44,349 bases of DNA from Brevinema andersonii (GTDB taxonomy: Bacteria; Spirochaetota; Brevinematia; Brevinematales; Brevinemataceae): contig NZ_FOKY01000007.1 of the NCBI RefSeq assembly GCF_900112165.1, positions 1 to 44,349 of the forward strand. Reading direction: 5' to 3'. The notes under the pieces were generated by a model that did no database searches, was not told the DNA's origin, and saw only the letters and a program-made list of their open reading frames with translations. Made by a program: the position numbers and the translations under genes. Positions 1 through 44,349 of this stretch are shown piece after piece (the first letter of the stretch is position 1; each line of letters starts with the position of its first letter).

Positions 1-51
1 CTAGAAAAGCAAGATGTTTTTATATTTAAGAATGAGTAGTTTAAGAAAAAA

Positions 52-80
52 TTGACTCCTTTTTAATTTTGATTTATAAT
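52..80 (+). promoter_or_regulatory. Sigma-70-type promoter of the structured RNA
   Basis: A TTGACT -35 box (52-57) and a perfect TATAAT -10 box (75-80) are 17 bp apart. The predicted start of transcription is near 86-87, exactly where the first strand of a 14-nt long-range helix begins. It is one of the best promoter matches in the window and has no reading frame downstream, so it most likely drives the RNA ending at the terminator near 362. Confidence 0.8.
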
Positions 81-85
81 AATCA

Positions 86-362
86 TGCAACATCTTAGCT
101 GACAAGATGCTTATCCGGTTTCTGGATTTTTAGTAGACAGCATTTCCGTACCCCTATTATTAGTATAGCAGCCTGCAGAGGCTCGTACGTTTCTGGGCGG
201 TGCGATAATTTTGCCATATAGCCAAGATGTTGCAGCGTGCGGCTCTGCAGGTTTTTCTATCCCAGGCAAGCGCGCTGGCAAATTGGCACTATCTCAGGTT
301 ATTTGGGGCAAACTTCTAGAGAACAACGTGCAGTAGTCCTAGATTATTGTACGTTGTTTTTT
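86..362 (+). ncRNA. Structured, pseudoknotted small RNA of unknown family
   Basis: There is no plausible reading frame here. The stretch lies between a near-consensus promoter and a hairpin with a U-tract. Helices I can pair by eye: P1, 87-100 with 220-233 (13 of 14 pairs); P2, 105-111 with 139-145, capped by ATCC/GGAT (113-116/124-127); P3, 172-180 with 243-251 (nine pairs) extended by 184-189 with 236-241. The 3' strand of P1 lies inside the loop of P3, so P1 and P3 form a pseudoknot. Landmarks of RNase P RNA, tmRNA, SRP RNA and 6S RNA were looked for and not seen. High, steady expression is likely from the promoter and the tRNA genes that follow. Function unknown. Confidence 0.7.
323..362 (+). 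terminator. Intrinsic terminator of the structured RNA
   Basis: A 13-pair stem (323-335 with 345-357, including two G-U pairs) is followed by a run of six T. It closes the RNA unit and separates it from the tRNA promoter at 403. Confidence 0.8.
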
Positions 363-402
363 AAGACATTAAACAATAAGGAAAAAATACCAAAGAAAAA
401 TA

Positions 403-431
403 TTGACAAAATTTAAAAAATACAGTAGAAT
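403..431 (+). promoter_or_regulatory. Promoter of the Pro-Arg-His-Arg tRNA operon
   Basis: TTGACA (403-408) and TAGAAT (426-431) are 17 bp apart. The start would fall 5-6 bp upstream of the first tRNA, and no other promoter is visible before the fourth tRNA. Confidence 0.75.
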
Positions 432-443
432 AATCGTACTCAA

Positions 444-518
444 CGGGGTATAGCGCAGTTCGGTTAGCGCACCTGCTTTGGGAGCAGGGGGCCGTAAGTT
501 CGAATCTTACTACCCCGA
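444..518 (+). tRNA. tRNA-Pro (TGG)
   Basis: The cloverleaf is complete: CGGGGTA pairs with TACCCCG in the acceptor stem, the CCTGC/GCAGG anticodon stem closes a loop with anticodon TGG, and the T-arm carries GTTCGAATC. The discriminator is A518. CCA is not encoded and must be added after transcription. Confidence 0.97.
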
Positions 519-526
519 AATGGAAT

Positions 527-600
527 GTGCCTGTAGCTCAGCTGGATAGAGCATCGGCCTTCTAAGCCGCTGGTCATAGGTTCGATTCCTATCAGGCACG
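527..600 (+). tRNA. tRNA-Arg (TCT)
   Basis: GTGCCTG pairs with CAGGCAC in the acceptor stem. The anticodon loop CTTCTAA gives TCT, reading AGA/AGG. The T-loop is GTTCGATTC and the discriminator is G600. It lies 8 nt after tRNA-Pro, so the two are processed from one transcript. CCA is not encoded. Confidence 0.96.
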
Positions 601-610
601 AATTACATAT

Positions 611-685
<75 letters not shown>

Positions 686-694
686 CATAAATTT

Positions 695-768
<74 letters not shown>

Positions 769-774
769 CAGTAT

Positions 775-802
775 TTGACAAAAAAAAATTATGTGTTATA
801 AT
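775..802 (+). promoter_or_regulatory. Promoter of the Leu-Gly tRNA pair
   Basis: TTGACA (775-780) and TATAAT (797-802) are 16 bp apart, ending 14 bp before tRNA-Leu. Both boxes match consensus. Confidence 0.8.
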
Positions 803-816
803 AAAAACACATACAT

Positions 817-898
817 GCGAGAGTGGTGAAATTGGTAGACACGCTAGATTTAGGATCTAGTGCCTTAAGGCGTGTGGGTTCGATTCCCACCTTTCGCA
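817..898 (+). tRNA. tRNA-Leu (TAG)
   Basis: A class II tRNA with a long variable arm (about 82 nt). The acceptor GCGAGAG pairs with CTTTCGC, the anticodon stem CTAGA/TCTAG encloses TAG, and GTTCGATTC forms the T-loop. The discriminator is A898, as expected for leucine. Confidence 0.96.
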
Positions 899-929
899 CG
901 GTACTGACATAAAACATGAATTACATATT

Positions 930-1001
930 GCGGGAGTAGCTCAGTGGTAGAGCATCGCCTTGCCATGGCGAGGGCCGAGGGTTCAAATCCCTTCTCCCGC
1001 T
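930..1001 (+). tRNA. tRNA-Gly (GCC)
   Basis: GCGGGAG pairs with CTCCCGC. The anticodon stem TCGCC/GGCGA encloses a loop with anticodon GCC. The T-loop reads GTTCAAATC. It is co-transcribed with tRNA-Leu 31 nt upstream. Confidence 0.96.
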
Positions 1002-1003
1002 CA

Positions 1004-1034
1004 GAAAAACCGTCCTTATCTCAAGGCAGTTTTT
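1004..1034 (+). terminator. Probable terminator after the tRNA pair
   Basis: AAAAAC pairs with GTTTTT around an imperfect stem that includes CCTT/AAGG, and a T-run lies on the 3' side. The stem has a mismatch and a bulge. It lies only about 20 bp before the next start codon, so readthrough into the next gene is possible. Confidence 0.45.
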
Positions 1035-1054
1035 GCAGGTTTTTAGGATAAATA

Positions 1055-1420
1055 ATGAAACAAGTAATTATCATGCGTACCCAATTTCCTTCTATTAACG
1101 GCATCCGTAAAGGTAAATTAATCGCTCAAGGAGCTCATGCTTCTGTTACAGCTGTATTTGATGGGCTTTCTCATTCGAATACAGAAAACATGATTAAGCA
1201 ATGGATACAGCAAGGACAAAAAAAAATTGTTGTTTGCGTGAAAACAGAAACAGAATTACTAGAATTATGGGAAAAAATAAAAAAAACAACACTTCCTAAA
1301 GCATTAATACTAGATACCGGTAAAACTGAATTCGGAGAACCAACGTATACTGCTATAGCAATTGGCCCCGGACCAAATAATCAAATAGACCAAATTACTA
1401 ATACTTTACCTTTATTTTAA
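1055..1420 (+). CDS. Archaeal/eukaryotic-type peptidyl-tRNA hydrolase (Pth2 family)
   Basis: The 121-aa product should cleave peptidyl-tRNA released from stalled ribosomes, freeing tRNA. The PTH2 layout is visible: an N-terminal strand and helix with GKLIAQGAHAS (near residues 20-30), then KKIVVCVKTETEL in the middle, and a C-terminal ILDTGKTEFGEPTYTAIAIGP followed by a P-x-x-x-ID-x-[IV]-T element. Length matches the family (about 115-120 aa). It is unrelated in fold to the usual bacterial Pth. A weak AGGAT site precedes ATG 1055. It follows tRNA genes directly, fitting a tRNA-recycling role, and overlaps the convergent radical SAM gene by 9 bp. Family assignment is strong; whether a bacterial-type Pth also exists cannot be seen here. 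Confidence 0.9.
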   Translation: MKQVIIMRTQFPSINGIRKGKLIAQGAHASVTAVFDGLSHSNTENMIKQWIQQGQKKIVVCVKTETELLELWEKIKKTTLPKALILDTGKTEFGEPTYTAIAIGPGPNNQIDQITNTLPLF

Positions 1421-2374
1421 GTTTAACCTTGTATATACAATTTTCCCATTAATAATTTTTACTATTATTTTATTTTCGCGTTGTAGAATATCTAAGTATC
1501 CTCCTATTTTTTCAGCAGACATACCTGTCATTGCTTGTAAATCATCTAAAGATAAGGAGCGTCTTGCCAAGCTTTCTAAAACAACTGTTTCTATGCTTTT
1601 TTGATAATTTAGAATATCATTCCGGTTTTTACACTTACCAATAATCTCTATATTACTTAAACCAGCATCAATAAAACATTGTTTCATGTGCAATAAACTT
1701 TCCATACTAGCTGGCTGCAATGTAGACATCGTACCGGCTCTATCTAAACGATTGAGCTGCACGATAGAATATGGAATATTTTTCAATACATCAATAAAAC
1801 AAGCAATTTCATGATCTGTATCATTTAGTCCTTCAACAACAAAAATTTCAATCCATAATTGTTTATTAGGATATGATAAAAATTTTTCTGCAAATTCTTT
1901 CAGGTTTTCACTTACCTTGCTTATATCAAGATTACTAGCTGGTGCATCAATTTTTCTAAAAATATCTTCACTGACTGCATCAAGCGATGGTGCAATAAGA
2001 TCCGCATCTAATAATTCATTATGCAATGCTTTATCATGCAGCATAATGGAATTCGTCAAAACTGCCAATTTGATATGAGGATATTTTTTTTTCAGAAAAG
2101 AAAGCATTTCACCAAGCCGGGCATGAAGTGTAGGTTCACCAGATCCCGAAAAAGTAATAAAATCGGGAGGAATATTACACTCAAGGAAATCGTCAATTTC
2201 GGAAAGAATAGATTCAATAGAAATATATTCCTTACGCTCTGTAGTAAAATTGTTAGTAGCCCCACATTCGCAATAAATACAATTCAAAGGGCAAGTTTTG
2301 TGCGGAATAGGATCTACTCCCAACGAAATTCCTAAACGTCGTGAAGGTATCGGGCCATAAATATGCTTATACAT
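1412..2374 (-). CDS. Radical SAM protein with C-terminal winged-helix-like domain
   Basis: The N-terminus has YGPIPSRRLGISLGVDPIP followed by CPLNCIYC, the CxxxCxxC motif that binds the [4Fe-4S] cluster and S-adenosylmethionine. FSGSGEPTLH is the GGE-like SAM-binding motif, and LTNS and a PSLDA strand follow. This matches the COG0731-type Fe-S oxidoreductases. From about residue 255 a helical segment resembles a winged helix (SLSLDDLQAMTGMSAEKIGG then a beta wing), an add-on that could bind DNA, RNA or protein. The ATG at 2374 is chosen; a TTG at 2380 overlapping the upstream stop is an alternative. There is no clear ribosome site, so translation is probably coupled to the upstream aminopeptidase. 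The substrate is unknown. Confidence 0.8.
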   Translation of the reverse strand: MYKHIYGPIPSRRLGISLGVDPIPHKTCPLNCIYCECGATNNFTTERKEYISIESILSEIDDFLECNIPPDFITFSGSGEPTLHARLGEMLSFLKKKYPHIKLAVLTNSIMLHDKALHNELLDADLIAPSLDAVSEDIFRKIDAPASNLDISKVSENLKEFAEKFLSYPNKQLWIEIFVVEGLNDTDHEIACFIDVLKNIPYSIVQLNRLDRAGTMSTLQPASMESLLHMKQCFIDAGLSNIEIIGKCKNRNDILNYQKSIETVVLESLARRSLSLDDLQAMTGMSAEKIGGYLDILQRENKIIVKIINGKIVYTRLNLK

Positions 2375-2376
2375 AA

Positions 2377-3789
2377 TCAAGCATTTTCAAAAAATGAGCG
2401 GTATCCTTTGATCATATGAAACAGATCCGCTTTACTGATAATTTCATATGGAGAATGCATTCCGATAACTCCTATACCGCAGTCAATAACCGGAATACCA
2501 AAACGCGCTATCAAATGCGCTATTGTTCCACCGCCGCCTTCGTCGACCTTGCCCATTGAGGATGCCTGCCATAAAACACCATTATCATTAAAAATCTTTC
2601 TGATCTTAGCCACTAATTCTGCAGAAGCATCAGAACCAGCATATTTTCCACCAGAACCCGTATATTTTTTAATAATGATACCGCAATTGAGAAAAGATGC
2701 ATTATATTTATCGTGAACAGTAGCATACATAGGATTCAAAAGTGCGCCAACATCTGCAGATAAACAACAAGAATCTTTAAAAGCCCGGCGCAAATCCAGA
2801 TCAGAATAATGAATTTGTTGTTTAAGGAAAATTTCTCCTATAAATAATGGCAATGCCGGAGATGCCGTCCCTGTAATACCAACCGATCCGATTTCTTCTT
2901 TATCTGTGAGATAAACAATACTAGTCCGGGACGGAATATCTTGAATTTGTGTTAACGCCTCAATGGCAGCAAAAGAACATACTCTATCATCATGAGCATA
3001 GCCTGCTATCATGCTTCTATCCAATCCCAAATCTCTAGTACGAAAGGCAGGAACTACTTCCAGTTCTGCAGAAATTAAATCTTCCTCAACAATACCAAAC
3101 TGTTGATAAAGCTCTTGCAAAATCCATGCTTTTACTTTTTCTGTAAACTCCTCATTTTGAATCGGCATCGAACCAACAAATAAATTCAAATTCTCGGCTT
3201 CTATACCATCTAATAATTTTTTTTCACCTTGTATTTTGCGTGACAAATGAGGTAATAAATCAGATATAACAAAAACAGGATCATTTTCTTCATCACCTAT
3301 GCTAATCTCAATTGATGTGCCATCACCACGAATTACAGTCCCATGAATTGCTAATGGAATGTTGAGCCATTGATACTTTTTTATGCCCCCATAATAGTGA
3401 GTTTTGAGCATCGCAATACCGAATTCTTCTATTAAAGGTCGGACTTTGAGATCTAAACGAGGGGCATCCAGATGGGCCCCTATAATATTAACACCATTTT
3501 TGATAGGCTCACTACCAATAATTGCTAAAAACATATTTTTATTTTCATAAGAAAAAAATACTTTATCTCCTGGCTTTAACTCGGAAAAAGTTTCCAATGC
3601 TTTAAAACCGTTATTCTGAGCATAATTCTGCACCCAAGACACAGCTTGACGTTCCGTGCGAACTTCATTGGAAAATGATTTATATAATTCAGCAGCAGCA
3701 AAAATTTCAGCAACTTGTTCTTTTGAGGACTCTTCCCAAATATTTTTCGGTTCATACCCATATGGTGACCTATTTTTTGACGGCGGCAT
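2377..3789 (-). CDS. M18 family zinc aminopeptidase
   Basis: This 470-aa protein is a dizinc M18 aminopeptidase that removes N-terminal residues from peptides in the cytoplasm. Family landmarks are in order: GAHLDAPRLDLK (first metal ligands, near residue 105), YAHDDRVCSFAAIEAL (bridging Asp, about 265), TDKEEIGSVG (catalytic and metal Glu, about 297), SADVGALLNP, GKYAGSDASAEL, and DCGIGVIGMHSPYE near the end (last His ligand). Length is normal for the family. AGGAG precedes ATG 3789. The stop overlaps the downstream radical SAM reading frame, suggesting a two-gene operon. The specificity (aspartyl or broad) is not decidable from sequence. Confidence 0.93.
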   Translation of the reverse strand: MPPSKNRSPYGYEPKNIWEESSKEQVAEIFAAAELYKSFSNEVRTERQAVSWVQNYAQNNGFKALETFSELKPGDKVFFSYENKNMFLAIIGSEPIKNGVNIIGAHLDAPRLDLKVRPLIEEFGIAMLKTHYYGGIKKYQWLNIPLAIHGTVIRGDGTSIEISIGDEENDPVFVISDLLPHLSRKIQGEKKLLDGIEAENLNLFVGSMPIQNEEFTEKVKAWILQELYQQFGIVEEDLISAELEVVPAFRTRDLGLDRSMIAGYAHDDRVCSFAAIEALTQIQDIPSRTSIVYLTDKEEIGSVGITGTASPALPLFIGEIFLKQQIHYSDLDLRRAFKDSCCLSADVGALLNPMYATVHDKYNASFLNCGIIIKKYTGSGGKYAGSDASAELVAKIRKIFNDNGVLWQASSMGKVDEGGGGTIAHLIARFGIPVIDCGIGVIGMHSPYEIISKADLFHMIKGYRSFFENA

Positions 3790-3900
3790 AAATAACTCCT
3801 GAAAATATTATTATTTCTATGACTTTTGAATATTTTTTAGCTCTAATAAAAAACCTACAAAAGTATAACAAAAAAAGAAAATAAAAGCAACTTTCAAAAG

Positions 3901-4626
3901 TTATACTTCGAGAGTTTTGAAGTTATGTTTTTCCTGCTCCCGACGACAGTAATGGATATAATATGCTAAACGGTACGCATCTTCCTGAGCCATATTTCGA
4001 TAGCGAAATACAAACATATTTTTCTTATTATAAATAAGATCCGCATACATACGGACATTAAGACCTTTGAGGTAGAGCAAAAGATTATCAGTCTGCCGCT
4101 CAACGTGCAAAGCATGCTGTATTTGATGGTCTTCTATATTAAGAACCACTTTAGAACTGTTGAAACCTAACAAATGGCCGTAACTCCATACATTGATTTT
4201 AGGAAGATGGATGCCAACATTTTTTCGATCTTTATCCCGTGAAGAAAGAATACTTTTTTCGGACTGCCGGATCGAATGAGCCAAGAGGCTGAGATATTTA
4301 ATAATAGTCTCTACAATACTTTCTACATTCTCGGAATAAGGAATCAGTCCTTTAATTCCGAAATTTTTAAGATTTTGTAGATCTTCGGTGGATAAAGTTG
4401 GATGATAAAGAAGAAAAATATCTGTATGAGGCACACGTTTTTTGAGCTGCTCGTAAAATTGAGGATTGGTTTCTTCACAGATGAGTATCGCATGCTCATG
4501 TCTCGACAACAATGCCGGAATTTCTTCTGCTGCTTCAGCTTCGATAGAAGTAATTTTTCTTCCGGCAAGCGTAACTGCAAGTTGATGAGAAAGTAATCGG
4601 TCATAGACCCCTATGATTAGTTTCAT
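3901..4626 (-). CDS. Receiver-like protein lacking phosphorylation residues, with beta-rich C-terminal domain
   Basis: The 241-aa protein starts with a CheY-like alternating fold (residues 1 to about 115). The usual acidic pair after strand 1 is missing (KLIIGVYDRLLS), and the phospho-Asp site reads LICEETNP, with Glu but no Asp. Strand 4 and 5 regions (DIFLLYHP, IKGLIPY) are recognisable. After a charged linker (120-135), residues 140-225 form a beta-rich domain (INVWSYGHLLGFNSSKVVLN, DNLLLYLKGLNVRMYADLI) that could be PilZ-like, though no RxxxR/DxSxxG motif is present. GAGG precedes the start. It stands alone between the aminopeptidase and a divergent secreted protein. Function unknown; a phosphorylation-independent receiver is an inference. 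Confidence 0.65.
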   Translation of the reverse strand: MKLIIGVYDRLLSHQLAVTLAGRKITSIEAEAAEEIPALLSRHEHAILICEETNPQFYEQLKKRVPHTDIFLLYHPTLSTEDLQNLKNFGIKGLIPYSENVESIVETIIKYLSLLAHSIRQSEKSILSSRDKDRKNVGIHLPKINVWSYGHLLGFNSSKVVLNIEDHQIQHALHVERQTDNLLLYLKGLNVRMYADLIYNKKNMFVFRYRNMAQEDAYRLAYYIHYCRREQEKHNFKTLEV

Positions 4627-4728
4627 TCATGCCTCATGAGAATATAAAAATATCAAGTATTAGACAAGAGAGTCGATACATATATATTATTTCTATTTTC
4701 GGAAGTGGCTCTTATACTTCTTAAATAT

Positions 4729-4757
4729 TTGCAAAAAATAAAATTTTATATTAAAAT
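4729..4757 (+). promoter_or_regulatory. Promoter of the secreted beta-rich protein gene
   Basis: TTGCAA (4729-4734) and TAAAAT (4752-4757) are 17 bp apart, 26 bp upstream of ATG 4784, which has AGAGAGG as a ribosome site. Confidence 0.55.
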
Positions 4758-4783
4758 AATCTATTTTAAGAGAGGTCAAACGC

Positions 4784-5908
4784 ATGAAAAAATTAATTCA
4801 TGTATCTTGTGTATCTATGGCTATTTTTCTTTTTCATATAAAGACAGCTGCTCAAGAAACACAAATTCAGTTTCCCTACCTAAACTTTCACATGCAAATG
4901 AATGACAAAATGCAACCTAGCGTATCCTATAATGTACAGACAGATATCGTCGTCGGAGATAAAAGCGGGATTGTTTTCGGTCTTGGTGTAGCAGGTAATG
5001 ATATTCAAAACTTTCAAGGGTCCATTTCTGACATTATTCAGTTAGATAATTTAAAATTATCTATCAGGCCTGCTTCTGCCTTTGAATTTCATGTTTTTTA
5101 CGGCCGTTATCAATATCTAGGACAAGATAAAGTTATCCCTCGAGGATTTCAATACTTCCAGACACCTGGAACAGCATATTATGGATACCGAACCATTCGT
5201 GGTGCTGGGATGGCCATGGCATTTCCAACACAAGAAGGTCGCTATGAGCCTCAGTTAATCGTCTATTCAGACAATTTTCAAGGTGTTACCTACTTTAATA
5301 CAGATTCACTTATTAAATTTCGTTTTGAAAAATTCTATATCGATCTTTATTTAGGAGTTGCTGCACCTTCTATTGGTATTGGTACAGCAAGCAGTGGAAA
5401 AATAGGATTTCGTTTTGGAACAAGTATTATGACAGCTTTGAGTCCTGCAAATTTTTATTTTGCATTCTATATTCCAGCTCATTATGGAGAAAAATTTTCT
5501 TTTGACGATATTTACTTCCGATTTAGTGAACATCTTCTTATAAAAGGTTTTGAACAGACATTTAGTATTATGTCTCTAGATTCCGAATCTGATACAAGTA
5601 CCAATCCTTTCGTAGGATATAACGGAACTCCAGACCTGAATATCTATTTATCTTTAGGTGGACGAATAAAAAGAATCGGATTTGGTGTTGACTATAGCTT
5701 TATCTACGGATTATATCAACAATCTATTAGTATCGGAGCTTTAGATCATTTAAGCCATCGTTTTGGTACTTACGTAGACTTTAAATTCTTCGATCTCACA
5801 TATAAATTAGGTGTGTTTTATACTCTACCAAATAGTCCTGCGTATACTTCCAGCGTTTCAAAACCAGGAGATATAGGATTTTATATCAGTATTTTTGGTG
5901 ATGCATAA
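4784..5908 (+). CDS. Secreted beta-rich protein, probable outer-membrane barrel
   Basis: The 374-aa product begins with a signal peptide (KKLIHV, hydrophobic core, then cleavage near TAAQETQ). The rest is a run of short alternating strands rich in Tyr, Phe and Gly (for example YYGYRTIRGAGMAMAFP, IYLSLGGRIKRIGFGVDYSF), with a final strand GDIGFYISIFGDA. This is the pattern of a 10-16-stranded outer-membrane barrel. I do not recognise a named family. AGAGAGG lies 8 bp before ATG 4784; an upstream in-frame start is not supported. It is a single-gene unit ended by a shared bidirectional terminator. Confidence 0.75.
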   Translation: MKKLIHVSCVSMAIFLFHIKTAAQETQIQFPYLNFHMQMNDKMQPSVSYNVQTDIVVGDKSGIVFGLGVAGNDIQNFQGSISDIIQLDNLKLSIRPASAFEFHVFYGRYQYLGQDKVIPRGFQYFQTPGTAYYGYRTIRGAGMAMAFPTQEGRYEPQLIVYSDNFQGVTYFNTDSLIKFRFEKFYIDLYLGVAAPSIGIGTASSGKIGFRFGTSIMTALSPANFYFAFYIPAHYGEKFSFDDIYFRFSEHLLIKGFEQTFSIMSLDSESDTSTNPFVGYNGTPDLNIYLSLGGRIKRIGFGVDYSFIYGLYQQSISIGALDHLSHRFGTYVDFKFFDLTYKLGVFYTLPNSPAYTSSVSKPGDIGFYISIFGDA

Positions 5909-5923
5909 AATACAAATATAAAA

Positions 5924-5964
5924 AATAAAAGCACTTTTTAATCTTAAAAAGTGCTTTTATTTTT
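5924..5964. terminator. Bidirectional terminator between the barrel protein and pyk
   Basis: AATAAAAGCACTTTTTAA pairs with the mirrored AAAAAGTGCTTTTATTTT around a four-base TCTT loop. The stem is flanked by A and T runs, so it can end transcription on both strands. It touches the pyk stop codon. Confidence 0.85.
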
Positions 5965-7376
5965 TACTCTATGGTTAAAACTCTAATACTATTAGTAGTA
6001 CCAGACGTATAAATTTTCCTTCCATAAGACAAGACTACACGATCACCTTTACTTAATTTAAAAATTTCTTGAGCTTTTTGAAGAGCAAAATCAGCAAAAT
6101 CTTCATGATCGGAAAGATAAGGATTAGCAACTTCTGAATATACTCCTCTCAACAAAAGCAGCTGTCTGGCCACTAATTCGTTATCAGCTATAGCGAGTAC
6201 AGGAATTTGAGGGAAATATTGCCGGACAGCAGCAGCAGCTCTCCCTGTATGTGTGCCTAAAACAATAACTTTAGCACTACAAGCAAGCGCAACTTCTACT
6301 GTACCACGCGCAATTGCTTCTGCAATATTAACTTGTTCTTCAAAATTAGCATGGATAGGCTCGATTAGGGGATCCACTTCTCGAGCTATATTTTGCATCA
6401 CTTTAACTGCTTCAACAGGAAATGCTCCTTTTGCAGTTTCTCCTGATAACATTACTGCATCTGTACCATCAAAAATAGCATTAGCGATATCAGTAATTTC
6501 AGCCCGTGTAGGTCTAGGGTTTCTTATCATTGATTCTAACATTTGAGTTGCTGTAATTACAGGTTTACCCACCTGATTGCACAATGCAATCATCTCCTTT
6601 TGAGCTAAAGGTATTTTTTCAATTGGAATTTCAACACCCAGATCGCCACGAGCAACCATAATTCCATCAGAAATTTCTAAAATTTCTTCAAAATTATCTA
6701 ATCCTTCTTGATTTTCAATTTTAGAAATTATTTTTATGTTGGTACCGCCATTTTTCTCTAGTATATCTTTTACTTCCTTGACATCAGACATCTTACGGAT
6801 GAAAGAAGCAGCTACAAAATCAACTCCCATACGGCATCCAAATTCCAAATCTTCAATATCGTTTTCGGCAAGAGCGGGCAAATTTACTGCCACATTAGGA
6901 AGATTAACACCCTTTCTTTCACCTAAGATACCATTATTCAAGACTCGTGAAATTACATTATTGCCTTTAATTTTTTCTACTACCATCTCGATTAATCCGT
7001 CATCAATCAAAATAATATCACCTAACTTCAAATCTTGAACAAAATTTTCATAGGTAACCGATACTTTAGTATTATCGCCAACAATATCATCTGTCGTAAT
7101 AACGAATTCTTGCCCAGCAACTAATGTTACTTCCTTACCATCTTTCAGATTTCTTGTGCGAATTTCCGGCCCTTTAGTATCCAACAGAACAGCCACAGGA
7201 ATACCTGTTTCTTTAGATGCCTGACGTACTAATTCTATACGTTTTTTGTGCTCATCATGACTCCCATGAGAAAAATTCATACGAGCAACGTTCATTCCTG
7301 CTTTTAGCAAGCCGGATAAAATATTAATATCATCAACAGCTGGCCCCATAGTGCATACAATTTTTGTCTTTTTCAT
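5964..7376 (-). CDS. pyk: Pyruvate kinase
   Basis: This converts phosphoenolpyruvate plus ADP to pyruvate plus ATP, the last step of glycolysis. All family motifs are present in 470 aa: MNFSHGSHDEH near the start, LDTKGPEIRT, the active-site region KIISKIENQEG, MVARGDLGVEIP, ITATQMLESMI with NPRPTRAE, and DGTDAVMLSGETAKG. The C-terminal regulatory domain ends normally (SGTTNSIRVLTIE). No phosphohistidine extension is present. AAGAGG precedes ATG 7376. Only 13 bp separate it from the sensor-like gene upstream, so the two probably share a transcript. Confidence 0.97.
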   Translation of the reverse strand: MKKTKIVCTMGPAVDDINILSGLLKAGMNVARMNFSHGSHDEHKKRIELVRQASKETGIPVAVLLDTKGPEIRTRNLKDGKEVTLVAGQEFVITTDDIVGDNTKVSVTYENFVQDLKLGDIILIDDGLIEMVVEKIKGNNVISRVLNNGILGERKGVNLPNVAVNLPALAENDIEDLEFGCRMGVDFVAASFIRKMSDVKEVKDILEKNGGTNIKIISKIENQEGLDNFEEILEISDGIMVARGDLGVEIPIEKIPLAQKEMIALCNQVGKPVITATQMLESMIRNPRPTRAEITDIANAIFDGTDAVMLSGETAKGAFPVEAVKVMQNIAREVDPLIEPIHANFEEQVNIAEAIARGTVEVALACSAKVIVLGTHTGRAAAAVRQYFPQIPVLAIADNELVARQLLLLRGVYSEVANPYLSDHEDFADFALQKAQEIFKLSKGDRVVLSYGRKIYTSGTTNSIRVLTIE

Positions 7377-7389
7377 TGCAACCTCTTTT

Positions 7390-8976
7390 TTATATTTTAA
7401 ATAAACGTAATTTCTGTTCTAATGTCAGTGGTGGTAGATTTTTTTCACGAGCTAAAACAGCAATTCCTTCAACTTGGCTTTGACTATCCAAAATAGGAAT
7501 AATAAAAATTTCGGAAATATCACCTAAAATACTGTCCGAAAACAAACTATGAATATATTCTGAATTTTCAAGAGCTCCTGATATTATCAGTGCTTTTCCT
7601 TGAGATAGAAAATCTTGAAAAACAGGATCTGTCTGCGCAATGATAAATTCTTTGCCAAAATCTACTGCATTCTGAAATATACATAAGCCATCACTTAATG
7701 ATGCTAATGCTTGATGAGAAATATCAAATTCTTTACCCACTTTCTGCAAATGATTGCTAAATCTTTGTATTGGTGTTAACAGATTGTTTTGATTTTCTGT
7801 ATCCACAGGCATTGTAAAATCAGAAATATTAAAAACTGTTTCTGAATCATCTTTGAAATCAGGTAAATCAGTATTTTCTTGTTTTAAGAATTGGGATTCC
7901 GATGCCAGATATTCCTCTAAAACATCCACTGATTCAGAAGGTTCAGGGATGCTTATGTCTAAAGAATCATTTTCTGCTATTTCGTTAGGAATGGTAAATT
8001 CATTCTCGACATCATGATATAAAATGTCATTTTTTTCACTTTTTTCAAATTCTGATTCATCAAAATGAACATTTCCAAATTTTGTTCCATTATCAATCAT
8101 CTGAAAAGCAACCTCCTGTGGATATGTATTTCCGTTATTAATATCTTTAATTAGCTGTGAAATATCACTATCCTGAGAACTATCATTATTTAATGATTTT
8201 TTCTCATAAAAAAGCTTCCATAATAAAAATACCAATAAAAAAATAAAAAGTGTAGATAAAACAGGGGGAATATAAAAATCATTTCCAACAAAATAAACAA
8301 TACTCCCCAAAAACGGCATATTAAGTTTAAATCCAGTAACAGGTCCCGTCGAATTATTAGGATCTACAGCCATCACTTGTTCGTAAGAAACCCGGCTATT
8401 ATCAGTAATTATTAACCAGGAATCCATTTTTTTCCTCTTTACAAAATAACGGGAAATATCCAAACCATGAAACATAATTGTTGCAGGAAACTCAAACATT
8501 ATATATCCCTTATCCACAGAATTCAACGTATAAGGATTTTCATAGAACCCCAAAGCTACCAATACATCCCTATTAGGGAGAAAAAATATAAAGTTTGTTT
8601 TGATAGAGCGTGCTAATTCTAATATATGCGGAGTCATTATATTTCCAGCATCAGATATTCCATCAGTAGATAGGATTATTTTGCCTGAAGAATCAGTTAA
8701 TCGAATCCTTTGAATTTTATTAGATATAATATCCGGTACTATAATTCTTTGATTTGCAAATATTTCTCCCAAATATGCTGCATTAGTAAATTGGTAGATA
8801 TCTGAGGTACTTGTTTTAATATTTTGAGCTATTATATTAGCTTTTTTTAAGGCTTTTCTAGAAAAATGAAATTGACGTTCCCAAGAAACAATATAAGATT
8901 GTGTGATAAATTGAACACCTAAGAGTACTAAAATTAAAAATACAACAACCAATAACAATTTTTTACGCATAGACAT
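7390..8976 (-). CDS. Two-span membrane protein with external sensor-like and cytoplasmic GAF-like regions
   Basis: The approximately 528-aa protein has a membrane span at residues 7-24. An external region to about 245 follows, with a PAS/Cache-like look (RLTDSSGKIILSTDGISDAG). The second span is LSTLFIFLLVFLLWKLFY. An acidic low-complexity linker with many Asp/Glu/Ser residues covers about 270-400. The C-terminal 120 residues look GAF-like (ASLSDGLCIFQNAV, then IFIIPILDSQSQVEGIAVLA). No kinase, cyclase or methyl-accepting domain is present. Three ATG codons follow AGGAG; ATG 8976 or 8970 gives better spacing than 8979. It lies between PFOR and pyk, and function is unknown. Confidence 0.65.
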   Translation of the reverse strand: MSMRKKLLLVVVFLILVLLGVQFITQSYIVSWERQFHFSRKALKKANIIAQNIKTSTSDIYQFTNAAYLGEIFANQRIIVPDIISNKIQRIRLTDSSGKIILSTDGISDAGNIMTPHILELARSIKTNFIFFLPNRDVLVALGFYENPYTLNSVDKGYIMFEFPATIMFHGLDISRYFVKRKKMDSWLIITDNSRVSYEQVMAVDPNNSTGPVTGFKLNMPFLGSIVYFVGNDFYIPPVLSTLFIFLLVFLLWKLFYEKKSLNNDSSQDSDISQLIKDINNGNTYPQEVAFQMIDNGTKFGNVHFDESEFEKSEKNDILYHDVENEFTIPNEIAENDSLDISIPEPSESVDVLEEYLASESQFLKQENTDLPDFKDDSETVFNISDFTMPVDTENQNNLLTPIQRFSNHLQKVGKEFDISHQALASLSDGLCIFQNAVDFGKEFIIAQTDPVFQDFLSQGKALIISGALENSEYIHSLFSDSILGDISEIFIIPILDSQSQVEGIAVLAREKNLPPLTLEQKLRLFKI

Positions 8977-9044
8977 CATTCTCCTAAAAATGATAGGATA
9001 TTATAGCTGGAAATTTAAAAACAATCTACTTTTTTTTAAAATTT

Positions 9045-9073
9045 AATCCCTCCAATAAATAATGGAGGGATTA
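9045..9073 (-). terminator. Probable terminator downstream of PFOR
   Basis: AATCCCTCCA and TGGAGGGATT form a ten-pair stem around a short AT loop just after the PFOR stop codon. The T-run on the minus strand is interrupted, so termination may be partial. Confidence 0.6.
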
Positions 9074-9075
9074 AA

Positions 9076-12000
9076 CTAAATTGTATCAGAAAAATTCATT
9101 TCTGCTAATCGCTTGTAATGTCGATAGAGATGTTTAGCTTGAGATTCGGCTTCATCAAACAATTCTTTTGCACGTTGCGGAAATTCTCTTCCAAGTGCAC
9201 TAAAACGAATTTCATGCCCTATAAATTGCTTAAATAATTCAAAATTTGGCTCTTTGGAATCCAATTGAAAGGGATTTTTACCTTCTAATTCTAATAAAGG
9301 ATTATAACGCCACAAATGCCAGTATCCTGAATCTACAGCCAATTTTTCCTCCGCTTGCGCATCTTTTAAGCCTCCTTTAATACCATGCGCTATACAAGGT
9401 GAATATGCAATCACTAATGAAGGACCAGGATATGCCTCTGCCTCCTGCAAAACTTTAAGTGTATGAGCTTTATTAGCACCCATAGCAATCTGAGCCACAT
9501 AAACATGCCCATAAGTTGCCATCATAAGACCTAAATTTTTCTTACGACCATCTTTACCAGAACGAGCAAATTGTGCCTGAGCTCCTAAAGGTGTTGATTT
9601 TGATGCCTGACCACCAGTATTTGAATAAACTTCTGTATCAACTACTAACATATTAACATTTTCATGCAGGGATAAAACATGATCCACCCCCTGAAAACCA
9701 ATATCATAAGCCCATCCATCGCCACCAAAAATCCACATCGAAGGTTTGACTAGAAAGTCTTCAAGTTTTTCAATTTCTTTCGCAATCTCAGAATTTTCTG
9801 ATTTTAAACACTCTTGTAATTTTGCCGTAACTTCACGTGTTTTTTGATCATCATCTCTAAAATCAAGCCATTCTTGAAATACTGCTTTTGCTCTCGGTGA
9901 AACCAAATCTTCTGATATAGCATTTTCAACAAGTGCTACCGCTCGAGCACGGATTTTACCACGTGCTACATGCATTCCCAAACCAAATTCAGCATTATCT
10001 TCAAACAAAGAATTTGCCCATGAAGGTCCATGACCTTCGTCGTTAGCAGTGTATGGAGATGAAGGCATCGAAGCTCCATAAATTGACGTACATCCTGTTG
10101 TATTTGCTATCATCATGCGATCACCAAATAATTGCGTCACCAATTTTAAATATGGTGTTTCACCACATCCAGGACACGCAGAATGAAATTCAAATAGAGG
10201 TGTTTCAAACTGTACCGCTTTGGCATTATTTTTACCAAAAGGATTTTTCGGCTTGACATGCTTAAAGAGCCAATCATAATTAATTTGTTCTTTTTCCTGA
10301 GTCGCAATTTCCTTCATTTGCAGGGCTTTGACTCCTCCTTTTCCAGGACAAACTTCAACACAAGCTGAACAACCCGTACAATCCGCCACCGAAACAGAAA
10401 TACGATAATCTAAATCAGTCGCACCAACAGCTGCTAAAGTTTGCATCGCAGGCATTGTTTGTTTTTCTTCAGCATTAATTAAAAATGGGCGAATAACAGC
10501 ATGAGGACATACAAAAGCACACTGATTACATTGAATACAGTTATCTTCTATCCATTCAGGAACAATATCGGAAACATAACGTTTTTCATATTTGGTAGTA
10601 CCAGCAACCATCGTACCGTCCGCATAATCACTGAAAGCACTTACTGGTAAAGAATCTCCATTCAAGCTGTTGACTGCTGAAGCAATAATTTTAACAAAAT
10701 CAGGAGCATTTTCATTCACCAACATATCAAAACTACCATCGAGATCTTTCCACTCAGGCTTGGGTTCAATTTTAATAAGATCACTGACACCTCTATCAAT
10801 AGCATCATAATTCAATTTGACAATATCATCACCTTTACGTCCGTAAGCTTTTTTGACACTGGCTTTCATATATTCAACTGCTTCTGCATAAGGGATAACT
10901 TCCGATAATTTAAAAAAGGCAGCTTGTAATATAGTATTAGAACGCCGCCCCAGTCCTACTTCACGAGCTACTCGAGTTGCATCAATAATGTAAAAATTAA
11001 TATTATGTTCAGCAATATACTTTTTAAGATGATTGGGCATTTTTTCATCAATTTCTTCCGGAGTCCAAGATGTGTTCAATAAAAAAATACCGCCATCTCG
11101 AAGCCCTTTAAGCATGTCATATTTGTAGACATAAGAAGGTAGGGAGCATCCCACAAAATGCGGTGTCTCCACAAGATAAGGCATCCTAATAGGATTTTTT
11201 CCAAAACGAAGATGCGAAACCGTATAGCCACCGCTTTTTTTAGAATCATAATCAAAATAGGCCTGTACATTAAGATCTGTATTATCTCCAATAATACTAA
11301 TAGAACTCTTATTAGCACTGACTGTACCATCAGATCCTATACCGTAAAATTTACACTCTATAATACCATCAGGAACAATATCTATTTCTTCTATAATCGG
11401 CAATGATAAGAAAGTAACATCATCTACGATCCCGATAGTAAAACGATTTTTAGGTTCCGTTTGATCAAGATTTTCGTAAACAGCGACAATTTGCTGCGGC
11501 GTTGTATCTTTTGATGACAACCCATAACGTCCTCCAACGATCAAAGGAGCATTTGCCTGATCATATAAAGCAGAACGTACATCCAAGTATAAAGGTTCAC
11601 CAATTGAACCATTTTCTTTAGTACGATCAAGCACAGCAATTTTTTTCACAGTTTTCGGAATGGCATTAAGAAATGCAGCAGTTGGAAATGGTCTATAAAG
11701 GTGCACACCAACAACCCCTACTTTCTGCCCTTGTTTGCTTAAATAATCAATAGTTGATTTAATAGTGTCCACCACAGATCCCATTGCAACAATAATTTTC
11801 TCTGCATCTTCTGCACCATAATATTCTACGGTAGACAATTTACGCCCTGTAACTGCTGAAACTTGCTCCATAACTTCTTCAACAAGTGCCGGTAAATTAT
11901 CATAATAAGAATTACTAGCTTCTCTGGCCTGAAAGAAAATATCCGGAGTTTGAGCTGATCCTCGGGTTACAGGATGATTCGGACTCAGCGCACGACCACG

Positions 12001-12609
12001 GAATTCCTCTAGTGCTTTGAAATCATATAGTTTTTTAAAATCTTCATTTTCTAAAACTTTAATCTTTTGAATTTCATGGGAAATCCTATATCCTTCAAAA
12101 AAATGGACAAAAGGTACTCGTGACTTGATAGTAACAAGATGTGCAACTAAAGCATGATCATGGGCTTCTTGCACATTATTCGATGCTAACAATGCAAAAC
12201 CTGTTTGACGGCATGCCATAACATCACTATGATCACCATAAATAGATAAAGCATGAGTAGCTACAGTTCGTGCAGCAACATGAAACACAGCAGGCAACAA
12301 TTCCCCCGCCATTTTATACATATTTGGAATCATCAGTAAGAGACCTTGAGATGCAGTAAAAGTCGATGTTAACGCCCCGGCTTGTAAAGAGCCATGTACA
12401 GCACCAGCAGCACCGGCTTCGGATTCCATTTCTATCACACGAACAGTATCCCCAAAAATATTTTGATTCCCCATTGCAGACCATGTATCACATAATTCTG
12501 CCATAGGTGTCGACGGACTGATCGGATAAATAGCAGCTATTTCGCTGAAAGCATAGGCTACATAGGCAGCAGCCATATTTCCGTCCATTGTCATCATTTT
12601 ACTGGGCAT
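9076..12609 (-). CDS. nifJ: Pyruvate:ferredoxin (flavodoxin) oxidoreductase
   Basis: This single-chain enzyme splits pyruvate with CoA into acetyl-CoA and CO2 and passes electrons to ferredoxin. At 1177 aa it has the full homodimeric domain set. The N-terminal domain carries YPISPSTPMAELCD. Two [4Fe-4S] motifs lie near residue 690 (CIQCNQCAFVCP) and 745 (CTGCSACVEVCP). CPGCGETPY gives ligands for the proximal cluster, and GGDGWAYDIG with VYSNTGGQASKS binds TPP and Mg near 960-1000. AGGAGG precedes ATG 12609. It lies 35 bp after recR on the same strand, so readthrough from the dnaX operon is likely. Its TPP need links it to the thiamin-precursor transporter nearby. Confidence 0.97.
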   Translation of the reverse strand: MPSKMMTMDGNMAAAYVAYAFSEIAAIYPISPSTPMAELCDTWSAMGNQNIFGDTVRVIEMESEAGAAGAVHGSLQAGALTSTFTASQGLLLMIPNMYKMAGELLPAVFHVAARTVATHALSIYGDHSDVMACRQTGFALLASNNVQEAHDHALVAHLVTIKSRVPFVHFFEGYRISHEIQKIKVLENEDFKKLYDFKALEEFRGRALSPNHPVTRGSAQTPDIFFQAREASNSYYDNLPALVEEVMEQVSAVTGRKLSTVEYYGAEDAEKIIVAMGSVVDTIKSTIDYLSKQGQKVGVVGVHLYRPFPTAAFLNAIPKTVKKIAVLDRTKENGSIGEPLYLDVRSALYDQANAPLIVGGRYGLSSKDTTPQQIVAVYENLDQTEPKNRFTIGIVDDVTFLSLPIIEEIDIVPDGIIECKFYGIGSDGTVSANKSSISIIGDNTDLNVQAYFDYDSKKSGGYTVSHLRFGKNPIRMPYLVETPHFVGCSLPSYVYKYDMLKGLRDGGIFLLNTSWTPEEIDEKMPNHLKKYIAEHNINFYIIDATRVAREVGLGRRSNTILQAAFFKLSEVIPYAEAVEYMKASVKKAYGRKGDDIVKLNYDAIDRGVSDLIKIEPKPEWKDLDGSFDMLVNENAPDFVKIIASAVNSLNGDSLPVSAFSDYADGTMVAGTTKYEKRYVSDIVPEWIEDNCIQCNQCAFVCPHAVIRPFLINAEEKQTMPAMQTLAAVGATDLDYRISVSVADCTGCSACVEVCPGKGGVKALQMKEIATQEKEQINYDWLFKHVKPKNPFGKNNAKAVQFETPLFEFHSACPGCGETPYLKLVTQLFGDRMMIANTTGCTSIYGASMPSSPYTANDEGHGPSWANSLFEDNAEFGLGMHVARGKIRARAVALVENAISEDLVSPRAKAVFQEWLDFRDDDQKTREVTAKLQECLKSENSEIAKEIEKLEDFLVKPSMWIFGGDGWAYDIGFQGVDHVLSLHENVNMLVVDTEVYSNTGGQASKSTPLGAQAQFARSGKDGRKKNLGLMMATYGHVYVAQIAMGANKAHTLKVLQEAEAYPGPSLVIAYSPCIAHGIKGGLKDAQAEEKLAVDSGYWHLWRYNPLLELEGKNPFQLDSKEPNFELFKQFIGHEIRFSALGREFPQRAKELFDEAESQAKHLYRHYKRLAEMNFSDTI

Positions 12610-12644
12610 AAGCGCCTCCTATAACTATAGTTTTAATCACAAAA

Positions 12645-13244
12645 TTAAAAATTTTCCCGTCCTTTAAAAGCCTCAGCTAAACTTCTTTTCCCTGCAAAGC
12701 GTATGCTAGTACCAACAGAAAGTCCCCTAGCTAAACTTGTTACTTTTATATTCTGATCAACTAATAACTCTTTGATATACATTGCTGTCACGTCAGCTTC
12801 TGTTGTGGTACCAAGTGCAATAATAATTTCTTTAATCTCTTGCTCTCGGACTATATTTTTTAGTTTATCAAACGGTAGATCAGAAATTGTTTTTCCTTCT
12901 AACGGTGAAATAACACCACCTAAAATAAAATACTTCCCCTTATAAGCTCCTGAAGCCTCAATATCCAGAATATCCAATTGCGCTTCAACAATACAAATAC
13001 TCAAAGCATCACGAGTAGGATCCGAGCAAAACTCACAATAAGTATTACCCGATTCTATAAAATAGCCACAAAAATCACAAATATCAATAGAATTTTGTAA
13101 ATTTGTTAAAATGCTACCTAATTCAGGAGCAAGACCTCTACCATCTGTTACAAACCATACTGCTAATTTTTCGGCACTTTTAGGGCCAATATGAGGCATT
13201 TTTCCTAATAGTTTTGCCAACTTAAGAATAGGCAACGGAAGCAT
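12645..13244 (-). CDS. recR: Recombination mediator RecR
   Basis: The 199-aa protein acts with RecF/RecO to load RecA at gaps. It has the helix-hairpin-helix start (LGKMPHIGPKSAEKLA), a four-Cys zinc site (CDFC...CEFC), and a Toprim domain (SICIVEAQLDILDIEASG). The C-terminal Walker-B-like part (VTSLARGLSVGTSIRFAGKRS) completes the family pattern. Length is typical. It follows ybaB by 3 bp in the conserved dnaX-ybaB-recR order. Confidence 0.96.
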   Translation of the reverse strand: MLPLPILKLAKLLGKMPHIGPKSAEKLAVWFVTDGRGLAPELGSILTNLQNSIDICDFCGYFIESGNTYCEFCSDPTRDALSICIVEAQLDILDIEASGAYKGKYFILGGVISPLEGKTISDLPFDKLKNIVREQEIKEIIIALGTTTEADVTAMYIKELLVDQNIKVTSLARGLSVGTSIRFAGKRSLAEAFKGRENF

Positions 13245-13247
13245 AAA

Positions 13248-13559
13248 TTATTTCCCAGGCTGAAGCAGAGATGCTAATGGAGAATTTTTAAAATTCTTTT
13301 TCTGAATTCCTTCTAATTCTTTTATAGCTGCTTTCATAGCATCTTTAACATACTTCGCTAAATCGTCTTTATTGAGCTTCATTGCTTCATCAGAGAATTC
13401 TAAATGCTTAATTGACCGCTCGCCATCTATTGTAATTTTCACATAATCTTTTTTAGAAGATGCTCTTATGCGCATTGCTTCTAATTCTTTCTTATAAGAA
13501 TTCATTTGTTCGCGCATTTTCATCATATCTTTTATATTATCAAAAGGTCCCATGATCAT
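13248..13559 (-). CDS. ybaB: YbaB/EbfC nucleoid-associated protein
   Basis: The 103-aa protein is the small DNA-binding partner usually encoded between dnaX and recR. A charged coiled helix (MMKMREQMNSYKKELEAMR) is followed by the beta hairpin VKITIDGERSIKHLEFSDE and a second long helix (KYVKDAMKAAIKELEGIQ). In Borrelia this family (EbfC) binds promoters and remodels the nucleoid. It starts 11 bp after dnaX with an AGGAG site. Confidence 0.92.
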   Translation of the reverse strand: MIMGPFDNIKDMMKMREQMNSYKKELEAMRIRASSKKDYVKITIDGERSIKHLEFSDEAMKLNKDDLAKYVKDAMKAAIKELEGIQKKNFKNSPLASLLQPGK

Positions 13560-13570
13560 TCTCCTTATTT

Positions 13571-14887
13571 TTATGAAATATCAAACAATTGACGGATAAT
13601 ATTTTCTGCACTGTTCGGATCGGAAGTTGACATACTATCAGGCTTATTCTCTTTAACAGGCTGAGGTTTAATATCCTCCTGCATACGTGTTGATAAATTT
13701 GTATTAACAGCCATTGTATTGCTTAATGATTCTTTAACCGGTATAGGCTTGTGATTTAAAATACGAAATATTTCCTGTCTTAATTCACTTAATGAAATTC
13801 TATTTCTAAAGTCCACCATTTTTAATAATGTGCTTTCTATCCAAAAACGTTCTCCCGATTCTTTTCTTAGAGTATCGTATAACTCTAACGCAAGATCTAA
13901 CAATGTCAGTATATTTTTTTCGGAACACTCAGCAAATGTTTCCTGAAGTACTACACACATCTCTGGACTAAAATCTAATAAAGCTGATCCTATCGGTACT
14001 TTCTTTACCAACAATGCATTGCGCAAAAACTTTACTAAATTCTCTGCAAACGATATTCCACCACCAACTTCTGCTAAGTAAGTGTTTAATTGCTCTAGTA
14101 TTGCAACAATATCTGCCCCTAAAACTGCTTTTATGATTTGCAGAAAATATAATATGTCAGGAATTCCTAAAATTTCTCTGACAGCTTCAAGAGTAAGATT
14201 ACCTTGAGAATAAAGAGCTACTTGATCAAAAATTGTTTGAGAATCACGCATAGATCCATCACCAGCACGTGCAATTTCTTCTAAGGCAGATAATTGAAAT
14301 TCATAGCCTTCAGCAATAGAAATCTGAGAAAGCCTTTCAACTACGACTTCAAGAGGTATCTTTTTTAAGATATAATGTTGGCAGCGAGAACGGATAGTTG
14401 GTAAAATTTTACTTGATTCTGTAGTTGCAAGCATAAAAATAACATGCATAGGAGGTTCTTCCAACACTTTAAGCAAGGCATTAGAAGCTTCCTTTGTAAG
14501 CATATGAACTTCATCAATAATAAAAATTTTATATTTAAGCGATAGAGGAGTATAAACAGCATTATCTCTGATTTCACGAATTTGTTCAATACCTCTATTT
14601 GATGCTCCGTCTATCTCTCGTACATCCAATGATTGGCCAGAAGCAATTTCAATACATGCTGGACATTGCCCACAAACTTTGGGACTCTCTACACAATTCA
14701 ATACTTTTGCTAAAATACGTGCAGTACTTGTCTTACCTACCCCTCTAGGCCCTGAAAACAAATATGCATGAGATAACCTGCTGCTCAGCACGGCATTCGA
14801 TAACGCTGTGACAACATGTTCTTGACCAATAACTTGACTAAAATCTTGAGGACGCCATTTACGGGCTGTCACTTGGTAACCGGACAT
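13571..14887 (-). CDS. dnaX: DNA polymerase III clamp-loader subunit (short, gamma-like DnaX)
   Basis: The AAA+ clamp-loader ATPase has a Walker A GPRGVGKTSTA (near residue 46). A zinc module CVESPKVCGQCPAC follows, then Walker B IIDEVHML, sensor 1 LATTE and the SRC arginine-finger motif RSRCQH. Domain III follows to about residue 360. The remaining 80 residues are a low-complexity tail, so the tau-specific domains that bind polymerase and helicase appear to be missing. At 438 aa it is much shorter than full tau proteins (about 560-640 aa). It heads the dnaX-ybaB-recR operon. Confidence 0.95.
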   Translation of the reverse strand: MSGYQVTARKWRPQDFSQVIGQEHVVTALSNAVLSSRLSHAYLFSGPRGVGKTSTARILAKVLNCVESPKVCGQCPACIEIASGQSLDVREIDGASNRGIEQIREIRDNAVYTPLSLKYKIFIIDEVHMLTKEASNALLKVLEEPPMHVIFMLATTESSKILPTIRSRCQHYILKKIPLEVVVERLSQISIAEGYEFQLSALEEIARAGDGSMRDSQTIFDQVALYSQGNLTLEAVREILGIPDILYFLQIIKAVLGADIVAILEQLNTYLAEVGGGISFAENLVKFLRNALLVKKVPIGSALLDFSPEMCVVLQETFAECSEKNILTLLDLALELYDTLRKESGERFWIESTLLKMVDFRNRISLSELRQEIFRILNHKPIPVKESLSNTMAVNTNLSTRMQEDIKPQPVKENKPDSMSTSDPNSAENIIRQLFDIS

Positions 14888-14950
14888 AATACACCCATTT
14901 AAATTTCAATATATTATCGATTATTTATTTGAAAAATTCAATCTTTTCTT

Positions 14951-16769
14951 TTATTTATTTAACAACTCTTCTAGAGAGCGTATTACCGGCTTTTGCACAA
15001 AATGTGTATGTAATAAATGATGAGCCCATTCACCAAGTGGTTTATCAATACATTCTCTGCACATTTGCTGGATCATAGGATTGGTATGAGAACGTCGCCT
15101 TTTGGAATTTTTATCATCCACTATAAAGATCAGCAATATGCTTTTGACGTGCAATTTCGGAATCCGCAACATAAGGTTGCCCACCGCCACCAATACATCC
15201 TCCGTAACACGCCATTATTTTATTAAATCATAAAGAAGTGGTTCACCTTTGGCTTTTGCATCCTCAACTTCATTGAGTATGGCCTTAACATTCTGAATGC
15301 CGTGTACAACTGCAACACGTACTTCTCGATCTTTTATGTTGATAGTGACTACCTTATTCTTTACAAGTCCTCGTGCTTCTTGAAATTCAACAGCTGAATC
15401 AGGCAAATCTTCATTAAAAATATAATAATATGCTGTCCGTAATGCAGATTCCAGAACCCCTCCTGTTACACCAAAAATGGGTCCAGTCCCTGAATATTCA
15501 CCCATTAATTGATCTGCTTCTTCCTCAGGAAGATTGAGAAAATCAATACCTAATTCACGAACCATACGTGCTAATTCTCTAGTAGTAATCACAATATCAA
15601 CATCAACATACCCATTGACAAACATATCTTTGTGACACCCAATTTCATATTTCTTAGATGTACAAGGCATCACAGAAACAACATGAACCTTAGCCGGATC
15701 AATATTTTCACGTTCTGCATAGTAAGATTTGACCATTGCCCCAAACATCTGATGCGAAGATTTAGACGAAGATAAATTTTCTATAGTATTGGAATAATAT
15801 TTTTCACAGTAGTCCACCCAAGACGGGCAACAACTGGTAATAACAGGAAGTTTTTGGGGTTCATTCACAAATCGATGGGTAAATTCTGGCACTTCTTCCA
15901 TAATGGTAATATCAGCACCAAAATTGGTATCAAAAATTTTATCGAATCCCAAACACCGTAGCACCGCATAAATTTTGCCGGTTACCAAAGTACCTGCTTT
16001 CAGCCCAAATTCTTCTCCAAAAGCTACCCTAACTGCCGGCGCAATTTGTACAACTGTATGGATTTCAGGATCATCTAGTGTTTCCCAAACTCCATGGATA
16101 TGATCTTTTTCATAAGTACCTGCTACCGGACAATGTGCTGTACATCCACACTTAACACATGGAGTTTCTTCTAAAGTTAGTCCTCCAATAGCACGGATCT
16201 GAGTCGTATGTTCCATATCACCAACTTCTAACGCCTCAATTTGTTGCAATACCTTACAAGCCACCACACAATACCCACATTTTATACATTTATTGGGATT
16301 AATATGAATAGAAATACTACTGCTATCATGTTCAACATTCATAGGCTTTGAAATATATGGAATTTCCCTAATATTCACTTTTGCCACAAGTGCTTGAAGT
16401 TCGCACCGTGTATTTCGGATGCAAGCAAGACATTCTAAAGGATGGTTTGCTAAAATCAATTGAAGAGCTGTTTTACGGGCTTTTTTGCATTCTTTGTCTT
16501 CCGTAGAAATATCCATTCCAGGAGCAGTTTTCATAAGACACGAACGAAATACTTTTCCAGTTGCATCATTTTTGACGATGCAAAGGCCCCTGGATCCAAC
16601 CCCCGAAGTCCCGGCTCGATAAAAATCTGCATGATAAAACATAAACGCGGAATTTCTATACCAGCTGCATCAGCCGCTGCAATAACAGGAACTCCTTTTT
16701 GTGTCTGAATTTGGCGTCCATTAATAGTGATATTATTAATTCTTCTTTATCTTTTATTTCTTCTGCCAT
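14951..16769 (-). pseudogene. Frameshifted [FeFe]-hydrogenase large subunit (HydA)
   Basis: Start ATG 16769 (GAGG 8 bp upstream); the remains would encode about 606 aa. The order matches modular HydA: a 2Fe-2S domain (NITINGRQIQTQKG, AAGIEIPRLC), a His-Cys cluster motif (HPLECLAC...CELQ), two 4Fe-4S motifs and the H-cluster motifs TSCCPSW, MPCTSKK and MACYGGCIGGGGQP. The reading frame breaks at about 16733, 16637, 15219 and 15122. Three breaks are repaired by adding one base and the last by removing one. The second 4Fe-4S motif has lost a residue (CVKCGCTAHCP, expected CxxCxxCxxxCP), and one 2Fe-2S Cys region is altered. The long intact part (15215-16642, 475 codons) stops before the third H-cluster motif, so its product could not hold the cofactor. 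Confidence 0.88.
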
Positions 16770-16779
16770 AGCATTTTCC

Positions 16780-16978
16780 TCAACTAAATACTATCGCTCT
16801 CTGTGGGAAAACAGCCACACATGCATCGCAGCGGTAGCATTTTTCCTGATTAATTATATGTACGCCCTTGTCCACCTGATATCGCCTTTACTGAACAAAC
16901 AAGCACACACCGTACAGTTTCTTCATGAGCACATACATCACATGGATTAGTGTTTATTTCAAACTTAGGCAACTCCAT
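16780..16978 (-). pseudogene. Frameshifted dicluster ferredoxin-like relic of the hydrogenase operon
   Basis: From ATG 16978 the frame reads MELPKFEINTNPCDVCAHEE and then CVLVCSVKAI before a stop near 16850. A neighbouring frame continues INQEKCYRCDACVAVFPQRA to TGA 16780. Joined, they form a dicluster ferredoxin domain of the sort found at the C-terminus of HydB/NuoF-type subunits. The last cluster has VFP where CP is expected, so one iron-sulfur ligand is lost. It lies 11 bp before the hydA start and belonged to the same operon. Confidence 0.7.
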
Positions 16979-17339
16979 AAATAGATGTACAGAATCTTTT
17001 TATTAATCATTGCATGAATATCTTCTTTAAAATATTTTAATACAGACTGCACCAAATAAGGTGAAACCAAACCCAAACGGCACAAACTGGATGTCAACAT
17101 CAAATGATTAATTTCTTCTAGACGCTCGATATCATGATGTGTAGCCTAACCTTCTACAAACTTATGCAAAAGCAGATTCCATTCTTTAGTACCATAACCA
17201 CAAGGCACACACTTCCCGCAAAACTCAAGAGAACAAATTTCTGCATATTTTTTTTTAAAATATCTATTGTTGTCCCCGGCTCAGGCAACCGGACATCATA
17301 AGGAACACTAGTACTACGAACCGTTACAGCTATTTTTCC
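16954..17339 (-). pseudogene. NuoF/HydB-like remnant, truncated with an internal stop
   Basis: The frame from 17339 contains GTTIDILKKKYAEICSLEF and then CGKCVPCGYGTKEWNLL, followed by an in-frame TAG at 17146-17148. It continues as DIERLEEINHLMLTSSLCRL and VLKYFKEDIHAMINKK. CGKCxPC plus the later SLC is the [4Fe-4S] signature of NuoF-type diaphorase subunits. The flavin and NADH domains, and most of the link between the soluble ligand-binding beta-grasp part and the cluster, are gone. It is the upstream gene of the decayed hydrogenase operon. Upstream, 17341-17482 shows no gene. Confidence 0.7.
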
Positions 17340-17482
17340 TCTTATTTATTGATTATGACATACTCTATTTGACATAATATGGAAATTATAGTCTATTTTC
17401 AAAATTTTTACAAGCAAATATACCATTCCAGATTTAGACACATTAATTCTATATAAAGAAAGAAATTAAATTTAATGACAAA

Positions 17483-18169
17483 CTAATTTTTTGATAAGAA
17501 AGCAGAAATTCTTTGCTTTAGAAGCGGCTCTCGAGATAGAGCATTATATACTTGGCGAGTCGGCCGACCAGCAAATATTAAGACTCTATCACCGATCCTC
17601 AAGGCTTCCTGAATATCATGAGTAATAAAAATAATAGTTTTTCGGATAAACTTTTCTTTCAAAATATCTACTAGTGCCTGCCGTGAAAGCATATCCACAG
17701 AAGCAAACGGTTCATCAGCAAAAAGAATTGTTGAATCAGTAACCAAAGCCCTGCATAAAATTGTTTTTTGTTTCATGCCTCCGGATAATTCATCAGGAAA
17801 AAAATGCCAATAATTTTCCAATCCGAATTCTTCCAGCACCTGCATTACTTTAAGATTAATAATATCTTTATCCATGCCTTGCAAAATCATCGGCAAAGCA
17901 ACATTTTCCTGGACAGTTTTCCAAGGCAGAAGAGAATTATTTTGATCAATGTAAGCAGAAATTTCCGGCAAATCGGAATACCACTGACCCTCTATGCGCG
18001 CATTGCACTCGATCCCTGCCATAAGACGCAGCAACGTGCTCTTACCACAGCCACTGTGGCCTATTAAAGCAATTTTTTCTCCAGAAGAAATCGAAAAATT
18101 CAAATCCTTCATGATCAGTGTGCTGTCGTAAAAAACAGAACAATTACGTGCCTCAAATAGTTGTATCAT
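17483..18169 (-). CDS. thiZ: ABC transporter ATPase for a thiamin pyrimidine precursor (ThiZ-like)
   Basis: The 228-aa ATPase has Walker A GHSGCGKSTLLR, a Q-loop (YIDQNNSLLPWKTV), the signature LSGGMKQK, Walker B ILFADEPFASVD and a switch His in FITHD. It groups with the nitrate/sulfonate/taurine/pyrimidine-precursor importers (TauB/SsuB/ThiZ). Position 7 bp after the ThiXY fusion and under a TPP riboswitch points to ThiZ. GAGGGACTG precedes ATG 18169. It powers uptake through the fused permease. Confidence 0.88.
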   Translation of the reverse strand: MIQLFEARNCSVFYDSTLIMKDLNFSISSGEKIALIGHSGCGKSTLLRLMAGIECNARIEGQWYSDLPEISAYIDQNNSLLPWKTVQENVALPMILQGMDKDIINLKVMQVLEEFGLENYWHFFPDELSGGMKQKTILCRALVTDSTILFADEPFASVDMLSRQALVDILKEKFIRKTIIFITHDIQEALRIGDRVLIFAGRPTRQVYNALSREPLLKQRISAFLSKN

Positions 18170-18176
18170 CAGTCCC

Positions 18177-19772
18177 TCACTCTGCGATTAGCACTTTGGG
18201 ATCAAACCCAGGTTCGATAAGGCCAGCATCAATCCATTCTTGGGTACGTTCCTGCCACACTTGCAAATCCATAATACCCCACTGCTCTGTTTCCGTGAAC
18301 CAATGTGGACTTAGTATATTCAGGCTTTCCCGAATAAATGCCCTGGTGTATTCGGGATTGCGCTTGACAAAAATTTCCACAGCTTCGTCGGGATATTCGT
18401 AAGTATAACGATAGCCTGCTTCTGTGGCTCTGAGAAATCCTGCAACTTTTTTAGGATCGTTTTCCAGCAAGGCTTTAGATGCAATCAAAACCGGAGAGTA
18501 GTATTCCCCTTGATTCTCAAAGTTTCTTTTTGGAATAAAAGAAACTTTTTTGCCTTGTATTTTTAGGTCGACAAATGCCCAGTCTTCAAAAGTGTTGATA
18601 AAATCTGGTGCATTAGGAGAATCCGTACCAAAAGGAACCACTCCCGGCGCTGAAATTTCCAAGATTCTAACGGTACTAAAATCCGCACCTTGACGCTCGA
18701 AAATTCTTTTCAAGCGCTCTATTTCCTTTGCACCACCGTAGGAACCGTATGTTTTTCCCTCAAGATCCTTGAATGATATAATTCCGTCCCTATTAACTGC
18801 CCAGCCCGAAAGATCACGCCTTACAAGAGCAGAAACCACATTAATCGGTAGCCCGTTTTGATAAGCCAGCAGAACTTCTGTCAGATAAGAAATCCCAAAA
18901 TCTGCTTTTCGCGCAGCAACTAAATTTTCGGGCTTACTGTTCGCCTCGATAATTTTCAAATTAAGCCCTTCTTTTTGATAAAAACCTTTATCCTGCGCAA
19001 CGTAAAAACCAATATGGCGTGTATTAGGTGTCCAGTCGAGCGCTAAACTAACATCCTCCTGACGCATACACGCCGATAAAAACAAAATAAGGAACCATAC
19101 ACTCTTCATAATAACTCCTTTTTTGAGGAAAAAGTCTCTTTGAAAACGAGGCTGAAACAGAAGATCCAGCAATACCACAACAGCATACAATAAAATTCCG
19201 CATAAAGCGCTGGCTGCTGCTCCGTAAAACACGAGATCCATTCGGAACAAGCTGAGTGCTTTAGCAAAATAAACTCCTAATCCTTTCTCGGAACCGAGTC
19301 CTTCTGCGCTGATCGCAGCGCTCACAGCCCATATTCCTGCGGATTTAAATCCGGAAAAAAAATACGACCTTAAAAACGGCAGATACAAGTGAAAAAGTTT
19401 TTGCTTTTGGTTGGCTTTAAGGGTATCAAAAAGATAAACCAAAGATCCAGATAACTCTTTGAACCCCCTTGATATACTCAAAAAACAAGGAAAAAAAGCC
19501 ATCCATGCTACTATGATGATTTTCACATATATAGAAAAACCGAAAATCAATACTGCTAACGGCGCAAGTGCAATAAATGGTATAATTTGTAAAGTGAATA
19601 TAAAATATACCCCTATTTTTGATAATTTTGGATATCTTATGGTCCACAAAAATATTACAATAGAAACCAAACCTCCTAAAAGGAGACCAAAAAAAGATTC
19701 GAAAAAGGTTGTAAAAGTACACATAGATAAAGAATAAAGTAGATTGGTATAAAAGTCCAAAAATACCCCCAT
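18177..19772 (-). CDS. thiXY: Fused permease-substrate-binding protein for a thiamin pyrimidine precursor (ThiX-ThiY)
   Basis: The 531-aa frame joins two usually separate proteins. Residues 1 to about 212 are a BPD-type permease with several membrane spans and an EAA-like cytoplasmic loop. Residues from about 221 form an NMT1/THI5-like binding protein (ALDWTPNTRHIGFYVAQDKG) that in ThiY binds formylaminopyrimidine. At the join the DNA keeps AAAAAAGGAGTTATTATG, a good ribosome site and start (ATG near 19110), and the protein keeps a lipobox-like FLSACM. So ThiY may also be made alone as a lipoprotein, or its signal segment may serve as an extra membrane anchor. No obvious ribosome site precedes ATG 19772. 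Confidence 0.85.
   Translation of the reverse strand: MGVFLDFYTNLLYSLSMCTFTTFFESFFGLLLGGLVSIVIFLWTIRYPKLSKIGVYFIFTLQIIPFIALAPLAVLIFGFSIYVKIIIVAWMAFFPCFLSISRGFKELSGSLVYLFDTLKANQKQKLFHLYLPFLRSYFFSGFKSAGIWAVSAAISAEGLGSEKGLGVYFAKALSLFRMDLVFYGAAASALCGILLYAVVVLLDLLFQPRFQRDFFLKKGVIMKSVWFLILFLSACMRQEDVSLALDWTPNTRHIGFYVAQDKGFYQKEGLNLKIIEANSKPENLVAARKADFGISYLTEVLLAYQNGLPINVVSALVRRDLSGWAVNRDGIISFKDLEGKTYGSYGGAKEIERLKRIFERQGADFSTVRILEISAPGVVPFGTDSPNAPDFINTFEDWAFVDLKIQGKKVSFIPKRNFENQGEYYSPVLIASKALLENDPKKVAGFLRATEAGYRYTYEYPDEAVEIFVKRNPEYTRAFIRESLNILSPHWFTETEQWGIMDLQVWQERTQEWIDAGLIEPGFDPKVLIAE
19110..19127 (-). promoter_or_regulatory. Internal ribosome-binding site and start inside the thiXY fusion
   Basis: On the minus strand AAAAAAGGAGTTATTATG puts a strong AAGGAG 6 bp before an in-frame ATG. 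The codons after it encode a typical lipoprotein signal (KSVWFLILFLSACM). This looks like the start of a formerly or currently independent thiY gene. Confidence 0.65.
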
Positions 19773-19808
19773 TGAAATACAGGGAGCTGAGCAGACTTTT
19801 ATCGAAAA

Positions 19809-19897
19809 GAAATACTCCCTACGCCAGTATGAACTGGATCAGGTTATATCGGTCGCCGAAATATCGGCCTCTCAGCAAAATGCTCCCGAGTATTTCA
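19809..19897 (-). promoter_or_regulatory. TPP riboswitch (THI element)
   Basis: The minus strand carries the conserved TPP aptamer core in order: CTGAGA, then ACCTGATC, then GGCGTAGGGA. A closing P1 stem pairs ACTC with GAGT, with further AT pairs. A promoter (TTGCAT at 19925-19930, TATAAT at 19901-19906, 18 bp spacer) would start transcription almost exactly at P1. TPP binding is expected to shut off the downstream transporter. The aptamer ends about 37 nt before the start codon. CTCCCTG (19780-19786) between them can pair with TAGGGAG of the aptamer. Confidence 0.95.
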
Positions 19898-19900
19898 AGT

Positions 19901-19930
19901 ATTATAGCTTATTTTTTCGGCACAATGCAA
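19901..19930 (-). promoter_or_regulatory. Promoter of the TPP-riboswitch/thiXYZ unit
   Basis: On the minus strand TTGCAT and TATAAT are 18 bp apart. The -35 box lies just after the stop codon of the upstream 177-aa gene. Confidence 0.65.
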
Positions 19931-19932
19931 GT

Positions 19933-20466
19933 TTAAAATGTTTTTCTCCTCAAAATAAAATATTGATTACGGGCCAACAAAAAGGACAATTGGTATAAAA
20001 TATAAGTATCATCAATATGATCCTTATATTTAAATTGCAAAGAAGTAGGCTCATTGAGAATATCAAAACGTACCAGTTCTTGGTTAAGGATGTACCCTTG
20101 ACAATGGTCATAATCAGGTACTTCAAGCAATTGGGCTTCTGTCCAATGCACCAAGGCTTCGAAATTTTGAAGAGCATTGTATATCGGAGCACGAAAAGAA
20201 CCACAAATTTCAACAAAATTATTCAGCAACTCTAAACATTCCTGCAACGAACTACGATACACAAAAATAGAACCTATTTCAATATTAACACCAGCAATTT
20301 TTTTGAAAGTCGGATAGTAATAGTTTAATTTTAAACGATCATGGCTGATATTAGAATACTGCTGCATTTCCTCGTGAAGTTTTCCGCCATCGACAAAACT
20401 AATGTATGAATGAAACATTTCCTTTGTCCAAACACGTGCTTTAGATAAAGGCTGTAATGATATCAT
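19933..20466 (-). CDS. Unknown protein translationally coupled to adenylate cyclase
   Basis: The 177-aa product has no signal peptide or membrane span. It is rich in aromatic and acidic residues (RLKLNYYYPTFKKIAG, WTEAQLLEVPDYDHCQGY, YKDHIDDTYILYQLSFLLA). I do not recognise a family. Its ATG overlaps the cyclase stop codon as ATGA, with GGGGG just upstream, so the two proteins are probably made together. A role in sensing, regulating or responding to the cyclase is inference from context only. Confidence 0.75.
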   Translation of the reverse strand: MISLQPLSKARVWTKEMFHSYISFVDGGKLHEEMQQYSNISHDRLKLNYYYPTFKKIAGVNIEIGSIFVYRSSLQECLELLNNFVEICGSFRAPIYNALQNFEALVHWTEAQLLEVPDYDHCQGYILNQELVRFDILNEPTSLQFKYKDHIDDTYILYQLSFLLARNQYFILRRKTF

Positions 20467-22223
20467 TTAATCCCCCAAGTTGCGGCACCATCCCAATTTT
20501 GAGGAGGTTGTTCAATAAAATGAGAGCAACGATCGGTATACAAAAAAGCCAAATAAAAATCAGGATTTTCTTGCTTCAAAGCTGAAAATTTAGGCAACGC
20601 TTGAGCAAACAGACCCTCAAAATAAAGCTGTAACGCTTCGTGATAGCGACGATAGAACATTATTTGAGGTGAAGTAAGGAGTTGCTTTAACTTTGGTTCA
20701 AAAATCTTCACCGGAAACGCTTTACCTTTAACCCTAACAGTATCAACCTTAACAAAGAAATAGCGGTCTTTATCAAACAATGCATCCTTTGTGAACTCGC
20801 TGATCAAAATTGGACATTTATACTGTTTGGTCAAGCCTTCCAGACGAGAAGCAAGATTCACCGTATCGCCAATTACCGTAAACTCTATTTTTTGTTCGGA
20901 ACCAATATTTCCAACCACAGCTTCTCCTGTATTGATGCCAATACCTACTTCAAAAGTAATTTTACCTTGCCCCTTCTGCCGTGCATTAAAACGTTCGATG
21001 CCGTTCAACATGCCAAGTGCTGCAGCTACTGCATGATCTGCATCGTAAGGTGTACTTTTGGGAGCACCAAAAACTGCCATTATGGCATCACCGATAAATT
21101 TATCAATAATACCTTCTTTTTGAATAATTTCGTTGACCATTTCAGTAAAATAAGCATTGAGAGACAAAACCAGATCCTCTGGATGGAGCATTTCAGCAAT
21201 TGTCGTAAAATCACGAATATCCGAAAAAAGAACCGATACTATTTGCTTATTGCCGACCAGCAAAGCTTCTGATGATCTGTTCAAAACATAATCGATTACA
21301 TTGCTCGGAACATATTTTTGAAAAATAAAACGGATTTGTTCTTCTTTTGTTTTTGCTAGCACTGCCTGGTATGCATAATTTTTAATCTGATTATAGGCTT
21401 TCTCCAGCTCTTCGATCATATCATTAAAACTACGTCCAAGATAACCAATTTCATCAAGATATGAAATCTTGATGCGCTGAGTCAGATCCATATTTTTAGT
21501 AATAGCCTGGATCGTATTCACTGAATCTTTTAACGGTTTTGTCAGAAAATCAACAAAACTCCATACTATAAGAGTAGAAATAAAAAGACCCGCAGCAAAA
21601 ATAACTCCTAAATACTTCATAATTTCATGAACAGGACTATAAAAATAATCGTAAGGAACTACCATTACAATCCATGCTTGAAGATCAATATTGGGCAGAA
21701 AAACACCGACTCTTTTAGTACGATCAGGAGCTGTGTATTCAAGCCAGCTACTTTCTAAATTAGGATTTTGCGCGGCTTGTTCTTCATATTTTTTAAGCAG
21801 CACAAACAATTCCTCTATTTCTTCCATATTCATATTGGTTTTGGATGCCCAAAACGATGCTCTGTCAACAGTAAACTCTCCGGAATAAGGAATTAATACA
21901 ACTGTTTCTTCTGGAAATTTTTTGCTGTATTCCAGAATATTAATTCGGCAGTCCTCTCCCAAATAACCTTCTAGTTGAGGAACATCCCTTCTTAAAATCT
22001 GAGCTTGAGCAAATCGAAAAACTTCTCCCAGACGATAACCTAAAAATTCTTTAGCAATTTTCGTAATACCGTTACTTGACGAAAAATATGTCGTTACTCC
22101 TAGAAACACAAATACAACAATAATTAAAGGTATAATAACTACTAAAATCTTATATCGTATACCAAATTTGACAGCCATATGCTCAGGAGTACCGGAGGAA
22201 CTATTACTTTTCTTTTTCTGCAT
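20463..22223 (-). CDS. Membrane-bound class III adenylate cyclase with HAMP domain
   Basis: The 586-aa protein makes cyclic AMP from ATP. The first membrane span is at about residues 24-46 (LVVIIPLIIVVFVFLGV), followed by an external sensor to about 190. A second span (VIFAAGLFISTLIVWSFV), a HAMP linker and a coiled segment come next. The catalytic domain lies at about 330-500: VLFSDIRDFT and KFIGDAIMAVFG give the two metal-binding Asp residues. GININTGEAVVGNIGS precedes FTVIGDTVNLASRLEG, which supplies the purine-specifying Asp and catalytic Asn/Arg. These residues favour ATP over GTP. An 85-aa helical tail follows. The start has only a weak ribosome site. Confidence 0.93.
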   Translation of the reverse strand: MQKKKSNSSSGTPEHMAVKFGIRYKILVVIIPLIIVVFVFLGVTTYFSSSNGITKIAKEFLGYRLGEVFRFAQAQILRRDVPQLEGYLGEDCRINILEYSKKFPEETVVLIPYSGEFTVDRASFWASKTNMNMEEIEELFVLLKKYEEQAAQNPNLESSWLEYTAPDRTKRVGVFLPNIDLQAWIVMVVPYDYFYSPVHEIMKYLGVIFAAGLFISTLIVWSFVDFLTKPLKDSVNTIQAITKNMDLTQRIKISYLDEIGYLGRSFNDMIEELEKAYNQIKNYAYQAVLAKTKEEQIRFIFQKYVPSNVIDYVLNRSSEALLVGNKQIVSVLFSDIRDFTTIAEMLHPEDLVLSLNAYFTEMVNEIIQKEGIIDKFIGDAIMAVFGAPKSTPYDADHAVAAALGMLNGIERFNARQKGQGKITFEVGIGINTGEAVVGNIGSEQKIEFTVIGDTVNLASRLEGLTKQYKCPILISEFTKDALFDKDRYFFVKVDTVRVKGKAFPVKIFEPKLKQLLTSPQIMFYRRYHEALQLYFEGLFAQALPKFSALKQENPDFYLAFLYTDRCSHFIEQPPQNWDGAATWGIK

Positions 22224-22320
22224 TATTCTACATTATACGTAGCATTATTTTTATTATCATTAATTCTTTCAAAAAAATCAAGTATTATATCAAATAAAAA
22301 AAATTTCTATACAAAAGGGA

Positions 22321-22348
22321 TTGCATTTTTTAGATATTTCTTTATAAT
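22321..22348 (+). promoter_or_regulatory. Promoter of the GAF-Fis regulator
   Basis: TTGCAT (22321-22326) and TATAAT (22343-22348) are 16 bp apart, 30 bp before the start codon. The 154-bp region separates it from the divergent cyclase gene and must hold both promoters. Confidence 0.6.
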
Positions 22349-22377
22349 ATTACAATATAAAGAATTGGAGCTTTTCA

Positions 22378-23496
22378 ATGAGCGAAACAGATATTAAGTG
22401 CTTAGAAAAACGTATCAAACAGCTGAAACGTATTTATTATTTAGAGCAAACTATGTTCGACGCACCTGATCTCAACTCTATGTTAAATACCGTACTCAAA
22501 GATTGTATTGCTCTTACAGAAGCTACCAGTGGTTCCATTATGTTCTGGGATGAAAACTCGGATTGGCTATACTTCTGCACATATTATGGGTATGATCCCG
22601 AAATAATTAACTCAACACAAATGAAAATAGGCGACGGAATTACAGGAACCACAATTCAGAATGGTCTTCCTCAAATTATTAATAATATTTCGTTGGATCC
22701 TAAATATATTACACTTCATGAGTCTATTCAATCAGAAATGTCTGTACCTCTAAATATTAAGGGATTTACTTTAGGAGCGATCACACTGGATAATATAAAA
22801 AAAAATTCATTTACCGACTGGCATTTAGAACTTATTCAAATGATTGCTGGGTACAGTTGCTCAGCGACCAATTATTTTTTGGAAAAAATGCAGTTTAATA
22901 AACTGTCCGGGATTTTACAACTGTTATTAGAGCTGCCTTCCATCCAAGACCCACAAGATCTATTTGCCAAACTGGCTCAAAGCATTCATGCACAAGGAGC
23001 ATGTATTATCAATAAGTCAGGGACTCTACTTTACGAATTCGGCCGAATGGCAGCCCCTGTTATCCCTAATACAGAAATTTTTGACAACACAACTATTAAC
23101 GTTCTGCATCATCAAAATAATCAAATGCCTTCTCATATTCGCTTAACTATTCCTTGTGCAGCTGACCAATTTTTTTTTGTTGTTGACAAAAATTACTACT
23201 GCTTTGAAGACAAAATCATCGATCTTACCGTATGCCGTAAAATACTAGAAATTTTATTTCCGATAAATAATTACACTCAACAGCATTTCTCTTATAATGA
23301 ATATATTTACCAATGGGCTTCTAAAAAAATGTCTGAATCTTCTGGCAACATTTACAATAACGCCATCGCAGAAATAGAAACTATACTCATCTCACAAGCA
23401 TTAAATTTAAACAATTATAACAAATTAAAAACTGCATGTTTTCTTGGCATCAACAGAAATACTCTTCTTAATAAAATAAATCTTTACAATCTATAA
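22378..23496 (+). CDS. GAF-domain regulator with C-terminal Fis-type helix-turn-helix
   Basis: The 372-aa protein has an N-terminal coil, then a GAF domain at about 20-165. In it, MLNTVLKDCIALTEATSGSI, the GDGITGTTIQNGLPQIINNI core and MSVPLNIKGFTLGAITLDN are typical. A second alpha/beta region follows, and the C-terminus (about 330-372) is a Fis/HTH_8 unit: AEIETILISQALNLN followed by TACFLGINRNTLLNKI. This is the architecture of NtrC-type activators with the AAA+ sigma-54 domain missing. GGAG precedes ATG 22378. It is probably a DNA-binding regulator that senses a small ligand; the target is unknown, with the divergent cyclase a candidate. Confidence 0.8.
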   Translation: MSETDIKCLEKRIKQLKRIYYLEQTMFDAPDLNSMLNTVLKDCIALTEATSGSIMFWDENSDWLYFCTYYGYDPEIINSTQMKIGDGITGTTIQNGLPQIINNISLDPKYITLHESIQSEMSVPLNIKGFTLGAITLDNIKKNSFTDWHLELIQMIAGYSCSATNYFLEKMQFNKLSGILQLLLELPSIQDPQDLFAKLAQSIHAQGACIINKSGTLLYEFGRMAAPVIPNTEIFDNTTINVLHHQNNQMPSHIRLTIPCAADQFFFVVDKNYYCFEDKIIDLTVCRKILEILFPINNYTQQHFSYNEYIYQWASKKMSESSGNIYNNAIAEIETILISQALNLNNYNKLKTACFLGINRNTLLNKINLYNL

Positions 23497-23525
23497 CATA
23501 ACAAAATGTTAAATAAGGAATTTTC

Positions 23526-24908
23526 ATGAATCAAGACAAACCGTACCTTTCAATTATTTATATTTCGATATTTGGATTTTTTCTCACAGGAATTTTAGCT
23601 TATCCTTACGGAATCAACTGGGATAATTCTTATGTTTATTACAATATCGATATATTCAATAACTGGATGGGTTGGTTTTACCCTTCTTTGTGGAAATACC
23701 TAATTAATATAATTGATCTAAAGAATTCTATAGGCCTGCTGCATAATATATTCTACTGGATTGGCATACCTCTTATTTACCTAAACTTTATCTATATCCC
23801 TCCCCTTTTTCTTTCAAATAAAAAATATCTCTATAATTATATAATATTTGCATTTTGTCCCAGTATTGTTATTTTTTTGACCAACATCACTAATAATGTT
23901 CTTTTATTGAGTTTTTTAACACTTGCAATTGGCAGTTATACGGTTTTTCGAAAAAATAAATCTAAAATATTTTTTTACTATCGATAATACTATTGATTTC
24001 TTCTACCTTTATTAGAAGAGATGCAGTAATCATTATTATTCCTTTACTCGTATATTTTCTATTCACGGCATTTCGGTCAAAATTTTATTCATTTTTAGCT
24101 TGTATCATCTGTATAACAGCAATGATAGGCTTCAATTACTTAGCAAAAAAGAATATCAAAGATTATGATAGCACAATCAACAGTATTGAACTCATTACAA
24201 TTTACGATATTACAGGAATGAGTTATTATAAAAAAGAACTGCTGATCCCTGATGAAATATTAAAAGAAGAATAATCGAGGTTCTAATCGCAATCAGGTCT
24301 TGGACACTATTTTAAGCAGTACAAACATTCATGTTGATTATATAACATTTGAGAATACAGGAGTCAATGAGAAACTTTTAAGCGGAACTTCATGGAAGTC
24401 TGGCCTTACACTAAAGAAAGCACTGCCAATTTATATAAATAATCTTCCTTATTATTTATTTTTTCGGCTTAAAACAATGAAGGGTTATTTTGTTGAGATG
24501 CATTCTCTTTATGAACCAGCTTTTCATCAAGATATATTGGATCAAAAAGGATTATCCCACCCTTCATTTAATATTGTTGAATTTCTTAGGAAAACATTCA
24601 TCAGAACCACAGAAATAGTTCTCGTGTTTTTCTTTCTACAATGGTTCTATTTTTTTCTTAGCATTTTTTCCTTATATCTTTTATATTCCAAACGTTTTTT
24701 CATGATATACCCTCTACAAGACCGATCTTTTTGCACTGTATTGATTATCACGGGTTGTATTGGATCCTTATTAAGAATGATTTCTTCAGTTTCCATACAA
24801 TTACGATATCTTACGCCAGCTAATTTCTTAATATGGATTGCATTTATTTACAGTGTACAAACGTTTTTAGAGCATTACGACATATCTCTGACCAAAAAAA
24901 ACAGATAA
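23526..24908 (+). pseudogene. Multi-spanning membrane protein split by two frameshifts
   Basis: Three pieces in two frames (23526-23987, 23993-24274, 24300-24908) join into one protein of about 460 aa. Adding one T to the T7 run at 23970-23976 joins the first two as IFFLLSIILLISSTFIRRDA. Removing one base (or adding two) near 24270 joins the last two through NRNQVLDTILSS. Many hydrophobic spans and the aromatic-rich start (GINWDNSYVYYNIDIFNNWM) resemble GT-C-type glycosyltransferases or polymer-assembly proteins, but no diagnostic motif is certain. GGAA precedes ATG 23526. It lies 30 bp after the GAF-Fis gene and probably shares its promoter. Confidence 0.7.
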
Positions 24909-25039
24909 ATCAATCAAATATGACTTCTTGAAAGATAATTGGATTTATTGGTAATAGATTCTTTAAGAATAGCCAATTTATAAATGCATCATGTCTATTC
25001 TGCATATTATTCCAAATTATACAATATCAATTTTTACGG

Positions 25040-25068
25040 TTGACACAAAAATAAAAATATAGTATAAT
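25040..25068 (+). promoter_or_regulatory. Strong promoter of the outer-membrane-like protein gene
   Basis: TTGACA (25040-25045) and TATAAT (25063-25068) match consensus with 17 bp spacing. The leader of about 45 nt contains a TGCTC/GAGCA hairpin (about 25082-25102) before AAGGAG and ATG 25122. High expression is likely. Confidence 0.85.
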
Positions 25069-25121
25069 GCATATGTAAATATGCTCGAGGCAATATGAGC
25101 AATATTTTAAGGAGATCTTAG

Positions 25122-25847
25122 ATGGAAAGACTGTATACTTTAGCAGTACTTGTTTTAGCTATAAGTCCTGCGTTTTCTGCTGTTGGGGCACACAATTTCG
25201 TAATCAAAGCAGGAGGAGGTTTATCTGCTAGTACTACTCAACCATTAGAATATTTGGATGGGAAAAAACGCCCTGAAGTAGAAATACAGCAGGAAACAAC
25301 AACTTTTGTTGGAGGTGTAATAGCTGTAGACTTAGGATATCAATTTTTCGGCACAAAAAATTCTGTAGTACAAGGTGTTGATGCACTTATTGGTTTTGGT
25401 ATGAATTTTGACACCATGCTTACAATAGCTGAGAGAAAGTTGCCGCCAGGATTAGGCGCCAGATTAGACATACCATATGGATATATTAGTTCTACTTATT
25501 CAGTAGGACGTCAATTTGATAATGCTAAATTGATGTTTGATATTCTAGGTATTAATCTCGCTATTGGAAACATGACACTCCACTCTTCAGAATACGATGA
25601 ATACCACAGTACAGAAGCCGGGGGTGTTTTTCACGTGGGAATCAACCTTCCTATCGGTACACAATATATTATGAATAATGGATTTGTAATAGGATTTAGA
25701 CATTCTCTTAACTTTTTATTCCCTGCATATAATAATAAAGATGGCGATAATTTCCTTAATGAAAAAGTAAACAATAAAACATTAAGAGCTATCAATTATA
25801 TTAATTATAATCTTATTGTATCTTTTGGTTATATGTTTGGAAAATAA
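25122..25847 (+). CDS. Secreted protein, probable small outer-membrane beta-barrel
   Basis: The 241-aa product starts with a signal peptide (LYTLAVLVLAISPAFSAVG), cleaved near residue 20-23. The mature part alternates short amphipathic strands with glycine and aromatic residues (FVIKAGGGLSAS, GVIAVDLGYQFFG, MFDILGINLAIGNM, GFVIGFRHSLNFLFP). It ends in a strand, NLIVSFGYMFGK. This is typical of small 8-10-stranded barrels; no named family is recognised. It has a consensus promoter, AAGGAG ribosome site and own terminator, so it is probably an abundant envelope protein. Confidence 0.8.
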   Translation: MERLYTLAVLVLAISPAFSAVGAHNFVIKAGGGLSASTTQPLEYLDGKKRPEVEIQQETTTFVGGVIAVDLGYQFFGTKNSVVQGVDALIGFGMNFDTMLTIAERKLPPGLGARLDIPYGYISSTYSVGRQFDNAKLMFDILGINLAIGNMTLHSSEYDEYHSTEAGGVFHVGINLPIGTQYIMNNGFVIGFRHSLNFLFPAYNNKDGDNFLNEKVNNKTLRAINYINYNLIVSFGYMFGK

Positions 25848-25890
25848 TTCAAAGTTATTTCTAAAACTATTTAATATTTGTTAATCATCT

Positions 25891-25918
25891 CCCAGTCTAT
25901 ATAGACTGGGATTTTATT
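25891..25918 (+). terminator. Terminator of the outer-membrane-like protein gene
   Basis: CCCAGTCTATATAGACTGGG is a perfect inverted repeat followed by ATTTTATTT. It ends the + strand unit just before the convergent acetyltransferase gene. Confidence 0.85.
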
Positions 25919-25932
25919 TGACATTATCAGAG

Positions 25933-26442
25933 CTAAAACATAACTTCAGGATATACTGCTGTTCCTGAAATATCATTTTTATGAAGCTGGTATACCATAA
26001 AATATTCATCTGGAACATCAAAAGGTGATTTAATACCATATTTTGATGCAGTCTTAAAACCGCATTTTGTATATACTTGCGGAAGTCCTAATACAATAAT
26101 CAAAGGGTAAGTCGATTCTTTTGCTCGAGCTATTGCTTCTTGAATTAACATAGTACCATATCCTTTTCCGTGTTGCTGAGGCAGCACAGCCAGAGGTGCC
26201 AGACTCAAACAAGTAAATTCTTCTTCCTCTTCATTCACAAGAAATATAGGATGCAGCAATATATAACCAACAATATTTTCATCCTTTTCAAGAACTAAAG
26301 AAAATTGAGGAATAAAAAATTTACTCGCATGCAGACGATTAACTAAATTTGATTCATCAAAACGATTAAAAGCTCGTACTAGTACTTCTGCAATCTTCAT
26401 ACGATCATCAGGCTGTTCAGCTCTGATAAAAACATGATCCAT
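25933..26442 (-). CDS. GNAT family N-acetyltransferase
   Basis: The 169-aa protein has the GNAT fold: FIRAEQPDDRMKIAEVLVRA (strand 1-helix 1) and SLVLEKDENIVGYILLHP (strands 2-3). LSLAPLAVLPQQHGKGYGTMLI carries the acetyl-CoA pyrophosphate-binding Q-x-x-G-x-G/A motif, and VLGLPQVYTKCGFKTAS is the late motif. It is close to YhbS-type COG3153 enzymes. The substrate is unknown. Its ribosome site (AGGAG before ATG 26442) directly abuts the T-run of the upstream efp terminator, so transcription may depend on readthrough. Confidence 0.88.
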   Translation of the reverse strand: MDHVFIRAEQPDDRMKIAEVLVRAFNRFDESNLVNRLHASKFFIPQFSLVLEKDENIVGYILLHPIFLVNEEEEEFTCLSLAPLAVLPQQHGKGYGTMLIQEAIARAKESTYPLIIVLGLPQVYTKCGFKTASKYGIKSPFDVPDEYFMVYQLHKNDISGTAVYPEVMF

Positions 26443-26455
26443 AATGATCTCCTAA

Positions 26456-26482
26456 AAAACGCACTAATGAATAGTGCGTTTA
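26456..26482 (-). terminator. Terminator between efp and the acetyltransferase gene
   Basis: On the minus strand AACGCACTA pairs with TAGTGCGTT around TTCAT, followed by a T-run that runs into the AGGAG of the next gene. Confidence 0.8.
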
Positions 26483-26520
26483 TTCAGTATAAAAATAGCA
26501 ATAACTCTTTCAAATGTCAA

Positions 26521-27078
26521 CTATTTTACACGCTCAATATAACGATCATCACGGGTATCAACACGGATTTTTTCACCAACATTCACAAAAAGTGGTACTT
26601 GAACTACAGCTCCTGTTTCTAGAGTAGCAGGCTTTGAACCCCCACTCACTGTATCTCCTCTGAGACCAGGATCAGTTTCAACAACTTCAAGTTCCACAAA
26701 CATAGGAGGCTCTACTGCTATAACTTCATCCTGATATATCTTCAATTCAGCAAGCATTTGATCTTTCAAGTATTTGACAGCATCTCCTACGATATCTTCC
26801 GATACCGTATATTGTTCGAAAGTGTCTTGATCCATAAATACAAAATCCAAACCATCACGATAAAGTAATTGAGCAGTTTTATTATCAACACGTGCCTGTT
26901 CAAGAGTATCTCCTCCTCTAAAAACACGTTCCAACATATTACCACGCAGCACATTCCGAAGTTTCGTTCGCATCACAGCTCCGCCTTTTCCTGGCTTATG
27001 ATGCTGGCACCAAGCCACATACCACAAATCATTCTCAAATTTCAGAATCATACCTTTTTTAATATCTTCATAATTCAT
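26521..27078 (-). CDS. efp: Translation elongation factor P
   Basis: EF-P relieves ribosomes stalled at proline runs. The 185-aa protein has the N-terminal KOW-like domain with the tip loop HKPGKGGAVMRTK, where the Lys of PGKG is the site modified in many bacteria. EQYTVSEDIVGD is in the middle OB domain. The C-terminal OB domain has the family-typical TDPGLRGDTVSGGSKPATLETG and VPLFVNVGEKIRVDTR. The last residues (DDRYIERVK) also fit. ATG overlaps the stop of the small membrane protein upstream (ATGA), with GGAG upstream. Confidence 0.97.
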   Translation of the reverse strand: MNYEDIKKGMILKFENDLWYVAWCQHHKPGKGGAVMRTKLRNVLRGNMLERVFRGGDTLEQARVDNKTAQLLYRDGLDFVFMDQDTFEQYTVSEDIVGDAVKYLKDQMLAELKIYQDEVIAVEPPMFVELEVVETDPGLRGDTVSGGSKPATLETGAVVQVPLFVNVGEKIRVDTRDDRYIERVK

Positions 27079-27440
27079 TTTTTCTTCTCCAAACTAAAAT
27101 TTTGTTTTTTCACTGATTTTAATACAGGCTGCTGTTTGTTTTTGATATACTGTTGGATTAATTTATTTGTTTTTTGAGTATTATCTGCAATTTGAACAAT
27201 CTTGATAAACAAAAACATATTCATAAACGTAGGTACTAAAAAGACCGTGGGTATTAAAACAGCCAAGCCTGTCCAAAAATTTTTGTTTCTCCAGTTAAAA
27301 AATGTAGTAAAAACATCAGAAAAATGGCTGACAATCCATGCTGTTGCCGCAAAACAGATCGCAAAAAATACAAAACTTTTAATCCAAGAATTCCAAAAAA
27401 CTGTTTTTATTATATTCTGAATTGTTTCTTTAGAAATCAT
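27075..27440 (-). CDS. Small two-span membrane protein between pepP-like and efp genes
   Basis: Starting at ATG 27440 (121 aa), the protein has two strong membrane spans (IKSFVFFAICFAATAWIVSHF and LAVLIPTVFLVPTFMNMFLFI). A basic, Gln/Lys-rich cytoplasmic tail ends in LEKKK. A TTG start at 27464 with GGAT upstream would add eight residues. It overlaps the aminopeptidase gene and its stop overlaps the efp start, so all three genes form one tightly coupled operon. I recognise no family. Confidence 0.7.
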   Translation of the reverse strand: MISKETIQNIIKTVFWNSWIKSFVFFAICFAATAWIVSHFSDVFTTFFNWRNKNFWTGLAVLIPTVFLVPTFMNMFLFIKIVQIADNTQKTNKLIQQYIKNKQQPVLKSVKKQNFSLEKKK

Positions 27441-28521
27441 ATCCACACTCAGTAATATATTCAAATCCTGTACTACGCATTACCATAATATCTTCTAAAC
27501 GTACACCGCCTAAACCAGGAAAATAAACTCCAGGTTCTACAGTTAACACCATATTTTCAGTAATAGGATAATTCCAAGTTTGGTTAAGACGTGGATTTTC
27601 ATGGACTTCCAGACCTAAAGAATGTCCTAATCCATGAACAAAATACTCATCATACCCATGTTGGTGGAGATAATCACGGGCAATCTTATCGATTTCACTG
27701 CCTGTCATCCCGCAACGACTATCTTGTTGTACTTTTTTAATAGTATCCTCAATAATTTGCCTTGCTTGAAGAAGCTTAGAATCCACTTCACCAACTCTCA
27801 CAACTCGACTGAAATCCGAACAATAATGATCTTTCACAATTCCAAAATCAAATTGGATTAAATCACCCTCTTCTATTTTTTTAGAACTTGCAGCACCATG
27901 AGGCAAGGCTGCTCTCTTTCCTGAAGCAATAATAATATCAAATGCCACCGCAGAAGCACCCTGCTTACGGCAATAATATTCCAGCTCCGCCGCTAATTCC
28001 AATTCTGTTATTCCTGGTTTAAGTAAGCTTTGTATATACAAAAATGCCATTTGAGTGATACAGGTATTCTGTCTAATGGTTTCTATTTCGAGTTCATCTT
28101 TGATCATTCTGGTTTGTGCAATCGTCACATCCTGCATAACTTGAGTGTAAGGAGGAAGTGCTTCGATCATAGATTTACCCATTAGATAACTCATGCTGTC
28201 GGTAGAAAATTTCAGCTTTTTAAGAGAAGTTCCTTTTAAGATCGATTTTAATGCAGCACCAAAAGGATTATTAACCCCTATTTCCTCCAAAATAATAGTA
28301 ACTTGACATTGCTCCTCCACTTGAAGAAGATAACGCCCATCTGTAAACAAATATACCTTATCAGGAAAAATAAGCAAATGATTATTACTCCCCGTGCAGC
28401 CTGTAAGGTAAAAAATATCAGGAGCATGAACAGTTAAAAGAGCCTCATCTGCAGAAAGGAGTTGCGTTACTTTAATAAGACGCTTTTCAAAGATAGGATT
28501 TTTTATCATTCCCTTTGGCAT
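27430..28521 (-). CDS. M24B family Xaa-Pro aminopeptidase/dipeptidase
   Basis: The 363-aa metallopeptidase cleaves bonds involving proline. A creatinase-like N-terminal domain (DIFYLTGCTGSNNHLLIFPD) leads into the pita-bread catalytic domain. Metal ligands are visible: QFDFGIVKDHYCSDFSR (two Asp), HGLGHSLGLEVHE (His), TVEPGVYFPG (Glu) and VRLEDIMVM (Glu). Length suits cytoplasmic PepQ/PapA-type enzymes. AAGGAGG precedes ATG 28521. Its operon link with EF-P pairs two proline-related functions, a common neighbourhood in bacteria. Confidence 0.94.
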   Translation of the reverse strand: MPKGMIKNPIFEKRLIKVTQLLSADEALLTVHAPDIFYLTGCTGSNNHLLIFPDKVYLFTDGRYLLQVEEQCQVTIILEEIGVNNPFGAALKSILKGTSLKKLKFSTDSMSYLMGKSMIEALPPYTQVMQDVTIAQTRMIKDELEIETIRQNTCITQMAFLYIQSLLKPGITELELAAELEYYCRKQGASAVAFDIIIASGKRAALPHGAASSKKIEEGDLIQFDFGIVKDHYCSDFSRVVRVGEVDSKLLQARQIIEDTIKKVQQDSRCGMTGSEIDKIARDYLHQHGYDEYFVHGLGHSLGLEVHENPRLNQTWNYPITENMVLTVEPGVYFPGLGGVRLEDIMVMRSTGFEYITECGYDF

Positions 28522-28669
28522 ACTGCCTCCTTAATGAATAAAGAAGATAAATCATAATTGATTTTTCAAAAAGAATCAAGCATCTTTTTTTGATTTTTTT
28601 ATTAATCCACTTCAGATTTAAGATTGTTAATTCCGATATCTCTAAAGTAGAATTTTTTTGAGGCGCATT

Positions 28670-29542
28670 ATGAAAAAAAGTTTACTTTTTGCTGCTATTT
28701 TCGTATTTCTATTCTCTGGATTTAATTTTTCTCAAACTTTTGATACTATTGATACAGCTTCATTCCGAGACGAACCAAAATACACCGAAGATGCACTCAA
28801 CAGGCTTTATATTGTCGGGCTTCAATATATGACTGAAGGCAATTTAACACAAGCAGAAATTTCTTTTCGAAGTATTTCAGCATTTCCTTTCCGTTCGAAA
28901 GACTGGCGTGCTGTAAGATTTTATAAAGGAAAATCCCATTTCTATTTAGGTGACATCTACTTCATACAAAAAAAATATAACCAGGCAATAGAACAATATA
29001 AAGCAGTTGCTCAAGAATACACAGAAATTGAAGAGTATACAAGTTCATTGTTTAAGCTGGGAAAAAGCTATATTTTATCAGGCAATTCCAAAGAAGGAAT
29101 TGAGATCCTACGCACTTACAATTTCAATTACGGAGGTCAGGATGGGTTAGCTGATAATACTTTGTATTGGATAGCTCGTGGCTATCTTTTGGAAGAAAAT
29201 TACCCCGCAGCACTTAGAACTTTGGAACAAATTCTTTCGGAATACCCTGATTCTGCAATGTCTTACGACGTAAGGATTTTGATTGCACAGCTCAAAACAG
29301 ACTCTTATCAGAATAAAAATCCCGACGCTCAAAATGCTATCAATTCGAGTCAGGAAAAGGCATTAGCAATTGAGTCGAAAAAAGAATTAATCGTAAGAAT
29401 CGAAAATATTTTACAGCTCAAAGAACGGTTGCTTATGGTAAAAGAAAAAAAACTCGAACTGCTAGAAAAAATAAGCAGCATCAGATCCAAAGCTATTTCA
29501 AACCGCCAGGCATTCGCAGCTAAAGATGGAAATTCGCCATGA
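28670..29542 (+). CDS. Periplasmic TPR-repeat protein
   Basis: The start is ATG 28670 with GAGG 6 bp upstream (an in-frame TTG 12 bp earlier is less likely). The 290-aa product has a signal peptide (KKSLLFAAIFVFLFSGFNFSQ) followed by several tetratricopeptide repeats. Examples are YIVGLQYMTEGNLTQAEISF, YLGDIYFIQKKYNQAIEQY and WIARGYLLEENYPAALRTLE. A C-terminal coiled coil spans about 225-280 (LQLKERLLMVKEKKLELLEK). The layout resembles YbgF/BamD-like envelope scaffolds. It leads a long + strand block and overlaps or abuts the next gene. Confidence 0.82.
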   Translation: MKKSLLFAAIFVFLFSGFNFSQTFDTIDTASFRDEPKYTEDALNRLYIVGLQYMTEGNLTQAEISFRSISAFPFRSKDWRAVRFYKGKSHFYLGDIYFIQKKYNQAIEQYKAVAQEYTEIEEYTSSLFKLGKSYILSGNSKEGIEILRTYNFNYGGQDGLADNTLYWIARGYLLEENYPAALRTLEQILSEYPDSAMSYDVRILIAQLKTDSYQNKNPDAQNAINSSQEKALAIESKKELIVRIENILQLKERLLMVKEKKLELLEKISSIRSKAISNRQAFAAKDGNSP

Positions 29543-29568
29543 TGAAAATAAAAAAATCAGGAGAAAAT

Positions 29569-31284
29569 ATGTTGTGTCAGTCTCTGTCAAAATTAAAGTA
29601 TATTGTTATCATCACTCTTGTTTTTTTACCTCATGCACTTTATTCTCAAGATAATTGGGTCAGTATCAGCAACGAATTTCTTAAAGTGAGCCTTGATCCT
29701 CAAACAGGGCGTTATATTATTGCCGATGCACAAAATCCATATCTTCCTAAAATTACATCATTGAACGCGCCAGAATTTATTGTTCCATTGACTCCTGTTC
29801 AGGATAAAATTCTATCAGAAAACGCTATTTTAGGTCAAATCCAAAATGCTCTTAACTTTACTACCTTAAATATCAATGGAACACCAATTGTCTTCGGGTC
29901 GCCTGAAGGGCGTTGGCTTTCTGTGCCGATCATTTCCGAAGCGAGAGATCAAATACTTTATGCATGGCGCTTGGGTGATGTTGATATTTTGCAAATTATC
30001 TCTATTATCAAAAATCCCGATACGCTGCTTAATGATGCGGTTTCGGTAACATATCAGTTCAGAAATAACAGCGGCCGTATCCAAAAAATAGGAGCACGTT
30101 TGGTATTGGACCCAACTCCTGGGGATGGACAGGATATTCCTTTTATGCTTCCGGGAGACATAGAAATTAATACAGAAACTGAACTCAGTAGTAGCGATAT
30201 TCCTGAATATTGGTTTAGTACTGATCAATCAGGACAACTATCGCCTTATACGGTACGAGGTATTCTTCAGTCGTCACGAACGACCAAGCCAGATCGTATC
30301 CTTTTTACGTCACTTAACAATGCATTGTCTAATCCTTGGACTATAAGACATAATCCACGCAACCTGCTTTCCGATCAAGATACAGCCGTTGTCATGTATT
30401 ATAATCCTCAAGAACTCAGCCCTAATTCATCACGCTCTATTACGACTATTATTGGGATTTCAGGGGTGATCAACACCAGTAACAACGGATTAAAAATTAA
30501 TTCCAGCGTAATGAGCGCACAGGATCAGAATCCTATCAGGCTTGATTTTTGGGTTCAAAATACATCAACCGAAATTTTCGATCAAGTTAATCTGGATTTG
30601 AAAATTCCTCCTGGATTTAATATGCTCAGCTCCAATCCTAAAACCCTAGAAGACCTAGGACCTCAAAGTTCGGCAAGATTTGTAGGCTGGAAAATCAGTA
30701 GTATCAACAATACAAGCAGCACATTCCAAGCAACGCTAACAGCACAAGGACTACGAAATGGCAATGTAGTAGCCACTTTAAACATTCCTATTACATTTAC
30801 TATCGAATCAAACATGGCTGCTAATGAAGAATTTCTCATCAAAGAAACAGCTGCCCAAACTCTAGAAACCTTACAAAATGAAGACAATATACCAAGTATT
30901 TCTCTAGTTTTAGAGGGTTTTATGCCGGAAGATACTTACGGGAGCACCAGTGAGAACTTGGATGCCCTTTACCAATACTTTGCCGACAATACACAAGAAG
31001 ATAGTTCATATATCATTAAAATAATTGAAACAGAACGGCAATTGTTGGAAGAAATTCGAGAAGCAGAACGAAATATTAATGAAGTCAACCAACAATATAA
31101 AATTCTAAGAAGCGTATACAAACAATTATACGAAAATAAGAATACTATTGATAGCTATCAAATTAACATCCAACAAGTGCAGGATAAGCTTAACAGCACA
31201 GAAGAAAAATTGAAAACGCAGCAACAAAGTTATTCTAATCTTACTAAAAAATTTGATTCTTCAGCAATTTCTTGGATAGAATAG
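29569..31284 (+). CDS. Large secreted protein with beta-rich body and C-terminal coiled coil
   Basis: ATG 29569 is chosen because CAGGAG lies 5 bp upstream and the next residues form a signal peptide (YIVIITLVFLPHALYSQ). The body (about 25-430 of 571 aa) is beta-rich and Asn/Ser-rich (WVSISNEFLKVSLDPQTGRY, VSVTYQFRNNSGRIQKIGAR). An Ig-like part lies near 330-420 (NLDLKIPPGFNMLSSNPKTL, then FTIESN). The last 90 residues form a long coiled coil (IIKIIETERQLLEEIREAER). No family is recognised. It probably works with the TPR protein directly upstream in the periplasm. Confidence 0.75.
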   Translation: MLCQSLSKLKYIVIITLVFLPHALYSQDNWVSISNEFLKVSLDPQTGRYIIADAQNPYLPKITSLNAPEFIVPLTPVQDKILSENAILGQIQNALNFTTLNINGTPIVFGSPEGRWLSVPIISEARDQILYAWRLGDVDILQIISIIKNPDTLLNDAVSVTYQFRNNSGRIQKIGARLVLDPTPGDGQDIPFMLPGDIEINTETELSSSDIPEYWFSTDQSGQLSPYTVRGILQSSRTTKPDRILFTSLNNALSNPWTIRHNPRNLLSDQDTAVVMYYNPQELSPNSSRSITTIIGISGVINTSNNGLKINSSVMSAQDQNPIRLDFWVQNTSTEIFDQVNLDLKIPPGFNMLSSNPKTLEDLGPQSSARFVGWKISSINNTSSTFQATLTAQGLRNGNVVATLNIPITFTIESNMAANEEFLIKETAAQTLETLQNEDNIPSISLVLEGFMPEDTYGSTSENLDALYQYFADNTQEDSSYIIKIIETERQLLEEIREAERNINEVNQQYKILRSVYKQLYENKNTIDSYQINIQQVQDKLNSTEEKLKTQQQSYSNLTKKFDSSAISWIE

Positions 31285-31360
31285 AGGAATATTAATAAAG
31301 AACTCATTATATGAGGAAATGTGACCGAAAATAAGATATAACAAAAAAAAGAAGGAATAT

Positions 31361-32569
31361 GTGAATTTCGAGCAAAGGTCCGATCAGACATTTATTTTTT
31401 CGCAGATTATGAAACAAAAATTATCTATTTTATCGATGAATAGAGCACAAATTACTATACTTATTGATTCGATATCAGAACACAATCCTTTTATTAAGAC
31501 GCGCTCGTTTGAAACCGCGAAAAAAAATAAAAATTCCTACCCTGCTGCCATTGATGAAATTTTAGCACAGGAAACAAATTTCTATCAAGAAATCCGCGAA
31601 GAATTGATCCTCGACCTGCAGGACGCAAATGACGATAAAATACTTTATCTGATTCTTGGAAGCCTAAACAGCCAAGGATTCTTAGAAACCACTTCTCAAA
31701 AACTTTGTGATTCATTATCGCTTGATGCCGAGCGTACAGAATTCCTGAGAAAAAAAATCATGCATGGTTCTTATCTCGGACTTGGTTCAATTGATTACTA
31801 TGAATACTTAGAATTTATCACAAAAAATCAATTTGGAGAAACTTCTGTAGAACATCAAATAGCAAAAGTCATTACACATTTCAAAAAAAACAAAATCCGT
31901 AAGGAATTTTTATATAAGAAATTAAAACTTCCTCAACACGAAATTGATCAGGCTTTAGAGCATATTAAAAAAATTCCTCTTAGTCCCCTTGGAACACAAA
32001 CATTGAAAATTATTCCGGATTTTGAAATAAAAATTCATGCTGATCATATTTCAGTGATACCTTATCGCGACATTACGGAAGAAATCATCATACCCTTGCA
32101 AGCAGTATCTTCAAAACAAGGGAAAGAAGCAAAATTACTTTTGGATGCTTTAACCCTCAGAAAACAAGGCCTACAACAACACGCTGATGCATTAGTAAAT
32201 TTACGAAAAGATTTTTTTCTGGGAGGCCCATCTCCATTACAGCCTGTTGGATTGAAAGAAGTCGGCAAAATCACGGGCCGCCATATTTCTACCGTCTCAC
32301 GAGCTCTATCAGGGAGACATTTTATGTTTAACGGCGAAATTTATCCGTTTTCATCCCTCCTGACACACAAAGTAGGAAAAAGCAACAGTCTGATCGTCAA
32401 AAGCTTAATAAAAAAAATTATTGATAATGAAGACAAAAATATACCTCTTTCGGATGATAGTATTGCTCTTATTTTAAAGAAGCAGGGACATTCCATTGCA
32501 CGCAGAACCATTTCAAAATATAGGCATGATTTAGGAATTGGCTCTATCCATGAAAGAAAATTAAAATAG
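31361..32569 (+). CDS. rpoN: RNA polymerase sigma-54 factor (short form)
   Basis: Sigma-54 directs transcription from -24/-12 promoters and needs AAA+ activators. Region I is visible as FIFSQIMKQKLSILSMNRAQ. Region II is very short, followed by the core-binding domain (DDKILYLILGSLNSQGFLET). DNA-binding parts include LKEVGKITGRHISTVSRALS and the RpoN box ARRTISKYRH (consensus ARRTVAKYRE) near the end. At 402 aa it is shorter than most (about 450-500). The start is GTG 31361 with AAGGAA upstream. It sits beside fapA, bactofilin and fliS genes, consistent with motility or envelope control. Confidence 0.93.
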   Translation: MNFEQRSDQTFIFSQIMKQKLSILSMNRAQITILIDSISEHNPFIKTRSFETAKKNKNSYPAAIDEILAQETNFYQEIREELILDLQDANDDKILYLILGSLNSQGFLETTSQKLCDSLSLDAERTEFLRKKIMHGSYLGLGSIDYYEYLEFITKNQFGETSVEHQIAKVITHFKKNKIRKEFLYKKLKLPQHEIDQALEHIKKIPLSPLGTQTLKIIPDFEIKIHADHISVIPYRDITEEIIIPLQAVSSKQGKEAKLLLDALTLRKQGLQQHADALVNLRKDFFLGGPSPLQPVGLKEVGKITGRHISTVSRALSGRHFMFNGEIYPFSSLLTHKVGKSNSLIVKSLIKKIIDNEDKNIPLSDDSIALILKKQGHSIARRTISKYRHDLGIGSIHERKLK

Positions 32570-32581
32570 GTAAGGTGAATT

Positions 32582-34510
32582 ATGGATCGGTTAAGAGAGT
32601 TAATAGAGCGTGATCAATGGGCGGAATTGCTGCAGGACGCTCAACAAATTGCAGATCATGCTAAGCACTCTGATATTGAAGTTCTGGCATTTTCTCGGAA
32701 AGAGGCACTGAAGAAAGCAGTGGATATTTTCGGAATTGATAGTAGTTACTTGATCTGCGAAGAACTAATAAAAGGAAATCCTGGTTTTCTGGGTTGGTTT
32801 AAAATTCCTAATCAATACTTAATTTCGATCAAACCAGAAGTTCTGTCTTCCCTGAAGAAAAAAAGTGACTACACTCAAAATAACGAGTTAGCTCAAAATA
32901 AAAATGGCACTTTCCGTTTGATCATGAGAAAAAAAGGGTTAGAATTGGTTGTTTACCCTCCAAAAGGTATAGGAAAACCAGTATATACTAAAGACATCGA
33001 AGCAGAATTGGAACGCCGGAATATCACAGATATTAATAATATTCTGATCCAAAAGGCATTAAAAAGTCCAGGAGAAACATTAATTATTGCTCCATATATC
33101 AAATCAGAGCAGGATGCTACTTTTTCAATCAGCACTGACAAAAATGATATGACAGCATTTCTGAGTATTTCAAATCCAGGAAATAAAGGTAGAATACCTG
33201 AAAAAAATGAGATAATTGACGGCCTCAAAAAAATAGGTGTTGTCCACGGTATCAATGAACTTGCTGTAACAGAAGCACTAGATAATGAACTATATCAAAT
33301 CTCTATTCCAATCGCAGAAGGTACGCCAGTCCAAAACGGGACTAATGCTTATATTGAATACTCCTTTCCAGTAGGTGAAGATCGTATTAAATATGCTGTG
33401 CGCCCTGACGGAAGTGTAGATTTCAAAGAATTAAACATAATCCACAACGTCCATAAAGGTGATGTTGTTGCGGTGATGCATCCTCCCACCAACGGCACCA
33501 ACGGTATGACTTTATCAGGAGAAATTATCCAAGCAATACCTGGTAAAGAATTAGCTTGGAATATCGGAGATAACATAACTATTTCAAAAAACGGTTTGGA
33601 AGCCATTGCAGCAACAACCGGCCAAGTGTACCTCAACAAAAACAATCAGCTTTGCGTTGATCCGTCATTTGAAGTAGCTGGTGATGTCGATCTAAGCATA
33701 GGAAACATTGATTTCTTAGGCAGCATTATCATTAAAGGGAATGTCAATGACGGATTTTCCGTACATTCCGGAGGAAACATTGAAATTCATGGGCATGTTG
33801 GCAAATGCGTCATTCATGCTGAAGGCGATATTATTGCACACAAAGGAATCCAAGGAAAAGACGAAGCACATATAGAATGCAGTGGCAGCTTATATGCCAA
33901 ATTTATCGAACGTTGCCAGTTATCAGTAGGGCAAAACATTATCGTAAGTGACTCTATTCTTCACAGCAAAGTAATCTGCCAAAAAAATATTATTGTACTG
34001 GGAGGCAAAAAATCAATTATTGCAGGCGGCATATTACAAGCTAAAAATCGCATTTACGCTAAACAAATCGGCGCGGAATCATATATCGAAACGCAGATTG
34101 AAGCAGGATATTCTGCTCAACTACTTAATGAACTCGAAAAAATGCATCTGTTCGTAAAGGAAAAAGAAAAACAATATGGCATCATGAAGGACGAAATTAA
34201 CGGATTATCCAGCAAATTGCCTCCGCAAAAAGTACACCAGCTGGAACAAAATCTTTTTGCTTTGAAAAAACAACAAAATAAAGGTTTACAAACTATCGAG
34301 CACATTAACGAACAAATACGATTAAACCACTCAGAAGCGATGATTTCTGTAGAAAAAAAGATTATGCCTGGTGTAAAATTAACAATTGGAGATGCACATT
34401 TAGAAATTTCAACACCGCAAAATAGCGGCTCTTTTGTTAAAAAAGATAACAAAATTATCATGAAACCTTATGAAGCTCCGCAATTATTACAAAATCAAGC
34501 TAAAAAATAA
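32582..34510 (+). CDS. FapA-family (DUF342) protein with Jag-N-like N-terminus
   Basis: The 642-aa protein has an N-terminal Jag-N-like unit: FSRKEALKKAVDIFGI, then GNPGFLGWF. A FapA-type region follows, and a right-handed beta-helix covers about 370-500 (VAGDVDLSIGNIDFLGSIII, IIVSDSILHSKVICQKNIIV). A coiled coil follows (ELEKMHLFVKEKEKQYG) and a small C-terminal beta domain closes it. FapA proteins are widespread in flagellated and spore-forming bacteria, with polymerisation-linked roles not firmly known. It starts 13 bp after rpoN with AGGTG upstream. It belongs to the envelope/motility block. Confidence 0.88.
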   Translation: MDRLRELIERDQWAELLQDAQQIADHAKHSDIEVLAFSRKEALKKAVDIFGIDSSYLICEELIKGNPGFLGWFKIPNQYLISIKPEVLSSLKKKSDYTQNNELAQNKNGTFRLIMRKKGLELVVYPPKGIGKPVYTKDIEAELERRNITDINNILIQKALKSPGETLIIAPYIKSEQDATFSISTDKNDMTAFLSISNPGNKGRIPEKNEIIDGLKKIGVVHGINELAVTEALDNELYQISIPIAEGTPVQNGTNAYIEYSFPVGEDRIKYAVRPDGSVDFKELNIIHNVHKGDVVAVMHPPTNGTNGMTLSGEIIQAIPGKELAWNIGDNITISKNGLEAIAATTGQVYLNKNNQLCVDPSFEVAGDVDLSIGNIDFLGSIIIKGNVNDGFSVHSGGNIEIHGHVGKCVIHAEGDIIAHKGIQGKDEAHIECSGSLYAKFIERCQLSVGQNIIVSDSILHSKVICQKNIIVLGGKKSIIAGGILQAKNRIYAKQIGAESYIETQIEAGYSAQLLNELEKMHLFVKEKEKQYGIMKDEINGLSSKLPPQKVHQLEQNLFALKKQQNKGLQTIEHINEQIRLNHSEAMISVEKKIMPGVKLTIGDAHLEISTPQNSGSFVKKDNKIIMKPYEAPQLLQNQAKK

Positions 34511-34521
34511 ACCATCCATTT

Positions 34522-34547
34522 AGTTGATTTTTTAGTATAAATCAACT
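34522..34547 (+). other. Inverted repeat in the gap after the FapA gene
   Basis: AGTTGATT and AATCAACT form an eight-pair hairpin with a ten-base loop. No T-run follows, so it may be an attenuating or RNA-processing hairpin more than a full terminator. Confidence 0.45.
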
Positions 34548-34584
34548 ATACTGTTATTAATTTACAGATTGTGAGGAAAATTTT

Positions 34585-35427
34585 ATGTATATCAGTGAAG
34601 TGGATGGCTATATAGAGCCTATTTACAATAAATTAAAAATCTTGGAAAGAAAATTCGAATTATCATGTATTGGTTTGAAAGATCAAGAAAAATTACTCCA
34701 GATATATAAAGATCTTAAACAGATAAAACATGATTTAGAAAAATTGAAGAAATATGAATTAACATGGGAAGATCTCAAAAAATATAATATTACAGCTAAT
34801 AATTTAGAAAAAAGCATACAAGTTTCAACCTCAAAAGAAGCAAACTATAAAACATCAATAGAAGATTTTATGGCTTTAGCAGAAGTTCCTATCGAGCAAT
34901 ATTCAAAATATGGAAAGCAACCTATTAACGAATTTTATTCAATCATTAACTATTTTAATGACAATTATTTAAACTTATTTACACAAAAAATTTTAATTTC
35001 ATCCTCAAAAACTAGCAATATCAGAGAAATAATTTATTTACAATATCAAGAAATTTTAAGATTATTTAAAAATTATATCAACTATATTGATTTTGGAACA
35101 GATTATTACGGAAAAACAAAACAACACAATATGAAACAATCTATTAGTCAAAAAGAATATCAAAATTTATTGCAAAAATTACTCATTTTTATTACAAGTA
35201 TAAAAAATTATATTTATAATATACAAAATGATTCTTCTTTTACAGAAGAGGATTTCAATAAGAACATCAGTGGTGTATCACCGGACAGCCGTATTTATGG
35301 GTTAACGTTAAAAGTAGCACTTGAAGAATGCCTGACATTTACTCAAGAACTTGAGGAATATCTTCATATTGCAGAAAAAGATATTATCGATACTATCAAT
35401 ATAAATGAAAATAAAAAAGAATTGTAG
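34585..35427 (+). CDS. Unknown helical protein between FapA and bactofilin genes
   Basis: The 280-aa protein is nearly all helical and rich in Lys, Glu, Ile, Asn and Tyr. The N-terminal 90 residues form a coiled coil (LQIYKDLKQIKHDLEKLKKY). It lacks a signal peptide and membrane span. It is more AT-rich than its neighbours (many AAT/ATT/AAA codons). TGAGG precedes ATG 34585, and its stop lies 10 bp before the bactofilin start. No family is recognised; the position suggests a partner of the bactofilin or FapA protein. Confidence 0.75.
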   Translation: MYISEVDGYIEPIYNKLKILERKFELSCIGLKDQEKLLQIYKDLKQIKHDLEKLKKYELTWEDLKKYNITANNLEKSIQVSTSKEANYKTSIEDFMALAEVPIEQYSKYGKQPINEFYSIINYFNDNYLNLFTQKILISSSKTSNIREIIYLQYQEILRLFKNYINYIDFGTDYYGKTKQHNMKQSISQKEYQNLLQKLLIFITSIKNYIYNIQNDSSFTEEDFNKNISGVSPDSRIYGLTLKVALEECLTFTQELEEYLHIAEKDIIDTININENKKEL

Positions 35428-35437
35428 GAGTTTTGTT

Positions 35438-35815
35438 ATGCCACACCGAATCACCAATAAAAACAACGTTATCGGCGAAAATTCTACCTTTGAAGGTACG
35501 ATTCAATTGCAGGGTGAATTACGTATTGATGGCACCTTTTTAGGCAACGATCTTAATACAGAACATATTACTGTCGGTAAATTGGGACGTGTTAAATCAA
35601 ATATTACCGCTTCCTCCATTGTTATTGAAGGAACCGTACTGGGAAATATTGTTGCTCATGTGCGTACAATGTTGCTACCTACAGCAAAAATTTTAGGCGA
35701 CATCACTTCACCAGAATTAATCATTCAAAACGGTGTAATGTGGGACGGACATTGTCATATCAGTATAAATCCTTCTGCAAACATAGCTAATGAGATTCAT
35801 AAATTATTTGAATAA
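35438..35815 (+). CDS. Bactofilin
   Basis: Bactofilins polymerise without nucleotides into cytoskeletal filaments on the membrane. ATG 35438 with TAGGAG upstream gives 125 aa. The core is the family's beta-helix of short repeats: NVIGENSTFEGTIQLQGELR, IDGTFLGN, LGRVKSNITASSIVIEGTVL, GNIVAHVRTMLLPTAKILGD. A short C-terminal tail follows. In spirochaetes and Helicobacter this family helps set cell shape and positions wall or motility machinery. Its stop overlaps the pdxA start by one base (TAATG). Confidence 0.93.
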   Translation: MPHRITNKNNVIGENSTFEGTIQLQGELRIDGTFLGNDLNTEHITVGKLGRVKSNITASSIVIEGTVLGNIVAHVRTMLLPTAKILGDITSPELIIQNGVMWDGHCHISINPSANIANEIHKLFE

Positions 35816-36735
35816 TGAGTAAAATCATTATTACTTTAGGAGATCCTAATGGCATTGGTCCTGAAATCACTTGTGATATGCTATCCCAATTAGTACCACA
35901 AGAATTAAAACGCATTGAAATAATTGGGGATCAATTTTCTTGTAATATAATTTCAAGATTATATCCTTCGTTAAAATATTACATTTCTGCTCATGATTTT
36001 ATTCCTGATTTTGGCAAAATATCTGCTTCAGCGGGAGCAATCGCATTTCAAAATCTTGAAATTGCTGTTTCCTTATTAAGGACAGGGCAATATTCTGGAC
36101 TCGTGACGGCACCTGTTTCTAAAGCTGCTATTGTTCTTGCCGGCAAAAAATTCACAGGCCATACAAATTATTTAGCAGAACAGTTTTGTTGTGAAACCGA
36201 AATGATTTTTTGGAGCGAGAATTGGTCTACTTTATTAGCAACTATACATATTCCGCTGTCTGAAGTCTCCTCTTCACTTACAGCATTACGTCTCACACAG
36301 GCTATTATTCATGCCCATTCTTTTGCTAAAATTTATCATTCTGAATCTCCTATCGTAGCAGTTGCTGGACTCAATCCTCACGCTGGCGAAAACGGAACTA
36401 TAGGATTAGAAGAACAAAATATTTTTATTCCGGTGACTCAAAAACTCCAAAATCAAGGATATAATATTCAAGGCCCGATTCCAGGAGATATTGTTTTCCG
36501 TAACGCCGAACAAGGAAAATATCATATAGTAGTTTCGCCTTATCATGATCAAGCATTAACAGCATTCAAACTGCTTCATTTTTATGATGGAGTGAATGTT
36601 ACTACAGGACTTCCGTTTATCCGCACTTCACCAGATCATGGAACCGCATTTGATATTGCGGGCAAAAACAAAGCAGATTCATCTGTAATGCTTCAGGCAC
36701 TTTTATTTGTTCTGAAAAAAGGTCATCATATCTAA
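35815..36735 (+). CDS. pdxA: 4-hydroxythreonine-4-phosphate dehydrogenase
   Basis: PdxA oxidises 4-phosphohydroxy-threonine in the deoxyxylulose-5-phosphate-dependent route to pyridoxal phosphate. The 306-aa protein has GDPNGIGPEI at the N-terminus, TAPVSKAA, and FTGHTNYLAEQF with a metal His. GLNPHAGENGTIGLEEQ, PGDIVF, SPYHDQAL (metal His), and PFIRTSPDHGTAFDIAGKNK also match. All key motifs are intact. A vitamin-biosynthesis enzyme inside a motility/envelope block is odd. No pdxJ is in the window. Confidence 0.95.
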   Translation: MSKIIITLGDPNGIGPEITCDMLSQLVPQELKRIEIIGDQFSCNIISRLYPSLKYYISAHDFIPDFGKISASAGAIAFQNLEIAVSLLRTGQYSGLVTAPVSKAAIVLAGKKFTGHTNYLAEQFCCETEMIFWSENWSTLLATIHIPLSEVSSSLTALRLTQAIIHAHSFAKIYHSESPIVAVAGLNPHAGENGTIGLEEQNIFIPVTQKLQNQGYNIQGPIPGDIVFRNAEQGKYHIVVSPYHDQALTAFKLLHFYDGVNVTTGLPFIRTSPDHGTAFDIAGKNKADSSVMLQALLFVLKKGHHI

Positions 36736-36791
36736 ATATTTTTCAAAAAAAATCCGATGTAAATATTATCATCTTAAAATAGGAGTGTTTC

Positions 36792-37196
36792 ATGCAAGGG
36801 CATCACGTTTACAAAACAAATGACATCGAAACCGCAAGCAGTATTAAATTAGTTGTCATGCTTTACAGTGGGGCTGTCCGTTTTACACAACTGGCTATTG
36901 ATGCCATTAATCAAAAAAACTACGAAAAAGCCAATGAAAATATCATTAAAACGCAAAATATTGTAGGAGAGTTATTGTCATCACTTAATTTTGAAGCAGG
37001 AGAAATTTCAAATACTTTATCACAATTATATTTATACATACACAGACGTCTTTTAGAAGCAAATCTTCAAAAAAAGAGTGATATTTTACAGGAAGTATCT
37101 GAAATCCTACAAAATTTAAAATCTGCTTGGGATGAATTATTAAATAAAGAAGAAAACAATACTCTTGAAATAAAAAATATCAATATTTCAGGATAA
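36792..37196 (+). CDS. fliS: Flagellin export chaperone FliS
   Basis: FliS binds flagellin in the cytoplasm and prevents early polymerisation. The 134-aa, all-helical protein shows the family pattern: KTNDIETASSIKLVVMLYSG near the start (the Tyr and hydrophobic groove), FTQLAIDAINQKNYEKANEN, then the LSSLNFEAGEISNTLSQLYL and YIHRRLLEANLQKKSDIL helices. AGGAG precedes ATG 36792. It shows that the organism makes flagella. Confidence 0.95.
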   Translation: MQGHHVYKTNDIETASSIKLVVMLYSGAVRFTQLAIDAINQKNYEKANENIIKTQNIVGELLSSLNFEAGEISNTLSQLYLYIHRRLLEANLQKKSDILQEVSEILQNLKSAWDELLNKEENNTLEIKNINISG

Positions 37197-37211
37197 GTTG
37201 AGGAAATTATT

Positions 37212-38447
37212 ATGTCTGAAAATTTACATGTGGAAATTTTTGATTTGGAAAAAGAAAATCTTGAAACTCCTATAGAAACACCGGATTTCCTTCAAGAAAA
37301 ACATTTTACTCCATTAGATCCAAATTTAGACAAGATTTTTAGTGATACACCTACAGAAAGTGAATTGGAAGAAAAATTTAATATTCAACCAGCTCCTGAG
37401 AATGAAGTCTCTCTTTTACCTAGACCTGAATTTTTAGAAAAAGAAGAAATTTCGGAATTGGATGCTTTTGCTCGATGGAATAATCATCATACATCTTCAT
37501 CCCTAGAAAATGAAGAGGTTACTAAATCGGACGGACTTATTCCATACCATAATAAAGACCATTTTTCTCTAAATTCTCATGAAAATGTGCTTAAGGAAAG
37601 CGAAGATATGTTAAATGAAATTTCTGATTTTTCAACACAAAACGATGAATTAGATGATATGCTTAATCAATTTGACATCGAAGTCAATCAACTAGAACAA
37701 AATCTCGAAGAACTAAAAGGTACATTAGCTTCTCTTAATCAAGGACTGCTGTCACCTATCTCTTCTTCAAATAATGATTTAGATCAGATTTTCGCAGATT
37801 TCGATAAAGAAGTTCATCAAACATTTCAGAATATTCCTCTAGAAGAAATTAGTATCTCTTATAAAAATAGTGAGCTGACTACTGAGGACAATGATGATTT
37901 TGAGCAACAGATCGAAAACATTATCTCTTCAGAAATAAATGATGATCAATTTTCAACTCCCATAACACCAGATATCTCAGATTATACTATAAATACATCT
38001 ACTTTAACACCACAAGATGAAATTGACTATTTAACTAATTTTATTCCTCAAGAATTAGAAGAAAATAAAATTTCTTTAAATCTATCAGAATTTAATAATA
38101 TTGCAATAGAAGAAGAAGAAGAAGAAGAAGAAGAAGAAGAAGAAGAAATAGTAAAGTATGAAAAAGAAGATTCAACACCAACAACTATTGAAATTGACGA
38201 TATTCACCCAACTGACATTATTCTTCCTCAAGAAAAAATTATTTCAGAAGACACTCTTACTTTATTAAACAACAGTATCCCTATGTCATCATCACCGTTT
38301 ACTACACTATCAAAGGAAGAATTTACAGCAGTTTTAAAAGAATTAGATACTTTACTTGAATTTTTACCAGATTCAAAAATAGAAGAACTTATTCACAAAG
38401 ATTTCTATCATTTATATATTCGTTTAATGGATGAGTTAGGAATATAA
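37212..38447 (+). CDS. Acidic low-complexity protein with a poly-glutamate tract
   Basis: The 411-aa product is highly acidic and rich in Asn, Ser and Glu, and has no signal or membrane segment. A helical part lies at about 145-180 (LDDMLNQFDIEVNQLEQNLE). A run of 13 Glu comes from a GAA/GAG-type repeat near 38108-38147. The C-terminal 45 residues are a conserved-looking helical unit (KELDTLLEFLPDSKIEELIH, DFYHLYIRLMDELGI) that may be an interaction domain. TGAGG lies before ATG 37212. It follows fliS by 15 bp. Function unknown. Confidence 0.75.
   Translation: MSENLHVEIFDLEKENLETPIETPDFLQEKHFTPLDPNLDKIFSDTPTESELEEKFNIQPAPENEVSLLPRPEFLEKEEISELDAFARWNNHHTSSSLENEEVTKSDGLIPYHNKDHFSLNSHENVLKESEDMLNEISDFSTQNDELDDMLNQFDIEVNQLEQNLEELKGTLASLNQGLLSPISSSNNDLDQIFADFDKEVHQTFQNIPLEEISISYKNSELTTEDNDDFEQQIENIISSEINDDQFSTPITPDISDYTINTSTLTPQDEIDYLTNFIPQELEENKISLNLSEFNNIAIEEEEEEEEEEEEEIVKYEKEDSTPTTIEIDDIHPTDIILPQEKIISEDTLTLLNNSIPMSSSPFTTLSKEEFTAVLKELDTLLEFLPDSKIEELIHKDFYHLYIRLMDELGI
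38108..38147 (+). repeat. GAA trinucleotide microsatellite
   Basis: A perfect run of about 13 GAA units in the acidic gene encodes poly-Glu. A triplet repeat changes protein length without shifting the frame, so copy number could vary between strains. Confidence 0.95.
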
Positions 38448-38448
38448 A

Positions 38449-38580
38449 ATGGGGCTTAAGAAAAAGTTAATTCAAGCCAAACATCAATTTTCAATTAAGA
38501 AAAATTCCTTAGAACATAAAGGATTACGCTATAAATTAGTCTATTTTCGGAAAATGGATACTAATTACCAAAATCAATAA
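38449..38580 (+). CDS. Predicted 43-aa basic peptide
   Basis: A short frame begins 2 bp after the stop of the acidic gene, with TAGGAATATAAA before ATG. The product (KKKLIQAKHQFSIKK in its first part) has about 11 Lys/Arg against two acidic residues. Its frame closes at TAA 38580, two bases before the convergent gene. A basic peptide made with a very acidic neighbour might bind it, but this is inference. It could also be a non-coding tail. Confidence 0.4.
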   Translation: MGLKKKLIQAKHQFSIKKNSLEHKGLRYKLVYFRKMDTNYQNQ

Positions 38581-38581
38581 T

Positions 38582-40078
38582 TTATTTTTTTCCTACTGAT
38601 GCTAATTTATGTATAGAAAACTGATTAAGCATAAATCCTTCAATATTATTTTGTACCACAACATTCTGATATGGATAGTACAAAGGAATTAAAGGTACAT
38701 CTTTATATATTTGCTCTTGTATAGTTTGATATAAACGCTTACGTTTTTGTGGGTTGAGTTCTTGTCGAGCAACATCTAACGTATTATCAACTATAGAATT
38801 AGAATAAAAAGTAAAATTCCCTTTTGGGCCGAAACTAGACGAATGTAATAAAGGATAAATTCCTAAATCTGCATCTGCTGGTACACTGGTCCATCCTAAC
38901 AAAAATAACTCTGAATCTCCATTTTTGATTGCTTCCAAATATTTACCCCACTCATAAATATCAACAGTGACATTAAAACCTAATTCATAGAGATTAGCCT
39001 GAATAACTTCTGCAATTTTCTGCCTCAATCCTTCTGTAGTCCATAAGGTAATTTTTACATTTTCAGAAATATTGGCTTCTTTGAGAAGCTTTTTTGCTAA
39101 AGCCACATCTCGTTCACGTTGAGGTAATCCATCATAATAACCTACAACAGAATTTTGAATTACAGAAGAAGCAATATCACCTGCTCCAAATAATATAGCA
39201 TTAATAATGCCTTGATAATCTAAACTGGATGCAACCGCATTACGGATTTTTTCATTTTTCCACATAGGATTTCGTGATTTTCCAACATTAATACCTAAAT
39301 ATTCAATACGAGGCAATGCCATTTCTAAAAAAGTCAGCTGTTGATTTTGTTTTAATCTTTCACGATCACTACCATCAATATCATAGGCAATATCAACTTC
39401 ACCTGTTTCTATCGCAATAGAGCGTGCTGATGAATCCGCAACAAGTAGAAATTTTAATGTTTGAACATTAGCAGGAGTCCCCCAATAATCATTAAATTTG
39501 TGAAAAATAATATTTTGACCCCTATTCCAATGCGAGAACATAAAAGGTCCCGTACCTACATGTTCTGAATTGGCATTTTGACTTTCCACAACTTTCTTAT
39601 TGACAATAATCATACCAGCATGCGTCAGTAGTGCTAAAGCAAATGCTGTAGGATCTTTTAAGATTATTTTTACTTTCAAATCATTAATAGCAGTAGCAGA
39701 TTTAATAGGTCCGAAAAGTGTTTGAAATGCAGGTGAAGATATCACCGTATTAATACTATAAGCAACATCTTCAGCTGTCAATATACTACCGTTATGAAAT
39801 CTAACATCCGGTCTGATATCTATCTCAAGTTCAGTAGGAGTAACATAACGCCAATCAGTCGCTAATACAGGAATAATATTCCCATCTTTATCCATATCAA
39901 AAAGCCGTTCAAACATTTGATTCATAATTCTATGAGTATGCGTATCATTTGATTGATAAGGTACTAAAGAAACCGCTTCCACAGGTACAGCAACAGTAAT
40001 TTGGCCACTATTGGTTGCACTGCCGCAAGAAATAAAAATAAAAAATGCCGCCAGGCTATAAAACAATTTCTTTTTCAT
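38582..40078 (-). CDS. Family 5 solute-binding lipoprotein (peptide/nickel-type ABC importer)
   Basis: The 498-aa protein begins with a lipoprotein signal whose lipobox is FISC (Cys about residue 18). The family pattern is clear: TVAVPVEAVSLVPYQSND, the conserved DWRYVTPTELEIDIRPDVRF (typically KP.V.WHDG), FHNGSILTAEDVAYSINTVI, and VGTGPFMFSHWNRGQNIIFH. Later LLLGWTSVPADADLGIYPLL and VPLIPLYYPYQNVVVQNNIE follow. No permease or ATPase is adjacent, so it is an orphan subunit that must serve a transporter encoded elsewhere. The substrate (oligopeptide or other) cannot be set. Confidence 0.93.
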   Translation of the reverse strand: MKKKLFYSLAAFFIFISCGSATNSGQITVAVPVEAVSLVPYQSNDTHTHRIMNQMFERLFDMDKDGNIIPVLATDWRYVTPTELEIDIRPDVRFHNGSILTAEDVAYSINTVISSPAFQTLFGPIKSATAINDLKVKIILKDPTAFALALLTHAGMIIVNKKVVESQNANSEHVGTGPFMFSHWNRGQNIIFHKFNDYWGTPANVQTLKFLLVADSSARSIAIETGEVDIAYDIDGSDRERLKQNQQLTFLEMALPRIEYLGINVGKSRNPMWKNEKIRNAVASSLDYQGIINAILFGAGDIASSVIQNSVVGYYDGLPQRERDVALAKKLLKEANISENVKITLWTTEGLRQKIAEVIQANLYELGFNVTVDIYEWGKYLEAIKNGDSELFLLGWTSVPADADLGIYPLLHSSSFGPKGNFTFYSNSIVDNTLDVARQELNPQKRKRLYQTIQEQIYKDVPLIPLYYPYQNVVVQNNIEGFMLNQFSIHKLASVGKK

Positions 40079-40156
40079 GTCTGCCTCCTACATAGACCTT
40101 TACATTATAAAAGAAAAAAAAGACATTGTCAAATATAAAGTCTTTATTTAATATAT

Positions 40157-40184
40157 TTGCATTTTCATATAAACATAGTATAAT
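40157..40184 (+). promoter_or_regulatory. Promoter of the symporter-flavoprotein pair
   Basis: TTGCAT (40157-40162) and TATAAT (40179-40184) are 16 bp apart, 29 bp upstream of ATG 40214, which has AAGGAG. Confidence 0.6.
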
Positions 40185-40213
40185 TTAAACATATCTAATC
40201 TAAGGAGAAAGCA

Positions 40214-41623
40214 ATGTTTCAAAACCCGTTTTTTAGAGACTTTTTAGCTCTATCAGAACCAATGGCTGCTTTATCATTAATTTTATTAATAGCATGTTTT
40301 TTTATTATAAAAGTGTTAGAAAATAAAAAAATCGATTTTTCTATCCGGATGTTTGTAGGCTTGATCATTGGGATTATTTTAGGGCTCGGAATCCAAGCTA
40401 TTTCAGGATTTCCAACACCTGAAACAATAAAATCGAGCCTTTGGATTCAACAATGTATATCTTGGTATTCATTATTTGGGACTGCATTTGTTAGTTTTAT
40501 CAGAATGTTGGTTATTCCCATCATTCTTGCATCAATGATCCGTGTTATCCTCAATTTACAGAGCAGTATCGATATTAAAGCATTAATTAATCACGCTTTG
40601 TTTTGGTTGTTATTTACTACAGGAATCGCAGCAATTGTTGGTATCATTTTATCATCTATCGTCGATCTCGGAGCTGATATTGCTGTCAAAGAAAGTACAA
40701 GAGCTGCTCGTGAAGTCACTAATATTGTTGGTGTATTGCTCGGTTTAATTCCCTCAAACACTGTTGCTGCAATGGTTAACGAAAATATCGTCGGTGTTGT
40801 TATTTTTGCATCATTCATTGGGTTTTCTGCACGTATTATGTCCAGCAAAGAAAAATATCAGGCTGTTATGAAAGTGTTCAACGACCTAATCGAAGCTATC
40901 TATAGAATTGTTATGTCCATGGCTATGACTATCATTAAATTTATGCCTTATGCAGTTATTGCTTTGATAGCCCAGACACTTATTTCCAATGGTATGTCCG
41001 CTATCAGAGAAGCTATGACATTTATTATTTTAGTATATATTGCATCAGCAATTATGATTATTGTTTATATGGTTATTATCTTAGTACACGGACTCAATCC
41101 CATAACATTCGTCAAAAAATCAATGAACGCATGGTTGATGGCATTTTCAAGCCGTTCATCTATAGGCTCCCTACCAATGACTATTTCAACTCTAGAAGAA
41201 AAATTAGGAGTCAACACAGGAACTGCCAATTTCGTAGCATCTCTCGGATCAACAGTAGGCATGAATGGTTGTGCAGGTTATTTTCCAGCAATGGTAGCAA
41301 TGTTGGTAGCACGCATGACAGGGACACCTATTGATTTAAATTTTATGATTATGGTGGTTATGGTAGCAATATTAGGTTCTTTAGGTATAGCAGGTATTCC
41401 AGGTAGCGCGACTATGGCAGCATCAATTATGCTTTCTGGAATTGGTTTGAGCCAGCATTTTAACTTATTGGCTATTGTTTTAGCAATTGATCCCATCATT
41501 GATATGGCACGGACAATGGTCAACGTTGCTGGAGCAATGACCTCTGCTGTTAGTACCGATAAAGAATTAAACACTCTTGATATCAAGAAATACAATTCTA
41601 GTGAAAATCAAGAAAATATCTAA
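40214..41623 (+). CDS. Dicarboxylate/amino acid:cation symporter, cystine-type (TcyP-like)
   Basis: The 469-aa DAACS-family carrier has about eight to nine membrane segments and re-entrant loops. Features are SFIRMLVIPIILASMIRVIL near 95-115 and the AFSSRSSIGSLPMTISTLEE loop (substrate-binding serine-rich hairpin), followed by GSTVGMNGCAGYFPAMVAML. The ILGSLGIAGIPGSATMAASI and MARTMVNVAGAM motifs come last. The MNG-CAG pattern and long N-terminus recall TcyP cystine importers over glutamate carriers. AAGGAG lies before the start. It shares a transcript with the CoA-disulfide-reductase-like gene 14 bp downstream. Confidence 0.87.
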   Translation: MFQNPFFRDFLALSEPMAALSLILLIACFFIIKVLENKKIDFSIRMFVGLIIGIILGLGIQAISGFPTPETIKSSLWIQQCISWYSLFGTAFVSFIRMLVIPIILASMIRVILNLQSSIDIKALINHALFWLLFTTGIAAIVGIILSSIVDLGADIAVKESTRAAREVTNIVGVLLGLIPSNTVAAMVNENIVGVVIFASFIGFSARIMSSKEKYQAVMKVFNDLIEAIYRIVMSMAMTIIKFMPYAVIALIAQTLISNGMSAIREAMTFIILVYIASAIMIIVYMVIILVHGLNPITFVKKSMNAWLMAFSSRSSIGSLPMTISTLEEKLGVNTGTANFVASLGSTVGMNGCAGYFPAMVAMLVARMTGTPIDLNFMIMVVMVAILGSLGIAGIPGSATMAASIMLSGIGLSQHFNLLAIVLAIDPIIDMARTMVNVAGAMTSAVSTDKELNTLDIKKYNSSENQENI

Positions 41624-41637
41624 TCAAAGAGGGAAAT

Positions 41638-42966
41638 ATGAATATAATAATTGCTGGGGGTAATGCTGCAGGAATGTCAGCAGCTTCACGTTTAAGAAAA
41701 AACCTCCCCAACGCTAATATTATTGTGTTGGAAAAAGGAAATTTGGTATCCTTTGGAGCTTGTGGGCTGCCGTATTTTGTTGCAAGCGAATTTGACGACC
41801 AAAACGAAATGATCGCTCGTCCTTTAGAAGCATTTCAAAAAATAAATATTGATGTACGCTTATTTCACGAAGCAATTTCTCTGGATCCTCAAGCAAACAC
41901 CATATCAGCCAAAAACACACAAACTCAGGAGATGATCACTTTACCTTATGATAAACTTCTTATTTCCACAGGAGCTGCTCCTTTTATTCCAAACATAGAA
42001 GGTATTAATTTGGAGGGGGTTCATACATTAACTAAAATGGAAGACGGTGCAGCATTGCGTACAGCTCTTCCAAATGTAGAAAAAGTTGTAATTATCGGTG
42101 GAGGATTTATTGGTTTGGAAACAGCAGAAGCTATGTTGCATCAAGGAAAAGAGGTAACCATTATTGAATTGGATTCGCGAGTGAGCAGTCGAGTATTCGA
42201 TCCTGAAATTACCGAACATTTGGAAAACACCATCCGAAAACATGGCGTTAATCTTAGATTAGAAGAAAAAGTAATAAAATTCAGTGGCAAGAAAAAAATC
42301 CAATTTGTCCATACAAATACAAACACTTATGCTGCAGATCTTGTAATTATTGCTGCAGGTTTTAGTCCAGCAACCAAATGGTGTCAAAATATTGGTTTGG
42401 AAATGCTTCCCAATGGTGCAATTATCATTGATGACCAAGCAAAAACAAATATTAAAGGAATCTATGCAGCAGGAGACTGCGCAACTATAAAACATTGTGT
42501 ACTTAATCAGCAACGTTATATTCCTTTAGCAACAAGTGCAAATAAATTAGGACGATGCTTAGGGGATATTTTAGCAGGGAAAAATATAAAATTCCAAGGC
42601 ACGCTTGGGTCTTCAGCGCTACGTTTTATGGATTTCGAAGCAGGACGTACGGGTATCAGCGAACATGAAGCACAGAGTGCTGGATATAATTACAGTACCA
42701 ATACTATTCAAGATTTCAACCATACCAGCTATATACCCGGTAAAACTCCTCTATATATTAAATTGATTTATGATAATAATAGTCGGATTTTGTTAGGAGG
42801 ACAAATATGTGGTCCTCAAGATGCCGTTTTAAGAGTAGATGCATTAGCAGCAGCTATCTTCAAAAAAATGACGGTTGATGAATTAGGTATGTTAGATTTT
42901 ATTTATGCGCCACCATTTGCACGAACTTGGGAAGCACTTAATATAGCAGGCAATACATCAAAATAA
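41638..42966 (+). CDS. CoA-disulfide reductase/NADH oxidase-type flavoprotein
   Basis: The 442-aa FAD/NAD(P)H enzyme belongs to the pyridine nucleotide-disulfide family with one active-site Cys. IIIAGGNAAGMSAASRLRK binds FAD, SFGACGLPYFV holds the catalytic Cys42, and VVIIGGGFIGLETAEAM binds NAD(P)H. GIYAAGDCA binds FAD, and the C-terminal dimer domain ends LDFIYAPPFARTWEALN. It could reduce CoA disulfide, cystine-derived persulfides or oxygen; sequence alone does not decide. The pairing with a cystine-type symporter suggests thiol or redox balance. AGAGGG precedes ATG 41638. Confidence 0.9.
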   Translation: MNIIIAGGNAAGMSAASRLRKNLPNANIIVLEKGNLVSFGACGLPYFVASEFDDQNEMIARPLEAFQKINIDVRLFHEAISLDPQANTISAKNTQTQEMITLPYDKLLISTGAAPFIPNIEGINLEGVHTLTKMEDGAALRTALPNVEKVVIIGGGFIGLETAEAMLHQGKEVTIIELDSRVSSRVFDPEITEHLENTIRKHGVNLRLEEKVIKFSGKKKIQFVHTNTNTYAADLVIIAAGFSPATKWCQNIGLEMLPNGAIIIDDQAKTNIKGIYAAGDCATIKHCVLNQQRYIPLATSANKLGRCLGDILAGKNIKFQGTLGSSALRFMDFEAGRTGISEHEAQSAGYNYSTNTIQDFNHTSYIPGKTPLYIKLIYDNNSRILLGGQICGPQDAVLRVDALAAAIFKKMTVDELGMLDFIYAPPFARTWEALNIAGNTSK

Positions 42967-42994
42967 AAACTCCCCGAAATGGGGAGTTTTTATT
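42967..42994. terminator. Terminator after the flavoprotein gene
   Basis: AAAAACTCCCC pairs with GGGGAGTTTTT around GAAAT and is followed by a T-rich run. The mirrored A/T flanks let it work for the convergent DUF2147 remnant too. Confidence 0.88.
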
Positions 42995-43534
42995 ATTTTT
43001 TATGTTTTTTTACAGTAGAAAGCAAAGAAATTAATGTACTTTTTGACTTTCTTAATTCATCAAACTTAGAAGTATTTGCCAACCGAGACCATTCCTGTGT
43101 AACACCAAAAACTCCAGCTTTATCTATAGTAGATCTTAAAATTAATTTCTTTTTGTCATCTGATAGCTTAGTGCGGTTATAGAAATATTTTCCGTCTTTT
43201 GGTCGGTAAATTTCACCATTCGTCCATTCTCTTTGCCATCAAATACAAGCTCATACAGAAAAATCACATCACTAATATTACGATCTCTTAGTGCAGGATC
43301 AGGATTTTGAGCATCTTTCTGATTATTTACAGATCCATCGAGATATGCATAACCATAGCCATAAAACTTGCCGTTATGTTCGAAAATTTCTACAACAGTA
43401 TCTAAATTATGCCCGCTTTCTTTATCGGAGGGCATCACCCACGATCCTAAAATATCTTCTGCTTTAACTTGCGACCAACTGTCAATTGTTGATGTCAAGA
43501 TGGTCAAAAAACTGAAAACCAATATTTTTTTCAT
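42993..43534 (-). pseudogene. Frameshifted DUF2147 secreted protein
   Basis: ATG 43534 with AAGGAG opens a signal peptide (KKILVFSFLTILTSTIDSWS). DUF2147 landmarks follow: ILGSWVMPSDKESGH, TVVEIFEHNGKFYGYGYAYL and DAQNPDPALRDRNI. After ENGRMVKFTDQ the frame drifts to a stop at 43142. Adding one base near 43197-43200 restores the family's DPKDGKYFYNRTKL, then FGVTQEWSRL, and continues to TAA 42993 (about 181 aa). The open reading frame alone would encode 130 aa without the conserved C-terminal barrel strands. Either a real pseudogene or a one-base sequence error. Confidence 0.75.
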
Positions 43535-43557
43535 TCTTTTCTCCTTATATTTAAGTT

Positions 43558-44071
43558 TTAATTAAATTTCCATTTTATACCTGTATCTATTTGTATAGCA
43601 AAATGTTGCTTAAGATAACGATCTACCAGCCATGTACCTACTTGCCCACGGAAATATGGAATAAGTGACGGATACTTCTTGGGAAGCTTTTTCCTATGAA
43701 AAAGCTCCAAATATTCCTGCTCTAACGAGTCTTCCTGAGGACAAAGTGTGTTCCAACAACGAAACTACAGCAAATGACATCCCTCTACCGGTCAAACTGT
43801 ATCCTAACTTGATATCATGACGGAAAAAAAAGTCACGAGCTTTTAAGATAACAGACTCTCTGTTATGGAAATAGTACTTGCTAGGATCAAGACCAATGCT
43901 GTTAAAATAATATATTGAAGGTCTGTATATTAAAGCCAGCATTCCTCGCCCTGCAGGTCCTCCAAAAGTAAATTCAGGAGAAATTTCTACAATTAAATTG
44001 TGAAATCGTTGGAAAGCTGGTTTTAATATCATAGGATTCAAGCCTGTTGTTATGTAAAGTTTAGTATGAGA
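43558..44071 (-). pseudogene. Truncated, frameshifted outer-membrane-type protein relic
   Basis: The frame from about 44071 lacks a signal peptide and gives beta-rich sequence (IVEISPEFTFGGPAGRGMLA, FFFRHDIKLGYSLTGRGMSF). Near 43737 the frame changes: adding one T to a three-T run after EHT restores CPQEDSLEQEYLELFHRKKL, then FRGQVGTWLVDRYLKQHFAI and a final strand GIKWKFN to TAA 43558. The 5' end runs into tandem repeats, so the start is lost or scrambled. It lies 24 bp upstream of DUF2147 on the same strand. A related intact protein must be identified elsewhere to name the family. Confidence 0.6.
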
Positions 44072-44099
44072 TTATTTAAAGTTTAGTTTGAGACTTAAA
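44056..44099 (+). repeat. Two-copy 22-bp tandem repeat
   Basis: AAAGTTTAGTATGAGATTAT (44056 on) is followed directly by AAAGTTTAGTTTGAGACTTA, two 22-bp copies that differ at a few positions. It marks the point where the outer-membrane relic loses its reading frame. Confidence 0.8.
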
Positions 44100-44143
44100 G
44101 GATATAATATATAACAGTATTAGGAGGAAAAAACAAGACAAAA

Positions 44144-44259
44144 ACCGACGACATAAGATATTTTCATCCCTCTTATTCTTCTTAAATACTCTAAGAGTAG
44201 AATATACCTATACACGAAGAGAAATTTTATGAAAATTTAACTTCATAACCGACGACATA
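44144..44259. repeat. Direct repeat of a short gene-start-like element
   Basis: ACCGACGACATA occurs at 44144-44155 and again at 44248-44259. On the minus strand each reads ATGTCGTCGGT, preceded by a purine-rich ribosome-site-like sequence (AAAGGAGAAAATCT for the 44258 copy, GAGGGATGAAAATATCTT for the 44154 copy). They open short frames of 16 and 19 codons; the second encodes a hydrophobic stretch (FVLFF...NTVIYYIL). This suggests a duplicated and decayed gene start. Confidence 0.55.
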
Positions 44260-44274
44260 GATTTTCTCCTTTCT

Positions 44275-44296
44275 GAAAATGTTTAGAAAATGTTTA
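44275..44296 (+). repeat. Two-copy 11-bp tandem repeat
   Basis: GAAAATGTTTA occurs twice in direct succession. The rest of 44260-44349 shows no gene; an AAAGGAGG-like site near 44331 lies at the window edge and may serve a gene beyond it. Confidence 0.7.
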
Positions 44297-44349
44297 ACTA
44301 CTGTATTTATCAATACTTATAGTTATAAGAAAGGAGGTTTAGGCTTCCA

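Follow-up and report, generated by a model that had tools for sequence, protein, structure and literature searches.

A Brevinemataceae-specific family of promoter-driven RNAs that combine long-range helices with a pseudoknot

Results

A structured, promoter-driven RNA upstream of a tRNA cluster

The window, that is, the whole stretch of 44,349 nucleotides analyzed here, is the entire contig C7 in a draft genome of 1.5 Mb (G000). On its + strand, TTGACT (52-57) and TATAAT (75-80) separated by 17 nt form a near-consensus sigma-70 promoter (52-80) that matches 11 of 12 consensus positions, in agreement with the initial annotation, which had called it near-perfect. The promoter is followed by a conserved RNA of ~170 nt (86-256, + strand), which covariance models R1/R2 match at 10 loci of the genome. 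As had also been claimed, the region is devoid of a sizeable reading frame, there being no ORF of more than 59 amino acids on the + strand between 52 and 362. Folding of this region yielded a minimum free energy of -97.9 for the + strand compared with a mean of -76.9 for shuffled sequences (z = -4.2); the fold stability of the - strand reached a z of only -0.9.

Each copy of the RNA carries a helix P1 linking its 5' end to a position near its 3' end, an inner helix P3 and a pseudoknot helix, and then a U-run. The strands of P1 are the very 5' end and the segment just before the 3' strand of the pseudoknot; in the window they occupy 86-96 and 224-234 (+ strand; 86/87-96 with 224-233/234). P1 begins 6-7 nt past the -10 box, so that the first helix does lie at the predicted transcript start, as the initial annotation had it, and none of 1000 shuffled sequences gave a 5'-anchored helix as long as this one. 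P3 pairs 147-152 with 199-204 (+ strand), being longer in paralogs, and the pseudoknot pairs 172-189 with 236-251 (+ strand), joining the P3 loop to the tail beyond P1 so that its strands cross P1. Alternatively, the 5' strand of the pseudoknot could fold into a local hairpin, P4 (GCC..GGC). A U-run (252-256, + strand) that adjoins the 3' end of the pseudoknot is the proposed terminator of the RNA, and it is found at the same place in nearly all copies. Another local hairpin, at 113-127, was flagged by the terminator scan and is not conserved among the paralogs.

Searching the window region against the covariance models of Rfam 15 gave no match at the gathering threshold nor any beyond chance at E<=10, and at the gathering threshold none was obtained for seven paralogs or eight Brevinema loci either. 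We thus found no Rfam family for the RNA; by eye, the initial annotation had seen no match to the usual housekeeping RNAs. It is not the tmRNA, since RF00023 has no match at the RNA and the tmRNA of the genome lies elsewhere, on contig C30. The same contig as the RNA does carry a TPP riboswitch (19799-19899, - strand, 71.7 bits).

The tRNA cluster downstream is unrelated to the RNA and has a promoter to itself (403-431); between the two, a second terminator hairpin, of 22 bp with a U-run (317-363, + strand), is seen in the MFE fold. The initial annotation had extended the RNA, with a terminator, to 362; comparison of the copies places the hairpin in a stretch (257-363) confined to two near-identical copies, and the conserved RNA stops at the U-run at 252-256. 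The cluster, of six tRNAs, is conserved in three relatives, where other genes and its own promoter lie directly upstream and the RNA is absent; the suggestion of the initial annotation to look there for homologs therefore failed, and the homologs lie elsewhere in the genomes of the relatives. Given that the tRNA cluster has its own promoter, that a second terminator intervenes and that the cluster of the relatives lacks the RNA, we infer from the sequence that the window copy is a free-standing transcript. A connection with the tRNA cluster or with proline, raised by a copy on contig C4 that precedes proS and by the window copy preceding tRNA-Pro, was rejected because the neighbors of the other copies are unrelated and the cluster occurs without the RNA in relatives. 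Directly after the tRNA cluster, a gene for a PTH2-type peptidyl-tRNA hydrolase is found (1055-1420, + strand); the best-known enzymes of this type are archaeal and eukaryotic.

Paralogs in the window genome

The genome has two copies of the first 366 bases of the window (1-366, + strand) that differ by a single SNP (A102G); copy A runs from contig C23 into the window and copy B from C3 into C18. With two near-identical copies having different flanks, to the left on C23 and C3 and to the right on C7 and C18, the assembly broke at this repeat. A divergent, shorter relative on C4 keeps 31 of 31 pairs of the window copy, 10 of which vary, five of them on both sides (in P1 and the pseudoknot). A covariance model built from these two sequences detected further loci in the window genome only, among 18 genomes of its class, and an improved model yielded ten confident loci, namely the A/B pair, C4, C27, C28, three on C1 and two side by side on C8; an eleventh, on C20, is probable. 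All ten confident loci carry, just upstream of P1, a promoter matching 10-12 of 12 consensus positions with a spacer of exactly 17 nt. They are followed by genes of various kinds (tRNA genes, proS, one of the flagellar motor switch and others for membrane proteins), and the downstream gene is convergent at the C27 copy, at the prophage copy and at C1a. The prophage copy (L045, on C28) lies antisense between two tail genes of a 9-kb contig that encodes tape measure and baseplate proteins; with 49% G+C, compared with ~33% for the genome, this contig may have been acquired recently or may be a contaminant from binning.

Covariation supports P1, P3 and the pseudoknot

Alignment of eight paralogs revealed that all 10 modelled pairs of P1 exhibit double changes, with 97.5% paired, and that 4 of 6 pairs of P3, a helix of 6-12 bp, do so too. 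Since P1 and P3 guided the alignment, the counts for these helices lean towards the structure; the count for the pseudoknot, which was scored on an alignment from a model lacking it, is unaffected and gave 96.5% of cells paired, double changes in 9 of 15 pairs and no equal among 500 shuffles. Furthermore, a plain helix search of single sequences recovers P1 and P3 too, finding helices of 8-12 bp at the P3 position in most paralogs. The sequence of P1 differs in nearly every copy while its complementarity is kept, with very few G-U pairs. In one of the two C8 copies (C8a) a mismatch interrupts P1, and the shuffle test, which demands a contiguous helix, fails for this copy because of it. The Brevinema RNAs are longer (~260-300 nt), with up to 17-18 perfect pairs in P1, and the 5' strand of their P3 can instead form a local hairpin that covaries as well, indicating that competing folds are built in. 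Compensatory change maintained over the long term in all helices indicates selection on the RNA. Together, the comparisons bear out the initial annotation both in the compensatory changes that it had suggested looking for and in its pseudoknot, and they support its structured, promoter-driven, pseudoknotted RNA of no known family. We regard it as almost certain that the RNA, with its pseudoknot, is real and unclassified.

The family is confined to Brevinemataceae

With models R2 and R3 we obtained matches in all four Brevinemataceae genomes and nowhere else among 393 Spirochaetota genomes, the two together giving ~28 loci in G003, 15 in G002, 2 in G001 and 10-11 in the window genome. One model match on G003 contig C86 is false, being inside an ORF. 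Scanning 84,980 species genomes with sequence patterns returned two uncultured Brevinema MAGs and two chance matches, the latter in Oscillospiraceae, within coding DNA and with no model match. Pattern matches in viral contigs likewise fell by chance inside coding genes, more specific two-arm patterns returning none, and a blastn match to a Klebsiella phage proved to be an unrelated terminator. The RNA at 86-256 is thus a member of a promoter-driven family specific to the Brevinemataceae, which are host-associated spirochaetes, with a P1/P3/pseudoknot fold ending in a U-run. The family was previously uncatalogued and has unusually strong comparative support; our literature search found no paper on Brevinema small RNAs.

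Brevinema copies usually precede genes for exported proteins

To the Brevinema loci, the window genome being left out, we applied a simple rule of hydrophobicity and lipobox for export, the genomes being fragmented MAGs. By this rule, 18 of 24 downstream genes on the same strand encode exported proteins, compared with 7 of 32 upstream neighbors (p=1e-4) and 16 of 61 other genes (p=6e-5). The exported products belong to several unrelated families and comprise lipoproteins, outer-membrane proteins and secreted GmrSD_C/HNH nucleases. The RNA's own promoter matches 11-12 of 12 positions at 36 of 40 Brevinema loci, whereas a promoter of at least 10/12 is found in only 4 of 24 gaps between RNA and gene, compared with 30 of 64 regions upstream of other genes. 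The shortest of these gaps measure only 50-77 nt and therefore leave little room for another promoter. Between the RNA and a lipoprotein gene, the linker is nearly identical in two Brevinema species although the proteins have diverged. Several gaps contain a second, ordinary terminator. Counting the copies of the window genome too, the downstream gene is convergent or absent at between about one quarter and one third of all copies.

Some further features of these flanks were observed. At L084, L161 and L105 a ~70-nt linker 3' of the RNA contains a hairpin (GGGGCATGCTCTCGTACTATAAAAAGTATGGAGGGCTGTATTTAT) and is almost identical between Brevinema species. Five related genes for exported HNH (GmrSD_C-type) nucleases each lie 3' of a copy of the RNA (L157, L160, L150, L152 and L098), and at two of these loci, L157 and L160, the likely ribosome-binding site lies within a hairpin that resembles a terminator. 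Another dispersed intergenic repeat of Brevinema (TTTTTAGAGATATAGGAGCGAAAGCGACTAATAGCTCTTA) often occurs 3' of the RNA, as in the flanks of L098, L151 and L093.

Discussion

The sequence data lead us to favor, tentatively, a family that acts in cis as a 5' leader, an attenuator whose terminator is the pseudoknot, for genes of exported proteins. RNA polymerase would start at the strong promoter, and the first structures to form would be the local hairpin P4 and, in Brevinema, that of the P3 5' strand as well. As the 3' strands emerge, these hairpins would be displaced by P3, next by P1 and last by the long pseudoknot helix, which with the U-run immediately after it would end transcription. Where this cascade fails or is blocked, transcription would read through into the downstream gene, in Brevinema usually one that encodes an exported lipoprotein, an outer-membrane protein or a secreted HNH nuclease and lacks a strong promoter of its own. 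The P1 sequence private to each copy could allow copies to be switched one by one. We favor such a leader because of the covarying helices and competing hairpin, the strong promoters of the RNA, the bias towards exported genes of several unrelated families, the promoter-poor gaps, some as short as 50-77 nt, and the conserved linker; the convergent neighbors, the second terminators and the mixed neighbors in the window genome weaken it.

A family of free-standing, trans-acting small RNAs, in which each copy would be its own gene and the exported neighbors would only reflect variable regions, is a possible but less probable explanation. Each copy does possess its own promoter and terminator, copy B and others have a second terminator, downstream genes are convergent or absent at roughly one in four to one in three loci, the position at the tRNA cluster is not conserved, and the window and prophage copies stand alone. 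Against this reading, exported genes are enriched on the downstream same-strand side only, and those genes lack strong promoters. Moreover, no conserved single-stranded seed was identified, and no canonical Hfq (PF17209) was found in the four genomes, though a divergent Hfq could be missed. The variation in copy number from 2 to ~28 among close relatives at locations that are not conserved, together with the recent 366-bp duplication differing by one SNP, could also point to a selfish or mobile RNA element spreading between intergenic sites and carried by prophages; the copies in a prophage tail region and beside integrase-like genes show how it could spread. We consider such an element decidedly unlikely, as beyond the one duplicated pair the copies share no ends, target-site duplication or flanking sequence, no reverse transcriptase was found, the bias in orientation and in the type of gene downstream is strong and compensatory change has been sustained in all helices.

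The second terminators might be accommodated if the RNA were a cis-acting element of processive antitermination (as EAR, put and ops/RfaH are) that enabled polymerase to pass them before surface genes. EAR and put are structured leader RNAs of surface-related operons, and the RNA resembles them in its apparent place at the transcript start of surface genes, with ordinary terminators in several of the gaps that follow. It differs from them in its terminator-like end, the U-run directly after the pseudoknot being what a terminator would have, and it matches EAR and similar elements of Rfam neither in sequence nor by model. A specialized NusG paralog (EAR/LoaP/RfaH-type) was not found either, with one NusG per genome and none seen in G003, a test that covers systems other than RNA-only ones. 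We consider antitermination very improbable.

The preferred leader with a pseudoknot terminator resembles attenuators and terminator riboswitches in its position in Brevinema, in its competing helices and in a last helix that is richer in G+C and leads into a U-run. It differs in that the terminating helix is a pseudoknot, with strands ~45-65 nt apart that cross P1, and in that it has no known ligand family and is absent from Rfam. In Borrelia burgdorferi, which is also a spirochaete, 3' ends of RNAs lying upstream of mRNAs were proposed to mark regulatory elements (PMC10319736), a premature termination in 5' UTRs that resembles the arrangement suggested here. The RNA described here has no homolog outside the Brevinemataceae among the 393 Spirochaetota genomes. 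In pairing its 5' strand with one close to the 3' end, and in its length, the RNA recalls the msr-msd RNA of retrons. A retron ncRNA was ruled out, as no protein in any of the four genomes (G000-G003) matches the retron reverse transcriptase domain PF00078 (RVT_1).

If the leader reading is true, exported proteins of Brevinema, a group of poorly studied host-associated spirochaetes, would share a common RNA control, and the family would illustrate how a terminator can consist of a long-range pseudoknot. A regulon spanning the genus, in which dozens of unrelated surface and secreted genes carry the same leader with its pseudoknot terminator, each with a private P1, and are switched individually through their RNA, is an unlikely extension. 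With ~28 natural variants, a single genome offers ready material for structure-function tests. In that genome, G003, pseudoknot cores also occur in tandem, three in L147 (1884-2255, on C9) and two in L148 (303-549, on C105); the cores are ~110-120 nt apart, and promoter and P1 are present at the first core only.
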